64,000 bases of DNA, taken from positions 1,395,531 through 1,459,530 of the forward strand of contig NC_080695.1 in assembly GCF_030445035.2 (NCBI RefSeq), in the 5' to 3' direction. Source of the stretch: Dasypus novemcinctus (Eukaryota; Chordata; Mammalia; Cingulata; Dasypodidae). Made by a program: the position numbers and the translations under genes. How positions within the stretch are numbered: position 1 is the first letter of the stretch; every line of letters starts with the position of its first letter. Shown piece after piece: positions 1-64,000 of the stretch. The notes under the pieces are model-generated. The model saw nothing but the letters and a program-made list of their open reading frames with translations, did not search any database and was not told the origin of the DNA.

Positions 1-1037
1 ATCATCACCACCATCACCATCACCATCACCATCACCATCATCACCGCCATCACCATCGTCATCACCATCACCATCATCATCATCATCACCACCATCACCA
101 TCACCACCATCACCATCATCATCACCATCATCACTGTCATCACCATCACCACCATCATCACCATCATCACCATCACCACCATCACCATCACCATCATCAC
201 CACCATCATCATCACCACCATCATCATCACCACCATCATCATCACCATCATAATCACGTCACCATTGTCATCAACACCATCCCACCACCACCATCACCAT
301 CATCATCACCGTCATCACCATCGTCATCACCATCACCATCATCACCACCATCATCATCATCATCACCACCATCACCATCACCACCACCACCATCATCACC
401 ATCGTCATCACCACCACCATCACCATCACCATCATCACCATCATCACTGTCATCACCACCATCATCATCATCATCACCACCATCATCACCATCGTCATCA
501 CCACCACCATCATCACCATCATCACCATCATCACCATCACCATCATCATCACTGTCATCACCACCATCATCATCACCATCATAATCATGTCACCATTGTC
601 ATCAACACCATCCCACCACCATCATCACCATCATCACTGTCACCACCATCACCATCATCACCATCGTCATCACCATCACCATCATCATTGCCACCATTGT
701 CATCAACACCATCATCATCACCATAATCACCACCATCTCCATCATCACCGTCATCATCATCACCACCACCAGCATCACCATCACCATCATCACCATCATC
801 ACCATCATCACCATCACCACCATCATCATTGCCACCATCATCATCACCATCACCGTCATCATCACCACCATCGTCATCAACACCATCCCACCACCACCAT
901 CATCACCATCACCACCATCATCATCACCACCATCATCATCTTCACCACCACCAGCATCACCATCATCACCACCATCATCATCATCCTCACCATCTCTCAC
1001 CATCACCATCACCACCATCACCATCATCATCATCATT
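1..1037. repeat. Long CAT/CAC trinucleotide array
   Basis: About 1 kb of almost uninterrupted CAY triplets (CAT and CAC, with scattered CGT, TGT and AAT variants) that begins before the left edge. Longer blocks recur, for example the segment around 255-295 reappears near 585-615 and 870-900, so higher-order duplication has occurred on top of slippage. One frame reads as poly-histidine and others as poly-Ser/Pro or poly-Met/Val; this follows from the repeat and is not evidence of a gene. Confidence 0.97.
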
Positions 1038-1299
1038 CAGAACCTCTGAATCCCTACCCTGTTTTCCTGTGGAAATCTGAGAGGAAAAAGTGACAAAAGG
1101 AGTCAATGTTCCTCAGACAAGAGTTCATCTTTTAAAGAAAGTCTATTCATGTCCACTGTAAAACCCTTCAAAAATAGAAACCAAAGAGAACTTGTCTGTA
1201 ATCTCGCCATCAGAATATTTTGTGTGGCCCCCTGAGCCTTGTCTGTGTGCATATCTGTATGAAATGGGATGACAAAATACGGCATGGGGGAGCAGGCTG

Positions 1300-1420
1300 C
1301 TTTAGGCAGGTCACCAGCCAGACCCCAGTTCCCCTGCCTGCAGGCTGTGTGACTTTTGGCAGGTGACTGGGCCTCTCTGAGCCTCCACTGCCCAGCTTTG
1401 CGTGGTGAGGATAAAATCTG
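1300..1420 (-). repeat. MIR-like SINE fragment
   Basis: The stretch holds the usual order of an old MIR core: a 'tgtgtgacttttggcaggt' block, then 'cctctctgagcctc', then 'gtgaggataaaat'. The plus strand here matches the antisense of the common MIR consensus as I remember it. The flanking 1040-1300 interval shows nothing recognisable. Confidence 0.6.
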
Positions 1421-2087
1421 CTGTATTAGTCAGCCAAAGGGGCACTGATACAAAGTACCAGCACTCTGTGGGCTTTTATAAAAGGTATTTATTTGGGGTA
1501 GAAGCTTAAAGTCACAAGGCCCTAAAGCATAAGTTACTTCCCTCACCAACGTCTGTTGCCACGTGTTGAAGCAAGATGGCGGTGACGTCTGCGAGGGTTC
1601 TGCCTTCCTCTTCCTCTTAGGGCTCCATGGCCCCAGCTTCTTCTGGTCCCAGCTGCAGGCTGGCAGAGGGCTCCTCTCTCCCTGGGGCTCACTCCTTTCT
1701 GGGCTCAGTTGCTCTGATCTCTTCACAAGCTCAGCCGTGGACTGTCAGGCTCCTCTCTCTCCCCGGGGCCCCTGCTGTGTCTAATGAGCTGTCTCTCTCC
1801 CTCTTTTCCTCTCCTGTGTGTCTACTTTTGCGTGAGGATCTGTTTTATCAGTCCACCAACACATCTGGGACTCAGCACTGAGTCTTACTCCAATGACATG
1901 GTTGAATCAGAGCCCTAATCTTAAACATAATTTAATAAGACGACTCAGCTGAATCTCATGCAATCAAAGGGGATCATGCCCAGAGGAACAGACCAGTTTA
2001 CAAACATAATCTATATTTCTTTTTGGAATTCATCAATAATATCAAACTGCCACATCTGTTATCTAAGGTTATTACAATTACATTATT
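1421..2087. repeat. Interspersed repeat, copy A of an adjacent pair
   Basis: Begins with a 'tattagtcagcc' segment followed by 'ggcttttataaaaggtatttatttggggta', and ends in an AT-rich tail with 'ggaattcatcaataatatcaaactgccaca'. The same leading blocks recur in order in the next element (2088 on), so the two are members of one family. The segment between 1560 and 1860 is pyrimidine-rich and diverged. I do not recognise the family by name; a retroposon or LTR of xenarthrans is plausible. Confidence 0.6.
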
Positions 2088-2560
2088 GTCTCAGTTTGCC
2101 AAAGACTGCCAATGCAAAAATATCAGAAATGCATTGGCTTTTATAAAGGGAATTTATTTTGGGTAAAAACTTAACAGTTCTGAGGCTGCGAAAATGTCCA
2201 AATGAAGGCATCATCAGAGATGACGGCAAGATGCAGCTGTAGGTGAAGCTGGGCCCTCTCTTGCTTGGTGTGTGTCAATAGCAGCGCTCCCTCTCTCTGT
2301 GTCTCTCTCTCTGTGTGTCCGTTTATATCAGACCCAGCAAGAGGGTGGAGACCCACCCTGGGCCACGCCTCACGGACACAGTCCAATCGAAAGCCCTGAA
2401 GCCGTCTAACCAAGTGATCTAATCAAAGAGCCCTCAACTGAGTCAGATCCAAAGGCCCCCTCTGCACTGTGTTCACAGGCACAGGAATGGGTTTGCGTAA
2501 GAATGTAATTTTCCGGGGTGCACAAAAAATGATCCGGGACGATTGTTGAAGGTGCACAAA
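2088..2560. repeat. Interspersed repeat, copy B of an adjacent pair
   Basis: Starts with 'gtctcagtttgccaaag' and 'ggcttttataaagggaattt', which align with the start of copy A. It continues through 'agaccc agcaagagggtggag' and 'cacagtccaatcgaaagccct' to 'aatgtaattttccggggtgc'. The right end near 2560 is approximate. Family unassigned. Confidence 0.6.
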
Positions 2561-2834
2561 GCTCTTCGGGCAGGGCCACACGGCTAAGTGCTCGGCAGTC
2601 GCTCGGCGTGAGGCTGGAGAGCTATTCCGCCTGGCACGATGTTCTAGCATTTTCATACACAGCGTAGTAACCCCTGTAAGAGGCTAGCTCCCCAGGCTGC
2701 CAAGTGCCCCACGCTCACCGGCGGCTGAGCAGAGCGGAGGCCCCCACCCTTGACCACCACCTTGCAGACAGACTCCCGCTCCACCAGCCCACAGCCCAGC
2801 GAGCGCCTGCCCAGGCTCAGCAAGGCAGGAAGAA

Positions 2835-3055
2835 GCTGGGAAGTTAACTTTACAATGTGCTTTACTTAACCCGACATGTCGAAAACACTATCATTTCAAC
2901 ATAGAGCCAATATAACATTATTAATGAGCTGCTTTGCATTTTCTTTAAAGGCTTCATCGAGAGAGAATTCCCATCCCACGCACTTCTCCCATTTAAAGTG
3001 CGCAGCTCAACGGCTTTTAGGACGCTCATAGATAAACGCAACCAAAGCTATCACC
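2835..3055. promoter_or_regulatory. Candidate conserved non-coding element
   Basis: A sharply AT-richer island in GC-rich surroundings, with no repeat signature I recognise. It holds 'attattaatgagctgctttgcat', that is, homeodomain-type ATTA cores next to an octamer-like TTTGCAT, plus 'catttaaag' and 'tagataaac'. Low CpG and low internal repetition suggest an old selected enhancer in the SOX8 downstream region. This is inference from composition and motifs only. Confidence 0.4.
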
Positions 3056-3766
3056 CCGGTGCATCTCAGGACTCGCCCCGAGGCAGGGACACCCGTGCCC
3101 GTCCGCCGCCGCCCCGGGCCTGCTCTCTGGCCCCCAGGCTTGGCCTCTCCTGGAATTGCACCTAAACGGGATCACACCGCCGGCGGCCCCCCAGGCCTGG
3201 CGTCTCAGCGCAGCGTCCTCCAGGCTGTCCACATTGTGCCTGGACCAGAGTGCCGCCCCTTTCTGGGGCTGAATGGTTCTCGCCACGAGGCAAGCCACGG
3301 TGCGTTTTTTTCCCTTAGTTTGAAATCTGTTGGGTGTTTCACACTGACAGCTCCCCTCGATCCAGACCAGCCACCGCCAAGGGCTCAGCAGCCCGGCGTG
3401 GCCAGTGGTCACTGTCCCCACGGAGCCCTGCTGTGCTCAGCCGCTGACCACAGTGTGCATGACAGGATTCCACCAACACAAGGAGCAACAGCTCCGATGT
3501 TTCAAAAGGAGAGAAAGGAGGCTGTTCTCAGAGGTGCTGTCCAGTCGTCACTTTGGATTTCTAAGCAGACCAAGCTCGAAGGTTGGGAGGTGGGAAGGAG
3601 GGCTTTTCAAATCCTCATGTAGGCGCGACCTCTTTGGGGCTCCCACATAGGTGCAGCCTCTTCCAGGGGCTCCCACGTAAGCTCGGCCTCTTCGGGGGTT
3701 AGGACACACAGGCTGAGCCCTGGAGCCAGCTGCCCATAGTCCTGCTCCCCAACAAGCAAATGCCCC

Positions 3767-3856
3767 CTCCGCGCCGCCCGCCCCGGCCCTCGCGCCCTCC
3801 ACGCCGCCCGCCCCGGCCATCACCCCCTCCACGCCGCCCGCCCCGGCTCTCACCTC
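3767..3856. repeat. Three-copy 30-bp GC-rich tandem repeat
   Basis: Three consecutive 30-bp units share the core 'cgccgcccgccccgg' and differ at a few positions in the last ten bases. The flanking sequence to 3880 contains a decayed fourth partial unit. Confidence 0.85.
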
Positions 3857-4633
3857 CTCGCCGCAGACGCCCTCTGTGCCGGGGGCAGCTGTCTCCGTGG
3901 CAACGGCTGGGCCCCTCCTTGAAGCAGGAGGAGCAGGTCCTTCCCGGGGGTACCGGGCATCAGTGCCCACCAGCGGCTGTCACCCGAGCCGCCCTCTGAG
4001 GGGGTCGCTCTACGCGTGGCAAGGTTCAGGCCGGGGGTGCCGCTCGGCGATGACGCCCCCAGCCTGTGGGGCTCCCAGGGCGCCCTGTGTCTCTCCTGGG
4101 CACCCACCGGGCCTCGGCCGCCTGGTTCGCCAAACACACGTGCTCCTCGCTTCCAGCGCCGACGCGCTGGCCTGGGGCTGCGCAAAGACAGCCAGGCTCC
4201 TGCACGGCACCGAGAGGAGACCCCCGACGCCTCGGCCCCGGGCCGCCAGGGCGCGCCTTCCTTCCGGGCCCCTGAGCGCAGGGCGCTTCCGCCTGGCAGG
4301 GAAAGGACCCCCGCGCCCGCCCGGGGCTCACGAATCCCTGGCACGGAAAAGAGCGGGCGACTCTCGGCCCGACCTGCACGTCGGGAATGTCATCTTCCCT
4401 CCTGGAACAGACAAGGCGCTGAGAGGCCACGCCGGGCGGGTCGGCTGCACAGGAGCGACGCGCCGGAGCCTGGCGCCGCGGCAAGGCCACGCACACGCTG
4501 TGGACTTTCTCCTGAGGAGTCGCAGGGGCCGGCCGCCACCTGGACCTCAAAGCCCACTCATGAGCCCAGCCCTGTCCCCACACGGCCCCACGAGGGCCAT
4601 CCCAGGCATCCGAGCTGCTGGGCAGGTGCTGCC

Positions 4634-4800
4634 CTGCTTTCACAGATGGGGAAACTGAGGCGCAGGTGACCCAGCCTGACGGGGTGGGGCTGGGACACTC
4701 GTCCAGGACAGCACCCCCCTCTGCCCTCAGCCATCATGTGCAGTAGGTGCTACGCGCCCATTTCACAGGTGGGGAGACTGAGGCACACAGGGAGGGATTC
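4634..4800. repeat. Two MIR-like fragments
   Basis: Two copies of the motif typical of old MIR elements lie about 110 bp apart: 'cagatggggaaactgaggc' near 4642 and 'cacaggtggggagactgagg' near 4764. The sequence between them is diverged. Confidence 0.55.
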
Positions 4801-6775
4801 GTGTACTGTGGGGGAGGGGTCCTCCAGAGACGGCCCTGTGGGCGATCAGGAAGCCAAAGGAGGGGCGGCTGGCACCCTGTCAGCCCCCTCCCCCAGCTGG
4901 GAGCCGGCGCTTTTCGGCCTTCGTTCCCAATGGCCCACGAGAGCCTGTCCACCGGGCCGCGCCGTGCACAGCAGGGCCCCAGTTGGGCCAGCCAACGAGC
5001 AGCGTCCACGACCCCCCTCCCCGCCGCAGGCAGGGCTGGGGAGGGGCAGGGGCTTCTGTGCGCCTCAGATGGGCTCCAGGCCCGCAGGGCTCCCGGCTGC
5101 TCAGGGCCTCGCAGGAAGCGGAGGCCGGCGTCCTGGCCCGGCGCGTCTGACGGGAGCCCCTTGGCGCCCAGGCCCTCAGGCTGACCCGGGGCCAGCTCTG
5201 CACCCCCGCGGCCACGGGCAGTGGCTGCCGGGCACACGACCCCAGGGCCCCGTCCCCGTGCCGTGCCCGCACTCGCCGGAGGCAGGGCCACGTCCAGCAA
5301 GGCACCTGCGGCCGCCTGCCAAGTGAATTCCAAGGGTGTTTTCCAAGCAAATCCGGAAGTGAAACGGGCCCCGGGCATGGTGTGGCTCCCTCACTCAGCC
5401 CCACCCTGCACCCGGCGGGCAGGGACCCTTCCCTGCCCCCCACCCCAAAACGCCCCGAGCCCCCGGGCACCGACAGCTCAGCTGGGGCCGCAAGGACCGG
5501 GACAAGTTCTCCTCAACTTGGCCGGCGCGCCCGGCAACTCAGAGCGGCCCCCGTCCCTGCTTGGAGTGGGGAGGCCGAGGGTGCCGCCCGCTGGGGAGGC
5601 CGGGCCCCCGGAGGCCGGCTCCAGCCGGGGTTTTCATACTTCAGGGTGTCAGAGCCTCTGGGGGGTCCTGTGGAGACCCTCGGGAGCCAGTGGGGTGGGG
5701 ACGGCGTGGGTAACCCTGCCGAGGCGGCCCAGCCCTGGGAGGCACGTCCGGGCAGGGGCTGGGGGTTGCTGGGGACGGGACCGGCGGTCGCTGGGCTGTG
5801 CGGGGGCCGGGCACAGCGTGTCACCCGCTTGTCCTCTCCCTGCACTCGGGGCCCGAGCGCCGCAGCCCCCGCGGCCGGCCCGCTCCACCCTGGTCACCAG
5901 CCCGCACCCTCCATCACAGCCCAGGGTCGCGCGGCGCGCCCTCCGCCCGGCACTGGCCACGGCCACCCGGAACCAGCTGTCGGAATCCTCCGTTCCCGCT
6001 AGGAAAATCCCGCTCCTCTCCCTGCCAGGGAATTTGCGCAAAAGCAGAAGTTTGCTCCGATACCGTGAAAGCCCCGCGGGTCAGCGAGGGGCGAAGGGCG
6101 CGCCGGCCTCGGCGGAGGGGCCCGCGGCAGGTGGCCCGGCCCCACCCTCCGGGAGCCACGGGCCCGCCGCCGCCTGGCGCAGCCGCCTCGCCTGGAGCTC
6201 CTGGGGGGCTGGGGCCCGGCTGCCCCACCCACAGCGAAGGCACACGTGGGCGAGGGGCAGAACCTTCTGGAGCCCTGATAACAGCTCCACGCAGCTGGCC
6301 CCGGCGGGCGGGTCGGGCCGAGGTCAAGCTCATTAGCGTCGGAGGCTCGGGCTACGGCAGCCGCCCTCCCCGACCCCTGACCCCGCCGCCCGGGCCCAGG
6401 TGATGTCAGAGCTCAGCCCCCACTCCTCCTGGTCCCCGCCGCTCCCCGTGCCGGGGGCGAGCGGAAGAGAAGGCGGGCGCCCGGGGGCCCACAGGACTGC
6501 ACGTGGGGCAGGGGCAGCGGACCCCGACCAGGACCTCCCAGGCCCCCTTGCCTGTGCCGGGAGTGTGGGGTGCCCCCTGCGGCCTCCAGGACTTGGGGTG
6601 CAGAGGGCAAGGCCCCGGGGCCCAGCAGCTCCTCGAGGGACCCTCACCCCCAGGCCTGCAGGGGCCCCGCAGCCACCCTGAGCCCCGACACGCTCGGGGA
6701 GGTGCACGCCCCCGGCGCCTGCCGCCTTCTCAGCCCCCGCCCGCTGCCCAACATGTCCCCACAACCATGAACGCT

Positions 6776-7265
6776 CACGATTGCACACACTCACACGCCC
6801 TGGTGCACACTCACGCACATGCACTCGTGTGCACTTTCACACACTCACACGCCCACCATAGCGCACACACACATGCTTGTGTGCACACGCTTTTACACAC
6901 TTATGCACCCACTCTCCACACACATACACTTGTGTGCGCTCGCTTAGGCACCCACTCGAGCACATGCACATACATCCATGTGTATGCACTTTTGCACACT
7001 CACACCCACTCTAGCACATGTGCATACACTCGTTTGCACACTTTTACACTCACACCCACTCCAATATATGCACATGCACTCATGTGCGCCCACACTCTAG
7101 CACACACTTGTGTGTGCACTTTTACACACTTACACTTCCACTCGAGAACACGCTCATATACACACACGTTTTTGCATACACCCCCACTGCTGCGCGTGCA
7201 CACCGCCTGCTGCAGGCCCTCACACTCGCAGGTGCAATCACTTACATACTCACGCTCACACGCGC
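6776..7265. repeat. CA-rich minisatellite
   Basis: Irregular CA-rich tandem repeat built from variants of 'cacactcacacgc', 'gcacttttacacactcac' and 'cactcgtgtgcac'. It yields open frames rich in His, Thr and Cys, which I do not treat as coding. Alternating purine-pyrimidine tracts are frequent. Confidence 0.85.
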
Positions 7266-8104
7266 ACGCTCCACTTGGCACAGCCGGGGGCAGCAGAACT
7301 GCGGGGCCCCTGGGGAACGCGCTCGCTCCGGGGTCCAGGCCCACGGCAGGTGGGGCTTGTCCTGGGCCCGGGTGCCGAGGGGCGTGGACGCCCCGACCAC
7401 AGACGTGCCATGCACAGACGTCTTTCCATGAGCGCGGCTGTGGCTTTTGAAGGCGGGAGCCCGGTGGGGCAGGCGCCCGGCCACGGGGGGTCACATACAC
7501 GGGGGACGTGGTCCCACGGTGCCCTCCCTCCCAGACTGGTGACGCGCCCGCCACCCTCCAGGCACAGGGCCATTCTCGGCGCTCTCTGCTCGTGCCTGGA
7601 CAGGGGCCACCAGGGCCCACTCCGGGGCACGGCCCTCCAGCCTGTCGGCCGCGTCTCTGCGGCACACGGAGGCCCTGCACTCCTGGGCTACAGCCGCCTG
7701 GGCTCCTAGTTTGCCTGACATCCTGGCCATCCGGCCCGCCTCCCGTCGCACGCGGGAGCCGCCAGCATCTCGGTGGCCCTACAAAGAGCCACAGGGCTGC
7801 CGGAAACCCCAGAAGCCCCGTGACAGAGGACAGGCGCGAGCCTGGGTGAGTCTGACCACCGCACAGCACAGCTGCAAGGTCCAGCCCCAGCGCAGCCCCG
7901 GCCCGCGCGGCCTCCACGCTCCGGCGCCTTCTGCCGTGGGACGCGATGCTTCGGCGAGCCGAGCAGGTGTGCGTGTGGAAGGCTGGGGCTGGGGGCCGGC
8001 GGGCGAGGCGAGGGGCAGCCCCGCGCCCGGGAGGGCAGCTTCCCGGCTCGGGCCAGCTGTCGGGCCGGCTGGGCCCAGCGCCCTGCACCCGGGGTGCGTC
8101 GGCC

Positions 8105-8250
8105 TCGAGGAGCTGCACCGTGCTAATTAGGTCACTGCGTGGGTGACGAAAGGGCCCAGCCTGCTGCTTGATCGGCAGAGAATTTTAATTGTTTCCAAAT
8201 TAATCCTCAGCACCGGGTGAGCTCAGCACAGATAAGGCGGCCCCGTCTTC
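8105..8250. promoter_or_regulatory. Candidate conserved non-coding element
   Basis: A short AT-rich island within GC-rich DNA. It carries 'gctaattaggtcactg', 'ttttaattgtttccaa', then 'attaatcctcagc' and 'cagataaggc': paired homeodomain ATTA cores, a TAATCC bicoid-type site and a GATA core within 120 bp. No repeat signature was seen. The enhancer role is inferred. Confidence 0.4.
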
Positions 8251-8817
8251 GCCGAGGGCGGCCGCCCGCTCAGGGGGCGCGCGGAGAGGTCGCGCCTTCC
8301 GATGTGACGCCATCGCCGAGAAATGCCCAGTGCCTCCTCTGGGCTCCCGTGCCCGAGCCCGACGGCCGGCGCAGGGAGCGTTTACTCCACCTGCCCGGCT
8401 CAGCTTCCCTCCTAGCCCCGTTCTCTCCAGCTCACACCCGCCCGGGCACAGCGAACGGAAGTCACGGGGGAGGGCCGTGTGCTCCAGCCCTGGGGCGTCT
8501 CCCTGCGGGTGGGGCCCGAAGCCGGTGCCCTGCGGGGGGGAAGGGCCCCTCCACCCAGGAGCCCCCAGCGGGCTGAAGGAGCCAGGTCCCAGCCTGGTGT
8601 CACGAAGGGCCAGCCTGCGGCCGCCACCTCCACTAGGCAGTCCCCCCTGATTGCCCCAGCTCTCCGAGCGCCCCCTCCACGTATGCACCTGCCCACACCC
8701 CTGTCCAGCGTGGGGACCCCAGCCGTTCGCCCAGGAGTTGGGGACCTTGCAAAATGTGTTCAATACAGCAGAGAGATGGCTGAAGACACCAGAGCACAAG
8801 CCAAAGAGAAGAGATCG

Positions 8818-9237
8818 ATCAGACTTCTTTTTTTTTAAAGATTTATTTATTTATTTCTCTCCCCTTTCCCTGCCCCAGGTGTCTGTTCTCTGTGTCTTCT
8901 TTGTCTGCTTCTGTTGTTGTCAGCTGCACGGGAATCTGTGTTTCTTTTTGTCGCGTCATCTTGCTGTGTCAGCTCTCCGTGTGGGCGGCACCATTCCTTG
9001 GCAGGCTGCACTTTCTTTCGCGCTGGGCAGCTCTCCTTACGGGGTGCACTCCTTGCGCGTGGGGCTCCCCTACGTGGGGACACCCCTGCGTGGCAGGGCA
9101 CTCCTTGCGCGCATCAGCACTGCGCGTGGGCCAGCTCCACACGGGTCAAGGAGGCCCGGGGTTTGAACCGCGGACCTCCCATGTGGTGGGTGGATGCCCT
9201 AACCACCGGGCCAAGTCCGCTTCCCAATCGGACTTCT
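8818..9237 (-). repeat. Full-length DAS-type tRNA-derived SINE with target-site duplication
   Basis: Minus-strand element. The tail on the plus strand starts as T-rich 'aaagatttatttatttattt', and the tRNA-like head lies at the right end, ending 'ccaagtccgcttccc'. Within the head the antisense B box and the 'acctcccatgtggtgggtgg' block are clear. An 11-bp direct repeat with one mismatch (8818-8828 and 9227-9237) brackets the insertion. The body between tail and head is about 300 bp, longer than the simple tRNA-only copy at 45562. Confidence 0.88.
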
Positions 9238-9289
9238 ACAGACTCCAAAACAGTTACTCCCGTGGGCCCCGGGAAGGCGAGGAGACAGC

Positions 9290-9650
9290 CCGCAGGGCGG
9301 GAGGAGAGGCTTGCCGGTCGCCCATCCGAGAAGGGCCAGGGACAGACAGACTTCCTATGCGAGGAGACGCTCGACGCCGCTATGCGCCAGGGAGATGCAG
9401 ATCCAAACCACGGGACGCCACCCGGTCCCGCCAGGACGCTGCTACGGAAACGTCGGACGAGCACTGCGGTGGTGAGCACGTGAGACCGGGGCGTGGGACG
9501 GGCTCCCCACGCAGTCGACCCTGGAGCCAGCACATGACCCCACGCCTAAGCACACCCTGAGAGCAGTGAAAACCACGTGCCCACGAAACCGTGTCACCAA
9601 CGTCCCCAGCAGCGGGAAGCTGAGGCAGGTCCCAGGGCACCCGCCGGACA
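9290..9650 (+). repeat. Highly GC-shifted L1 3' region fragment
   Basis: Sense-strand blocks follow the order of the mammalian L1M 3' region: 'gagatgcagatccaaacca' corresponds to the common 'gaaatgcaaatcaaaacca'. Then come blocks matching 'catatgacccagcaattccac' and 'gaaaacatatgtccaca' in mutated form around 9530-9590. The substitutions are overwhelmingly toward G and C. Confidence 0.6.
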
Positions 9651-9699
9651 TGGCGGACCCCAGGCCCCAGGCCCCTGGACCAGGAGTCAGCACTCCCCA

Positions 9700-9885
9700 C
9701 CCCCATGGCCCTCACCCCACATGGCCTCACCCCGTGGCCATCACCCCGTGTGGCCTTACCCCGTGGCCTTCACCCCATCCTCACCCCCGTGGCCCCACCC
9801 TGTGGCACTTACCCCATATGGCCTCACCCCGTGGCCCTCAACCCATCTTCCCCACCCCTGTGGCCGTCCCCCCGTGGCCCCCAGG
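9700..9885. repeat. Minisatellite of 'cctcaccccgtggcc' units
   Basis: Roughly ten degenerate copies of a 14-20 bp unit containing 'caccccgtggcc' or 'cccatatggcc'. It generates repetitive open frames that are not genes. Confidence 0.8.
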
Positions 9886-10774
9886 CTGCCCACTGGTGTG
9901 CACCAGGGCTTAGCTCCCGAGGCGTGTGGGCGCCACCAGCCGTACAGGCCACCGTGGGCCTTTGTGACCCGGCCTCTCCGAAGCCGCCTCCTGAGCTCAG
10001 AGGGGACGTCCCCACGGGGAGACCCCGCAGGCCAGGCCGGACCAGGACGTCTGCAGAAAGGCTGACGCTGAAGCCCCAGCGCGCAGGGGCCAGAGGGCCT
10101 TCCGTGCAGGGAAGCGCCGCCCGCGCTGTGGTGGGAGCAGCCGTGCCGCCCTCGCCCCCCGGCGCCATCCACTCAGCGGCGAGCGTGACAATCGCCGCCC
10201 CGGGCCCCGACGGCCCCGACGCCGGCTCATCCTGGTGGCCACCGCGCACCCCGGCGTGGGGCTGGGGGCTGAGCCCGGACCCTGGCAGAGCCCGCTAAGC
10301 GTGGCTCAAGCCTGGGGGCCTGCGCAGCAGGGTCCCGGGCCGGGTGGAGGAGCGGAGGGCCACCTGCGGCGCAGGGCGTCTGCGGGGCTCCTGGGCCTCA
10401 GGCCGCAGCCTGGCCTCCGCGCCGCCACCGCACCTGAGCAGGGACATGCCCGGGCGCAGACTCGAGCCACTCCTGACACACCTGTCGCCCCGAGGCCCCG
10501 ACCCGGGCCAGCCCTGCAGCTCAGGGCCTCGGGGGTCTCCATTCGCTGCCGCTAGCTCCAGGGTTCACGTCACAGGGCAGCCTGGGGCCGCCTGGCCGCA
10601 CCCTCGGGGGGCCGCCTCTGACTGCAGGGGAAGGGGCTGGGGGCGCCCTTGGCCACGCCCTCGCTCCCGGGGCACTGCACCCCGTCTTCCTGGCAGCTCC
10701 CTGCGCAATCCCTTGAGGCCGTAGACCCCACTGTCCCCCGCCGAGCCGCTGGAGCAGGCGTGCTGCCGCCACTG

Positions 10775-11160
10775 TCATGGGCTGAGATGTGTCCCCAAAA
10801 GAGGGGCTGACTCGAACCCCAGCCTGTGAACGTGGGCCTGTTTGGAACAGGGCCGGTGCGGGCGGAATTAGCTGAATTGAGGCAAGGTCACCGGGGTGGG
10901 TGGCCCGAATCCCATCAGCCCGGGGTGCCCACAGGAAGGGGCGTGAGGTGGCCGCACGCAGAGGGGCAGAGGCCGAGGGTGCGTCCACAAGCCCAGGAAC
11001 GTGGACACCCCTGAGGCCGGAGGGGGCCAGACCCCGCCCATGTCCCAGAGCCCCCGGGAGGCCCCGCCGGCCCCGACCTCGGCCGCCTGGCCTCCGAGCC
11101 GGGCGGCACGGCCCTCTGCCGTTTAGGCCCCCCGGCCTGTGAGCGCGGAGGCGCTCCCCG
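10775..11160 (+). repeat. Old interspersed repeat, GC-shifted (same family as 28150)
   Basis: Starts 'gggctgagatgtgtcccc' and runs through a region equivalent to 'gttaagatgaggtc' and 'ccacaagcccaggaac' to 'cctggcctccgagccg'. This is the same block order as the better-preserved copy at 28150-28540. Family name not assigned. Confidence 0.55.
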
Positions 11161-12840
11161 AACCCTCAGCCCCGACGTGCCGGCGGCTCTGCCCTCCGGA
11201 TGAGCCCCGGCAGCCTCACCCCACCTGGGAGAGGGGTCTCCGGGGGGCCAGACGTCCAGGGGAATCCACGGGGGCTGCGGGGAAGCCCGGCTTGGGGCGG
11301 AAGTGTGCGGAGCCGCTGCTGCCAGTCGCCTCGGGCAGGGTCCACGCCACGGCAGGTCTCTGGGTGAGGGAGGGGCGGGGCGGCCGCTCGTGGGGACACG
11401 GAGCCCCCAGGGGTCCTGGGAGCGAAGATCCTAGGAGGAGCAAGGAGGGACCCCTGCCCAGCTCGGCTGCCCCTGGCCGGAGGACAGCGGCCTTCTCCCA
11501 AGGACGCGTCCAGGCTGGACCCCTCGAGGGCCGTGGAGGCGCCGGCAGGGTCAGGAGGCTCGGCCGGCCTCGCGGGGGGCGTGGCGCTGCTTTGGGGGCC
11601 TGGAAATGGAGGGGTGGGAGCGGGACATGAGGAGGCTTCGGCCCACCTCGCCGGCTTTGCAGAGCGGGGAGGGGGCTCCGAGCAGGGGCTCTGGAAGCCG
11701 CTGGAGAAGGCGAGCCGCAGGGCCTCCCCTTGACCCCGGAGCAACCAGCCCGCTGAAGCGCCGCTTCCGGCCCCGCCAAACCGCCGCTGGTCCAGCCGCC
11801 AGGGCGCCCTCCCCGCGCCCGCCCCGCCCCCGAGGACACGAGGCCTGGTCTTCAGGAGACCCCAGTCACCACCGCAGGGACGGACGCCAGACGGGCGGGC
11901 CTCCAGGAGGCTCAGGGCACGCGAGAGCATCCCTGCGGCCCCGGGGTCCAGCGCGACGGAGGACGACGCTGCGCGGGGCTGCGAGTCAGGACGGCTCCGG
12001 AGGGCGCGGGGGTCGGGGCGCGCCCGTCCTCGCCTGGGCCCATGGTCCCGGAAGGCGTCCATCGGCGAGGGCCTGTGGAGCTGCGCCGTGCTGGCTCCGG
12101 GTTATGCAATAAAAATCCGATTTTGTCCATTGTTTTGTTTAAAAATAAACTTTTTTTCACAGTCGTTTCAGATTTAGAGGGAAATTACAGAGAAGTCCAG
12201 CGTTCCCATGGACGCCCTCCCCACCAAACGCAGAGTTCCCCACTTGCCTACAGCCGGCGCATGCGGCATGTTCGTCCCGCGGGTGTGTTGGGAGCAGGGT
12301 CGGGGCCGGGACGGGGTCCTGTCTCGGGTCTAGGTCAACCCTGACCCTGACCCTGACCCTAGCCCAAACCCGAACCCCCTGGACTTGGGCAGGCGCAGGC
12401 TGTCGCCATCCGCTGATCCGGGCGCAGGCCGGGCGGTTTCGAGGGCCCCCACCGCCCCTGCCCAGGGGCACGTTTGGGCACGAGGACAGCACAGGCTTTC
12501 CTGGAGCGGGCGTTGCCTGGGGATCCCAGCGCCAGAGCAGCCCCTCCCTCTCCGCAGCCCTCACCCGGGTGCCCAGAGCTCCGTGGGTGCCTGGCGGGGC
12601 CCTGGGTCCTGGGACCACGCAGGCCTGGAGCGGCCCCCACCCGGGCCCTGGGGGCCGCCGTCCTCCGCCGACCCCGGCCAGCGCGTCCGGGCCGGCAGCT
12701 CCCGAGCAGCCGGGCAGCGTCCACCGCAGACAGTGGGCCGAGCCCAGCACGCAGCCCCAGACCAGCCTCGAGCTCCCCCGGGCGCTGCCGGCGGTCCTGG
12801 TCACGTGGGCCGTGGCTTCAGCGCTGTCCCCGAGACCCCA
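11161..12840. other. GC-rich intergenic DNA, no gene seen
   Basis: No coding exon recognised. An AT-rich piece at 12105-12235 ('aaaaataaactttttttcac' then 'tcagatttagagggaaatta') resembles the antisense of an L1 3' region. A telomere-like hexamer tract lies at 12337-12378. Confidence 0.55.
12337..12378. repeat. Telomere-like variant hexamer tract
   Basis: Three copies of CCCTGA are followed in register by CCCTAG, CCCAAA and CCCGAA. All are one or two substitutions from the telomeric CCCTAA, and the six-base phase is kept for about 40 bp. Confidence 0.6.
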
Positions 12841-13210
12841 GCCCAAGCCCTCACCCCAGGCCCATGCACGGGGTCACTGCAATGGAGCTGGTTAAAACGA
12901 GGCCCGTGGGGTCGGGGCGGCCCCGTCCACCACAACCAATGTCCTTGGACACGGACACACAGGGGCGGCCAGGGCCGGCGTGGCAGGGACCCAAGACGGC
13001 GGCCACCAGCCGAGGGACGGCGGGGTGATGCGGCCCCCAGAAGCTGGGAGAGGCGGGGCCCCCGGTGCCCACGCAGCGAGCACCCCCTGCCGCCCCACGG
13101 CTGGACGTCTGGCCTCCAGCGCTGGGAGAGAACCAGGCCTGTCGCCTGGAGCCGGCGCCTGTGGGGCTCTGGTGCAGCGGCCCCGACGCCCAAGCACAGC
13201 CCACGGCAGC
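12840..13210 (+). repeat. Old interspersed repeat, GC-shifted (same family as 28150)
   Basis: Carries 'gttaaaacgaggcc', 'caatgtccttggacacgg', 'cccccagaagctgggagagg' and 'tctggcctccagcgctggga' in the same order as the copies at 28150 and 50590. Heavily CpG- and GC-enriched. Confidence 0.6.
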
Positions 13211-14590
13211 CACGCACCCTGCGCCGTGCCAAGCAAGGCATGAGCCCGCTGACACGAACCCGCCCGACTCAGCCCTTTGGGGCCCCACACACTTCTGCCC
13301 CGGGCCTCTTCTGAAAGGTTCTGTGCCCGTGGCAACGCTGCTCCCACGAGCCAGCATCTTGGATGAGCAGACGCTCAGCCCTTCAAGTTCAGGGTAGAAA
13401 TCAAACTTGGCGCCACCGCAGCGGCAAGTCCCCCCACGGCCCGCCCCACCCCACGGGTGTCCTCCCACCTGCGCCCGCCACCCACGGCTCTGCGCCCACC
13501 AGCCTGGCCTCGGGCAGGGCCCTCACGTGTCCAGGCCGCTGCGCTGTCCCTGCTCCTGAGGTCGCTTGCGGGCGCACCCCGGAGCCGGGCGCCTTCGGCA
13601 ACAGGGGGTCACAGCGGCTGCTGGGCCATCACTCAGGCTCGCGTCCACAGCTGGAGGGACCCAGGCCCCTCGCCCGCTTCCTTCCATGGGGCACAGCCTC
13701 GCGCGCAGGAAGCCGGGGTCTCAGGCCTCCCCTCCCCTCCCTCTGCACCCTGGAGCCCGGGGCCCTCAGCCCACACTCCCCTGTTTGCAGGTGGGACCCT
13801 GGGGCCAGGGGGCTCGCGCACAGGAGGCCCTGGCCCGGCAGCTGCGGGTGCCACTCGCGGTCACGAGCTCCCTGCCCGCTGCAGCCCCTGCTTCCCAGCC
13901 CCGGCCCGGCCTCCAGGGTCAGCAGGGGTCCAGGCCGGGGCTGGACGCTGAGCAGCTGCTCTGCCCCCGCCGGCCTCCATGTCCCTAGGGCCTCCCCGAG
14001 CACGGCCAAGGCAGAGGCGGCCGCTGGACCTGGGACACCCAGCGGGAGCCACACAGGGCGCTGGACGCGGAGGGCCGAGGGAGGCGGCGCTCCAGCCAGG
14101 AGACCGGGCACCCCATGGGGGCCCACACGTGTCCAGGCAGAGCCGCGGAGAAGGCGGCACACGTGGAGCAGGCCTGCGGGGCCTGCACGTGAGTCCACGC
14201 ACGTCTCCGTGCCCGGGTGTGTGCGCGCGTGTGTGTCTGTGTGAGCCGCAGGGGTGGTCCCGGGGGCTCAGCGCCCCCTCCCCTGCCTGGGCCTCGGGCT
14301 CCAGGCTGCTCCTGCCAGCAGTGGCCGTCACGGGGCAGGGGCAGCTGCCGGGGCCCTCACAGGGGAGGGGGCGCACAGGCGCACGCCGTCCCCCAGCCCG
14401 CGCCTCCCCCGTGCAGGGGTGGCGGTCCCAAGGCCCAGCGGAGGGCAGAGGGGTCTGCAGACCCCACCCAGCCGGCCTCTCCCTGCTCGCCCACACCGTG
14501 GCGGCTCGGACCCTCATCTCCGGGAGCCCCTGCCTGCGTCCCCTGCAGCCGCTGTGGCAAACACCCCAGCAGGTGGCTTAAAGCAGCGGA
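13211..14590. other. GC-rich intergenic DNA, no gene seen
   Basis: Long overlapping frames on both strands with Pro/Gly/Ala/Arg-rich composition, no conserved domain and no credible splice structure. I see nothing else. Confidence 0.6.
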
Positions 14591-14599
14591 CGCCAGAGG

Positions 14600-15205
14600 C
14601 TCAGGTCAGGCGAGGCGCAGCCGTGTCTGCGTGTCTGTCTGCGTGTTTGCACGTCTGCATGTCTGTGTGTCTGCGCATCTGACTGCACATCTGCATGTCT
14701 GCGTGTCTGTCTGCACATCTGTGTGTCTGTCTGCATGTCTGTCTGTGTGTCTGTGTGTCTGCGTGTCTGTCTTCATGTCTGTGTGACTGCATGTCTGCAT
14801 GTCTGTGTGTCTGTGTGCGTGTCTGTGTGTCTGTGTGTCTGCATGTCTGTGTGTCTGCATGTCTTCGTGTCTGTGTGTCTGTCTGCATATCTGCATGTCT
14901 GTCTGAGTGTCTGTATCTGCGTGTCTGTCTTCATGTCTGTGTGACTGCATGTCTGCATGTCTGTGCGTCTGTGTGCATGTGTGTGTTTATGTGTCTGCAT
15001 GTCTCTGTGTCTGCATGTCTTCGTGTCTGTCTGCAGGTCTGTGTGTCTGTCTGTGTGTCTGCGTGTCTGCGTGTCTGTGTGTCTGCATGTCTCTGTGTCT
15101 GCATGTCTGCGTGTCTGTCTGCAGGTCTGTGTGTCTGTCTGTGTGTCTGCGTGTCTGCGTGTCTGCGTGTCTGTGTGTCTGCGTGTCTGTGTGGCTGTCT
15201 GCTGC
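14600..15205. repeat. Octamer array 'tgtctgNN'
   Basis: About 600 bp of near-perfect eight-base units of the form TGTCTGCG, TGTCTGTG or TGTCTGCA, with longer segments duplicated (the block at about 14760-14800 recurs at about 14920-14965). It reads as Cys/Val/Ser-rich on the plus strand and His/Thr/Asp-rich on the minus strand. No gene is inferred. Confidence 0.95.
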
Positions 15206-15209
15206 TCTC

Positions 15210-17165
15210 CTCTTACAGACTCAGCATCGCTGTCGGGGCCCTAATTCCAGGTCCTTCCACCACGACTGACTCTGAGTTCCTGCGAGGACCGAGTTTGGGG
15301 GGTGCCGTTCGCCCCGCGCCCCTCGACCAGCACCCTGTGTCTGTCTCCCCATGATGCCCGGGACCAGGAGAGGGGAGGGTCCGCAGCAAGACCCCGAGCC
15401 GCCCACCTCGCCTTCCGGGCAGGGCGGGCCTCGTTCCGCCCGAGACCCCCGGCCCCAGCAGCGCAGCGGGTCCTCTGACCCTGGGCACTCCACGGGCCGC
15501 CGCGTCGGGCAGCCCTTGCTCAGGCCTCAGGTGAAACCGCAGCTGCTGCGCAGCCCTCGCGCCCACGCGCCGCTGCCCTCGAGGCGCTCCTGCGGCCCCC
15601 GGTCCTGGCGCTCAGCCCCACCTCACTTTCCAAGGTCAGGCCTGGGTGCGGGGGCTGCGCCTGGGGCGGCCGGGCACGTTTTCAGTGAGGCCCCTCCAGG
15701 GGCGGGCAGCCCAGGCCCCGCACCCCTGCCCGCCGCCAAGCCCCCTCCCCTCCCCGGCCAGGCTGCGGGCCGGGACAGCCACCAGCCCCCGCCCCGGCCG
15801 GCCCCCGACTCCTCCCTCATCCCTTCCTGACCGACAAGCCCACCAGCCCCCCGGGTGGGCCTACGCCCCCACCCCAACGGAGCCCCGGAGGCTGCTCCTC
15901 GTCCCTGCGTCCTGGCACGGGGTTGGGGTCCCCACTCAGCCGAGAGGACGGAGGCTCGGCCCTGAGGGGGCCGTGGGCCTGGGTGAGGCCAGAGCCAGGC
16001 TGAGCCGGGGGGCTTGGGGTGCAGCCCTGTCCAGGGCCCCCCCAAGGCCGCGCTGCCCCAGGCCCTCTCCCCGGTGAGGGCCTGTCCTCGGAGAAGCTCT
16101 CGGTTCCCACCACCCCAGGGTCTCCTGGCACACCCCCCCCAGGCTCCCCACGCCCCCCCCCAGGTTCTGAGCTCCCCACGGCACCAGGCAGCCCCCAGAG
16201 TAGGGGGTCACCCCCCCAGGGCTGAGGAAGGGGTCCCTGCGGGAACAGGCAGCCTGCTTAGGAAACAAGCCCATCGCCCCAGCACCTCCCTGGAGAACCG
16301 CGCCCGCCTCCACCCGGCGCCGTCCTCCCGCGCCCCCGCCCCGCTCCGGCTCCCATCCGCCTCTACGAGCGCGGCACTGACACCCCACTCTCGCTTCAGT
16401 CCTTTCCATGTGCATTCATTAAGCGCCTGCTGTGTGTGCAGCCGGCCCGGTCCCTCCCCGACGCCGGCAGCCCCCCGGCGTGCACGCCGCCCCAGCCCCC
16501 GGGGGCCTCCTCTGCGCCTCCTGCCCAGCCTCAGTGCCACCCCGGCCCACCCACGGGAACGGTGACCTTGGTGACGTTCCAAGGGACCCCTCCCCTGCAC
16601 CCCCTCTTTTACTACAGTCGCGACCAGAAACGCCTCTTAGGACGGGGCTCGGGGGTTGAGCTCCCAACTTGGTCCGTCGGGCCTCCTGCCCCCCCATACA
16701 CCGTCCCACCTTCCACACCCCCAAAGCCCCCCTCGGTGGATCCCCGCCTGGAAGGGACCATCCTGCGCCCACACTGCCCACCAGCTCGTTGCCATGAGCA
16801 CCTTGGGGGTCCCTCCGTCCCCCCAACAATAGGGATGCGCAGGCAGCAAGGGGGCAGGACTCCACCTGAGGGCGGGGAGGGGGTGCAGGGCCACTGGGGC
16901 CTGGGGCAGGCACGGGGCAGGGGACACGGTGCAGTGCTGGCCGGCTGGGGCCCGGAGCTCCCTAGAGCCTGGAAGCCCAGGTGGGGGGCCTCAGCAGGTC
17001 CCCAGGGGGACGGCAGGCTGGCGCGACGTCGGCCACCTCCCACCTGCAGGCAGGCGAGCTCAGCGTCTCCCCAACCCAGCCAGAGCGCCCTGCGCCCCGC
17101 CGCAGCGCGGGAACGGCCCCCCACCTTCCAGAGGGCAAGTCGAGCCGGCCCCGCCCCGGGCGGAG
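15210..17165. other. GC-rich intergenic DNA, no gene seen
   Basis: Contains a C-rich tract near 16120-16170 and the segment 'cattcattaagcgcctgctgtgtgtgcag' near 16413, which resembles an old SINE or LINE motif. No coding exon recognised. Confidence 0.55.
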
Positions 17166-17169
17166 CGCT

Positions 17170-17620
17170 AAGGGCGCCCACGCGCTCCCCCTCTCCTCAC
17201 CTTTCCGTCAAGGAGGAATCACAGAAATGAAATGACCGCTGTCCATTCGGAACCCAAATTCCCTCTTGACCCTCTGATTTACAGATTACCGGAAAGTAAA
17301 CTCTACCGACCGCTCCCTGTGAAAGGCGGGTTTTCAGCGGGTTTATATAGCTGCCTTTGTTTATGTAAAACCAGAAGCCGCCTTCCGCGCCCCAGCCCCC
17401 TCCCCCCTCCACACTTGGTGGTGGGGATTATTTCACATGAAATACGTCTCCGTTGTCAGGGCCCCGTTCCGGAGCAAAAATGAATGCAGTAAATTCTGGA
17501 GAATTTGTTTAACCTATAACCTTAAAGAAATAAGTGTGGTGCTAAATGTTTTGGCACGCTCTGATGTATTTTTATAACACTTGGCAGGGCCGCTTTGGAG
17601 ACTGGGAGAAAATCTGCAAA
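17170..17620. promoter_or_regulatory. Candidate conserved non-coding element
   Basis: About 400 bp of distinctly AT-richer, non-repetitive DNA just before a tetramer array. Motifs include 'cctttgtttatgtaaaacc' (FOX and SOX-like), 'ggtttatatagctg' (TATA-like), 'attatttcacatgaaata', 'gtttaacctataacctta' and 'aaatgaatgcag'. The interval looks like a selected regulatory element of the SOX8 domain; the role is inferred. Confidence 0.4.
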
Positions 17621-17744
17621 TCCAAGGAGCTGCATGGTTGGGTTCGCTCCCTTGCTCCTCTCGACAGAAAAAAGTGTGAAGCCTCACAGTTCTATACAGC
17701 AAATCCACCCACTCTCTATCCTTCCTCCCTCCCTCTCTCCCTTC

Positions 17745-18440
17745 CTTCCCTCCACACACCCATCCAACCACCCATCCACCCTTTTGTCCACCCACCTATC
17801 CATCCATACATCCACCTACCCACCCATCCATCCACCCATCCACCCACGCATCCATTCATCCATCCTGCCATCCACCCACCCATCCATCTACCCATCCATC
17901 CATCCACCCATCCATTTACCCATCCACCCTTTCATCCATCCATCCAGCCATCCACCCATCCATCTATCCATCCACCCATCCATCCATCCACCCATCCATC
18001 CACCCATCCATCCATCCATCCATCCACCCATCCATTCACCCATCCACCCTTACATCCATCCAGCCATCCACCCATCCATCTATCCATCCACCCATCCATC
18101 CATCCATCCACCTTTACATCCATCCATCCATCCACCCATCCACCCTTTCATCCATCCATCCACCCATCCACCCTTTCATCCATCCAGCCAGCCATCCACC
18201 CATCCATCTGTCCATCCACCCATCCATCTATCCATCCACCTTTACATCCATCCATCCATCCACCCACCCATCCATCCACCCATCCATCCACCCACCCAAC
18301 CATCCATCCATCCACCCACCCATCCACCCATCCACCCTTACATCCATCCATCCATCCATCCACCCATCCATCCATCCATCCACCCATCCACCCATCCACC
18401 CTTTCATCTATCCATCCATCCATCCGCCCATCCTCTTTCC
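17745..18440. repeat. CATC/CACC tetranucleotide array
   Basis: About 700 bp of CATC and CACC tetramers with longer duplicated blocks (for example 'acccttacatccatcc' and 'accctttcatccatcc' segments). All three plus frames read as Ile-His-Pro-Ser repeats, so the open frames through it are artefacts. Confidence 0.96.
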
Positions 18441-19568
18441 TGTCCTCCCTCTCTAGCCAGGATGGTTGCAGATGAACAAGGTGATAAACCACGCAGCCTC
18501 CAGGCCACCCTGGAGGGGGACAGCAGTGGGGAGGGACAGGCTTCATCACATGCCCAGCTCTGCGACCCCGGTGAATCAGGAGGGACGGCTGCCAGAAGGA
18601 GGAGGAGTCAGAGAGGCTCTGCCGCACGCCGGGCCCCCACGGAGGCGACACGCCCCACAGCCCTGCCGCTGCAGGGCGGAGCTGGCTTTCCCTCTGGCAA
18701 GCGAGGGGGTTTGGAAGGCGACGGGCAGAGGCCCATGCCAGCTCCCTGCAGCGACGCATCTTGTAGGAGTCGCGTTTTCTAGCTCCGGGATGGATTTGGG
18801 CCTGGGCAACCATCCCCCAGCAAGACCATCCCCACAGCCATCGGCCACCAGGGCCCGGGGAGCCCCAGACACTTGGGAACTGGACCCGCCTGAGCAGCAA
18901 GGAGATGGCGGGTAGCCTCGAGGGCAGCCGAGGTCCCTCAGAGCAGGGGGCCCCCCCGAGGCCCCTGGCCTGACCGCGGAGAGCGGGACTGCGGGACCTG
19001 GGGGCCAGGGGGACACTGAGGGCGGCCGTCCCCTGGCCACCCCTGCCAACCGGCAAGGACAGGATGGCTCGCTGGCCAGGTCCACAGTCCCAGCTTTGAA
19101 TCCTGCTCTGCTCTCCGCCCAGGGCTGTGAAATGCCTGCCCGCCCCTGGCCTCAGCTTCCGCATCCCAGCCATGGGGTCCCAGGGGCGGCTCCCCGTGGG
19201 ACGGCACAAGAGCAAATGAATGACGGCAAAGGCAAGCCGCGCACCAACAGCCCTCCCCCGGGCCCCCGGCCCCCAGGTCCCCCCCAGCGGTCCCTGGCCG
19301 GGCTGGAGCATAGCCGTTCTGCAAACTGAGTCCTGGTCGGAAGAAGGCAGCGGGGTCTCCCCCACCGGGTGTCGGCAGAACCAAACAGCGGCCCCGCTCT
19401 GCGGGCTGCGTGGGCAGGGGGCTCACCCGCATGCCGCGGCCCCCACCCCTGCCAGCCGGAGCGGCCCAAGGCCCCGCCAGGCTCCCGCCCGCCCTCCTGG
19501 GCACTCCCTCGCCACGAGGGCGCAGCCGGCGCCACCTCCCCTGAGTCAATATTGAGCCAGGCCGGGGC

Positions 19569-19583
19569 GGGGGGGGGGGGGGG
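19569..19583. repeat. Homopolymeric run of 15 G
   Basis: Fifteen consecutive G on the plus strand flanked by further G-rich sequence. Length is prone to polymerase slippage and sequencing error. Confidence 0.9.
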
Positions 19584-20359
19584 CCTCGGTCTGCTCACAA
19601 ACGCCTGCTGTGCACACTCCCCGGGGCCCCAGAAACAAACGTCCGAGCAGGGCAGGCAGCCACCCTCCTCGGCAAGCGCGCTCACGGCTACGTTTGCAGA
19701 AGAAGTTTTACTCCCCCCACGCAGGCCACGCCGGCAAGCAGCTTTTGAAGGGAAAAAGCCCGAGGCATGAACACCCGCCAGGAGCGTGAAGCTCGCCCGG
19801 GTGCTGGCCCCGCTCGCCCGGCAGCGCGGAGCCAGGGGCGGAACATTCTGGGCCAGCGTCCCCCCTGTGGCTGCTCCTCCCGGCGGGGCGTGCTGTGCGG
19901 TTTGCACAGGGTTTCCGTGCCAAGATGCGATTGCGGGAGGGTCGGGTGGGAAGAAGACTGCCCTCTTTGTGCCCACGCCGTAAAGGGTGGGCTCCAGGAG
20001 TGAAGCCGGGTGGGTGCGTCCACACCGAGGGGCCAGGGCCAGGGCCAGGGACGGCGGAGCGGGCCAGAGACCCTGCCCTTCCCGCAGCCCCACGCGCCGC
20101 GCCCCACGCGGCGGAGCAGCCAACGGGCTCTGCAGAGGCTGCGTCTGCCTGTCCGACCCTCACGGCCAAGGGCACCCCTTACCCCCCACTGGTTTCGCCC
20201 AAGGACGGGGTGCATTGACTAGCAGGAGGCACAGAGGATTCGTGTTTGCACTCTGGGAGCTCCAGAACCTTCTATCCTGGGAACCCTGCGGCACGTGCCC
20301 CTGGAGCTCCTGACTCGGCAGGACGCGGGGTGCGAGGGGCTCCCCCACCGCCCAAGGGG

Positions 20360-20470
20360 TGCTGGTGCAGCGTCTGGGCGGGGCAGGTCACCTCCCCGTG
20401 CCTCGATTTCCCCATCTGTTAAATGGGGTCCCCGGCACCCCGCACAGACTCCTGTGGGAAGGGCTTAGGG
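20360..20470 (-). repeat. MIR-like SINE fragment
   Basis: The plus strand holds 'gtcacctccccgtgcctcg' followed by 'tttccccatctgttaaatgggg', the typical antisense MIR core. Confidence 0.65.
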
Positions 20471-22024
20471 CACGCGCGGGCTGGAGCGAGCTCCCGTACT
20501 CCACGCTCTGCTGTCATCAGCCGAGCGGCGAACCGCATCCAGGGACGGAGGTGACGGCGTGGACGCGCAGCCCTGGCCAGCAGCGCCCAGGCCAGTCCCG
20601 GGAGACGCCCCACCTCCCGCCCCTGCCGTGGGGCGAGCGCGGTGCCCCCCAGGTCCCTGCAGGCACATCCCCTGCAGGACGGGGGGGCCTGGCCAGGTCT
20701 GCAGCCGCTGCCCGCTGGGGGCTGGGCCTCGCTGGGGGCCGCCGTCCCCTTGGACTTGGCCCGCGGGTGGAGCCCACCACCCCACAAGGAGGCCCGACAG
20801 CCGGCACGTCCGACACTCTGGAAAACCACTTTTGGGCGGGCTCTTTCCACAGAAAGCGGAGGGTGGCTGGGAGGGGGCTCCTGGGTCCCGGGTGGGCTTA
20901 GAGTGGGCTGGTGGGGGGCCTTGTGCGGGCAGCGCCTGAGGGGCACGGCCAGCACGGGTCCGGCCCGGGCCTCCCTCTCTCAGAGGGGCTCTCTGCCCGC
21001 ACCTCGGTCCCCCGCGTGGGGTCGCTCCGGCTGAACCCCAGGACACTCACCTGTCCGTGCCGCAGGCGCCACGCCCTCCTGGCCCTCTGGCCGCCGCTCC
21101 TCTCTGCCCAGGCCCGCTCTGGCGCTCTCTGTGCCAGGACAATGCCCGCAGCCGCTCCCGCCCCACCCCTCAGCCCGGCCCGGGGGTCCCGCCTGCAGGC
21201 CAGCCCCACCCTGACCAGGGACTGTCATTTCTCCCGTCCACGGCAGTCCCCCAGCCTGGGAAGGCCGACCCCAGGACGCAGGGCCTTTTGACCGCTTTGG
21301 GCCCCGCTCCTGGACGCGCACCTGCCGCTGGTCCCGCAGCCTCCTCCTCCGACAGTGTCGCCCGTCCTCACCGATGGGCGGCCGCGTTGGCCTGCGAGCA
21401 GTTTGGAAAAGGCGGCTTTCTTTAAGTGAACACTGTGTGGGATGGGGATGAGGGGGGCCCGTGTTTGGGGCCGTGTCAACCTTCACTGGCCTCCACCCCT
21501 CGGGGGACACTGCAGGGCCCTGTGGGCCCCCAGGCAGGGCTCAGAGCCGCGTCCGAGGCCCCGCCGAGCTGCCAGCTCCGCGTCCCGTGGCGCCACGCTG
21601 GCCACCCGGCCCCAGCGGACGGAGCCTGCGGGCGAGCAGGTCTGCTGGCCACACTGTCCACTAGCAGGGCAGCTCAGGGCGCGAGCCCGAGGAGGACACG
21701 GGTGGCCTGGATTTGAGCAGCCCCAGGGCAGGCTCTTGGGGTCCTGGGGCCTTTGGGGCTCCCCCACGTGGCCTGGCTGCAAGGAGGGCGGCCCCGGGGG
21801 ACCGGCAGCCCCCCACTCAAGGGGCACCTGGCGTGCCGGCCCCTGCGTGGCCCCCTCCTGCCCCTCGAGGCCCGTCTGCAGGCGCAGGCCGTGCCCAAGG
21901 CCCCACCGCCGAGCCCCGAGCCAGGGGTGCTGGGCAGAAGGGGGGCCGCGGCCGGCCAGCCCACCCCCTCGGGGTCACACCCCGGCTGCGCCTGCGCCCC
22001 CACCCCCGCAGGCTCCCTCGCGCA

Positions 22025-22185
22025 GCTCAGGGGGTTTCCTGCAGGCGTTTCAGGGAAAATCAAATCCTCCTCGTGGAAAAGGAATCTGTCCAAAGGAGTT
22101 TTCCGAGCCGGGGTTAAAACACGTTGGGAAGCTCCAGGAGAGGAAATATGGTTTTGATTTTGCGGCGCAGGCCAGACCCCCCGAA
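22025..22185. promoter_or_regulatory. Candidate conserved non-coding element
   Basis: A non-repetitive island with 'agggaaaatcaaatcctcc', 'cgtggaaaaggaatctgtcc' and 'atatggttttgattttgcgg'. It contains GGAAA (NFAT/ETS-like) and TCAAA-type motifs. Supported only by composition. Confidence 0.3.
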
Positions 22186-22544
22186 TTTACCCCGTGCGGT
22201 TTGAAAGGCTGGTTTTGCCTGCGGCTTCCCAGGCCCAGGGGAGCTGGTGGGGCCTCGCGCTGGCACCACCGGCTCCAGGGACCCCGGCTCCCCGTCCGGC
22301 GGGTGTTGAAGGGGTGAGAGTGGGTGCTGGGGCCGCGGGAGCCCATGGGAGCCACCCTCTGGCCCTGGCCTGGACAGGACCCGCAGAGAGGGGGGCAGGT
22401 CACTCAACAGTAGCTCAGTCCAAATGCAGGAGCTGTCGGGAAGCAGGGAGGCCACCGACCGGCCAAGCACACCCCCGAGCTCGGGGACCCCCACGGAACT
22501 GAGACACGCTCCGCCCGGGCCCCTCCATCCCCCGGCGCTCCGTG

Positions 22545-22780
22545 GCGGGTGACACAGAGAGAGGATTTATTGTGGGAACTGGCGCACGTGGTTGTGGCCT
22601 GGCAAGTGTGAACCGTGTGGGGGCGGCCGGAGGCTGGAAAGTCGGGCGAGGCTGAGGCAGGCTCCTCCCCCCCCCCGAACCCCGGGTCTTTGCTGAGGCC
22701 CCCGCCCCCTGCAGGTTCATCCCTTTATTCGGGGGCCGCTGAGCGTGGACTTAGTTCTCCACAGCACCATCGGGGTCTCA
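22545..22780. repeat. Old interspersed repeat fragment
   Basis: The blocks 'agagaggatttattgtggga', 'actggcgcacgtggttgtgg' and 'cctggcaagtgtgaacc' match, in GC-shifted form, a common mammalian repeat with 'gagatttattataaggaattggctcacg' (recalled, family not assigned). The right boundary is uncertain. Confidence 0.45.
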
Positions 22781-24300
22781 CCAAAAAACCAGCCCTCGGC
22801 CTGGCGGAGGTGGCACAGAATCAGCCCTCACACCTTCCAGAGGACCCCAGAGAGGGCCACCTCGCCCGCCCCCACCCCACCCAGCACAACCGCGGCTCCT
22901 CTCTCTGGAGTCCCGGGAGCCAGGTGTCTGGGACGGCCACGCAAGGTAGTGAGCTCCCCAGGGCAGCAAGGATCCCAGCCCAGCGGGCCGCGTGGACTGA
23001 GAAAGGACCGCCCCGTCGGCCACTCCACATGCCCTCGCTTCGGGCCTCGAGCTGCTTCGTCCTCCCGCACTTGACAACAGGGAGCATCGGGGGGACAGCA
23101 GCAGACCAGATCCCACGGGGCTGGGTGTCTCTGGACCACTCCCAGGGGGCCCAGCCCCAGGCACAGGCCTAGGGCGACTCCAGGCCCCACCGTGAGGTTG
23201 GGGTCCCAGGACCCCAGCGAAGCCCCACGCAGAAGCCTGGGCACCCCAGCCTGTGCTCCAGGAACCAGAAACCTCCCTGGGGGCGAGGGGTGGCCGTGGT
23301 CCAGGGCCACGGGGGGGCGTGGGGCATTCCCCCAGCCACGCTCGCCGTGTCGCGGGCACTCAGCCCCGCCGCCGCCTCGCCGGCCCCTGTCCCTGCCTCG
23401 GCCCGGGTGCGTGCTCTTCCTCCGAGCCCCAGGCAGCCCCCGCCCGCCTGCCCACGTGCTTCCGGCAGTTTCCCCGGAGCTAGCACCTCCTGCGCGGTGG
23501 CGGAGGAATAAACGCAGCAGGTGTCTGTTCCCTGGTCCCACGGCTGCCTGGAGAGGAGGCACCTCGGGCTGCGCCCCCGCCTCTCTCCGCGTCCCCTCCC
23601 CAGAGGACGGGGCCCCCGGAACCAGAGACCCCAGCTGGCATCCCCTGGGTTGGGGATGCCCCTTGTCCACACCCGGCCCAGGCCTCCCACCGCGCCCTCA
23701 AGTCCAGGGTGGGGTCCCGAGGGCTTGGTGGTCCAGCCCGGGGGGGTGGGAGGGGGATGGACACCCCCGAACGGAGATGTCCTGTTGCAGCAGCAACTTG
23801 TACAAACATCCGGCTGCTGCCCTGCCCCCAGCGCTGCCCACGCAGAGCACGGCTGGATCACCCCACGCCCAGCCCCTGGGAGACGCCAGTGCCCGAGCCG
23901 GCTCGCGCAGGACCAGGTGGCCGGGCCTCCCTCCTCTCCCTGCTGGGACCCAACGCGCAGGCTCCCGTCCTGCCCCGCCTCTGGGAGTCTCCTACAGAGC
24001 CATGGTGGCCACTGGCAGCATCGGGGCCGGGGCGACCCCTCACTGCCCCTTGTGCGCCCTACTCTGCATTGGACATCGCCCCACAGGCTGTCCCCCCGCC
24101 CCCCCGCTGCCCAGAGCCCCGGGGCCTGCGGGAGGGGTCTGGGGTCTCCGTGAGTGCCTTGTGCGGGCCGGCCGGGCCATTGGTTTCCCAGGAGAGGCCC
24201 CTGCCCACAGAGCATGGGGTTCCCTGGACCTCAGCCCCAGCACTTGTCCTCTGCCAGCCAAATGCGAGCATCTCCCCATCTCGTGGCTGCTGACAAGCTC
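22781..24300. other. GC-rich intergenic DNA, no gene seen
   Basis: Includes a 587-codon open frame on the plus strand running on to 24955. It is Pro/Ala/Gly/Arg-rich, partly crosses the minisatellite at 24305, and matches no family I know. Confidence 0.6.
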
Positions 24301-24304
24301 CCTC

Positions 24305-24665
24305 AGTAGGTACCCCCGCCTGGCTCCTGCCACCCCCGCCTGGCTCCTCCCACCCCTGCCTGACTCCTCCCATCCCTGCCCGCCCCTCCCACCCCTTCCC
24401 AGCTCCTCCCACTGCTCCCTGGCTCCTCCTACCCCCACCTGGCTCCTCCCATCCCCTCCAGGTTCCTCCCACCCCCGCCAGGTTCCTATCACCCCTGCCA
24501 GTCTCCTCCCACCACTGCCTGGCTCTTCCCACCTCTGCCTGGCTCTTCCCATCCTGCCAGGCTTCTCTCACCCTGCCTGGCTCCTCCCACCCTGCCTGGC
24601 TCCTCCCACCCCTGCCCGGCTCCTCCCACCCCACCTGGCTCCGCCCACCCCTGCCTGCCTCCAGC
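24305..24665. repeat. Pyrimidine-rich minisatellite 'cctggctcctcccacccctg'
   Basis: About 17 imperfect copies of a 20-21 bp unit of the form CTGGCTCCTCCCACCCCTGC. The plus strand is strongly pyrimidine-rich, the minus strand G-rich. Confidence 0.9.
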
Positions 24666-27300
24666 CTCTCTGCAGGAGGCCCACCTGTCCTGGCCGCCTT
24701 CCTCCCGCCGCTGCGCGCTGGAGCCACGTCCTGTGCTGGCATCGCCTGCCTTCTGTCCTCGACTCCCCCGCACACCCAGGTGAGGTGGGCCGTGTCACTG
24801 CCGCGTTACAGACGAGGGTCCCAGCACCTGGGGACTCGCTGGAGTCGGGGCCAACCGCGAGCCTGGACGCCAAGGCCGCCCAGTGCGGGCCATCGACCAC
24901 GCCCCCACCCCGTGACGGCCGGCGGGTGGCACCTTCCTTCCCGCCCAACGCCTGAGACGGTGGCCCCCCACACCCCAGCAGCAGCTCCCCCGCCCCCGGC
25001 CCTGGTGAACTGACTGACATTCTGTCCCGACAATTCACTGATGCCAGACGTTGCGTGTCGGTGATGTCACACCGTGTCTGTCCTTGTGTCTCCGCTTCCC
25101 TGGCACGATGTTGCAGGCCAGTGCCCCAGTCCTCTCCACGGGCAGCTGTAGGTCCATGGCTCGGCCGCGCCGGGATTGCTTAGCTCCTCGCCCGGCGCTC
25201 AGCGGCTTCGCCTCCCGGGGCCGCTGAGCGCGGGAGTCAGGGGGTCGGGCCCCTCTTTCAAGTCCTGCTCTGGGCCCAGGAGGGAATCACCCCCTAAACT
25301 TAGAGGAACCGCCAACCGGTTTCCACAGTGGCGCCTCCACTGTCCCTTCCCTCCAGGTGGCAGTTCTGTGCCCATTTCCCCGACAGAGAAACTGAGTCCG
25401 AGGCTCGCAGGCGTCCCGGCCCCCAAGCAGCCGGGGGGCCAGCAGGGGCCGCGCCAGCCACCGTCCGTCCTTCCGTCCCTCCAAAACCAAGGGCGGCCCT
25501 GCTTGCCATCCCGCCCGTGCCGAGGCAGGGGACGGGGATGCCATGCAGCCCAGAGCGTCGCGTGCCGGAAATAAAGGCAGGATTCAGCGCGGGCCTCCAG
25601 GGGCTTCACACCAAACAGCCTCATTCTGGCTGTTTCTAACGAGTGGGCGCCGTGGCAACGAGGCAGGGCGCGGCCTGGGCACCCACGCGCCGGATCCGCC
25701 TCGCCCGCCGCCTCCCACGGGCACAGCATCAGCTCGAGAATGGAAGGAATGGGTGATGGCGCCTGCGCCGAGGGGCCCCCCCGGCTCCCACTCCTGGGAG
25801 TCGAGAAGGGGGGTGCGCACAATCCTGTGCAAACTGAAAGGCAGCCTGTCTCCCTGCAGGGGCCCCGGCCGGCCTCGCCCCTGCTTTGCAGAGCTGGACC
25901 CTCCACAGGTGGCCGCGGGACGCCCCCTCCCCACCGCGCATCCCACAAAGAGCAGCCCCCCGGGGGGTCCGGGGCGGCCCGGGGCTTGCCTTGGCCCGGG
26001 GGGGGGGGAGCTAGACGTAAGGGGAGGCGATGCCCCCACAGCGGCCTCCCCTTGCTGCCCTGTGGGCGGTGCCTCCCCCCGGCCCCTGGACGCCAGCGAG
26101 GAGCTGGGCTGGGGGCTCGGGGCTCGGCGCCGCCCAATGCCTGCACGGCTCCCGGGGGGACTGCCAGGGCCCGGCCTCGGGGCCACCAACTGGGCGGCCA
26201 CGGCACAAAGATGGGGGACCAGCCCCAGCCCCTGAAGTTCTCGGGGTCTCAAGGATCGGGCAGTGGGGCCGGGCAGGGGGCAGGCCGGGCACCTGTCCTC
26301 ACCGTCAGGTGGCAGCTCCCCATCCCCCTCTGCACCACTCCCACTCTGGGGTGCACGCGTTCCCGCCCCAAGCCTGGATTCCAGGCTCGGACTCCCCCCG
26401 GCTGAGCTGGCTGGGCGTGCTGCTCGGCCTCCGGGGTGCTCCTGCGCAGCACCCACTGCTCCCCATCCATTGACACCCCTGTGGCCAGCGCCTGCTGCCT
26501 GCCTGCCTTCCCTGCCCTGGGCTACGAGAGCTGCTCCCAGGCGCCTCAAGATGAGTGCAGGGCTGTCGGCTCGCCACTCCCCTGCCGCGGGGGACTTTCC
26601 TTCCCTGTGTGGACAGAGCAGAATGTTCCGGGGCCTGGACGCCTCTCTTCGGATCCGGTGTCTAGAGAGAAACGGGTCTGCCTTTGGCCCCGCAGCCGCC
26701 CAGGGCACACCCAGCAATCGGCTGTGCTGGAGAACGGTTTCCAGTGCTTGCCAGGCACCACTCTTCACTGATTTTGGAGGCACTCCTCCAAAATGTTTTT
26801 CTTGCTGCTCTGCCCTAAAAGACTTTCTGTGGAAGTGCCCCGGGCGTAAATGAAGCGCGCGTTGGACCTTCCTGAACAGCAGCGCCCGGGGCACCAGCCG
26901 GATGCAGATTGTGGGGGGCCCAGAGCCCCCGCGCCCCAGGCCCCCGGGGAGCCCGAACGGCCTGGGGCCATCATGCCTGCTCTTTACTGGACACAAAAGG
27001 AACCCTGCGGAGTGTTCTTCTGTGCGTGGGAGCTCAACCACGCTGTCCCTGGCCCTTCCGGTGTCACGGAGTCTCCTAAGGTTTCCTGTTCAGGGGCTAC
27101 GACAGTGACACCGAGACCCTCGTGGGCTTGGGGTGAGCATGTGTGTATCCAGGTGTGGGATTGCTGGCCGTGGGGTGCCCACTCAGGCAGAACCGCCTTT
27201 CGAAGCGGCTCTGCCACGCACACCCCCGCCAGGAGACCACTGCAGGCTCTCGCACCTGCGCCAGCGTTCGCCGGCCCCTCCTTACGCTGACCACCCTGGT
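24666..27300. other. GC-rich intergenic DNA, no gene seen
   Basis: MIR-like remnants are visible near 24775-24830 and 25360-25410. The segment 26560-26860 is less repetitive and includes a perfect short inverted repeat (26771-26794). No exon recognised. Confidence 0.55.
26771..26794. other. Perfect 10-bp inverted repeat with 4-base loop
   Basis: The left arm ATTTTGGAGG (26771-26780) is separated by CACT from the exact reverse complement CCTCCAAAAT (26785-26794). Confidence 0.85.
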
Positions 27301-27309
27301 GGGGGCCAC

Positions 27310-27500
27310 GCCTTTTTAAACAGATTATTTTTCAGAGTAGCTTTAGTTTACATAGAAGGTGTGAGAAGGAAGGATTTCCCACGTCTCCCTGGCCCTGCAC
27401 GCAATCCCTAGCTTTAATATCGCCATGCCGTTCCAAGATGGGAGGACACACTCTCCTGCCATTTCTTATAACCAAGGGCATAATTGTCACCGTTAATCAC
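27310..27500 (-). repeat. L1 3' region fragment, antisense
   Basis: 'aaacagattatttttcagagtagctttagtttacatag' followed by 'ggatttcccacgtctccc' follows the order of the antisense L1M 3' region ('agcagttttaggttcacag', 'agatttcccatatacccc'). Confidence 0.45.
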
Positions 27501-28149
27501 TGCTCTAGACTAAATAGCTCTGAGACGCGCTCCAGCCGAGAAGGCCGTCCCTCCCGTGCCTCTGCACTCAGAGCCCCCATTCCACACCAGCTCCACGCAC
27601 ACAGACCCCACTCTGGACATCTTAGGGTGTGCCCTGCGGGTCTGGGGCTGCGCAGGATGCCGGAGTTCTCATCTGTGCCTCCCTGCGTGTCAGCTGCCCC
27701 TCTTTACTGCCTGCCAGTGGAGCTCCCGTACAAGCTGTTCTCCCCATTTGGAGCATTTAAAAGCCTTCTGCTTTGCTGTTTTGCTGCTTCACTGTCCCAG
27801 ACCATTTAGTTAAGACCGAGTCTTCACTTGGCTTAAATCTTTGGAGGACTTGAGACTTGACTTCATTCGTTCTGGAGCGAGCCCTGATTCCTCTGCTCAG
27901 CAAATACACCCTGATCCGTGGCTCTGTGTCCGGGCATCTAGGTTGTGATTAGAGGAGAGAGCCTAGCACTGGACCTGTGGAGCTCGTAAGGCCACCCAGC
28001 GCTGTGGTGCTTGTGCCTGGGTGGGGCTACCTTCCACCCCCCTCACCACCCACACTGCAAAGGGTGTGTTTCCCATACCAGCCACCCAAGTCCTGGTTTG
28101 CCCAGGGCTCAGGCGGACTTTCAGTGCACATCCCAGGCAAACTGCTTTA

Positions 28150-28540
28150 TGTTACGGATTGAAATGTGTCTCCCGATAAGATATGTTCAAGTCCTAACTC
28201 CCAATACCTTATTTGGAAATAGGGTCTTTGCAGATGTAATTAGTTAAGATGAGGCCCTAAATCCAATGACTGCTGTCCTTAAAGGGAGAGGAGAGGGGAC
28301 ACAGAGATAAGGAGACGGCTGTGTGTGGTCACAGTCAGAGACGGAGGGATGCCTGGGGCTACCAGAAGCTGGAACAGGCCAGGAAGCAGCCTTCTGCTGA
28401 GACTGCACGGGACTGTGGCCCTGCCACTACCTTGGTCTTGGACTTTTAGTTTCCAGATGCTGAGAGAATAAATGTCTGTGCTTTTAAGCCCTGGGTTTGG
28501 GTGCTTAGTGACAGAAGCCCCAGGAAACTGATACATGCCT
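28150..28540 (+). repeat. Old interspersed repeat, best-preserved copy
   Basis: Contains the blocks 'aaatgtgtctcccgataag', 'tatttggaaatagggtct', 'ttgcagatgtaattagttaa', 'gatgaggccct', 'accagaagctgg', 'gagagaataaatgtctgtgc' and ends 'ccccaggaaactgatac'. These match a common mammalian repeat I recall but cannot name with certainty. Copies of the same family in this window are at 10775, 12840 and 50590, all on the plus strand. Confidence 0.75.
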
Positions 28541-28977
28541 CCTGCTGCTCACTGAGCCCTAGGACCCAGAATGGCACAGGGGCTGCTCCTGACTCTGGGA
28601 TCCACAGCTCAGCCTCCTCGGGCGGGCTCAGTGCTCAGAGAGGAGGCCTGCCTCCCCCTCAGGGCCTGCAAGGAACGAGCAAGTCTGCACAGTTCAGGTG
28701 GGGCCCTGGGGTCAAGGGAAGGCGTGACGGGCAATCACTATTTTCCTGGATCTTCACTGGGCAAGGGATTAGCTCACGGACCCCTGTTCAAAGACCCACT
28801 GGAACCAGCTCAGAGCAGGGTGGGTATCCATATGGGCTCCTACAGTTCTGTCCCACCCTGGTGTGCCACACCAAGTCTGTACCCACCTTCCCTGCTGGAC
28901 TGAGCGAGCACAGGGCCAGGTCTGTCTCATTCTCCCTCAAACCCCACACCCCGGTATGTGATGGTCACTGATTCATG

Positions 28978-29415
28978 AAAGATGGATGGATGGATGGATG
29001 GATGGGTGGATGTGTGGATGGATGGTTGAATGGGTGGGTGAATAGGTGGGTGAGTGGATGGGTGGATGGATGGCAGAGTGGATGGATGGATGGCAGGGTG
29101 GCAGGATGGATGGATGGATGGGTGGATAGGTGGGTGGGTGGGTAGATGGATGGCAGGGTGGGTGGATGGATGGCAGGATGGCAGGATGGGTGGGTGGGTG
29201 GGTGGGTGGATGGGCAGATGGATAGGTGGCAGGATGGACGGATGGATGGATGGATGGATAGGTGGCAGAATGGATGGATGGGTGGGTGGGTGAATGAGTG
29301 GATGGATGGATGGATGGATGGCAGGATGGATGTGTGGGTGGATGGGTGGATGGGTGGATGGATGGGTGGGTAGGTGGGTGCATGGATTGGGGATGTATGG
29401 ATGGGTGGGTGGAGG
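28978..29415. repeat. GATG/GGTG tetranucleotide array
   Basis: About 440 bp of GATG and GGTG tetramers with interspersed 'gcaggatggcagg' blocks. It is the reverse-complement type of the array at 17745-18440. Frames through it read Met-Asp-Gly-Trp repeats and are artefacts. Confidence 0.96.
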
Positions 29416-30619
29416 CCACGTCGGCCCTGTCCTGTAGGCTGACTCCCTGGGCTATGTTGCTTTTAGCTCAATGACAAACTGGGCAATGTGCCTTGACCAG
29501 GCCCTGTGCTGAGCCCCAGACCCCTATGCGTGTCCCATGAGTCCCTGTTGCTGGGGAGGTGGACACTGCCCCTCCAATCTCACAGATGGACCCCTGAGGC
29601 CCGAGGCAGTGTCTTGTCCCAGGCAGGGCACATGGGGGCCAGTCGCCTGCCAGCTGGCTCTCTGCCCCAAGCCCCAGGGCGGGCATGCTGTCCACCATCC
29701 CGTCCTCAGGTGGACTGGACCCTGCCTCAACACCCCTTTCCCTATTGGGAAAAAGGTAGAAGACTCAGGCTTCCGGAACTGGGGTCCCAGGGTCCCTCCC
29801 GGCCAGGAGCAGCAGCGAGCAGTGTGCAGGGACAGAGTTGGGGATAATGGGGCCCTCCAGGACCTCTGTGAGGACTGAGGAGTGGGAGCTCAAGCAGCCC
29901 TGCGGGAAGGGACTAGTGGTGGGTGGTGGGTGGCGCCCCACAACATCCCACCACGTAACACCCGGCCCGGGAAGGGCTGCTGACAGGCTGGCTCACCTGG
30001 TACCTGGCTTGGTCCTGGAAGTTCTCCCCCATCCCAACCCCCACCCCAGTCCAGCCCCGAGATGCCCAGCAGTGGAGGCATGTGCCCCTGGGCTGCTGGG
30101 ACAGACTTGGGCCCAGCCCGGCCCCCTCCCCAGCTGTGCCAGCACCCCCCGCCTTCAACCCCCGGCCTCGGCCTTGGCCCTCCGAGCCCTGGACTGGGTG
30201 CCATCATTCTGGCTGCTTTGTGCTCGCTGTGGAAGCCAGAGACCCCCGGGGGAGGGGGGCGGTCTGCGGGTGGAGCCTTTTCCCTTAGCCACTTCAGGGC
30301 AGCCACCCCAGCTGCTCCTGCCCTTCTCCTGCCCAGCGCTGCCCCTCGCAGCTGTCCCAGTCCCTCCGCCGGCGGTCCCTGCGTGCCAAGACAAGTTAGC
30401 TTGTGGCCTCCGAGGGCCCAGCAGCCCGCCAGGGCCCCGTGACTGCCAGGTCTCCACCCAAAACCCATAAGCCAGCTGGGGGCGCTGGGCCCGGGCGTCC
30501 TGCTGGCGTGGCAATGGCGCCCGGCGTCCACGACGGGCAGCGCGGCCAGGCCGCCTGGGGGCTGCCGGCCGCACACACAAAGCGCAGCCATTATCATTCC
30601 ACAGCCGCGCGCCCGGCCA

Positions 30620-30760
30620 TCCAGCACCCTGATGACCTGTCAGTCCCTCGCCTGCCATTTTCTGTCCAATTAACTCTTTTATTGTGCCCCGGATAAAGAC
30701 AGACAAAGGCGTCCCAGCAAAAACCAATTCATTAAGATGCAGCGCCTTCCCGCGCCCTTG
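30620..30760. promoter_or_regulatory. Candidate SOX8-linked conserved element
   Basis: A non-repetitive AT-rich island with 'tgtccaattaactctttt', 'attgtgccccggataaaga', 'cagacaaaggcg' and 'accaattcattaag'. It has homeodomain ATTA/TTAAT cores, a GATA core and an ACAAAG core that SOX/TCF factors bind, all within about 100 bp, 5 kb downstream of the SOX8 stop codon. Confidence 0.45.
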
Positions 30761-32374
30761 GCCCCGCGCCCACCGGCTGCTCTCCCTGCGCTGCGCACCC
30801 CTTAACCCTTGAGAGCCCCCAGGCCACGCGATGGGCCGCATCCTGGCACGGGGCACCCACCCCTGGCCTGGGAGCAGTGGTGAGGGGCCTAGGCCAGCCG
30901 TTCCCCGGAAGGTCTTGCCTGACCCTCTTAGGGGGTCCCTGGGCGGGGAAGGGCCTCGGAGAGTGGCTGCCTCAGCTGAGAACCGCCCGGGGCAGGGAGT
31001 CCGGTGCATCCCCTGGACCTGACGCCCCCCCGAGGCCAGTGCCGCCCCCAGTGCTGGCCCCGACACCCCAGGAGATGGGGAGGGCAGGAGGCACGGGGAG
31101 GGCCCAGCCCGAGACCAGGATTCCGAGGACGGGGTCTGCTCGCGGTTTAACTGGCTCCCCCTGTGCCGCTGAGCCCCGAGTCAGGGTCGGGGAGGTGCCG
31201 TCTCGTGCCGATGCCTCCGTCAAGGCCAGGCCAACTCAGCTAGACTGTGGTCGTCCCCCAGGTCACAGGGGAAACCGAGGCATGAGAAGCGAGCCGACTT
31301 CCTAGCCCAGCCTTCCTGCCTCGGGGTGCCCCAGTGTAGCTGGAGGACTGGGGGAAGCGGGCGGGAGGGCGAGGGGGCCGGCCAGGGTGGGCCTCCAGCC
31401 CCCGCCCTGGGGGCAGGTACTCCACCCCCCTCCACTCGTATTTCCTCCAGCGCCAGCAAGGCCCCCTTGCGCAATGAGTGGAGAAGCGCCATGCTGCTTG
31501 CAGGAACGACAGTGGCCCTGATGTTGCTGTCACGTGCTGCGCCAAGCGCTCAGCTGCACGGGGTCCCCCGACACCTCTGGGGGTGGGCATCACCCCCAGC
31601 CACCAGAGAAGGGAAGCCCCTGACGGCCAGGGCGGGAGACAGCACCGGACGCCATACCCGGCCTAGAGCCCTTGGGTGCCCTGGGACACCCTGTGGCAGG
31701 GTCGCCCTGTGCCCCTCCCGGGACAGTGGGGTCAGGGGAGCCGGGGGAGCAGGAGGGGGCAGGTACGGTGGGGACAGGGGCAGGTGGCGGGGTGGAGGGG
31801 CGGAAGCAGGCGCCTTCGCCATGGCTCGAGCAGTGGCGATGGGCAGCCGGGCTCCGTCCCCTCCTGCTGCCCCCCATGTCCACCACCCCCCTGGGTAGGT
31901 TAGAGCTGCTGGCCAGAGTTTTGGGGCACCAGGGCGTGCGGGCCGCTGTGGGGAGCCTCCAGGCTGTGCGTCCTATCTCGCCTGTCTGCTGCCCGGTGGG
32001 CGGCCATCCTGTCCTGCTGCCCTTCTCAGGCCTGGGCAGCACAGGCTTCCGCGGGGTCCGGCAGAGGTAAGTTGGCGATGGGTCCCGCGTCTGGAGGCGC
32101 TGTTGCATCCCCAGGAACGCGCTCCGCTGGCCCCAATGCCACGGGCAGCAACCACGGCCAACGCGGAGCAGCCGAGAGGCTGATGTAGAGCCTGGTCCTG
32201 GACAGGCCGGGGGCCCAGGACGTCCCGTCGGACACAAGGGCGAGGTGGCTCGGCGACCCAGCCCAGCCCACGGCCTCAGGGGCCCAGCTCGGCCTTGGGG
32301 GCCCGGCTCGGCCGAGAGGGTCCCATGTCTGACCCCCGGGCGGCGGGGGCTGCTCGCAGGGGCCCCGCCAGCTG

Positions 32375-32500
32375 CCCACTCGCTCGTGAAAGCCGACGTT
32401 GGCCAGAAGGAGCGGCTGGGCTGGAAGGGGCTTTTCCTTCTATCAGAAATTAGGGGGGCCATAAAAGCCATTTCCCCTTTCTGCCGGCACAGGGCGTTCT
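32375..32500. promoter_or_regulatory. Candidate conserved non-coding element
   Basis: A non-repetitive island with 'tttccttctatcagaaatta' and 'ggccataaaagccatttcc'. The latter resembles an SRF-type CArG or a HOXB13/CDX-type core. Composition-based inference. Confidence 0.3.
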
Positions 32501-34459
32501 CCCGGCTGAGGTCAGGGGCAGCGCTCTCCTGGCGGGAGAGGAAAGGAGAAGCAGGGACTTTTCCCACGGCATGTCCTGGGCTGGGCCGATGGTGTGCTCG
32601 GCCCGAACGGGGCTGGGGAGAAGCTGGTGGGGGTGAGGCAGGGCCATGAGGGCCGTCCCTGGGCGGCCAGCCCTGGCTGTGTGCTGGATGCATCCTGGGG
32701 CCGCCAGTGTTTGAGGCAGCAGAGAGACCCCCGACCCTCGGGGCCCCAGCTGTGGGCCCAGCTGCCGAGGCTCGAACCGGTGCCGGGGAGGGGGCCCGTC
32801 AGTGGACAGCAGACTAGACGGCCTACAAGCCCTCCCCCCGCAGCACAGCCCGGTATTACACAGATTCCAAGAAACCCCCTGGAACGGATGCTTCTTAAAT
32901 CTGCAGGGTCTCCTCGGAGAGCTTGTCCCACGCTGGGATGCCCAGAGGCCCACCCACATGGCCCTGGAGGGGCCCAGGCCAGGGGGAGGGGGCTCCCAGA
33001 GCCCAGCCTTGCCCTGCTCCTCCAGATGGCCGGTGGAGCAGGCCCCGAGGTCTTGGGAGCTGGGGCTCGGCCAGGCAGCCCTTATGGCATGAACTCAAAG
33101 GGCACTGGCCCGTCACACCTGGCACAGGGGCCCAGACCCCCAGGTCCATCCGCAGGCTCGTGGAGCCCCACCCCAAGGTCTCGTCTCTCAATCCTGCTCC
33201 ATGGAAAGGCCTTTAGAGTGGCAGTGGGCAAACCTCCCTTACAGGAAAGGAAACTGAGGCATGGTTGGGGTCGGGAGCTGGCCAGGCAGCTGAGCCATTC
33301 GAGCCCGGAGGCTGGTTGGGGTGCCAGGGCACTTGGAGCCTGAGGGCGGGGGGGGGGTGGGACATGAGAGGGGAAGCCACCAGCCAGAAGGGGGCCAGAG
33401 CCTGGGGCGGGGGCCAGCAGGGAGGGGCGGGCAGGCAGCAGGTAAGGAAGCAGCTGCGCCTCTGCACCCCCCGGCCAGTCAGCAGCAGGTCCAGCCAGGC
33501 GGCCGAAGCTACCCTTCCTTTGCCGAAGCTTCTAGAAGCTCAAGACGCAGGAAACCCCACACCCGATGCCCCCAGTGTCCATGCTCGTCTCCGCTGGGCC
33601 GGCCAGGCGGCAGTGTTGAGAGCCACGAGGGCCTGTGAGCGAGGCGGGGCGCCGGCACCCCAGGGGTTAATCCTCAGGCACGCGGCCAAGTCCAGGCAGC
33701 GGCGGGCCCCGGGGCCTCGAACCTCGGGGTCTGGCAAGCCCCGGCGCGAGGGGCTGCGGGGGCGGCTGCCTGGCTTTGTCGGCGCCAGGCGCCGGGCGCC
33801 CTGCCTGGCCGCGGCTCTCGCGTGGGCCCGGGCGGCCGGCGGCCTCCACGCGGGCACTGACGCGCCTCGCCCGAGACCGGGCTGGCCCTTCCCCCGCAGA
33901 GCGGCCCCGCCCCGTGAGCGCCACCGAGGCTGGCGAGCCCGGAGCCCCTGCCCGGCCCGAGTGCCCCGAGGTGCCCCGCGGGCGGCGCGGCCCTGGCTCC
34001 CACGCCCAGAACCGTTTTCTCCCTGGAAACTCCGCCAACCAGACAGCTTTGCGGCTCCGGCGGGCTTTTGTCCAGCTCCCAGGCTGGCCCCGGGCCAGGG
34101 CCCGAAAAATGCCGCCAGCCGCCCAGAAGCGGCCCCGAGCTCCCGAGAGGACGGGCAGCGCCAGGCAGCCCTCGGCTTCGCCCACTAACAGGCCCCGCCA
34201 GGGCAGGCGAATCGCCGCTCGCCCGAGGAGGCTTAGGCACAGGCTGCGCCGGGGAGGGGGCGTCCAACCGCCTCCTGCGGCCTGAGTGCTGCCTCTGACC
34301 TGGGTGGGCACCCCCACGGCCCCGAGACAGTCGCCCTCTTGGGGGGCAACTCGGGCTTAAGGCGGGGAGCCTCCCCGGGTGCCCTTTCGGGATGACGGTC
34401 CCCAGCCCCTTCCCCGCACACTCCTGCAAAGCCACACACAAAACAGCCTGCGGAGAGCA

Positions 34460-35761
34460 GAGGCCTGGTGGGTTTTCTTTTATTTTATCAGATCCATCTG
34501 TACAAAAGTTGCTTGGTCAGAAAGTAGCGAAACACAGCAGGTAAGTGACAGCCGAAGTCTTCCCGAGCTCAACGCAGAAAAACAGATTGCGTAAAAATGA
34601 GTTTGCTGTAGTTCCCTGCCCCCACCCCCAGAAAAAAAAAATACGCCAAAAACAAAGTTTTTAGAAAAAAGGTAGGAAAAAGTAGAAAAAGTAAAAAGGA
34701 GCCACTTCTCAAATGTGTTTCCATTTACAAAGGTTTAAAGGCACGCATTTCCACGAAGCAGCGGTTAGCACGCGCTCAGCACGCTGCCGGAACCACGCGG
34801 GACGTCGGGGCGTTCTCCTGCGGCTGAGGCTCTAAACACGGTTAGTGGGGACGGTCTAGTTTCACAGCGTGGTGGGTGACGCCAGGGTCCAAAGCCGAGG
34901 CCCACGTGTTCCCGTGGCCACCCGTCCTTCCTGGGAAACCCCACTGGGCATGGCCACCCGCCCCCGCCTTCCAAATTCCACCTGGCACCAGGTGCTGGGG
35001 CAGCCACGGAGCCCAGACGCGGTGTGACCCGCCCTCCGCCCGCCGAGCGGGAACCACGTGAGCGGCCAGGACCCCCCGCCCCGGGGGCCGCTCAGCAGCC
35101 GGGCTCTGCTCCGCCCGGGGGGCTCGGATCCCACCTGCACCTCTCGCTAAGCCTCCCGGGCTTGCACTTCGTTTTAAATTCTACCCTTCGCACAAATGAC
35201 TTCATTAATTAAAGATAAAATAAAACGGAACATAAATATGCTTCAACAGTTCCCAAGACACAAATCAACCACATTTAAGCTTCAGTAACAATAACGATAA
35301 CAATAATGATAAAGGAAGTGTTAATGTCGGCCAAAGCCTGCCTGGAAGAACCGACTACCAGGAGCCGCTCGGGTCTGCGGCGCCTCCCGAGAAGACCCGC
35401 GGGTGGAGCCTGCGGATAAGGGGGCACACCACCCACAGGGCCCAGCCACCCCGAAACCTCACGCCTCTTCCCTCCTTTCCTTCGTCCGAGGCTGCCGGTT
35501 TACGTTTACCGAGATGCAGAACCCACGTGCCGGCGTCCGCGAATCCTTCCAGAAAAGCGCGCAGGCAGCCGCCCTCCACCCCGGAACTGCCAGTCATCAC
35601 CAGCGGGAGAGAGAGGGCGGCAAGGGGGCTCGTCTGCGGGCGGGAGCCGGGGGGCCGGGGCGGTGGGGCGCGGTCCGGAGCAGCGAGCAGGCGGCGCTGC
35701 CGTCGAAAGACGGCCCCCTTGGCCGGGCCGGGGTCCGTGCGCCCCTCCTCCGCGGCGTCCC
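34460..35761 (-). other. SOX8 3' untranslated region with poly(A) signal
   Basis: The 1.3 kb that follows the SOX8 stop codon on the minus strand. It includes AT-rich islands (35150-35330 and 34480-34750) unlike the flanking GC-rich DNA. An AATAAA hexamer on the minus strand lies at 34484-34479, and a 3' end near 34460 is plausible. The length fits the long 3' UTR of mammalian SOX8. The end point is inferred from the hexamer, not from transcript data. Confidence 0.6.
34479..34484 (-). terminator. Poly(A) signal AATAAA for SOX8
   Basis: The minus-strand AATAAA sits inside 'ttttattttatcag' of the plus strand, at the low-coordinate edge of the AT-rich SOX8 3' UTR. It is the best canonical signal found downstream of the stop. 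Confidence 0.55.
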
Positions 35762-36426
35762 TCAGGGCCGGCTGAGGGTGGTGTACACGGGCGGGTCCCA
35801 GTTACTGGTGGGGCTGTGGGCCAGGCCGTTGAGCAGCGGCGCGGCGTAGGGGCGGCGGGACGAGTGGAAGTAAGGGTACTGGTAGAGGCCGGACGGGTAG
35901 CCGGGGTAGGGGCTGTAGTAGCCGGGGGACTGCAGGTCGCTATAGTCACACTGGGAGCCGGCGCAGGAGCCGGCGGCGGGGGCGGCCGCGGCCACGCAGG
36001 CCTGGGCGCTGTAGGCGCCGGGCGAGCCGTGCGGTCGGTCGCCGTAGTGGCCGGGGCTCAGCTGCTCCGTCTTGATGTGGGGCCGCGGGGGGCCCGCCTC
36101 GGGGGGCGAGGCCTTGTGGGCCCACCCGGGGTGGACGTAAGGGGCGCCGCTGTACGGGCCGCCGGCGGCCTGGCCGGGCTCGGCGGGCAGGGCCGCGTGG
36201 GCGCCGAGCGGCAGGTACTGGTCGAACTCGTGGACGTCGAAGGCGTCCATGCCCTCAACCACGTCGCTGCTCAGCTCCGAGATGTCCACGTTGCTGAAGT
36301 CGATGTTCTGGCGCCCGCCGTCGGCCGCGCGGCGCCCCTCCAGCTTCAGCTCCGGCTTGCTGCCGCCGCCGGGGAGCGGGTCGGTCTTGGGGGTGGTGGG
36401 CGGGGTGGGTGGCCCGTGGGTCTGCC
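35762..36426 (-). CDS. SOX8: SOX8 exon 3 (C-terminal coding exon)
   Basis: The acceptor is 'ctccccccccag' before GGCAGACCC. It enters in phase 1 (G|GG), giving [15 protein letters not shown], a stretch shared with human SOX8. It then encodes '[10 protein letters not shown]', '[14 protein letters not shown]', '[16 protein letters not shown]', '[16 protein letters not shown]' and the Tyr/Pro-rich transactivation tail '[16 protein letters not shown]', ending LSRP then TGA at 35764-35762. It is 665 nt and intact. The alanine-rich part around 35960-36030 differs most from human. Confidence 0.93.
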
Positions 36427-38363
36427 CTGGGGGGGAGGGGGAGAGCGCGCCAGGCATGAATGACCCCTGTGTGGGCCCGGGGAGGGCGCCGGCAGCCGCA
36501 GGTAGGATCAACGGCTTTTTGTTTCTTTCTGTTTCCCAGGCGTTCCTGCCAAGCCTCGCCCCCTGCCTGAGAAAACCCCGGAGAGTCCGTCCTAAGGGAG
36601 GCCCAGGACATGCGCGGAGACCACGGAGACCGCGGGGCGTGGGAAGAGGGCGGCCGCCCCCCGCGGAGCGCAGCCCCGTGGCTTCTGCCGGTGTGCCCGA
36701 GGCCGCTGGGCCGGCCGCGACGCCCCCAGGGCGGCCCGATTCTGAGACTGCCTGCTGACCGCCCCGCGGGCAGCTGTGCCACCCCACAAGGCCGACCGGG
36801 GGAGGGAGGGTCCCCGCGGGCGGGGTGCGGGACAAACAGCCCCAGCTGATCCCGCCGACGCCCCTGGTGGCTGCGCGGCCCCCGCCTCTCACCACCGTCA
36901 CCCGCTCAGCCGCAGGGCGCCCCTGCCCGGTGCGGGGGGAGGCCGTGCCCACCTGTGTGGTCACTGTGGTGGTGCATCCCGTCGCCGCCGGGGGTGGCGG
37001 CCCGGCTCGGTGCCCGCGTCCGCGTCGCCGTGGCCGGCCTTGGCGCCCTTCCTGCGGCGCGGCTGGTACTTGTAGTCGGGGTGCTCCTTCTTGTGCTGCA
37101 CGCGCAGGCGCTCCGCCTCCTCCACGAAGGGGCGCTTCTCGCTCTCGCTCAGCAAGCTGCGGAGCCGGGGGCCGGCGTCAGGGCGGCGCGGGGGGCCTGC
37201 GCCCCGGGGCACCCGCCACAGCCGCAGGAACCCCAACGCCGGCCGGCCGTCGGCACGCCTGGGGCCGGGGGAGACCGGCCCTCTCCAGGCCGCGCCGGCC
37301 GCTGTGGGCGGGGGCGGCCGCAGCCCCGCAGCAGGCCCCCAAGCCCCGCTCCCTCTTCCCCCTTCTACTTCCCGGCCGGTCCCCTCCCTTTGGGGCTTTC
37401 TACAGGAGCAGCGGAAAAAGCAGCACAAACGTGGCGCCGGCCCCCCCAGCAGGCTTCTGGGGGCGGCCTCCACGGGCTGCGCGCACAGCCTGGCCCTCCC
37501 GCAGCTCCCCCCCGCCCGGCCCTAGAGCGGCGCCCGCTGCCGGACCCCCGAGCGCGCAGGAGACAAAAACAGAGGGCGTGCCTGCTCAAGCAGGGACCCT
37601 GCACCCTGGACCCCAAGTACCCACTTGAGGGCCAGAGAGGGCATGGGGACGCTCGTCGGCCGCAGCGGCAGAGCCACTGCCCGAGAGCCCTGCCTTCCGC
37701 CTCTGAAGGACAGACCTTCGCCAGGCCAAAGGGACCTTCAGGGCACAGCCGGCTCACCCCACTCCTTCCTCCCCGGTGGGGGGCACGGAAGCAGCAGGGG
37801 AGGAGGAGAACCGAGGGGGACGCTGCCAGCAGGCGGATGCCGCCCCTCACATGCCTCCCCCGTCCGCGTGGGGAGCCGCAGCCCGGCGCTTGGCAGAGCG
37901 CGGCCCTGGGTCCCCACGAGGCGCGGCGCCCGCCTCCCCGCCGCGCCGCGCCCGCTCACCGCCACAGCTTGCCCAGCGTCTTGCTGAGCTCGGCGTTGTG
38001 CAGGTGCGGGTACTGGTCCGCCAGCTTGCGGCGCGCCGCCTGCGCCCACACCATGAAGGCGTTCATCGGCCGCTTCACGTGCGGCTTGGCCTTGAGCGCG
38101 CCGCCGCCGCGCACCGGCAGGGGCACCAGGCTCCAGTCGTAGCCCTTGAGCACCTGCGACACGGCGTCGCGGATGCAGGCGGGGAAGCGCTCGTCCGCCG
38201 CCGCCGCCGCCGCCTCGGCCCGGCCGGCCCCCGCCGCGCGGCCCGCGCCCTCGGAGCCGGCGGGCGACGGCGGCGCGTCCGAGTCCGAGTCGTCCACGTG
38301 CGACATGGAGCTGGCGGGGCCCGACGGGCTGCAGGGCGCGCGCGCCTCGCTCATGTCCAGCAT
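35762..38363 (-). CDS. SOX8: SRY-box transcription factor 8 (three exons, frame broken in exon 2)
   Basis: SOXE-group HMG-box transcription factor acting in neural crest, glia, Sertoli cells and limb. Exons are 38363-37960, 37156-36953 and 36426-35762, with GT-AG introns of 803 and 526 bp at the two positions typical of SOXE genes, the first splitting the HMG box. Domains in order: acidic/Ser N terminus; DNA-dependent dimerisation segment (about residues 57-84); HMG box (about 95-170); central region with '[14 protein letters not shown]' in exon 3; C-terminal transactivation domain ending VYTTLSRP. Identity is clear from near-complete agreement with human SOX8 through the dimerisation and HMG segments. 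The start is the ATG at 38363 (MLDMSEA), as in human; its Kozak context is weak. The exon lengths sum to 1273 nt, not a multiple of three, and exon 2 reaches a stop after about 199 residues. A sequencing or assembly indel is the likeliest cause. Confidence 0.95.
36953..37156 (-). CDS. SOX8: SOX8 exon 2 (second half of the HMG box, frameshifted)
   Basis: The acceptor 'ggctccgcag' and donor GTGGGC bound a 204-nt exon. It completes the split Arg and encodes [19 protein letters not shown] through YKYQPRRRK and [15 protein letters not shown]. From about 37000 downward the frame gives an Arg/Pro-rich tail and TGA at 36963-36961. The other frame yields [12 protein letters not shown], which matches the human GDGHHHGDHTG and joins exon 3 in phase. 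So the exon is one base too long (or two short), and the linker between is shorter than in human. Confidence 0.9.
37960..38363 (-). CDS. SOX8: SOX8 exon 1 (dimerisation domain and first half of the HMG box)
   Basis: A 404-nt coding part from ATG to the donor 'tggcg|gtgagc', ending in phase 2 inside the Arg of GKLWR. It encodes MLDMSEA, the acidic '[19 protein letters not shown]', an alanine-rich stretch, '[20 protein letters not shown]' (SOXE dimerisation) and '[20 protein letters not shown]' (HMG box start). The frame stays open upstream of the ATG, but only to non-ATG codons, so the ATG at 38363 is the first usable one. Confidence 0.95.
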
Positions 38364-38760
38364 CGGGGCCGCGCCCCGGGCCCGCCCGCGCCGCGGCCTC
38401 CGCGCCTCGCCCGGGGGTCGCCGCGCCGAGGCCCGCCCCGCGCGCCCGCGCGCCCGCGCCGCCCCGTCCCGGCTCCGCCGCCGCCGCAACAAGTTTCTTT
38501 AAGCGGCGCCGCCAGGCCCCGCCCCCCGCGCGGCTCCCCATTGGCCGGCGCGCCCCCTCCCCCGGGGCGGAGCGCGGCCGCCCCGCCCCCGCCCCAAAAG
38601 CCAGCGCCGCGCGCGCGCGCCCCGCCCCACGTGGGGCCCGGCCCAGGGCGCCCCCGCCCCCTCGCCCAGCTCCGGGCAACGCGCCCCGCGAGGAGCGGGT
38701 CCTCGGGGGCCTCCCCGCCCCCAGCCGTCTCGAGCCCCGATGTCTCGCCCGCAGCTCGGA
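38364..38760 (-). promoter_or_regulatory. SOX8 5' UTR and CpG-island promoter
   Basis: Extremely GC- and CpG-rich DNA just upstream of the SOX8 start. A CCAAT box on the minus strand (38544-38540, within 'ccccattggccgg') lies about 180 bp from the ATG. GC boxes ('ccccgcccccgcccc') lie about 40 bp further upstream. No canonical TATA box was seen, although 'cttaaagaaac' lies at 38502-38492. The CpG island extends through exon 1 and down toward exon 3. The exact start of transcription cannot be set. Confidence 0.6.
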
Positions 38761-41700
38761 GGCGCCGGGGGCGGGGACCGGCCCCCGCCAGCCCGCGGCC
38801 TGGGGAGGGGGGGGGACGGGCCGCCGCCCGCCGGGCAGCGCGAGCACCCGGAGCCGCCCGGCACGCCCGAGCCTGCGGGCCGCGCACGCCCAGGTAAAGG
38901 CGCCGGGGCCGCGGGCCAGAGCTGGGGGCCCCGCGCCGCCGCCCCGACCCCGTGCGCGCGTCCAGGGAGGGGGCGAGGGCGCGCCGGGGGCGGGGCCTGC
39001 TCTGGCCGGCGCAGCCTAGTCCCCCGGGCCGCCTGCGGATGGCGCGGCCGGACGCGGGGGCCTGGGCCTTCCGGGTGTGACCCGGGGGTGGGGTCACCGC
39101 GGCCGTCCGGCCCGGCAGCCCTGGGTGGTCGGGAGGAGGCGGAGGCCGCTCCGGTCCCCTGCGCCCTGGGCGCCCGGAGCCGAAGGGTAGGCGAGCCTGT
39201 GGGGGGCGTGGCAGGCACGGGGTCGCCGCCCTGAGCGGTGTTGGCAGAGAGACACCCGAGTCAAGAGTGCCCGCCCGAGGCCGCCCCCGCGAGCTGGCCC
39301 TGGGGCCCGGGCTTCCCGAGGACAGTGCGGATTCTTTCACCAAACGCTCGGGGAGGCGACAAACCGGCCCACGCGCGACCCGTGCGTCTCCGAGTTTGTG
39401 ACCTCAGTGACCCCACGCTGCACCCACAGCCACCCACTCCCGCGAGCCGCGGCGGGAGCCACAGAAGAGAGACACGCTGCAGTCCCCCAGCAGAAGAGGC
39501 TCTCTGAGATCAGAAAACTCCAAGTCGAAACTAGGGGTCCTGCTGGAGAGTCCCCCCACCCTCAGCAACCTGCGGGCCATATTGCGCTTCCGGCCGAGCA
39601 GAACGCTGTCTCCCACGCCCGCGGGCAAGGTGGTGACCCTGCGACTGTCAGGCCCCGTGCCGGACACCTGGCGACTCCGGACACCTGGCAACTCGGCTCA
39701 GCTTCCCAGCGAATTCCTTAGAACTGCTGCGCTCATCCGGGGCGGAGTCGAGGCCTGCTCCCCGCGGCCCTGGGGCTTTCCGGCACCCACCGCCGAGCAT
39801 CTGGACTGCCCTGGCCTGGGAGCTGGGGGCCCTGGCGCAGCCCAGGCCTCCAGCCTCCTGGAAGGGCCCTGCTGCCCCAGAGCCCGCCCAGCTGGGAGAG
39901 CACCCTTGGGGACCGCCCTTTAAGAGAACCGTGTGGCTGGGCCGGTGGCCAGAGGGGCCTGCTCTCCTGCCTCGGGGGTCTTCCTCCCACGAGGGGTGGG
40001 CGGGGCCGGGGGCTGCTGCGAGGATGGCGCAGGGCCGGGGAGACCCATGCATGCAGCGCTGGCAGAGGAGTGTGGGCAGGGAGACCTGGCCCAACAGTGC
40101 CCCCAACCCCCATCCCCGCAGGCAGCCACAGGGCCACGGGGGCCTCCCAGGTACCCACGAAGCCGCGCTTGGCAGGGCAGCTGCCCTCTGATGACCCCAC
40201 ACCGACTCACCCACTTCCTGACCTCTGAGGACACAGCGAGGTGACCCCTGGGATGCCCTGAGGAGGCTGGGCCAGGGAGTCCAGGGCTGCAGGGCTGGCC
40301 TAGCCCCACCCTCAGCCCCCCCACCCCGTGCACCTTCCCCGGGCCGCAGGGACCCCCCAGAGGGCCGATGGGGGCCCGGGTGTGGCCCCTGCCATTTCTG
40401 GGCAGGCCTGGTAGCACCCTTAACCTCCTCCCCCCCCCCCCAGGCTCATTTCCAGGCTGCCTTGAAGGCCGCAGAAAACTGCCAGGTGCTGTCTGGCCTC
40501 GGTCTCCATCAGTGCTGCCCTCGGCCCCTGTTCTCAGCGGCTGGGCGGGCCCCGGAGTGGGCACCAGGACATGGCTTCCAGACAGGGCGGACTCTAGGGT
40601 GGGCCCTGTGTCCTCCAGGAGTTTTTCGGGTTCTGGCCCTGGAGATGCTGGGGTAGAGGAGGGGGAGGCAGGTGGTCAAGAGGAGGGCGACGGTTAGGCT
40701 GAGGCCTGAAGCATCCGCCCTTTGCCAAGAGAGACCAAAGTGTTCTTGGCAGAGGGCCAGCAAGTGCAAAGGCCCTGAGGCACAAGAGCACGGGGTGTTT
40801 GAGAAAAGAGGGGCCACAGTGACTTGAGAACTTGCAGGGCAGCTCTGTGAGCTGCCTCTCCCAGCATGCCGCACCTGCCCCTGCACTTACAGGTGCTGAG
40901 CCCCTCTTCTCTTGGGAATGTGCTGGAAGCCCTGCCTTGGACCGGGCACCTGGCCCCAGACCCATCAGCTGGTGCCTGGGAAAACTGAGAGAAACGAGGC
41001 GAACTCCAGGGGCTCCAGAAAGAAGGGGCGTGGGCTTACCTGGCCCGTGTGCCCACCAGATGGGCCCAGGCCTGGGCGGTCAGCAGGAAAGTGCTGGAAG
41101 GGCTAGGCTGTCCAGCACCCCGGGGAGGCCCGGGCCTGCCCTCGCCCCAGCCTCTGGGAATGGCCAGCACAGGAAGCCCACACGCATGCCTGCACGTATG
41201 TCCGCGTGCCCACGTGTGCCCCGGCGTGTGGGGGCTGGGGGGCCGGGCGGGCGGTTCTGCTCTAGGCCGCGTGGACGCGAGGAGGCCCGTGCACCTCCCG
41301 CACAGCCAGGCTGCCGGCCCCTCTCGGCGGTCCGGGAGGCCACGCTTGGATTTTGCGCAGTCTTTAAGGGGAAGGCAAAGGGGGAGAGCTGGGGGGCAGT
41401 GTGCCCCTGTGTCCACGGCTCCTGAGGCCAGTGGAGGTGCTGGCCCGTCACCCCGTGTTGCCTCAGTCACCCGGCACTCAGGACTTTGCCAGCTGGGCCG
41501 AAGCGCGGCGCGCAGAGCGGATCTGAGGCGCGGGTCCCTGTCCCGCTGGGTCTCCGGAGAGGAGGGGGCTCTCAGGCTCCTCCTGGCACCGCTTCCAGGC
41601 GCCCAGGGCCTTAGGGCCTGCGGCCGAGCTTCACCCGCTCCCCGCGTCGATGTCACGGTTCCCGGGGTGACAGCCGCGCCAGCCGGGGTCCCAGCTCAGG

Positions 41701-44700
41701 TCAAACCCAGCCCCTTAGCAGTCCCTCGCGAGCTGGCCGCCTCCGTGCCCGCTGCAGCACGCTACGGGTGGCGCTGCTTCGAGCACGTGCGGCCCTGGGT
41801 TGGGGGATGGGCCCGGGTCGGGGGATGGGCCTGGGCAGCCCTCCCCCCATCTCACCTGCACCTGCTCCCCGATGCCGCAGGAGGCATCCTGAGGGGACAC
41901 CCCCAGCACCTGAGCTTGACAGCCGCAGCCCGGGGGCTCCTCTGCCACGCTGCCTTCATTTTGGAGGGCTTCTGGGGCACGGGCAGTGCTGACCCCGAGG
42001 ATGGATGGCCCCCACCAGGCTTGCTACCCAGGGACCTCCTCCCACCAAGGGCTTGGGGTGGCGTCAGCCCGGAGTGACCCTGAGCCCTTGGCAGAGCCCC
42101 GGGGGTCTGACAGGCAGCCTTCTCCGGTAGGTCTCGGGCCGGCAGGGGGTTCCGGCCAGGCACCAGTCCATCTCTGGAGGGAAACTGAGTGTGCGGGTGG
42201 CGTTTGAGGTTCCAGGTCTCGCTGTACCTTCTCTGCACTTTTCTGTCCCGTAAGCCAATAAACTGCAGTCCTCACTCGAGCAGGTAGAGTCGGGGTGCTG
42301 TTTCCTGCCCTGTGGAATTCTGTGTGCTCCAGCCCCCTCCCAGGCCCTCGTGCCCTGGACACTTGGACCCCAGCCCCATCCTGGCGCTCGCTCCCCTGGC
42401 CCCCTGCCCATCACCATCCCCTGGCCTGCACGCCCCGTCTCCTCTTCCTCCCGGGCGCTGAGTTCCTCTGGAAGCGATGCAGGGAGCAGAGAGAGGCCCC
42501 GGGCAGGGGACGCAGGGGGTCTCCCAGACGTCGACAGGACCTCTCCTCAGATCAGCAGGGTCCAGGCGGGCTGCGAGCGCCACGCTCACTCTTCCAGGCC
42601 TGACATTTAGACTTCTGGGCTTGCTTGAGGGGTCCACGTTTGAACCCCCTGAAAGCAGACACCGAAGCTCGTTCCAAGGACCCCTGGGAGAGGCGAGTGG
42701 CGGCTTAAGATGGAGAGGAGGGAAATCCCCTTTGGATACGTGGCCCTGGGCCGCCTCTGCCGTGATGGGCACTTCCGGAGACCCCCCAAGCACCAAGGCC
42801 TCCCCGGTGGCGGCTTTTCTGAATGTGCTGGCAGGGGTTGAGGGAAGACTGGCTCCAGGACGGCCCCGGCGGGGAATCCGGCAAGTGGAAGGCAAGGAGT
42901 TTCTTCCAGAACGCGAGGTGAGCCGCGCCGGGGGCGAAGATGTGATGTCCCAAAGGCTCAGACAGGGTGCTGCGCCCAGACCTTTGCTGAAGTTCTCCGG
43001 GAAGGGGCGGGAGGGGCCGGCATTTCCTGGATCTGCTTTTGCGTCGACCCCTCGGGGCTGGCGTGGGAGAACAGTGGGGTGGCCACCAGCCCCTGGGACC
43101 CGCCCCCCTGGGTGGGCATGGAGGGGGGCAGCTGCTGGCTGGCCCAGGCCCCAGGTTCCCCAGTTGCAAATGCCAATGTCCCCTTCCTCGGGGTCCCCTG
43201 CCCCCACGGCTCACCCGGTCCCTCTCGCTGTCAGTACAAGTGGAAATGGGTGCCTTGGCCTGTGACAAGAAGGCACTGACCGCCCGCCCTCCTGCCGTGT
43301 GTGCCGACGGTCATCGGGGAGGCTGGTGGCCAGGGGCTGACCTGTCCCTGAGCCTCCGCGCCATGGAGCGATGCGGAGTGGGCCACGTGCACGTGGACAG
43401 GTGCCGGGAGCAGTGGAGGGACAGCCCAGCCCGGAAGCCCTAGCCCCGAGCCAGAGTCCCCACCAACCTGTGGGCTGGGAAGCGCCTCTCCGTGGCTCGA
43501 AGCCCGTCGCTGTGAGACGAGGGCCCCGCGGCCCTGCTTGCGCCGCCTTCCTCCGCTGCTCAGTCGGCGAACCCCTCCGGGGCTCCCCCCGCACGCCAGC
43601 CCTGCCTCCCGGGGCCTCGGGGAGCCCATGCCGGCGGAGCATCCTCGTGAAGCGGGTCGCGAGGGTCGGTGTTCATAGAAACGGGGTCCCACGGGGTGCT
43701 GTGGGATCAGGGCTGCAGGTGGGCTCGGGGGAACCTGACAGCCCCACCCGCCCTGGGGGTAGGGGAGGCTCCTCTGGACCGGGCCACCACGAGGCCTCAG
43801 GGGCCCCCGCTCCATCCCAGCACTCCGTGGCAGGCTGGCGGCGGGTGGGTCCCGGCGCCCCTGAGCAGCAGGGGGTGGAGGCCTCCTGTGTTCTAGGGTC
43901 CCGGCCGGCCGAGAGGGCTGGCATTCCAGGGCGGCGGGCGTGCCACAGCCAACACCTGGCGTCTGTCATGCTTTAATTGCTCGTGAAGTCCTCGTCGAGC
44001 CACGCCGACAAGGTAGAGAGCTTGCCTCCGGCCGGCGGCCCACTGCGCGTGCCTCCCAGGAGAGCGCGGAGCCGCGCTGCACCCGCCCTCTCCAGGAGCG
44101 AGCTGGCCGCTTCTCCAACTGCTGGGCGAGTTACGAGGAAGGCAGAATCATGCTGTTGGATGGCGCTGGGCAAAGCTACCCCGCTTGGGCCACGGGCACC
44201 TGCGCTGTGATCTAAGGGGTATGGGCTGAGCAGGGAAGGAAAGTGTGGGTGCTGCTGTGGGCGTGGCCGTGGGAGTGGTGGAAACTGGGATGGCTGGACA
44301 GAGACCGCCATGGCCCCAAGGCCCTTTGAGGCCCCCCAGACTGCCGCTGACCTGCCAGCTGACGCAGTTACCTGAGTGAGCCCAGCCCAGGCTGGTAGAA
44401 CCACCTGGTGGACACCAAGGCTGGTTTTGAGGTTGTTTGTTACGCAGCATTATTGTGGCAGTCGATAACTGATACACTGATACAGCCTGATGGGCAGAGT
44501 CCAGCCCGTGGTCTCCTGTTTGTGACCGCAGGACCCGGCAGGTTCTCAGACTCCTTCCAGCTCCGAATATGATTCTCAGAAAAAGCAAAATGAACCACAT
44601 GCTCTTTCTAGCATGTGGCTCTACAACTGGAGAATGCAGAGATGGGGTTTCTTCCTTTTGCACTCTGCTGAGAAATCCCGGCTTGCCAGCCCGCAGGGCG

Positions 44701-45560
44701 GCATGGAGCCACCAGTCCTTCTGGGGTGCGGGCGTGGGCGAGCCGCGCAGAACAGCTGTCCTGAGTCACGGTTCCAGGACAGGCAGCAGCTGGCACAGCA
44801 CCTGCTCGCCCGCCCCCCGCCGCACCTGCCACCTCACCCCGGGGTTTTGGCCACCGGGCAGGCAGGACAGGATAGCCCTGGATGACCGCCCCTCTAGAGG
44901 AAAGCGACAGATGTTAGCCCTGCCCCCACTGCCATAAGCAGTTCGAGAAATGAAAACTCGGGGTAAGTGAAGGGTGCGCGGGTAGACTCAGGCCCAAGCT
45001 GCCCTTGGGTGCCAGGGACAGTGGCTGTGCGAGGCAGAGGCTGCCGGGCGGTGCTGGCGACAGCTGGAGGGGGCGACACGGGGCTCAGCGTGCTGGGATG
45101 CCTCCCGCGCAGCTGCTGGGAGCAGCGCCAGCCGGGGCGGTGTGTGCCTCGGGCCCAGGGGCCGCCCTGAGGCCGCAGAACTCCCGCCCTCCCCTGGGGA
45201 CATGGGGCCGGCTCCCACCCGAGGCAGAGGGCCCTCGTGGCCGGTGGCGCGGGCTGCCGCTCTCTCCCCTCCCCCGCTTCTGGTCTCCCACCGGCTCTGT
45301 CCTATCCTGCGTGGGCGCTCAGCCTTGCTGCGGGCAGCCCCGGGGCCTTCTGGAAGCAGCTCTTTGCTTGGAAATGTCAGTTCGAGCCTCCGGCCTGGGC
45401 ACGCCGCTGCAGGGCAGAGGGGAGGGTGCGTCCTGCCGCCCCCACCCTGTCCGCCACCCGCTCTCTGGTGTCTCCAGCTGCAGCTGGTCCAGGCTTCCGG
45501 GGAAGGCTGTGTGTGTGCTATTGAGAGATGTGCCTTCTCCAGGCGTGAGACATCCCGGGA
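38761..45560. other. SOX8-LMF1 intergenic spacer
   Basis: No exon recognised. A segment near 40700-40830 ('gcagagggccagcaagtgcaaaggccctgaggca') resembles an old mammalian interspersed repeat of unassigned family. A plus-strand AATAAA lies at 42257-42262, and a minus open frame near 43973-44404 is discussed as a finding. The two CpG-island promoters are about 9 kb apart, close to the spacing I recall for human. Confidence 0.5.
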
Positions 45561-45561
45561 G

Positions 45562-45705
45562 AGCGGGCGTAGCTCAGGGTTGAGCGCCTGCTTCCCATGT
45601 ATGAGGTCCCGAGTTCAATCCCCGGGGCCTCCTAAAGAAAATAATAAATTAATCATCTTTGTATGCTTTAAAAAACACACACACCAAAAAAACAGACCCA
45701 GGTTT
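45562..45705 (+). repeat. DAS-I-like tRNA-Ala-derived SINE
   Basis: A short plus-strand SINE whose first 70 bases fold as a tRNA-Ala-like head. The A box is 'tagctcagggt' (45570-45580) and the B box 'gagttcaatcc' (45611-45621). Between them 'gcgcctgcttcccatgt' is the armadillo DAS signature. An A-rich tail follows ('aaagaaaataataaatt' and a CA/A-rich tract to about 45700). It is the clearest organism marker in the window. Confidence 0.88.
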
Positions 45706-47690
45706 ACATGCCACTGTAAAATGCTCAGCTACTCCTTAATGCAGAGGGAGAAGCGAGCCCACTGTTGGGAAAGCAGTGCTTCCGGGTGATTTCCGAAGCC
45801 CCGGTGCTCCCTGATTAGGTTCGGGCTGCAGTGTGTGGGGTGCCACCTTGCCTCGGCCGAGCCCTGCCGGGCAGCTCGCCCCACCCCTACGCAGGCAGAT
45901 GGGACTTCTGTGCAGACCCCAGAGGACACTCGAGCTCCCAGCAGATCCTCCCACCCTCCCGTCCACCCTGGGCAAGCCCGGGGGGGCGCCCGAGTGGAGG
46001 CTGGAACAAGGGGGCCTTTTCTGCTCGCACAATGCCCCATTGTGCGCTCCTCTGGGAGAACAATACCGCCCCGGCCTGGGAAGCGAGGACAAAAGGGCCT
46101 TTGTGAGGACGGTCCCCACCTGAAAAGCAGGGCCCAGGGTCACACCTGATGACAGAGCTGCCCTTCCTCTCCTGCCTTCTGCCCCCCGAGCAGCTCAGGC
46201 ATCCGGCCAGGAACAAGGGACGCCTGGGGCAGGCTCGGCAGAGGCGCGGGCTCCTCCTCGCCCTCCCCACGCGGCTGTGCCGGCTCGTTCAGGACGTCGG
46301 GAGGGAAGCAGGTTGTGGGTGCCTGCGGAAGGAGCCGGGTGCAGGCCTCGCGGGGGGGCTGTTCCTTGGGGCTCTAGCGCTGCGAGCCCCTGAGCATGCG
46401 CTGCCCAGAGTGGGAGGTGACCCAGCGGGCGCGTTGTTTGCACCCGGTGCCCTGTCTTTGATGGGCCCCGCTTTACAGCTGGGTTCCTAAGGAAGAGAAA
46501 GAAGACATCTTTATCCCACTGTGAGATGCACACACGTGCCGTTACCCTGACAGCAGGGGACACTGGAGGCTGCAGAGGGGTTCTAGCAGTTGCCGGTCTG
46601 GCCTAGATTTGGGGATCTGGTGGCTGAGAGCCAGTCCCTCACTCGACAGGTGAAGAAGAAATACTTAACTAAGTCATGAACCCGGCAACGAAGATGGATC
46701 ACCTGACTGTGCAAGTGTCAGTAAGTCATGTGTCAAAACACTAGGAACAAAATTGAGAGGCTGAAGGCAAGAAGATGTAAGAAAAAAATAAAACCAAGAT
46801 CTATATTTGCAAAATACGCAAAAGAACAAGTTCTTTAATATGTAAAGAGCCCTAGCAAATGAATAAGGAAATAACCACACCTCAAAGACTTGCTTGCAAT
46901 TGCTCCACAATGTGCACCCCTCCCTGAAGCCACACCTGCAATCCCACCCTCACTGAGCACCTGTCTGCCCTGTCTGCAGGTGCAGGCTCGCTGGTGCCCC
47001 CACCAGGTTCTGCTTGGGTCAGCGGTCAGTGAGTTCTTGGATCCTCTGAGTCCCTGGTGTGCCTCACTCGCCTGTGGCCTGGGGTCCAGGTCCACCAGCC
47101 AGGAGGAGCGCTGCCTGTGCAGAGCCTGGGGGCTTGAGGATGCGGGGAAGAAGCTGGAGGAGCTGGTCAAATTCAGGGACAGCTGTTTGACAGTCACCCC
47201 AGCATCCTCTGCAGAGAGTGGAGGTGAGAGGCCAGCGAGGGCACACCTGTGAGGCACTTGGCCATCCCCTACCCATCCAGGCCTGCCCAGCACGCAGCCA
47301 GGGGAGCCCCGGACAGAGGCCGCTGCTGCCCCACCCCTCAACCAGAATCGTCCTTCCTAGGGGCCGGGCCGTCCCCCGGTGGTTCTGCAGCTTCGGCACA
47401 TGGCAGACACATGCGGTGGGAGCACAAAACCCAGGGGTCTTTGCCAGCCCTTCCCACTGGGCCCTCGGTTGCCCACGTGTGAACCTCCTGGGTGCTGACC
47501 CTGGCCCACCCTAGTTCCGGGTGGGACGTGCTTGTCCAAGATCACATTTTATTTTCACTTTTGTGTGTGCCTTCCACCCCCCTTGAATGAGGGCTCCCTT
47601 AGAGGAGGGGTGGGTGGGAAAAGGGTGAGCGACGGAAGCTGTCACATTCCAGGACAGGTGATGCGCAGGTTTTCCTTCCCGGTACCCATT
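45706..47690. other. Intergenic DNA upstream of LMF1
   Basis: A low-GC segment at 46730-46880 ('accaagatctatatttgcaaaa', 'caagttctttaatatgtaaa') looks like an old sense-oriented L1 fragment. No exon recognised. Confidence 0.5.
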
Positions 47691-48030
47691 CCCGCGTCCT
47701 TGAGGCCTGCAGCACCGCACACGACCTGCAGGGGGCGCGCGGGCGCCCGGGCCCAAGAAGGCCTCCCGCCCGTGGGCGTGGCCGGCCGGAGAGGCGTGCC
47801 AATGGGGTGAGGGCGCGCACGGCGGGCCATAAGCGTGGCCTACGGGTTGTAGGCGAGGCCGTAGGGGTGAGGGAGGCTGGCCGGAGGGGGCGGGGCCGCC
47901 GGCTCGTGGGCGGGGCCAGCCGTGTGGGCGTGCCTGTAGGAACCCGAGCTGGGCCTGCACGGGAGGAGGCGGGGCCGGGGGCTATGGGCGGGGCCTCAGG
48001 GCGCGTGGCGGCTCGCGGCCCTCCCCGCGC
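47690..48030 (+). promoter_or_regulatory. LMF1 CpG-island promoter
   Basis: GC- and CpG-rich DNA without a TATA box leading into the LMF1 start codon. From about 47755 to 48000 it holds an irregular series of 'gggcgtggcc', 'ggcgaggccg' and 'gggcggggcc' blocks, i.e. many SP/KLF-type GC boxes. An NRF1-like palindrome CGCGCATGCG lies across the first ATG (48026-48035). The CpG island continues to about 48650. The start site is not determined. Confidence 0.65.
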
Positions 48031-48223
48031 ATGCGTTGTAACGGCCAGGCAATGGCGGCGCCCGAGGAGGCGCTGAGGCAGCGGAGGCGCGGGGATGCAG
48101 CCCCTGAGACTGGGTCTCCGCCCGCGCCTCCGCGCGGGCCCGCGGGCCGCCCGGGCCGCCTCCGCGCGGGCACGTTCTGGCTGACCAGGATAGCGCTCCT
48201 GAGGGCGCTGGCGTTCGTTTACT
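48031..48223 (+). CDS. LMF1: Lipase maturation factor 1, exon 1
   Basis: LMF1 is a multi-pass endoplasmic reticulum membrane protein needed to fold lipoprotein, hepatic and endothelial lipases. This exon encodes MRCNGQAMAAPEEALRQRRR, the linker SPPAPPRGPAG, and GTFWLTRIALLRALAFVY, the start of the first membrane segment, matching human LMF1. The ATG at 48031 gives the same seven-residue extension as the human start. The second ATG (48052) has a stronger context (GCAATGG) and may be the main initiator. The exon ends in phase 1 at 'tact|gtgagt'. The gene is divergent from SOX8 as in human. Confidence 0.93.
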
Positions 48224-49121
48224 GTGAGTCCGCGGCGGGCCCCGCGCTCCCGCCCGCCCGGCCGCAGCCGTCCCCGCGACCCCCGCCCGCCGCGCCTCGG
48301 CGCCCGGCCCCGCACCCCCGGGGGCGCGGGGGTCGGGAGCGCCCGCAGCCTTCGGGCTTCCGGGGGCCGGGCCGGCGGCCGCGGTGGCGGTGTCTCCCCG
48401 CCCGTTCTCACCGCGCTCCCAGGACGCGGCTGCGCGGGCTGGGGCGGGCGGCACGACGCCGACGACGTCCTCAGCGGGTGCAGCCGACCCCGCCTCAGGC
48501 AGCGGCGCGGAAGCCCGACGCGGCCACCGGCCAGTGCCCGGCCCGCGGCCGCCGCGCGAGGGGCCCGCCCGCCCCCCAGGTCCGGCCCGGCCTGCCGGCG
48601 CTGCGAATTCCTCCTCCCTCGCGCCCCCAGCCCCCAAACCCCAGAAGCCGGAGGGCCGGGCTTGTGAGGCGCAGAACAGCCTAGCACACGAGTAAACCGC
48701 TGGTGGTAACGCAAATCAAGCTCTGGGGTCCTCCAACGGCGCCGGAAGTGAGGAGGCTGCCGGAGGGGCGGGCACGTGGCGCCGCCGCATTTCCTCCTCA
48801 TCCTCACACGTGGGGTGAGAAGAGCTGCATTGCAGGAGCGCTCTGGAAACTTCCACAAACACTCCCTAGACGCTGAAAGAAGGCCGGAGGCACTGCTGAG
48901 GGGGAGAGGGGCTCAGTTTTATATTTGCGTGACCGGGACCCCCGGGACCCCCGTCCTGGCCAGATGAGAGCCTTGTTCATCGCTGTAGGGCTCTCTGGAG
49001 GGAACTGGGTTTACTGTGCAGGCTTTTAACTCAGCTTCTCTTTGGGGTGTGACTTTTTTCCCCCTCCCCTCCATTAGCCCTTTAGCGGGGAGTAAAATAT
49101 ATGTAACTTAAAATGTAACAT

Positions 49122-49441
49122 TTTTAAAAAGATTTATTTTTTTTACTTATTTCTCCCTACCCCCTCCTTGTATGCGCTTGCTGTGTCTGTTTGTTGTGTG
49201 CTCATCTTCCTTTTTTTTTCCCAAGAGGCACTGGGAATGGAACCTGGAACCTCCCATGTGGGAAGGAGACACCTAATTGCCTGAGCCACCTCACTCCTTG
49301 CTATATTGTGTCTCGTATTTTCCTCCTGTGTGTCGTCGCGCCAGCCCGTCTTGCTGGTCTTCTTTAGGAGACTCCGGGAACCGAGCCCGGACCTCCCATG
49401 TGGTAGGCGGGAGCTCAGCCCCTGGAGCCACATCTGCTTTC
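49122..49441 (-). repeat. DAS-type SINE, dimer-like
   Basis: On the plus strand it starts with the T-rich 'aaaaagatttatttttttta' tail. It contains two head-like blocks: 'aacctcccatgtgggaagga' near 49246 and 'gacctcccatgtggtaggcg' near 49390, the latter followed by 'agccacatctgctttct'. Two heads in one element indicate a dimer or one SINE inserted into another. Confidence 0.8.
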
Positions 49442-50585
49442 TAAAATGTAACGTTAATTATTTTTAGGTGTAAAATTCGTGGTGTTAGGTCCATTCACAA
49501 TGTTGTGTAACGATCATGACTGATAGAACTTTTTCATCACCCTCAACAGAAGCTACCCACCGAGCTCCGCATTCCTCCCTCCTGTTGGTAACCCTGCTCT
49601 CCTTTTTGTCTCTGTGAATTTACTTATTCTAGGTGCTGCATGTAAGTGGAACTGTACCATCTTCGTCCCGTTGCGTCTGGCTGTTTCGCTCGGTGTAAGG
49701 TGTCAGGGTTCACCCGGCTCTAGTGTGGATCAGCACTTGGCTCCTTCTCACAGCTGAGTAGTCCTCTGCTTGCGGCCGGTCCACATGTGGTTTGTCCAGT
49801 CATCTGTGGATGGACGCTTGGGTGGCTTCCACCTTTTGGCCGTTGTGAATAACGCCGCTGTGAACATAGGGGTGCCAATATCTGTTCAAGTCCTTGCTTT
49901 CAGTTCTGTGTGGTATATACCTCGCAGTGGAATTCTGGGTCACATGGTAATTCTTTAACTTTTTAAGGAACTGCCTGACTGTTTTCCACAGAGACTGCAC
50001 CATTCTAAATTCCCACCAGCATTTTTCCACGTCCCCAGCCACAGTTGTTGTCTATTGTCGCCCTCCTAGCGGGTGTGAATGGCATCTCACTGTGGTTTTG
50101 ATTGGCATTTCCCTGGTAACTAATGAAGTTGAGCATCTTTCCTTGTGTGTTTGCATATATCTTCTTTAGAGAAAGGTCTGTTCAAGTCCTTTGCCCATTT
50201 TTTAAATTGAATTCTTTATTCTAGATACTAGATTTGCACGTATTTTCTTCCATTCACTCTTTTGATAATGTCCTTTGCACAAAAGTTTCTAATTTTGATA
50301 AAGTCCAATTTATCTATGTTTGTTGTTGTTGTTGCCTGTGCTTTGGGTGTCATACTTAAGAAACCATTGCCAAATCCAAGGCCTTGGAGATTTTTCCTGT
50401 GTTTTCTTCCACGAGGATTATGGTCCTCAGCTCTTCAGGCTAGGTCTTCGGTCTGTTTTGAGCTAAGTGTTGTCCTTGGCGTGGGGTGGGCCTGGCCTCA
50501 GTCTTCTGTGTGGGAATGCCCGGTTTTCCCAGCACTGCTTGTTGACGAGCTTGTCCTGACCCATGAGGATGCTGTGGCTTGGCGC
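49442..50585 (-). repeat. L1 (old L1M type) 3' region, antisense
   Basis: The plus strand follows the antisense L1 3' region for about 1.1 kb: 'gaagctacccaccgagctcc', 'ccagtcatctgtggatgg', 'ccttttggccgttgtgaata', 'agtggaattctgggtcacat', 'ttctaaattcccaccagca', 'ctcactgtggttttgattgg' and 'gataaagtccaatttatct'. The element therefore runs right to left, with its 3' end near 49442. Confidence 0.8.
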
Positions 50586-50589
50586 GTGT

Positions 50590-50975
50590 CCTCAGAAGAT
50601 GTCATCAAGTCCTAACCCCAGTCCTGTGAGGAGAACGTGTTTGTAAATAGGGTCTTTGCAGATGGTGTTGGTTAAAATGAGGCCAAGTGAGACGAGAGTA
50701 TGCCCTTGGTCCAGCAGGACCGTGGTCCTCCTAAGAAGGCACCGTAAGACAGACGGACACATGGCGTGTGACAGGCAGAGCTGCTTATGCCCCAAGCTGG
50801 CCACCGCCCACAGCAGGGGAGAGGCACGGGCTGGGTTCTCCGGTTTCCGGGAAGGCGCAGCCTGCTGACACGTCGAGTCCAGGCTTGCGGCCCGCAAGCG
50901 GGGGGGCCAGTGCTTTTCTGCTGTGTGGGCCACCCCGTCCGTGGTCCTTACAGTGGCCCCAGCAAGCACAGGCAG
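50590..50975 (+). repeat. Old interspersed repeat (same family as 28150)
   Basis: Blocks in order: 'aagtcctaaccccagtcctg', 'gtaaatagggtctttgcag', 'gttaaaatgaggcc', 'aagctggccaccgcccac', and an ending near 'cttacagtggccccagcaag'. Same family and strand as 10775, 12840 and 28150. Confidence 0.7.
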
Positions 50976-52529
50976 GTGGCCTTGGCACCCTTGGGGAAAC
51001 CTGTTGACCGTCTATGTGGGGTTTCTTTCTTCAGTTTGGCATGATTTTTTCAACTCTTAAAGTAATAAATAGTTCTTAACAGTGTTGCTTAATTATCCAC
51101 AGCATTAAAAACCCATTTTGAAGCTTGAGCTGTCACTTAGCAAAAGATGAAGTCAAGAGAAAGCTAATCTTTGGGCTCTAATAGACTGTTAAAGGGTCCC
51201 GTAATGGAGCGGAAACCCCAGTGGCTTTGTGTGCAGAGCGCTCAGCTTCCTGAAGCTGGCCTCCAGGTCTCTCAGGTGCACCTGCTCGAGCTCCGCAGGG
51301 ATTCTCGATTCAATTTAGAAGGAAGCGATTTTAGGCCACTGGGCCAAGCAGATATTTTAAGCCTGGTGCTGAATGTAGCATCATTTGCTTTGGTATTTTG
51401 GTGTTTTTCCCCCTCCCATCTTGTGAGTAACTATTATTTGGAATAGAATCAGGTTTTTTTTTCAGCCAGATCAAGAAACTGGTTTCCCAGTGGCAGAGGG
51501 ACTTTGCTCTTTGGCTGAGAAGGCCTGGGGCAAGGGGGTACACATCCTGCTTTATCTCTTAGAACGTTCTGGGTCTTCTTGGGACTGGAGCTACACAGAA
51601 TCCTAGTGCTTTCCAAGATGCTCATAGAGGCTCTCCAAATACCTCATTGATGTTAATTTTAAAAACCTTTTTGCTATTTTGTAATTCAAAGCATGCTCCT
51701 AGTTAAAGCACATTGAACTTAGGTGACCTTCACCGTATGCCAAGTGCCTCAGAAAGCACACGGTAACAAGGTGAGGAAAGCGAGGTGCCTTCAGAAGCAT
51801 GCTGATGCACCCCGAGCCCGATGCCGGGAGGCCGGCTGCGTGGACACGGCTTTCTGGTGTGTGGTCTCGTGTGGTGCCTGCAGGACAGGCCTGGGCCGCT
51901 CGGGGACACGCGCTTCGTCGGTGCTCTCTCACGCATGTGTGGGTCACATTGCCCGGTGGGCGTTCACGGCCTGTCTGTAGGGCGCTGCTGTGCAAGCTGG
52001 GGTGTGCTCTTTGAACACCCGTGCTGGAAAGCGGCATTGTACCGCGCGCTGCAGCCCGTGAGGACTAAAGCTCCACCTGGTATCCTCTGGGCAGCCTTCA
52101 TGCCCTGCAAAGCGTCTCCTGTACTGAACAGATATTTCTGTAGCGGCTGCCTGTGCTGGGCTCCCCTGGGCACTTTGCAAGGACAACCTCCTTACACCCC
52201 GAGGACACGTGGGGAGCAGAGAGGGTGAGCGGGTTGCCCAGGGTGCCCAGCCAGTCGTGGTGGCCACTTGAGTGCGGGCGGCCTGGCTCTGGCCCCTACC
52301 CCACTCAGGTGCAGCGCAGCCCCCTGCTTCCTACACACCAGTCCACGCCCCGGGCACCGACGTTCGTAGCCCTGAGAGGCCTCCCCGAGGAGAGATGGCC
52401 TGAGGCAGCGCAGACCCCTGGCACCCAGCTCCCTGTTCACTTTACACAGGACTCCGGAAAGCAGGTGGAGTGAGCGCGCGTGACGGGACTCCCGGCTGCC
52501 TTTGTGGAGTGCAGGGCAGTGTGGCCACC

Positions 52530-53395
52530 CTAGGGTGGCAGATGCTCGTGGGAGCCGGTTGCCTGGGGGGCTGGTCACCCAGGATGCTGGATGGCCTGGG
52601 GTGCCAGGTGGCCTTTGGGTGCTGGACACCTAGGGTGCTGAACACCTGGGGTGCTTGGTGGCCTACGGGTGCTGGGGGCCTGGGGTGCCAGGTGGTCTGG
52701 GGTGCTGGACGCCTGGGGTGCCAGGTGGTCTGGGGTGCTGGACGCCTGGGGCGCTGGGTGGTCTGGGGTGCTGGACGCCCAGGGTGCTGGCTGGCCTGGG
52801 GTGCTGGCTGGCCTGTGGGGTGCTGGCCGCCCTGAGGTGCTGGTCACCGGGGATGCTGTGTAGCCTGGGGTGCTGGACACCTGGCATGCTGGGTGGCCTG
52901 AGGTGCTGGACACCTGGGGTGCTGGCTGGCCTGTGGGTGCTGGCCGCCCTGAGGTGCTGGTCACCGGGGATGCTGTGTAGCCTGGGGTGCTGGACACCTG
53001 GCGTGCTGGGTGGCCTGAGGTGCTGGACACCTGGCGTGCTGGCTGGCCTGTGGGTGCTGGTCGCTGGGAATGCTGGCTGGCCTGTGGGTGCTGGTTGCTG
53101 GGGATGCTGTGTAGCCTGGGGTGCTGGACACCTGGCGTGCTGGGTGGCCTGAGGTGCTGGACACCTGGGGTGCTGGCTGGCCTGTGGGTGCTGGTCGCTG
53201 GGAATGCTGGCTGGCCTGTGGGTGCTGGTTGCTGGGGATGCTGTGTAGCCTGGGGTGCTGGACACCTGGCGTGCTGGGTGGCCTGGGGTGCTGGTGACCT
53301 GTGGGTGCTGGACGCTCTGTGGTGCTGAACACCTGGGGTGCTGGGGGGCCCGTGGGTGCTGGTCGCTGGGGGTGCTGGGTGCTGTGGCCCTTGTC
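52530..53395. repeat. Minisatellite of 'ggggtgctggacacctg' units in LMF1 intron 1
   Basis: About 860 bp of degenerate units of roughly 16-18 bp (GGGGTGCTGGACACCTG, GGGGTGCTGGCTGGCCTG and variants). They are grouped into longer higher-order blocks, for example the 130-140 bp block near 52855-52990 recurs around 53100-53250. G-rich on the plus strand. Open frames through it are artefacts. Confidence 0.95.
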
Positions 53396-54719
53396 TTTTG
53401 GCAGTGGGCTTTACGCTGAGCAGAGCTCTCCCTGGTGCTGCAGGAAGGCTCCTATCGCCCTGTGCTTGTTGGGGTCGCAGCTCCTCTTGACTTTCTCTAA
53501 GAAGGTTAGGATTTAAAGTTTTTGGGTTTTTCTGAAATTCTTTTTTCTGTGTCCTGCTGTGGTGGTATTGATTTGCGTTTTTGTTTCTGCGTATTTTTCT
53601 CCTTGAGTTGCTGGCTTTGTCACGGCCTCTGCGGCGCTTGGCCGTTCGCTTTAGGACTGAGGCGCTGAGCCTGTGGTGGTGTGGTGGGCGCTGGGGTGCG
53701 GTGCAGTGCGCCCGGTGGGTGTGGTGGGTGCTGGGGGATCGTCTTCCCGTGCAGCTCTGGCTGCTCCCAGGTTCCCCGCCTCCCCCGTGCTGCAGAGTGG
53801 CCGCCCCCCTCCGGCTTCTCTACCTCCCTCACCTACTTTCCCCTGGCCCTTTCTAGTCCTTCAGAAGCGGAAGGGTCTCTTGTCCTTTCTGTCCGTCTTG
53901 GTGGCATTTATGCCTCTTTATGCGTGTGTCATCCTTCCCGTAGGGTCTTGCAGGACAGACACGAGCAGCTCAGCTGAAGAGGTCGAGGAGGAGGGTGGGT
54001 GCCTGGCCTGGCAGTCCCAGCATCCCTCCAGTCCTCCTCCTCTGCTTCTATGAAAAAGCGGAGTGCAGAATTCACTGGTTTTCATCTTCCTTTCTGCTCG
54101 GACTTGCTGTGTGCCCATTTCTGGCCAAGAAGACATAGGTCTAAATATACTTGGGAATTTTTCAGGAACTTTTTGCTTTCTTGATAAAAGGAACCGATAA
54201 GACTTGTGCTGCTTTCCCTTCTCCTTTCTGCCTTAAACGTGGATGTGGGCTGGGGCTGCAGCAGCCACGCTGTGACTATCAGGCAGCAAGCCTGAGGAAG
54301 GAAGCTGGCGTGCTGCGGGTAGCATCACTGAATGACCCAGTGCATTCCTTACTGTTAAATCCAGGGTTTCCTTGAACTTTCTACTTCTGAAGAGTGCCAC
54401 CTTGGTGAGAAAGAGTGGGAGAGCCAGAAAGCAATGGCATGGGAAAAGGAGTGCGTGAATGAAAGTGCAGCGTGAGGGGGAATGTTAGGACCTAAGCCTG
54501 TGAGCGAAGGGCCCGTGTCACCACCCTTGTGTCTCTGCTGGGCCAAGGAGTATCCTCTGGGGCATACCCCATGTCCCTGTCCTCCTCCCCTTTGTCCCAG
54601 TCTGTCCCTTTGTCTTAGCAGTCCTGGCCTCCTGGTTGATCCTTGCTTGTTTTTTGATGGTTTGTGTGCGTTAAAAGGTCATTTTGGGAATGTCTATTAT
54701 TACGAGTTATTTTTAACCA

Positions 54720-55480
54720 CTTAAAATAGTGATAACATATAACACAAAACACGCCATTTTGACCTCTGTAAGTGTATTATTCGGTGCCACTAATTACATT
54801 CACAGTGTTGTGGAACCAGCACCACTGTCTGTTTCCAAAATATTTCATCAGCTCAAACAGCAAGTCTGTCCCCATTAGCCATCACCCCTTGCTCCCCTCT
54901 GCAGCCCCTGATAACCTGTTTTACTCTCTCTCCCATGAACACGCCACACCTGGTATTCCCCCCAGCGGGGTCCACGTTGCTCTCCTGGGCTGACTTAGGT
55001 CATGAAGCGTGCGTCGAGGACGCTGTTGCAGGGGTGTCAGGTGCGGTTCCTTTCCAAGCCAGGCGCTACTCACCGCGTGTCCCCACCACAGCGCCTTGAG
55101 CCGTTGTTGGTCGGGGCTTTTGGGCTGCTTCCATCCTCGGGCGATGATGAATAATGCCACTGCGAACATCGGTGCAGAGAAACCTGCTTGAGTGCCACCT
55201 GCAGTCCTCCCGGGTCCGTCCCTAGACGTGGGGCTGTCGGCTCCTGTGGCGATTCGGTGATTAGCTTTCTGGGGAACCCCCAAACTGCCTTCCACAGGGG
55301 CTGCACCAGCGACGAGTGAGTGTCCAGTTTCTTCATGTCCTCTCTAACTCTTGCTGTTTTCCGATTTTTGTTTTTAACAGTTGGCATCCCAGTGGTTGTG
55401 AAGTGGCATCTGCCTGTGGTTTTGATTTGCATTTTCCTAATGGCTGAAGATGTTAAGCATCTCTTTTTCTTTTAGGAGGT
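54720..55480 (-). repeat. L1 3' region, antisense, left part of a broken copy
   Basis: Follows the same antisense L1 order as 49442-50585: 'ttacattcacagtgttgtgg', 'gcttccatcctcgggcgatg', 'gaataatgccactgcgaaca', 'gtgaagtggcatctgcctgtg' and 'gttttgatttgcattttcct'. It is interrupted by SINEs at 55470 and 55622 and resumes between and after them. Confidence 0.75.
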
Positions 55481-55545
55481 GCTGGGGACTGAGACCTCGT
55501 ATGTGGAAAGCAGGTGCTCAACCACTGAGATGCACCTGTTCCCCC
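55470..55545 (-). repeat. Short tRNA-head SINE inserted in L1
   Basis: The plus strand reads 'ttaggaggtgctggggactg', 'agacctcgtatgtggaaagc', 'aggtgctcaaccactgagatg', which is the reverse complement of the DAS tRNA-like head. L1 sequence ('cttcttggccatttgcatat') resumes directly after it. Confidence 0.7.
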
Positions 55546-55621
55546 TGCATCTTTTAATGTGCTTCTTGGCCATTTGCATATCTTTTTTGGAGAAATGTAT
55601 TCTCAAGTCCTTGCCCAGTTT

Positions 55622-55885
55622 TTTTAAAAATTTATTTTATTCCCCCCTCTTGGTCTGCACTCGCCGTCTGTTCTCTGTGTCTATTTGCTGTGTGCTCCAT
55701 GTCTGCTCGTCTTCTCTTCAGGAGGCACCGGGAACCGATTCTGGGACCTCCCATGGGGGGAGAGGCGCTCAGTCACCTGTGCCACCTCAGCTCCCTGCTT
55801 TGTTGTCTCTCTTCGTTGTCTTTCCTCTTTGTGTCTCTTTGGTGACTCATCTTGTAGCGTCAGCTCGCCGCGTCCTCAGCCCATT
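55622..55885 (-). repeat. DAS-type SINE inserted in L1
   Basis: Tail 'aaaaatttattttattcccc', a body with 'gtctgttctctgtgtctatt', then the head-like block 'gggacctcccatggggggag' and 'gccacctcagctccctg'. Antisense L1 follows after about 55885 ('cccatttttaaatcacgtc'). Confidence 0.7.
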
Positions 55886-56780
55886 TTTAAATCACGTCAC
55901 CTGGCCTTTTGCTGTGGGAGTTTGTCATCTGTTCTGGTTATTAAACCCCTCTTGGGTCGGTGGCTCCCGAGTACTTCCTCCCTGCTGTCGGCGTTCTCGC
56001 TTTATTCATACAGCCTTTGCATGGTTTTTCACTGTTTCGCGGTCCTGTCTCTGTTCTTTTGTGGCTCGTGCTCCCAGTGGTACGCTTTTTCCGGCCATGG
56101 AGATGGTGCTGCTCTGCTCTGGGAAGGAGCAGGCTGGCCTGGTGCCTGGGGCCCTGGCCCCGGCATGTGCAGCGTGTCCCTTTCCTCCTCGGCGCACTGC
56201 CCGCCATCCCCTCTGTGCAGGTGCCCAGGCCCCGAGAGCAGAGGCTGTGCTGCCTGGGGCTGGGGTCGTCAGAGTGACTGCAGGAGCTCACGGTTTGCAG
56301 GGCAGGCACCGCTGCTCAGACGTCACTGTGCCGCGTCCTGCGAGTGGCTGCTGAGCAGCTCCGCCGTAACCAGCGGCCGGGTCGGGCCATCAGGCGGCGG
56401 CTCACGTCGCAGGTGGCTGTGCGCCTCTGTTGTGCGACAGTGTGGCCAGCCTGCGTGTGTCCTCTGTGCCGCTCTGCCGCCCCGCACATGGCTCCTTGTC
56501 CTTCGGTGCTCTCCTGGGAAACACGGAAGCTGGTGGATGGGGGCTCCGGAACTCCTCGTCCATGAGACCCGGTGCAGTTTCTCAGGACGAGCCTCCTGGG
56601 GCTGAGAGCGCGGGGACACGTTTTTATTGGTTCTGGGCTACTTTGTGAAGTGGGTTTTGAAACTCTTTGGCCATGAAACCTTGCGCCTTCTCCAGGTTGG
56701 GCCTCTAAGACCGGCCCCCATTTGGGGGCGTCCTGGAGCCCCCGGCCCCGCCTGACGCGCCCACCGTCCTCTCGTTGCAG

Positions 56781-57090
56781 CCGTGGCGTTCCTCGTGGCT
56801 TTCCGCCAGAACAAGCAGCTGATCGGGGCCCGGGGGCTGCTCCCCTGCAGGCTCTACCTGGAGAGCATCCGGCGCCACTACCACGGGCGGGTCGGCTGGG
56901 ACGCCCTGAGCCACGCCCCCACCGTCCTCTGGCTCCTGGACTGGTCGGACATGGACTCCACCCTGGACGCGCTGGCGCTCCTCGGCCTGGGCCTCTCGAC
57001 CTCCGTTGTGCTGACCGGCTGTGCCAACATGCTGCTCATGGCCATGCTCTGGGCCCTCTACATGTCCCTGGTCAGCGTGGGGCAGGTCTG
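56781..57090 (+). CDS. LMF1: Lipase maturation factor 1, exon 2
   Basis: A 310-nt exon after acceptor 'ctctcgttgcag', ending 'caggtctg|gtgagt' in phase 2. It encodes VAFLVAFRQNKQLIGARGLL, then 'PTVLWLLDWSDMDSTLDALA' and 'LTGCANMLLMAMLWALYMSL', which match human LMF1 in order and spacing. It completes the first membrane segment, gives the first lumenal loop, and supplies the next hydrophobic segment. The codon split across the splice reads TCC (Ser) where human has Phe. No stop or frameshift is present. The next exon (YSFGWESQLLETG in human) is not in the window. Confidence 0.94.
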
Positions 57091-57869
57091 GTGAGTAGGA
57101 CCTCGGGGCGCCTGCATGCGGTCTGCCGGGAGGGCTGGGGTCCTGCCAGCGGGTGGCGGGGTCTTCTGGAACAATTCAGGACTGTGCCGCGAGGCTGGGC
57201 TGGGGTGCAGATGGCTGGGTGCCTTTGGGAACAAGTCCCCGGTTCTGTTTGGAGCGGTGTGTCCCCACAGCGAGACTCCTTGTCAGCCACCTGAGGGGGT
57301 CTGGGAGCGTTTGGAGGCCCTCTGCTGTTCCTCCCTTTCCCAGGGAGTTCTTCCCACCCTCTCCCCGCCGGCCAGGGGCATGGCCCCGGAGCTTTGAGTC
57401 CACCGTGGAGGCTGCAGGGGCGCTGCCGGAAGCCCGTGGGGCTCGTGTGGGGCACGGGGGCTGGAGGTGCAGTGCCGTCTGAACGGGTCAGGGGGTCAGG
57501 TGACGGGCCTGTGTGGCAGCCCAGAGGGCTCTGTAAGGAAACATGGCCTTCGAGAGGCGGTGGGGCGCGGGGGCGCAGCTGCCGCTCTGCCAGCTGGCCT
57601 TCCTGCCCGGAAGGCACGGGCAGCTGCGAGGCTTGTGTGCGGGAGACGGGCGGGAAGTAGCGCAGCTCAAGGCCGACCTCGGGTGCTGGCAGCTCCCCTT
57701 CACCAAGTCCACAGCCAGGCGCCCGGCACCCCCTGGGGCAGGGACGTCCTGGCGCCCTGTGAGGCCTGGAGCAGCCGGCCTGCGGTGTCCGGGTGGGAAT
57801 GCTGGGGGCTCTGTGCCTGGCGCTGAGCTTCTCCATCCCACCTCCAGGTGCCCGAGGTCGTAGAGAATT

Positions 57870-58245
57870 TAAAATTTTTTCTTGTAACTTTTTAAAAATT
57901 CGCCCCGCCCTCCTGCCCCGTGCTTGCACTCACTGTCTATATCCACTCACTGTATGTTCTTCTGTGTTTGCTTATGTTTCCTTCTAGTCTTTCTCTTTAG
58001 GAGGAACCGGGAACCAATCCCGGGACCTCCAACATGGGAGAGAGGCGCTCAATTGCTTGACCACCTCAGCTCCTGGTCTGCTGCGTAGCTCACTGTCTCT
58101 CCAGGGCGTCCCCCTTTGTGTTATCTTGCTGCATCAGCTCTCTGCGGCATGGCCCAGCTTGCCCGCACCAGGAGGCCGTGGGAATTGATCCCGGGACCTC
58201 CCATGTGGTAGACGGGTGCCCAGTTGCTTGAGCCACCTCTGCTTC
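57870..58245 (-). repeat. DAS-type SINE, dimer-like
   Basis: AT-rich tail at 57866-57900, then two head-like blocks: 'gggacctccaacatgggaga' near 58021 and 'gggacctcccatgtggtaga' near 58193, the second followed by 'gccacctctgcttcccc'. Orientation is right to left. Confidence 0.8.
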
Positions 58246-61204
58246 CCCTGAAGGACGTGTTTTAAGATTAAGAGCTGGGGGAGGGCCCTGAGCGCCCAGG
58301 CGGCAGATTCGGGATGAGGTTGTGCTGATTTTGACTGAGCGGCACAAAGTCCTGCCAGCCTTGGGGGCGCCTGCCTCGTAGCGCCGCCTCCTCTGCCTCA
58401 GAGGCTCTGTTGCTCCCTGCCCCTGCTCTCCTGCACACGTGGGCCGGCGTGGCCAGCCAGCGTGGCTGCTCGCGGCCTACGTTCCTGCAGAGCCCAGGCC
58501 CAGGGCAGGCAGGCAGGACAAGGCTGCGAGAGGCCCTGGGGACAGCGCCTTTGCAGCCACAGCAGGCCCTGACAGCGGCCCCGCGGGACTGCCCCAGAAC
58601 GCCCACTGCTCTGTGCCCGCCTCCCCTCAGGGCGCTGTGGGGCCCGCGCCTTGCCCCTTGCTGCTCCAGGCGGTGCTGGGTGCGTGCCCGGGTGGCAGAG
58701 CCGCTCTCCTGCAGGCTCGGGCAAGGCCGCGTCCTCCAGGCCGTTGACCAGCGTGCAGCCTGCGGCCACCTTCCATCTCTTGGGTCCCGGAGCTGTTTTG
58801 AGCACAGGAAGGCCTGGAGCCACGTGTGTCTGCGCTGGCCTAGAGGCTGATATGCTTTGAGGCCTCATGATTTTAGCCCAAACCAGAGGTGAGAGTTTCC
58901 GGTCCCATTTAGCAGATCCACAGACGGGGAGCCCAGAGCCGCTGGCCTGCTGGACACCGACTCGACTTGTGAGACGGGACCCGGCCACGTGCTGCTGTGC
59001 TAGCACCTGCGAAACGTGTCTTGTCCTTGAGTTTTTACGGCCGTGTCTAGGCCTGTAGTCAGGAAAGACCACCGTGTCCAGCTGGAGATTCTGAGCCCAG
59101 TCTGGGTGCGCGTGGCTAACAGCGCAGGCTCGTTGTCTCTTCCCTGGGACAGCAGTTGTGCCCGCGTCTTCCTGGGTGTGCTAGCACAGTGGGGCTCTAA
59201 CGAACACACTCCCTAAAGTAAAATAAAACAAATCTTACCAGAAATGACGCCTGAAAAGTGTGAAAAATACAGCGGCCAACACTTGAGGTGGGTAGTTCAG
59301 CTCCCTCCGTCTCGCCTGGAGCCAGTGTTGCCGCGGCCTGCACAGCCACCCGCTCGCGAGGGCAGGCGCCGTGCTCGGGATGGTTTTCGGTCTACACCTG
59401 TCTCTGGGTCCCCGACGCCCTGGCAGGTGGTCATCGGAGGTGGCAGAGCAGGAGGGCAAGGGAGCCGTGGGGCTTGTGGAGGAGAGGAGCGCGCCCCTCA
59501 GGAGGAAGTGGGCCTCTTGATCTCACAAACAAATCTAGACACAATTTATTCCTTTTATGTCCTGTTTGTTTTCAGTTGAGAGAGTAGAATATTTATTTTG
59601 GGCCTAAGATGCTCTGATAATGGGGACTGTTGACTGAAGGGCTCTTTCAACTTCTGTCCAGCTGGCGCCCTGTGGCGCAGAGAGGAAGCCCCATGGGGCG
59701 AGGGGACGCCAGGCAGGTGGCAGTCCAGCTGCTGCGCCGCGTGGCTCCTGCAGAACGTGCCTTCTCTGCACAGCGCGTGTGGCTGGAGTGGCGTCTGGAA
59801 GGGCAGTCGTCATGACTCTGGCAGTGGCTGCGTCCCTGAGGTGACCGTAGCGTCCCTCCTGAGCTCCTTCCTGCCCTTCTCGGAGGTGGTCGCTCGTCCA
59901 GCTGCTCCCTGGCTCAGGCCAGTGTCCACAGGGAAGTCCCAGGTGTCAGAGAGAAACCTCCTCAGCTCTGGGCGAGGCAGGTGCGGTGTGCCGTGCGACC
60001 CGCGGTGCTTTGGGTCCCCAGCACTGCCGCGTGGGCTGGAGTCAGGCAGCCTCGTGCAGACACGGCGTGGCCGGAGTAGCCCCACCCCTTCGTTCCTGAG
60101 CCTCGCCTGCCCTCCCTGCCCTCCAGGCATTGGCAGCGCCCACCGTGCACGGATGCCCGGGAGCCCGGGAACCTGTTGCCGCATGACGGCCAGCCAAGGT
60201 GCTCCCGCCCCGCGGGAGGCTGCTCTGCCCGGGGCGTGGCTGGAGCCTGGAGGAGGTGCTTCCCAGAGTAGCAGCCACCGGCCTCAGTGCTGAGAGGCGC
60301 AGGCTTTGTGCTTTTCAGGGCACCTCAAGGCCACGTTTTCTTAACGGACTGTCTCGCGATAGAGTGGGTGCTATGATAGAAGGAGCAGGTGCAGTGTGCT
60401 GACGCTGCACCCCATCCTGCAGAGCAGGCACGTGGGGCAGGAGGCGCCCTTGCGGGGGGTCCCTAATTCTCTGCCCCACACACCATGGACCCCACGCCAT
60501 GTCCCACACTGAGGCCCCCCAGGCCACAGGCCACCTAAACCACGGGCCGTCCCAGGCCACAGGCCATCTGCACCAGGCACCCATCCTGGCCGTGGTCAGC
60601 CGTCAGCGTCCTCTGCTCAGCTCCGCTCCCTGAGCTTCAGGCGCAGATACCGGCACGTGGTGTGGTGCCAGGCGGGCAGGGCAGGAGGGGCTGGGTGGGC
60701 GCCAGGAGGCCACGCTGGGCATTGTGGGGCAGGAGTCGGGGACCAGCAGCGCCTCTGCCCTGGGCCAGTCCTCTGCCCATGGGCGCTCTCACTGGCGTCT
60801 GCTTGCCGGTCAGAGGTGGGCGAGTAAACCTGGCACAGGCAGACAGTCCACCTCAGCCAGCGTCAGTGCGTGCTCCTTGCACTGCCCCTCTGATGCCCCA
60901 GGTCCTTCCACGCATCGCCAAGGGTCAGCATGCCTAGATGTGTCCTTTCTTAGCGCGCGGGACCCAAGCGGGAGACCCAGGACTCGTTCTCAATTCTGCC
61001 TCTTCCCTTGCATTTCATCAACCTCTACAGCCCCCTGGTTTCCCACAAAGTGTTTCCGGAACCTTTCTCCACCGGCAGTGCCAAGCCTGATCCTATTCCT
61101 GACGGCCGCCCCCTCTTCTCGCCTCATTCCAGTGCCCTCAGGCCTCTTGTTGGTTCACGAGTGGACAAGGTGGCCAGGGTGCCGTGGGGCCAGCTGTGCC
61201 TTTG

Positions 61205-61245
61205 GTTCCTGCCGTTCCTGTCATTCCTGTCATTCCTGTCATGAG
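61205..61245. repeat. Short 'ttcctgtcat' tandem repeat
   Basis: Four consecutive near-identical units: 'ttcctgccg', 'ttcctgtca', 'ttcctgtca', 'ttcctgtca', a 9-bp period. Confidence 0.85.
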
Positions 61246-63029
61246 CAGCCAGAGCACATCTCCCCAGTGTCCACTGGCCAGCGCTCTGGACTGCAAACCC
61301 TTCGTCTACTCCTGGCTCCTGCTGCCCGCTGCTCTCCCGTTTGAGACGAGAGCCGGGCGCCTCCTGTGCCCACGCCCCAGAGCTGCGCTTGGCGCCTCGG
61401 GCCCAGCTGCTGCTGAGTGCCTCCGGGAGAGCAGACGCTCCCCGTCCTGTCAGGAGCCCCTGCCCACCTGTGCTGGGGTGCGCTTGTTAGAGGGCAGGCG
61501 GCTGGCGTCGGCCCAGAAGCCCTGCCCGCAGGAGGGCCGCAGGGCGGGCTGCAGGCTGCGTGCCCAGGGCCAGAGGCACGGGTACTCACCCAGTGGGGCC
61601 GGGGCGGCGCCGGGTGCGGGGCGTGTTGCCGACAGCGGCTTTCTGCCGCGGAGCCGCCTTTCCTCCCTCTCAGCAGGGCCCGGCTGAAGCGGGCGCTCTG
61701 CAGGCGCTCGTCAAGAACCTGAGTGCATCTGCCTCGAGCCTCATCCCTGCCCCAGCGCTGCGCGCACCTGGGAGCTCGTCAGGTGCTGAAGAGACGCTGG
61801 AGCAGGGTGCAAGCGTCACCGTGGCAAGACCGCGCCCCTCACCCACACCCTGTTCCTGAAAACAAACATCCCTTTCGACAACTGGCAGAGACCCGCTGTG
61901 ACTGCTGCTGGGACAGGCGCGGTCGTGCCCTGAGCCCCTGTGGTCCAAGCTACGTGCAGGCTGGCGGTCTCGGGGCCATGGCCTGGCCCCCATCCTGTTC
62001 TGCCACTTCTGGGTTGTGCCTAAGTCATCCGTCACCCTGTGTCGCTCTCCCCGTCCGTGATGGGCAGCAGCCGCCCTCCAAGGTGGGGGGCGTGGGTTAC
62101 TGCGGCCCCGGGGTGGCAGCCGCCTCGACTGGTGCTGTGCTGCCCCACTGGCGGCCGTGTGTGCGGGCCGTGCTGTCAGCAGGCCTCGGGCAGGCCCTCC
62201 CAGCTCAGCACACCAGACCCGAAGGGCGAGGGGGTCCTGGGGGTGGAGCCAGCGCCAAAATGGCCAGGCTGTCCTCCAGGCGGACTCACGACTGGGTGCC
62301 TGAACCCTGTCCCTGAGCCCCGCCACTGCTGCATGGACCAGCTGGGCTGAAGCTCAGGGCTCTGCCCTGTGCAGAGGACACAGCGTGCCCCTCCTGGTGG
62401 GACCCTTGGTGCCTTGGCGTTTTGTGTCTTTGCTTTGCAGGCAAGGCCGGTGATGGCTTCCTGATCTGCCCAACCCTCCCTGCTGCTTGGCACCTGGGCT
62501 TTTTAACATCAGAAGCGTGGCCTTCGGGCACTTCAGGCCTGGGGGGAGCTTGTGGAGCTGGAAGCCCGCCCGCCTGCCCGCTTTTGCCTGTCACACTCCC
62601 GTGAGTGTGTGCGGGTCTCATGTCCTGCTGGTGCAGGATGGCCCTTGTGCTTCGGAGCGCTGGGTCATGCCCTGGCACCCTTGTTCCGTCCAGGACCCGC
62701 TGAGGCCCCCGCCTGGCGTTGGGCCCCTTGCCTGTGGCACTGCGGCAGTGTGGGTGACTGTCCCACAGCTGGGCCCTGTCGGTGTTTTTCCCTTGGCCCT
62801 GGGAGGACGAGCAGAGGCGAGGCCTTCTCATTGCACCACCTCCGCACGCGCCGACACCCGATCCTCCCTGTGCAGCCGTCCTGGAGCGCCCGGCTGGGGT
62901 TGCGCTTGCCAGCCCCCCCAGGTGCTCTTTCCCCCTCCTGTTCCCACCAGCCTCCTGCAGCGAGCGGCTTGTGCTCTTGCAGTACAGTTCTCACAGTGCT
63001 CCTTCCTGATCCCTTGGCCTCCTAACTGG

Positions 63030-64000
63030 TGGTGTGGATTTTTAAAATTTGTTTGCATTAAGGTTTATTGTTTGTGCTGTAAACTGACGGTGAGTTTGGA
63101 CAAATGCTCGCTGTCTCGACTTACCCTCACACAGAATAACTTCACTGCCCCAAGAAATCCCCACGCTGGAGCCCTTCTCCCCCCCAAGCCCCTGCCAACC
63201 GCCGATGGGTTTGCCGTCTCTGTGGTGTGGCCTTTCCTGGGAGGTCGAAGGAGACAGTGAGCAGCTCTTCCAGACGACTGGCTTCTTGCACTTAGCGTTT
63301 AAGCCTCTGCCATCTCTTTTGTTTTCCTTAAGATTTATTTTATTTATTTCTCCGCACTTCCTTGTTGTTTGCACTTGCTGTCTTTTCATCTTCCTTGTAT
63401 CTTTAGGAGACACCAGGATCTGAACCTGGGACCTCCAATATGGGAGGGAGGCACCTAATTGCTTGAGCCACGTTACCTGCTTTGTTGTGTCTCTCATTGT
63501 GTTTTTCTTTTTTTTTGTCCTTTGTTGCATCAGCTGGCTCTCTTCTTCAGGAGGCACCAGGACTGAACACAGTCCTCCCGTGTGGTAGGTGGGGGCTCAA
63601 TCGCTTAAGCCACATCTGCTTCCCATCTTCCATATCTTTTTGTGGTTTGATAGCTTATTTATTTTTATTTTCTTTTTCTGTTTTTGTTGTTTTGTTGTTG
63701 TTGGGGTTCTTCTTCAGTATTGTATTGGCTTATTTTGGACCTTTCATATCTTTATATAAGCTTTAGAATCAGTTTGTTGATGTCTTTTTTTTTTTAATTT
63801 ATTAGTACAAAGTAGCTTGCTGGAATTTTGATTGAGAATATACTGAATGTATAGCCCATGTTGGGAAGAATTAACATCTTAACAATATTGAGTCTTCCAA
63901 TCCATGAACATAGAGTATCTATTTATTTAGATGGTCTTTGATTTTCTTCATCAATGTTTGGTAGTTTTCCGTATGTAGGTAGTATGCTTATTTTATTAGT
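63030..64000 (-). repeat. Truncated L1, antisense, including an ORF2 fragment
   Basis: The left part (63030-63330) follows the antisense L1 3' region. After the SINE it resumes at 63626 with 'catatctttttgtggtttga'. From about 63770 the plus strand reads 'tagcttgctggaattttgat', 'gggaagaattaacatcttaa' and 'aatattgagtcttccaatcc', the reverse complement of the L1 ORF2 segment that encodes a KM-ILP type motif. The element runs off the right edge. Confidence 0.8.
63330..63625 (-). repeat. DAS-type SINE inserted in L1
   Basis: The plus strand starts with the tail 'taagatttattttatttatt'. It contains 'gggacctccaatatgggagg' near 63429 and a second head block 'cctcccgtgtggtaggtggg' near 63573, ending 'agccacatctgcttccc'. 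L1 sequence flanks both sides. Confidence 0.82.

What the first reader, a model, noticed from the sequence alone, without database searches (positions are those of the whole stretch)
36953..37156. SOX8 exon 2 is out of frame with exon 3
Seen: between clear splice sites exon 2 is 204 nt, entering in phase 2 and leaving in phase 2, whereas exon 3 needs phase 1. The SOX frame hits TGA at 36963-36961, just after the HMG box. The adjacent frame carries the conserved [12 protein letters not shown] end. As written, the protein would lose its whole transactivation domain. Exons 1 and 3 are intact, so a sequencing or assembly indel in this GC-rich stretch (36964-37002) is likelier than gene death, but a real lesion is possible.
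Basis: partly seen in the sequence, partly recalled or inferred. Interest (0 to 1): 0.75.

Follow-up and report, generated by a model that had tools for sequence, protein, structure and literature searches.

The report
Frame break in mammalian SOX8 exon
In this mammalian genome assembly the developmental gene SOX8 is written out of frame in its second exon, most likely a one-letter assembly slip on top of a harmless ten-codon shortening, though a real truncating mutation cannot be ruled out without the raw reads.

Summary
SOX8 is on the minus strand: exons 38363-37960 (404 nt), 37156-36953 (204) and 36426-35762 (665); the CDS is 1 modulo 3 and the SOX frame meets TGA at 36963-36961. SOX10 exon 2 in the same genome is 269 nt and keeps phase. 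Codon composition places the frame switch at 37006-36987 (gain 20.75 nats; highest of 220 overlapping control windows 5.09). New: against published human anchors the exon 2 interval is 29 nt shorter, while the other three differ by -18, +3 and -24 nt, all in frame. So it is either one 29-nt deletion, or an in-frame 30-nt loss plus one extra base, perhaps in the C5 run 36994-36990. No strong splice rescue was found, nor a second copy in the assembly. If real, the stop lies 8 nt before the last coding junction, so decay should be escaped and a 199-aa DNA-binding protein without activation domains made. I favour a consensus error (0.5) over a real allele (0.38). Reads would decide; I had none.

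The parts
37960..38363 (-). SOX8 coding exon 1 (404 nt; Sox_N dimerization region and first half of HMG box)
36953..37156 (-). SOX8 exon 2 (204 nt, 0 mod 3; rest of HMG box, linker with the frame break)
36987..37006 (-). Interval in which the coding frame switches from the SOX frame to the +1 frame
   Evidence: positions within 1 nat of the maximum; controls
36990..36994 (-). C5 run inside the switch interval, candidate site of a one-base frame error
   Evidence: sequence; its role is inference
36961..36963 (-). TGA stop in the SOX frame; 8 nt of exon 2 follow it
35762..36426 (-). SOX8 coding exon 3 (665 nt, open in the phase-1 frame; holds EFDQYL and the stretch expected to bear both transactivation domains)
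34479..34484 (-). AATAAA poly(A) signal downstream of SOX8, the only one in 35761-34000 on this strand

Best explanation
The SOX8 of this animal is most likely a working, full-length gene whose HMG-to-TAM linker is about ten codons shorter than in human, in frame, as the N terminus and exon 3 also differ in length in frame; the reference sequence carries one base too many for the frame within 37006-36987, most simply a consensus error at the C5 run. Shown: the frame break, its place, the net -29 nt against human anchors, and the in-frame differences elsewhere. Inferred: that the one-base part is technical, and that the other 30 nt are an older in-frame difference.
For: Three of the four anchor intervals differ from human by multiples of three (-18, +3, -24 nt); only R159-Q220 does not (-29) (human anchors from passages of PMC9859272). 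No stop or frame break in exons 1 and 3. 78 of 81 aligned residues around the HMG box match the solved SOX9; printed human exon 3 segments match at 14 of 15 and 18 of 22 residues. Frameshift errors are reported for 2.2% of BUSCO genes in VGP assemblies and 4.9% in other genomes (PMC13320880, passage), and false indels in GC-rich coding sequence for older assemblies (PMC9516821, passages). A stable truncated SOXE protein would be expected to harm (SOX10 precedent, PMC6404762, passages).
Against: No reads were seen. A run of only five C is not a typical place for a long-read consensus error (general knowledge). The reading needs two events where one 29-nt deletion would do. PMC9516821 reports false indels for earlier assemblies and says that long-read VGP assemblies recovered such GC-rich regions. 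Which assembly and technology this is was not established.
Confidence: 0.5

Rival explanations
1. A real frameshift, either one 29-nt deletion or a one-base indel after an in-frame loss, fixed in this species or carried by the sequenced haplotype. The TGA lies 8 nt before the last coding junction, so the mRNA should escape nonsense-mediated decay and give a 199-aa protein with dimerization region and HMG box but no TAM or TAC, tolerated because SOX9 and SOX10 cover for SOX8.
For: The sequence as it stands. A single 29-nt deletion explains the length difference in one step. The Y-K-S stretch of SOX10 exon 2 (AHYKSA) has no counterpart of the form [FY]K[ASR] in SOX8 exon 2 in any of three frames. 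[quoted passage not shown] human SOX8 ranks as variation-tolerant (RVIS 76.58%, PMC9859272, passage). Two inverted repeats lie near, one pair (36983-36991 and 37051-37059) reaching into the switch interval.
Against: No second lesion in exons 1 or 3. The HMG box is nearly unchanged: under assumed neutral rates of 1.5-3e-9, and counting one unusual residue, a functionless gene would be at most roughly 10-20 million years old; that bound fails if the truncated protein keeps a use. A stable SOXE protein with HMG box but without transactivation domain is expected to be dominant-negative (SOX10 precedent). No direct repeats that would mediate a deletion were found in 36930-37060.
Confidence: 0.38
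2. The frame is restored in the mRNA by alternative splicing.
For: On paper many choices work: 346 of the pairs formed by 115 GT/GC donors and 32 AG acceptors reopen the frame to the normal end. Among 20 GT donors downstream of the HMG box one, ACA|GTGACC at 36964, can do so, with 10 acceptors, among them TCTCAG|GCAG at 36566 giving 466 aa. A GC donor at 37028 joined to the normal exon 3 acceptor gives 398 aa with the box kept.
Against: All donors are weak: the best of the 346 pairs scores 1.06 (a GC donor inside the box) and the GC donor at 37028 scores 0.86, against 4.67 for the normal donor; only the top 25 pairs were printed and the 36964 donor is not among them, so it scores no more than 0.59. 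The 15 alternative acceptors of exon 2 that restore frame all cut into exon 2, and skipping exon 2 does not restore it.
Confidence: 0.07
3. Programmed +1 ribosomal frameshifting at or before the TGA (CAG-TGA-C) leads into exon 3, in the manner of antizyme.
For: The needed shift is +1, and reading GAC after CAG would continue as DHTG into exon 3 (frames). The antizyme analogy is recalled.
Against: No precedent in SOX genes known to me; SOX10 exon 2 in the same genome does not need it. The region's single-strand fold is unremarkable (z -1.27, 19 of 200 shuffles as stable; DNA parameters, not a pseudoknot test).
Confidence: 0.01

Closest known systems
SOX8 (SOXE group), human
   Same: Sox_N, HMG box, EFDQYL motif, printed segments matched at 14 of 15 and 18 of 22 residues; three coding exons as stated for SoxE genes
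   Different: R159-Q220 interval 29 nt shorter by published anchors, which breaks the frame
SOX10 of the same genome (L030; name by recall and synteny not tested)
   Same: Exon 2 begins in phase 2 and holds the second half of the HMG box
   Different: 269 nt, leaves in phase 1, has AHYKSA in the linker
Truncating SOX10 mutations that escape decay (PCWH type)
   Same: Predicted HMG-bearing protein without transactivation domains, stop beyond the decay boundary (rule)
   Different: Here it is a SOX8 reference sequence, not a patient allele, and may be an assembly error
False indels and false gene losses in GC-rich exons of assemblies (PMC9516821)
   Same: Frame-breaking difference in a GC-rich coding stretch, rest of the gene intact
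   Different: Those were described in earlier Sanger- and Illumina-based assemblies; this assembly's technology is unknown

Membership tests
SOX8 orthologue (SOXE) | Sox_N and HMG box above cut-off | tested here: met
   Pfam Sox_N 89.4 bits (cut-off 23.1), HMG_box 93.9 bits (cut-off 25.4)
SOX8 orthologue (SOXE) | EFDQYL motif (SoxE and SoxF, PMC9602320 passage) and SOX8-type exon 3 segments | tested here: met
   EFDQYL present; 14 of 15 and 18 of 22 residues of printed human segments
SOX8 orthologue (SOXE) | Next to LMF1, head to head (arrangement in human recalled) | tested here: met
   4 of 7 LMF1-family hits lie on the + strand at C37:1499592-1543607, 40-84 kb beyond the window end; the other 3 are on C18; LMF1-like first exon at window 48052 by recall
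SOX8 orthologue (SOXE) | Exon 2 of length 2 mod 3, giving phase 2 in and phase 1 out | tested here: not met
   204 nt, 0 mod 3; SOX10 control 269 nt, 2 mod 3. SOX9 exon 2 could not be read (withheld stretches)
Unitary pseudogene | Several inactivating lesions or relaxed constraint across exons | tested here: inconclusive
   One lesion only; exons 1 and 3 open. Relaxed constraint was not measured, for want of relatives
Assembly frameshift error | Raw reads disagree with the consensus at the site | not testable with these tools
   No reads available; no second copy found in the assembly

The most novel reading that the evidence does not exclude
The lineage has a fixed, stable, truncated SOX8 (199 aa) that keeps dimerization region and HMG box and has shed both transactivation domains, surviving decay because the stop falls 8 nt before the last coding junction, and so working as a natural antagonist of SOX9 and SOX10 at shared sites.
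Probability: 0.06. Interest if true: 0.65.

Novelty: new member of a known kind. Interest (0 to 1): 0.25.

Why it matters
If technical, it is a frame error in a reference genome that would make an annotator call SOX8 broken. If real, it would be a natural truncation of a SOXE factor of the type described as dominant-negative for human SOX10, tolerated in a mammal, and would test how far SOX9 and SOX10 cover for SOX8. The measured -29 nt tells the checker to look for a length variant of about 30 nt and not only for one base.

Tried and rejected
Splice rescue: all GT/GC donors and AG acceptors in the stretch (346 of the pairs from 115 donors and 32 acceptors reopen the frame; 25 printed), then only GT donors downstream of the HMG box (10 pairs, one donor of 20); judged unlikely because the donors are weak. 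Second haplotype or duplicate: exon 3 protein (24 of 24 candidates scored, 3 matches: the own place and two pieces of a SOX9-like gene), 301-nt DNA (7 of 7 scored, 7 matches, only the own place identical, the others 74-89% over parts), exon 2 protein (14 of 14 scored, 8 matches, only the own place identical). These searches are not exhaustive: where 150 of 214 candidates were scored, the window's own SOX8 box halves are not among the matches listed. SOX9 exon 2 as a second control: withheld stretches prevented it, so only SOX10 exon 2 and the SOX9 exon 3 start were used. First guesses for SOXE loci (L009, L010, L011) were not SOXE; L009 and L010 look like SOX17 and SOX7 by recall. Repeats in 36930-37060: 0 direct families, 2 inverted pairs. 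Single-strand DNA fold unremarkable. Literature, seen as search listings with starts of abstracts: (14 of 14 listed; 20 of 1,166; 2 of 2; 15 of 17; 6 of 121) show no title on SOX8 loss in armadillo or other mammals; the library is open-access only. Haseeb and Lefebvre 2019 is not held. PMC13060356 (passages) names an armadillo assembly but I could not tie the window to it. The human anchors rest on passages of one paper (PMC9859272). The age bound uses assumed neutral rates and counts one of the three residues that differ from SOX9 (D to E); the other two (A for N, S for N) I left out as SOX8-typical, by recall.

Full report
What was checked. The window's minus strand holds a SOX8 gene: coding exon 1 at 38363-37960 (404 nt), exon 2 at 37156-36953 (204 nt) and exon 3 at 36426-35762 (665 nt). 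The boundaries are TGTGGCG|GTGAGC, CCGCAG|CTTGCT, ACACAG|GTGGGC and CCCCAG|GGCAGA. Exon 1 plus the SOX frame of exon 2 match Pfam Sox_N (89.4 bits) and HMG_box (93.9 bits), and 78 of 81 residues around the box match the solved SOX9 (alignment; the three differences are A for N, S for N, E for D). Exon 3 holds EFDQYL and ends in YTTLSRP; exon 3 alone matched no Pfam family. The spliced CDS is 1273 nt, 1 modulo 3, and the SOX frame reaches TGA at 36963-36961 after the tail [12 protein letters not shown]. The +1 frame of the same stretch reads [11 protein letters not shown] and runs in phase into exon 3.

Is it more than chance? Third codon positions are 100% and 96% GC in exons 1 and 3. A codon-position model trained on those exons prefers the SOX frame up to about 37006 and the +1 frame after about 36987; the gain from one switch is 20.75 nats. 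The same test on 220 overlapping windows of 204 nt from exons 1 and 3, each scored with the other exon's model, gave at most 5.09 (exon 2 with those models: 22.48 and 19.0), and SOX10 exon 2 of the same genome gave 3.17. SOX10 exon 2 is 269 nt (2 mod 3) and leaves in phase 1, as SOX8 exon 3 requires; the SOX9 exon 3 start has the same phase. SOX9 exon 2 could not be read because parts of that locus are withheld. This composition test dates nothing: it shows which frame the stretch evolved in, not when the frame broke.

Size of the lesion. A paper seen in passages (PMC9859272) gives human SOX8 as 446 aa, with R159 and K163 in the HMG box (so R159 is taken as the R of RVQHK), residue 220 starting [15 protein letters not shown] and residue 255 starting [22 protein letters not shown]. 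Measured between those anchors, this gene differs from human by -18 nt (start to R159), -29 nt (R159 to Q220), +3 nt (Q220 to G255) and -24 nt (G255 to the end). Three of four intervals differ by whole codons; only the exon 2 interval does not. Human exon 2 length is implied as 233 nt if both splice sites are conserved (an inference). So the account of one extra or missing base is incomplete: either one 29-nt deletion removed part of the linker between HMG box and TAM, or an in-frame 30-nt difference was followed by one extra base, in the genome or in the assembly. The linker also has no [FY]K[ASR] stretch in any of three frames, whereas SOX10 exon 2 carries AHYKSA; that human SOX8 has a similar motif there is my recall, not tested. 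No other mammal's SOX8 was available, so whether human or this genome changed is not known.

Can the cell get round it? On paper, 346 of the pairs formed by 115 GT/GC donors and 32 AG acceptors reopen the frame, but the best donor among them scores 1.06 against 4.67 for the normal donor. Of 20 GT donors downstream of the HMG box only ACA|GTGACC at 36964 can reopen the frame, with 10 acceptors; it is not among the 25 pairs printed, the lowest of which scores 0.59. A GC donor at 37028 (0.86) joined to the normal exon 3 acceptor would give 398 aa with the box kept. Skipping exon 2 does not restore frame. Splicing rescue is possible but unlikely. A +1 ribosomal shift at CAG-TGA-C would also work on paper; nothing supports it.

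What would the product be? Eight nt of exon 2 follow the stop. SoxE genes have three coding exons and two introns (PMC11849977, passage), so this is the last coding junction; stops closer than 50-55 nt to the last junction generally escape nonsense-mediated decay (rule inferred from the boundary stated in PMC6404762, passage). Predicted product: 199 aa with dimerization region and HMG box, without TAM and TAC. For SOX10, truncations that keep the HMG box, lose the transactivation domain and escape decay are described as dominant-negative (PMC6404762). [quoted passage not shown]

Error or allele? For error: a single lesion in an otherwise open gene; a GC-rich stretch with a C5 run; reported frameshift errors in 2.2% of BUSCO genes of VGP assemblies and 4.9% in other genomes (PMC13320880, passage); false indels in GC-rich exons of older assemblies (PMC9516821, passages). 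Against error: no reads were available, a five-base run is not a classic long-read error site (general knowledge), the same papers stress the accuracy of long-read assemblies, and one 29-nt deletion is the one-step account. No second copy was found, so the other haplotype could not be compared (these searches can miss, since one search did not list the window's own box halves). Under assumed neutral rates the near-unchanged HMG box puts a functionless gene at no more than roughly 10-20 million years (one unusual residue counted), which speaks against an ancient dead gene but not against a recent or polymorphic lesion. I put consensus error on top of in-frame shortening at 0.5, a real allele at 0.38, splice rescue at 0.07 and recoding at 0.01; these weights are judgement, not calculation.

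Setting. The genome is 3.61 Gb in 546 contigs. Four of 7 LMF1-family hits lie on the same contig, 40-84 kb beyond the window on the + strand; the other 3 are on another contig. An LMF1-like first exon (by recall) starts at 48052, head to head with SOX8. This supports orthology.

Verdict. The frame break is really in the sequence and well localised. Its cause is undecided without reads; it is most likely ordinary. The useful additions are the net -29 nt against human with in-frame differences elsewhere, the predicted escape from decay, and the lack of a strong splice rescue.

Noticed in passing
window 1-1036: ATC/ACC-rich tandem repeat (units 9, 15, 18 nt); the 279-aa open frame at 254-1093 is made of it for the most part.
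   Followed up: no
window 17703-18433 and 28981-29413: CCATCCATCCACC-type array (units 20, 24, 28, 64 nt) and, about 10.5 kb on, a GGATGGATGGGTG array of the complementary type (units 20, 24 nt); long open frames there are repeat-driven.
   Followed up: no
window 52557-53378: GGTGCTGG-type minisatellite with units of 33 to 134 nt, the 134-nt unit 90% alike.
   Followed up: no
window 48052 onward, + strand: LMF1-like first coding exon (starts MAAPEEALRQRRRGDAAPETG), open, in a GC-rich stretch; identity by recall; no PF06762 hit is listed inside the window.
   Followed up: partly
window 35762-37177, - strand: A 471-codon stop-to-stop frame runs from exon 2 (third frame) through intron 2 into the true exon 3 frame; intron 2 is open in that frame, probably by high GC.
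   Followed up: partly
G000:C48:12418911-12419117 and G000:C49:1819132-1819338: Two HMG-box loci on different contigs with equal scores (94.9 bits) and equal 254-aa frames, possibly a duplicate or two copies of one SOX gene in the assembly.
   Followed up: no
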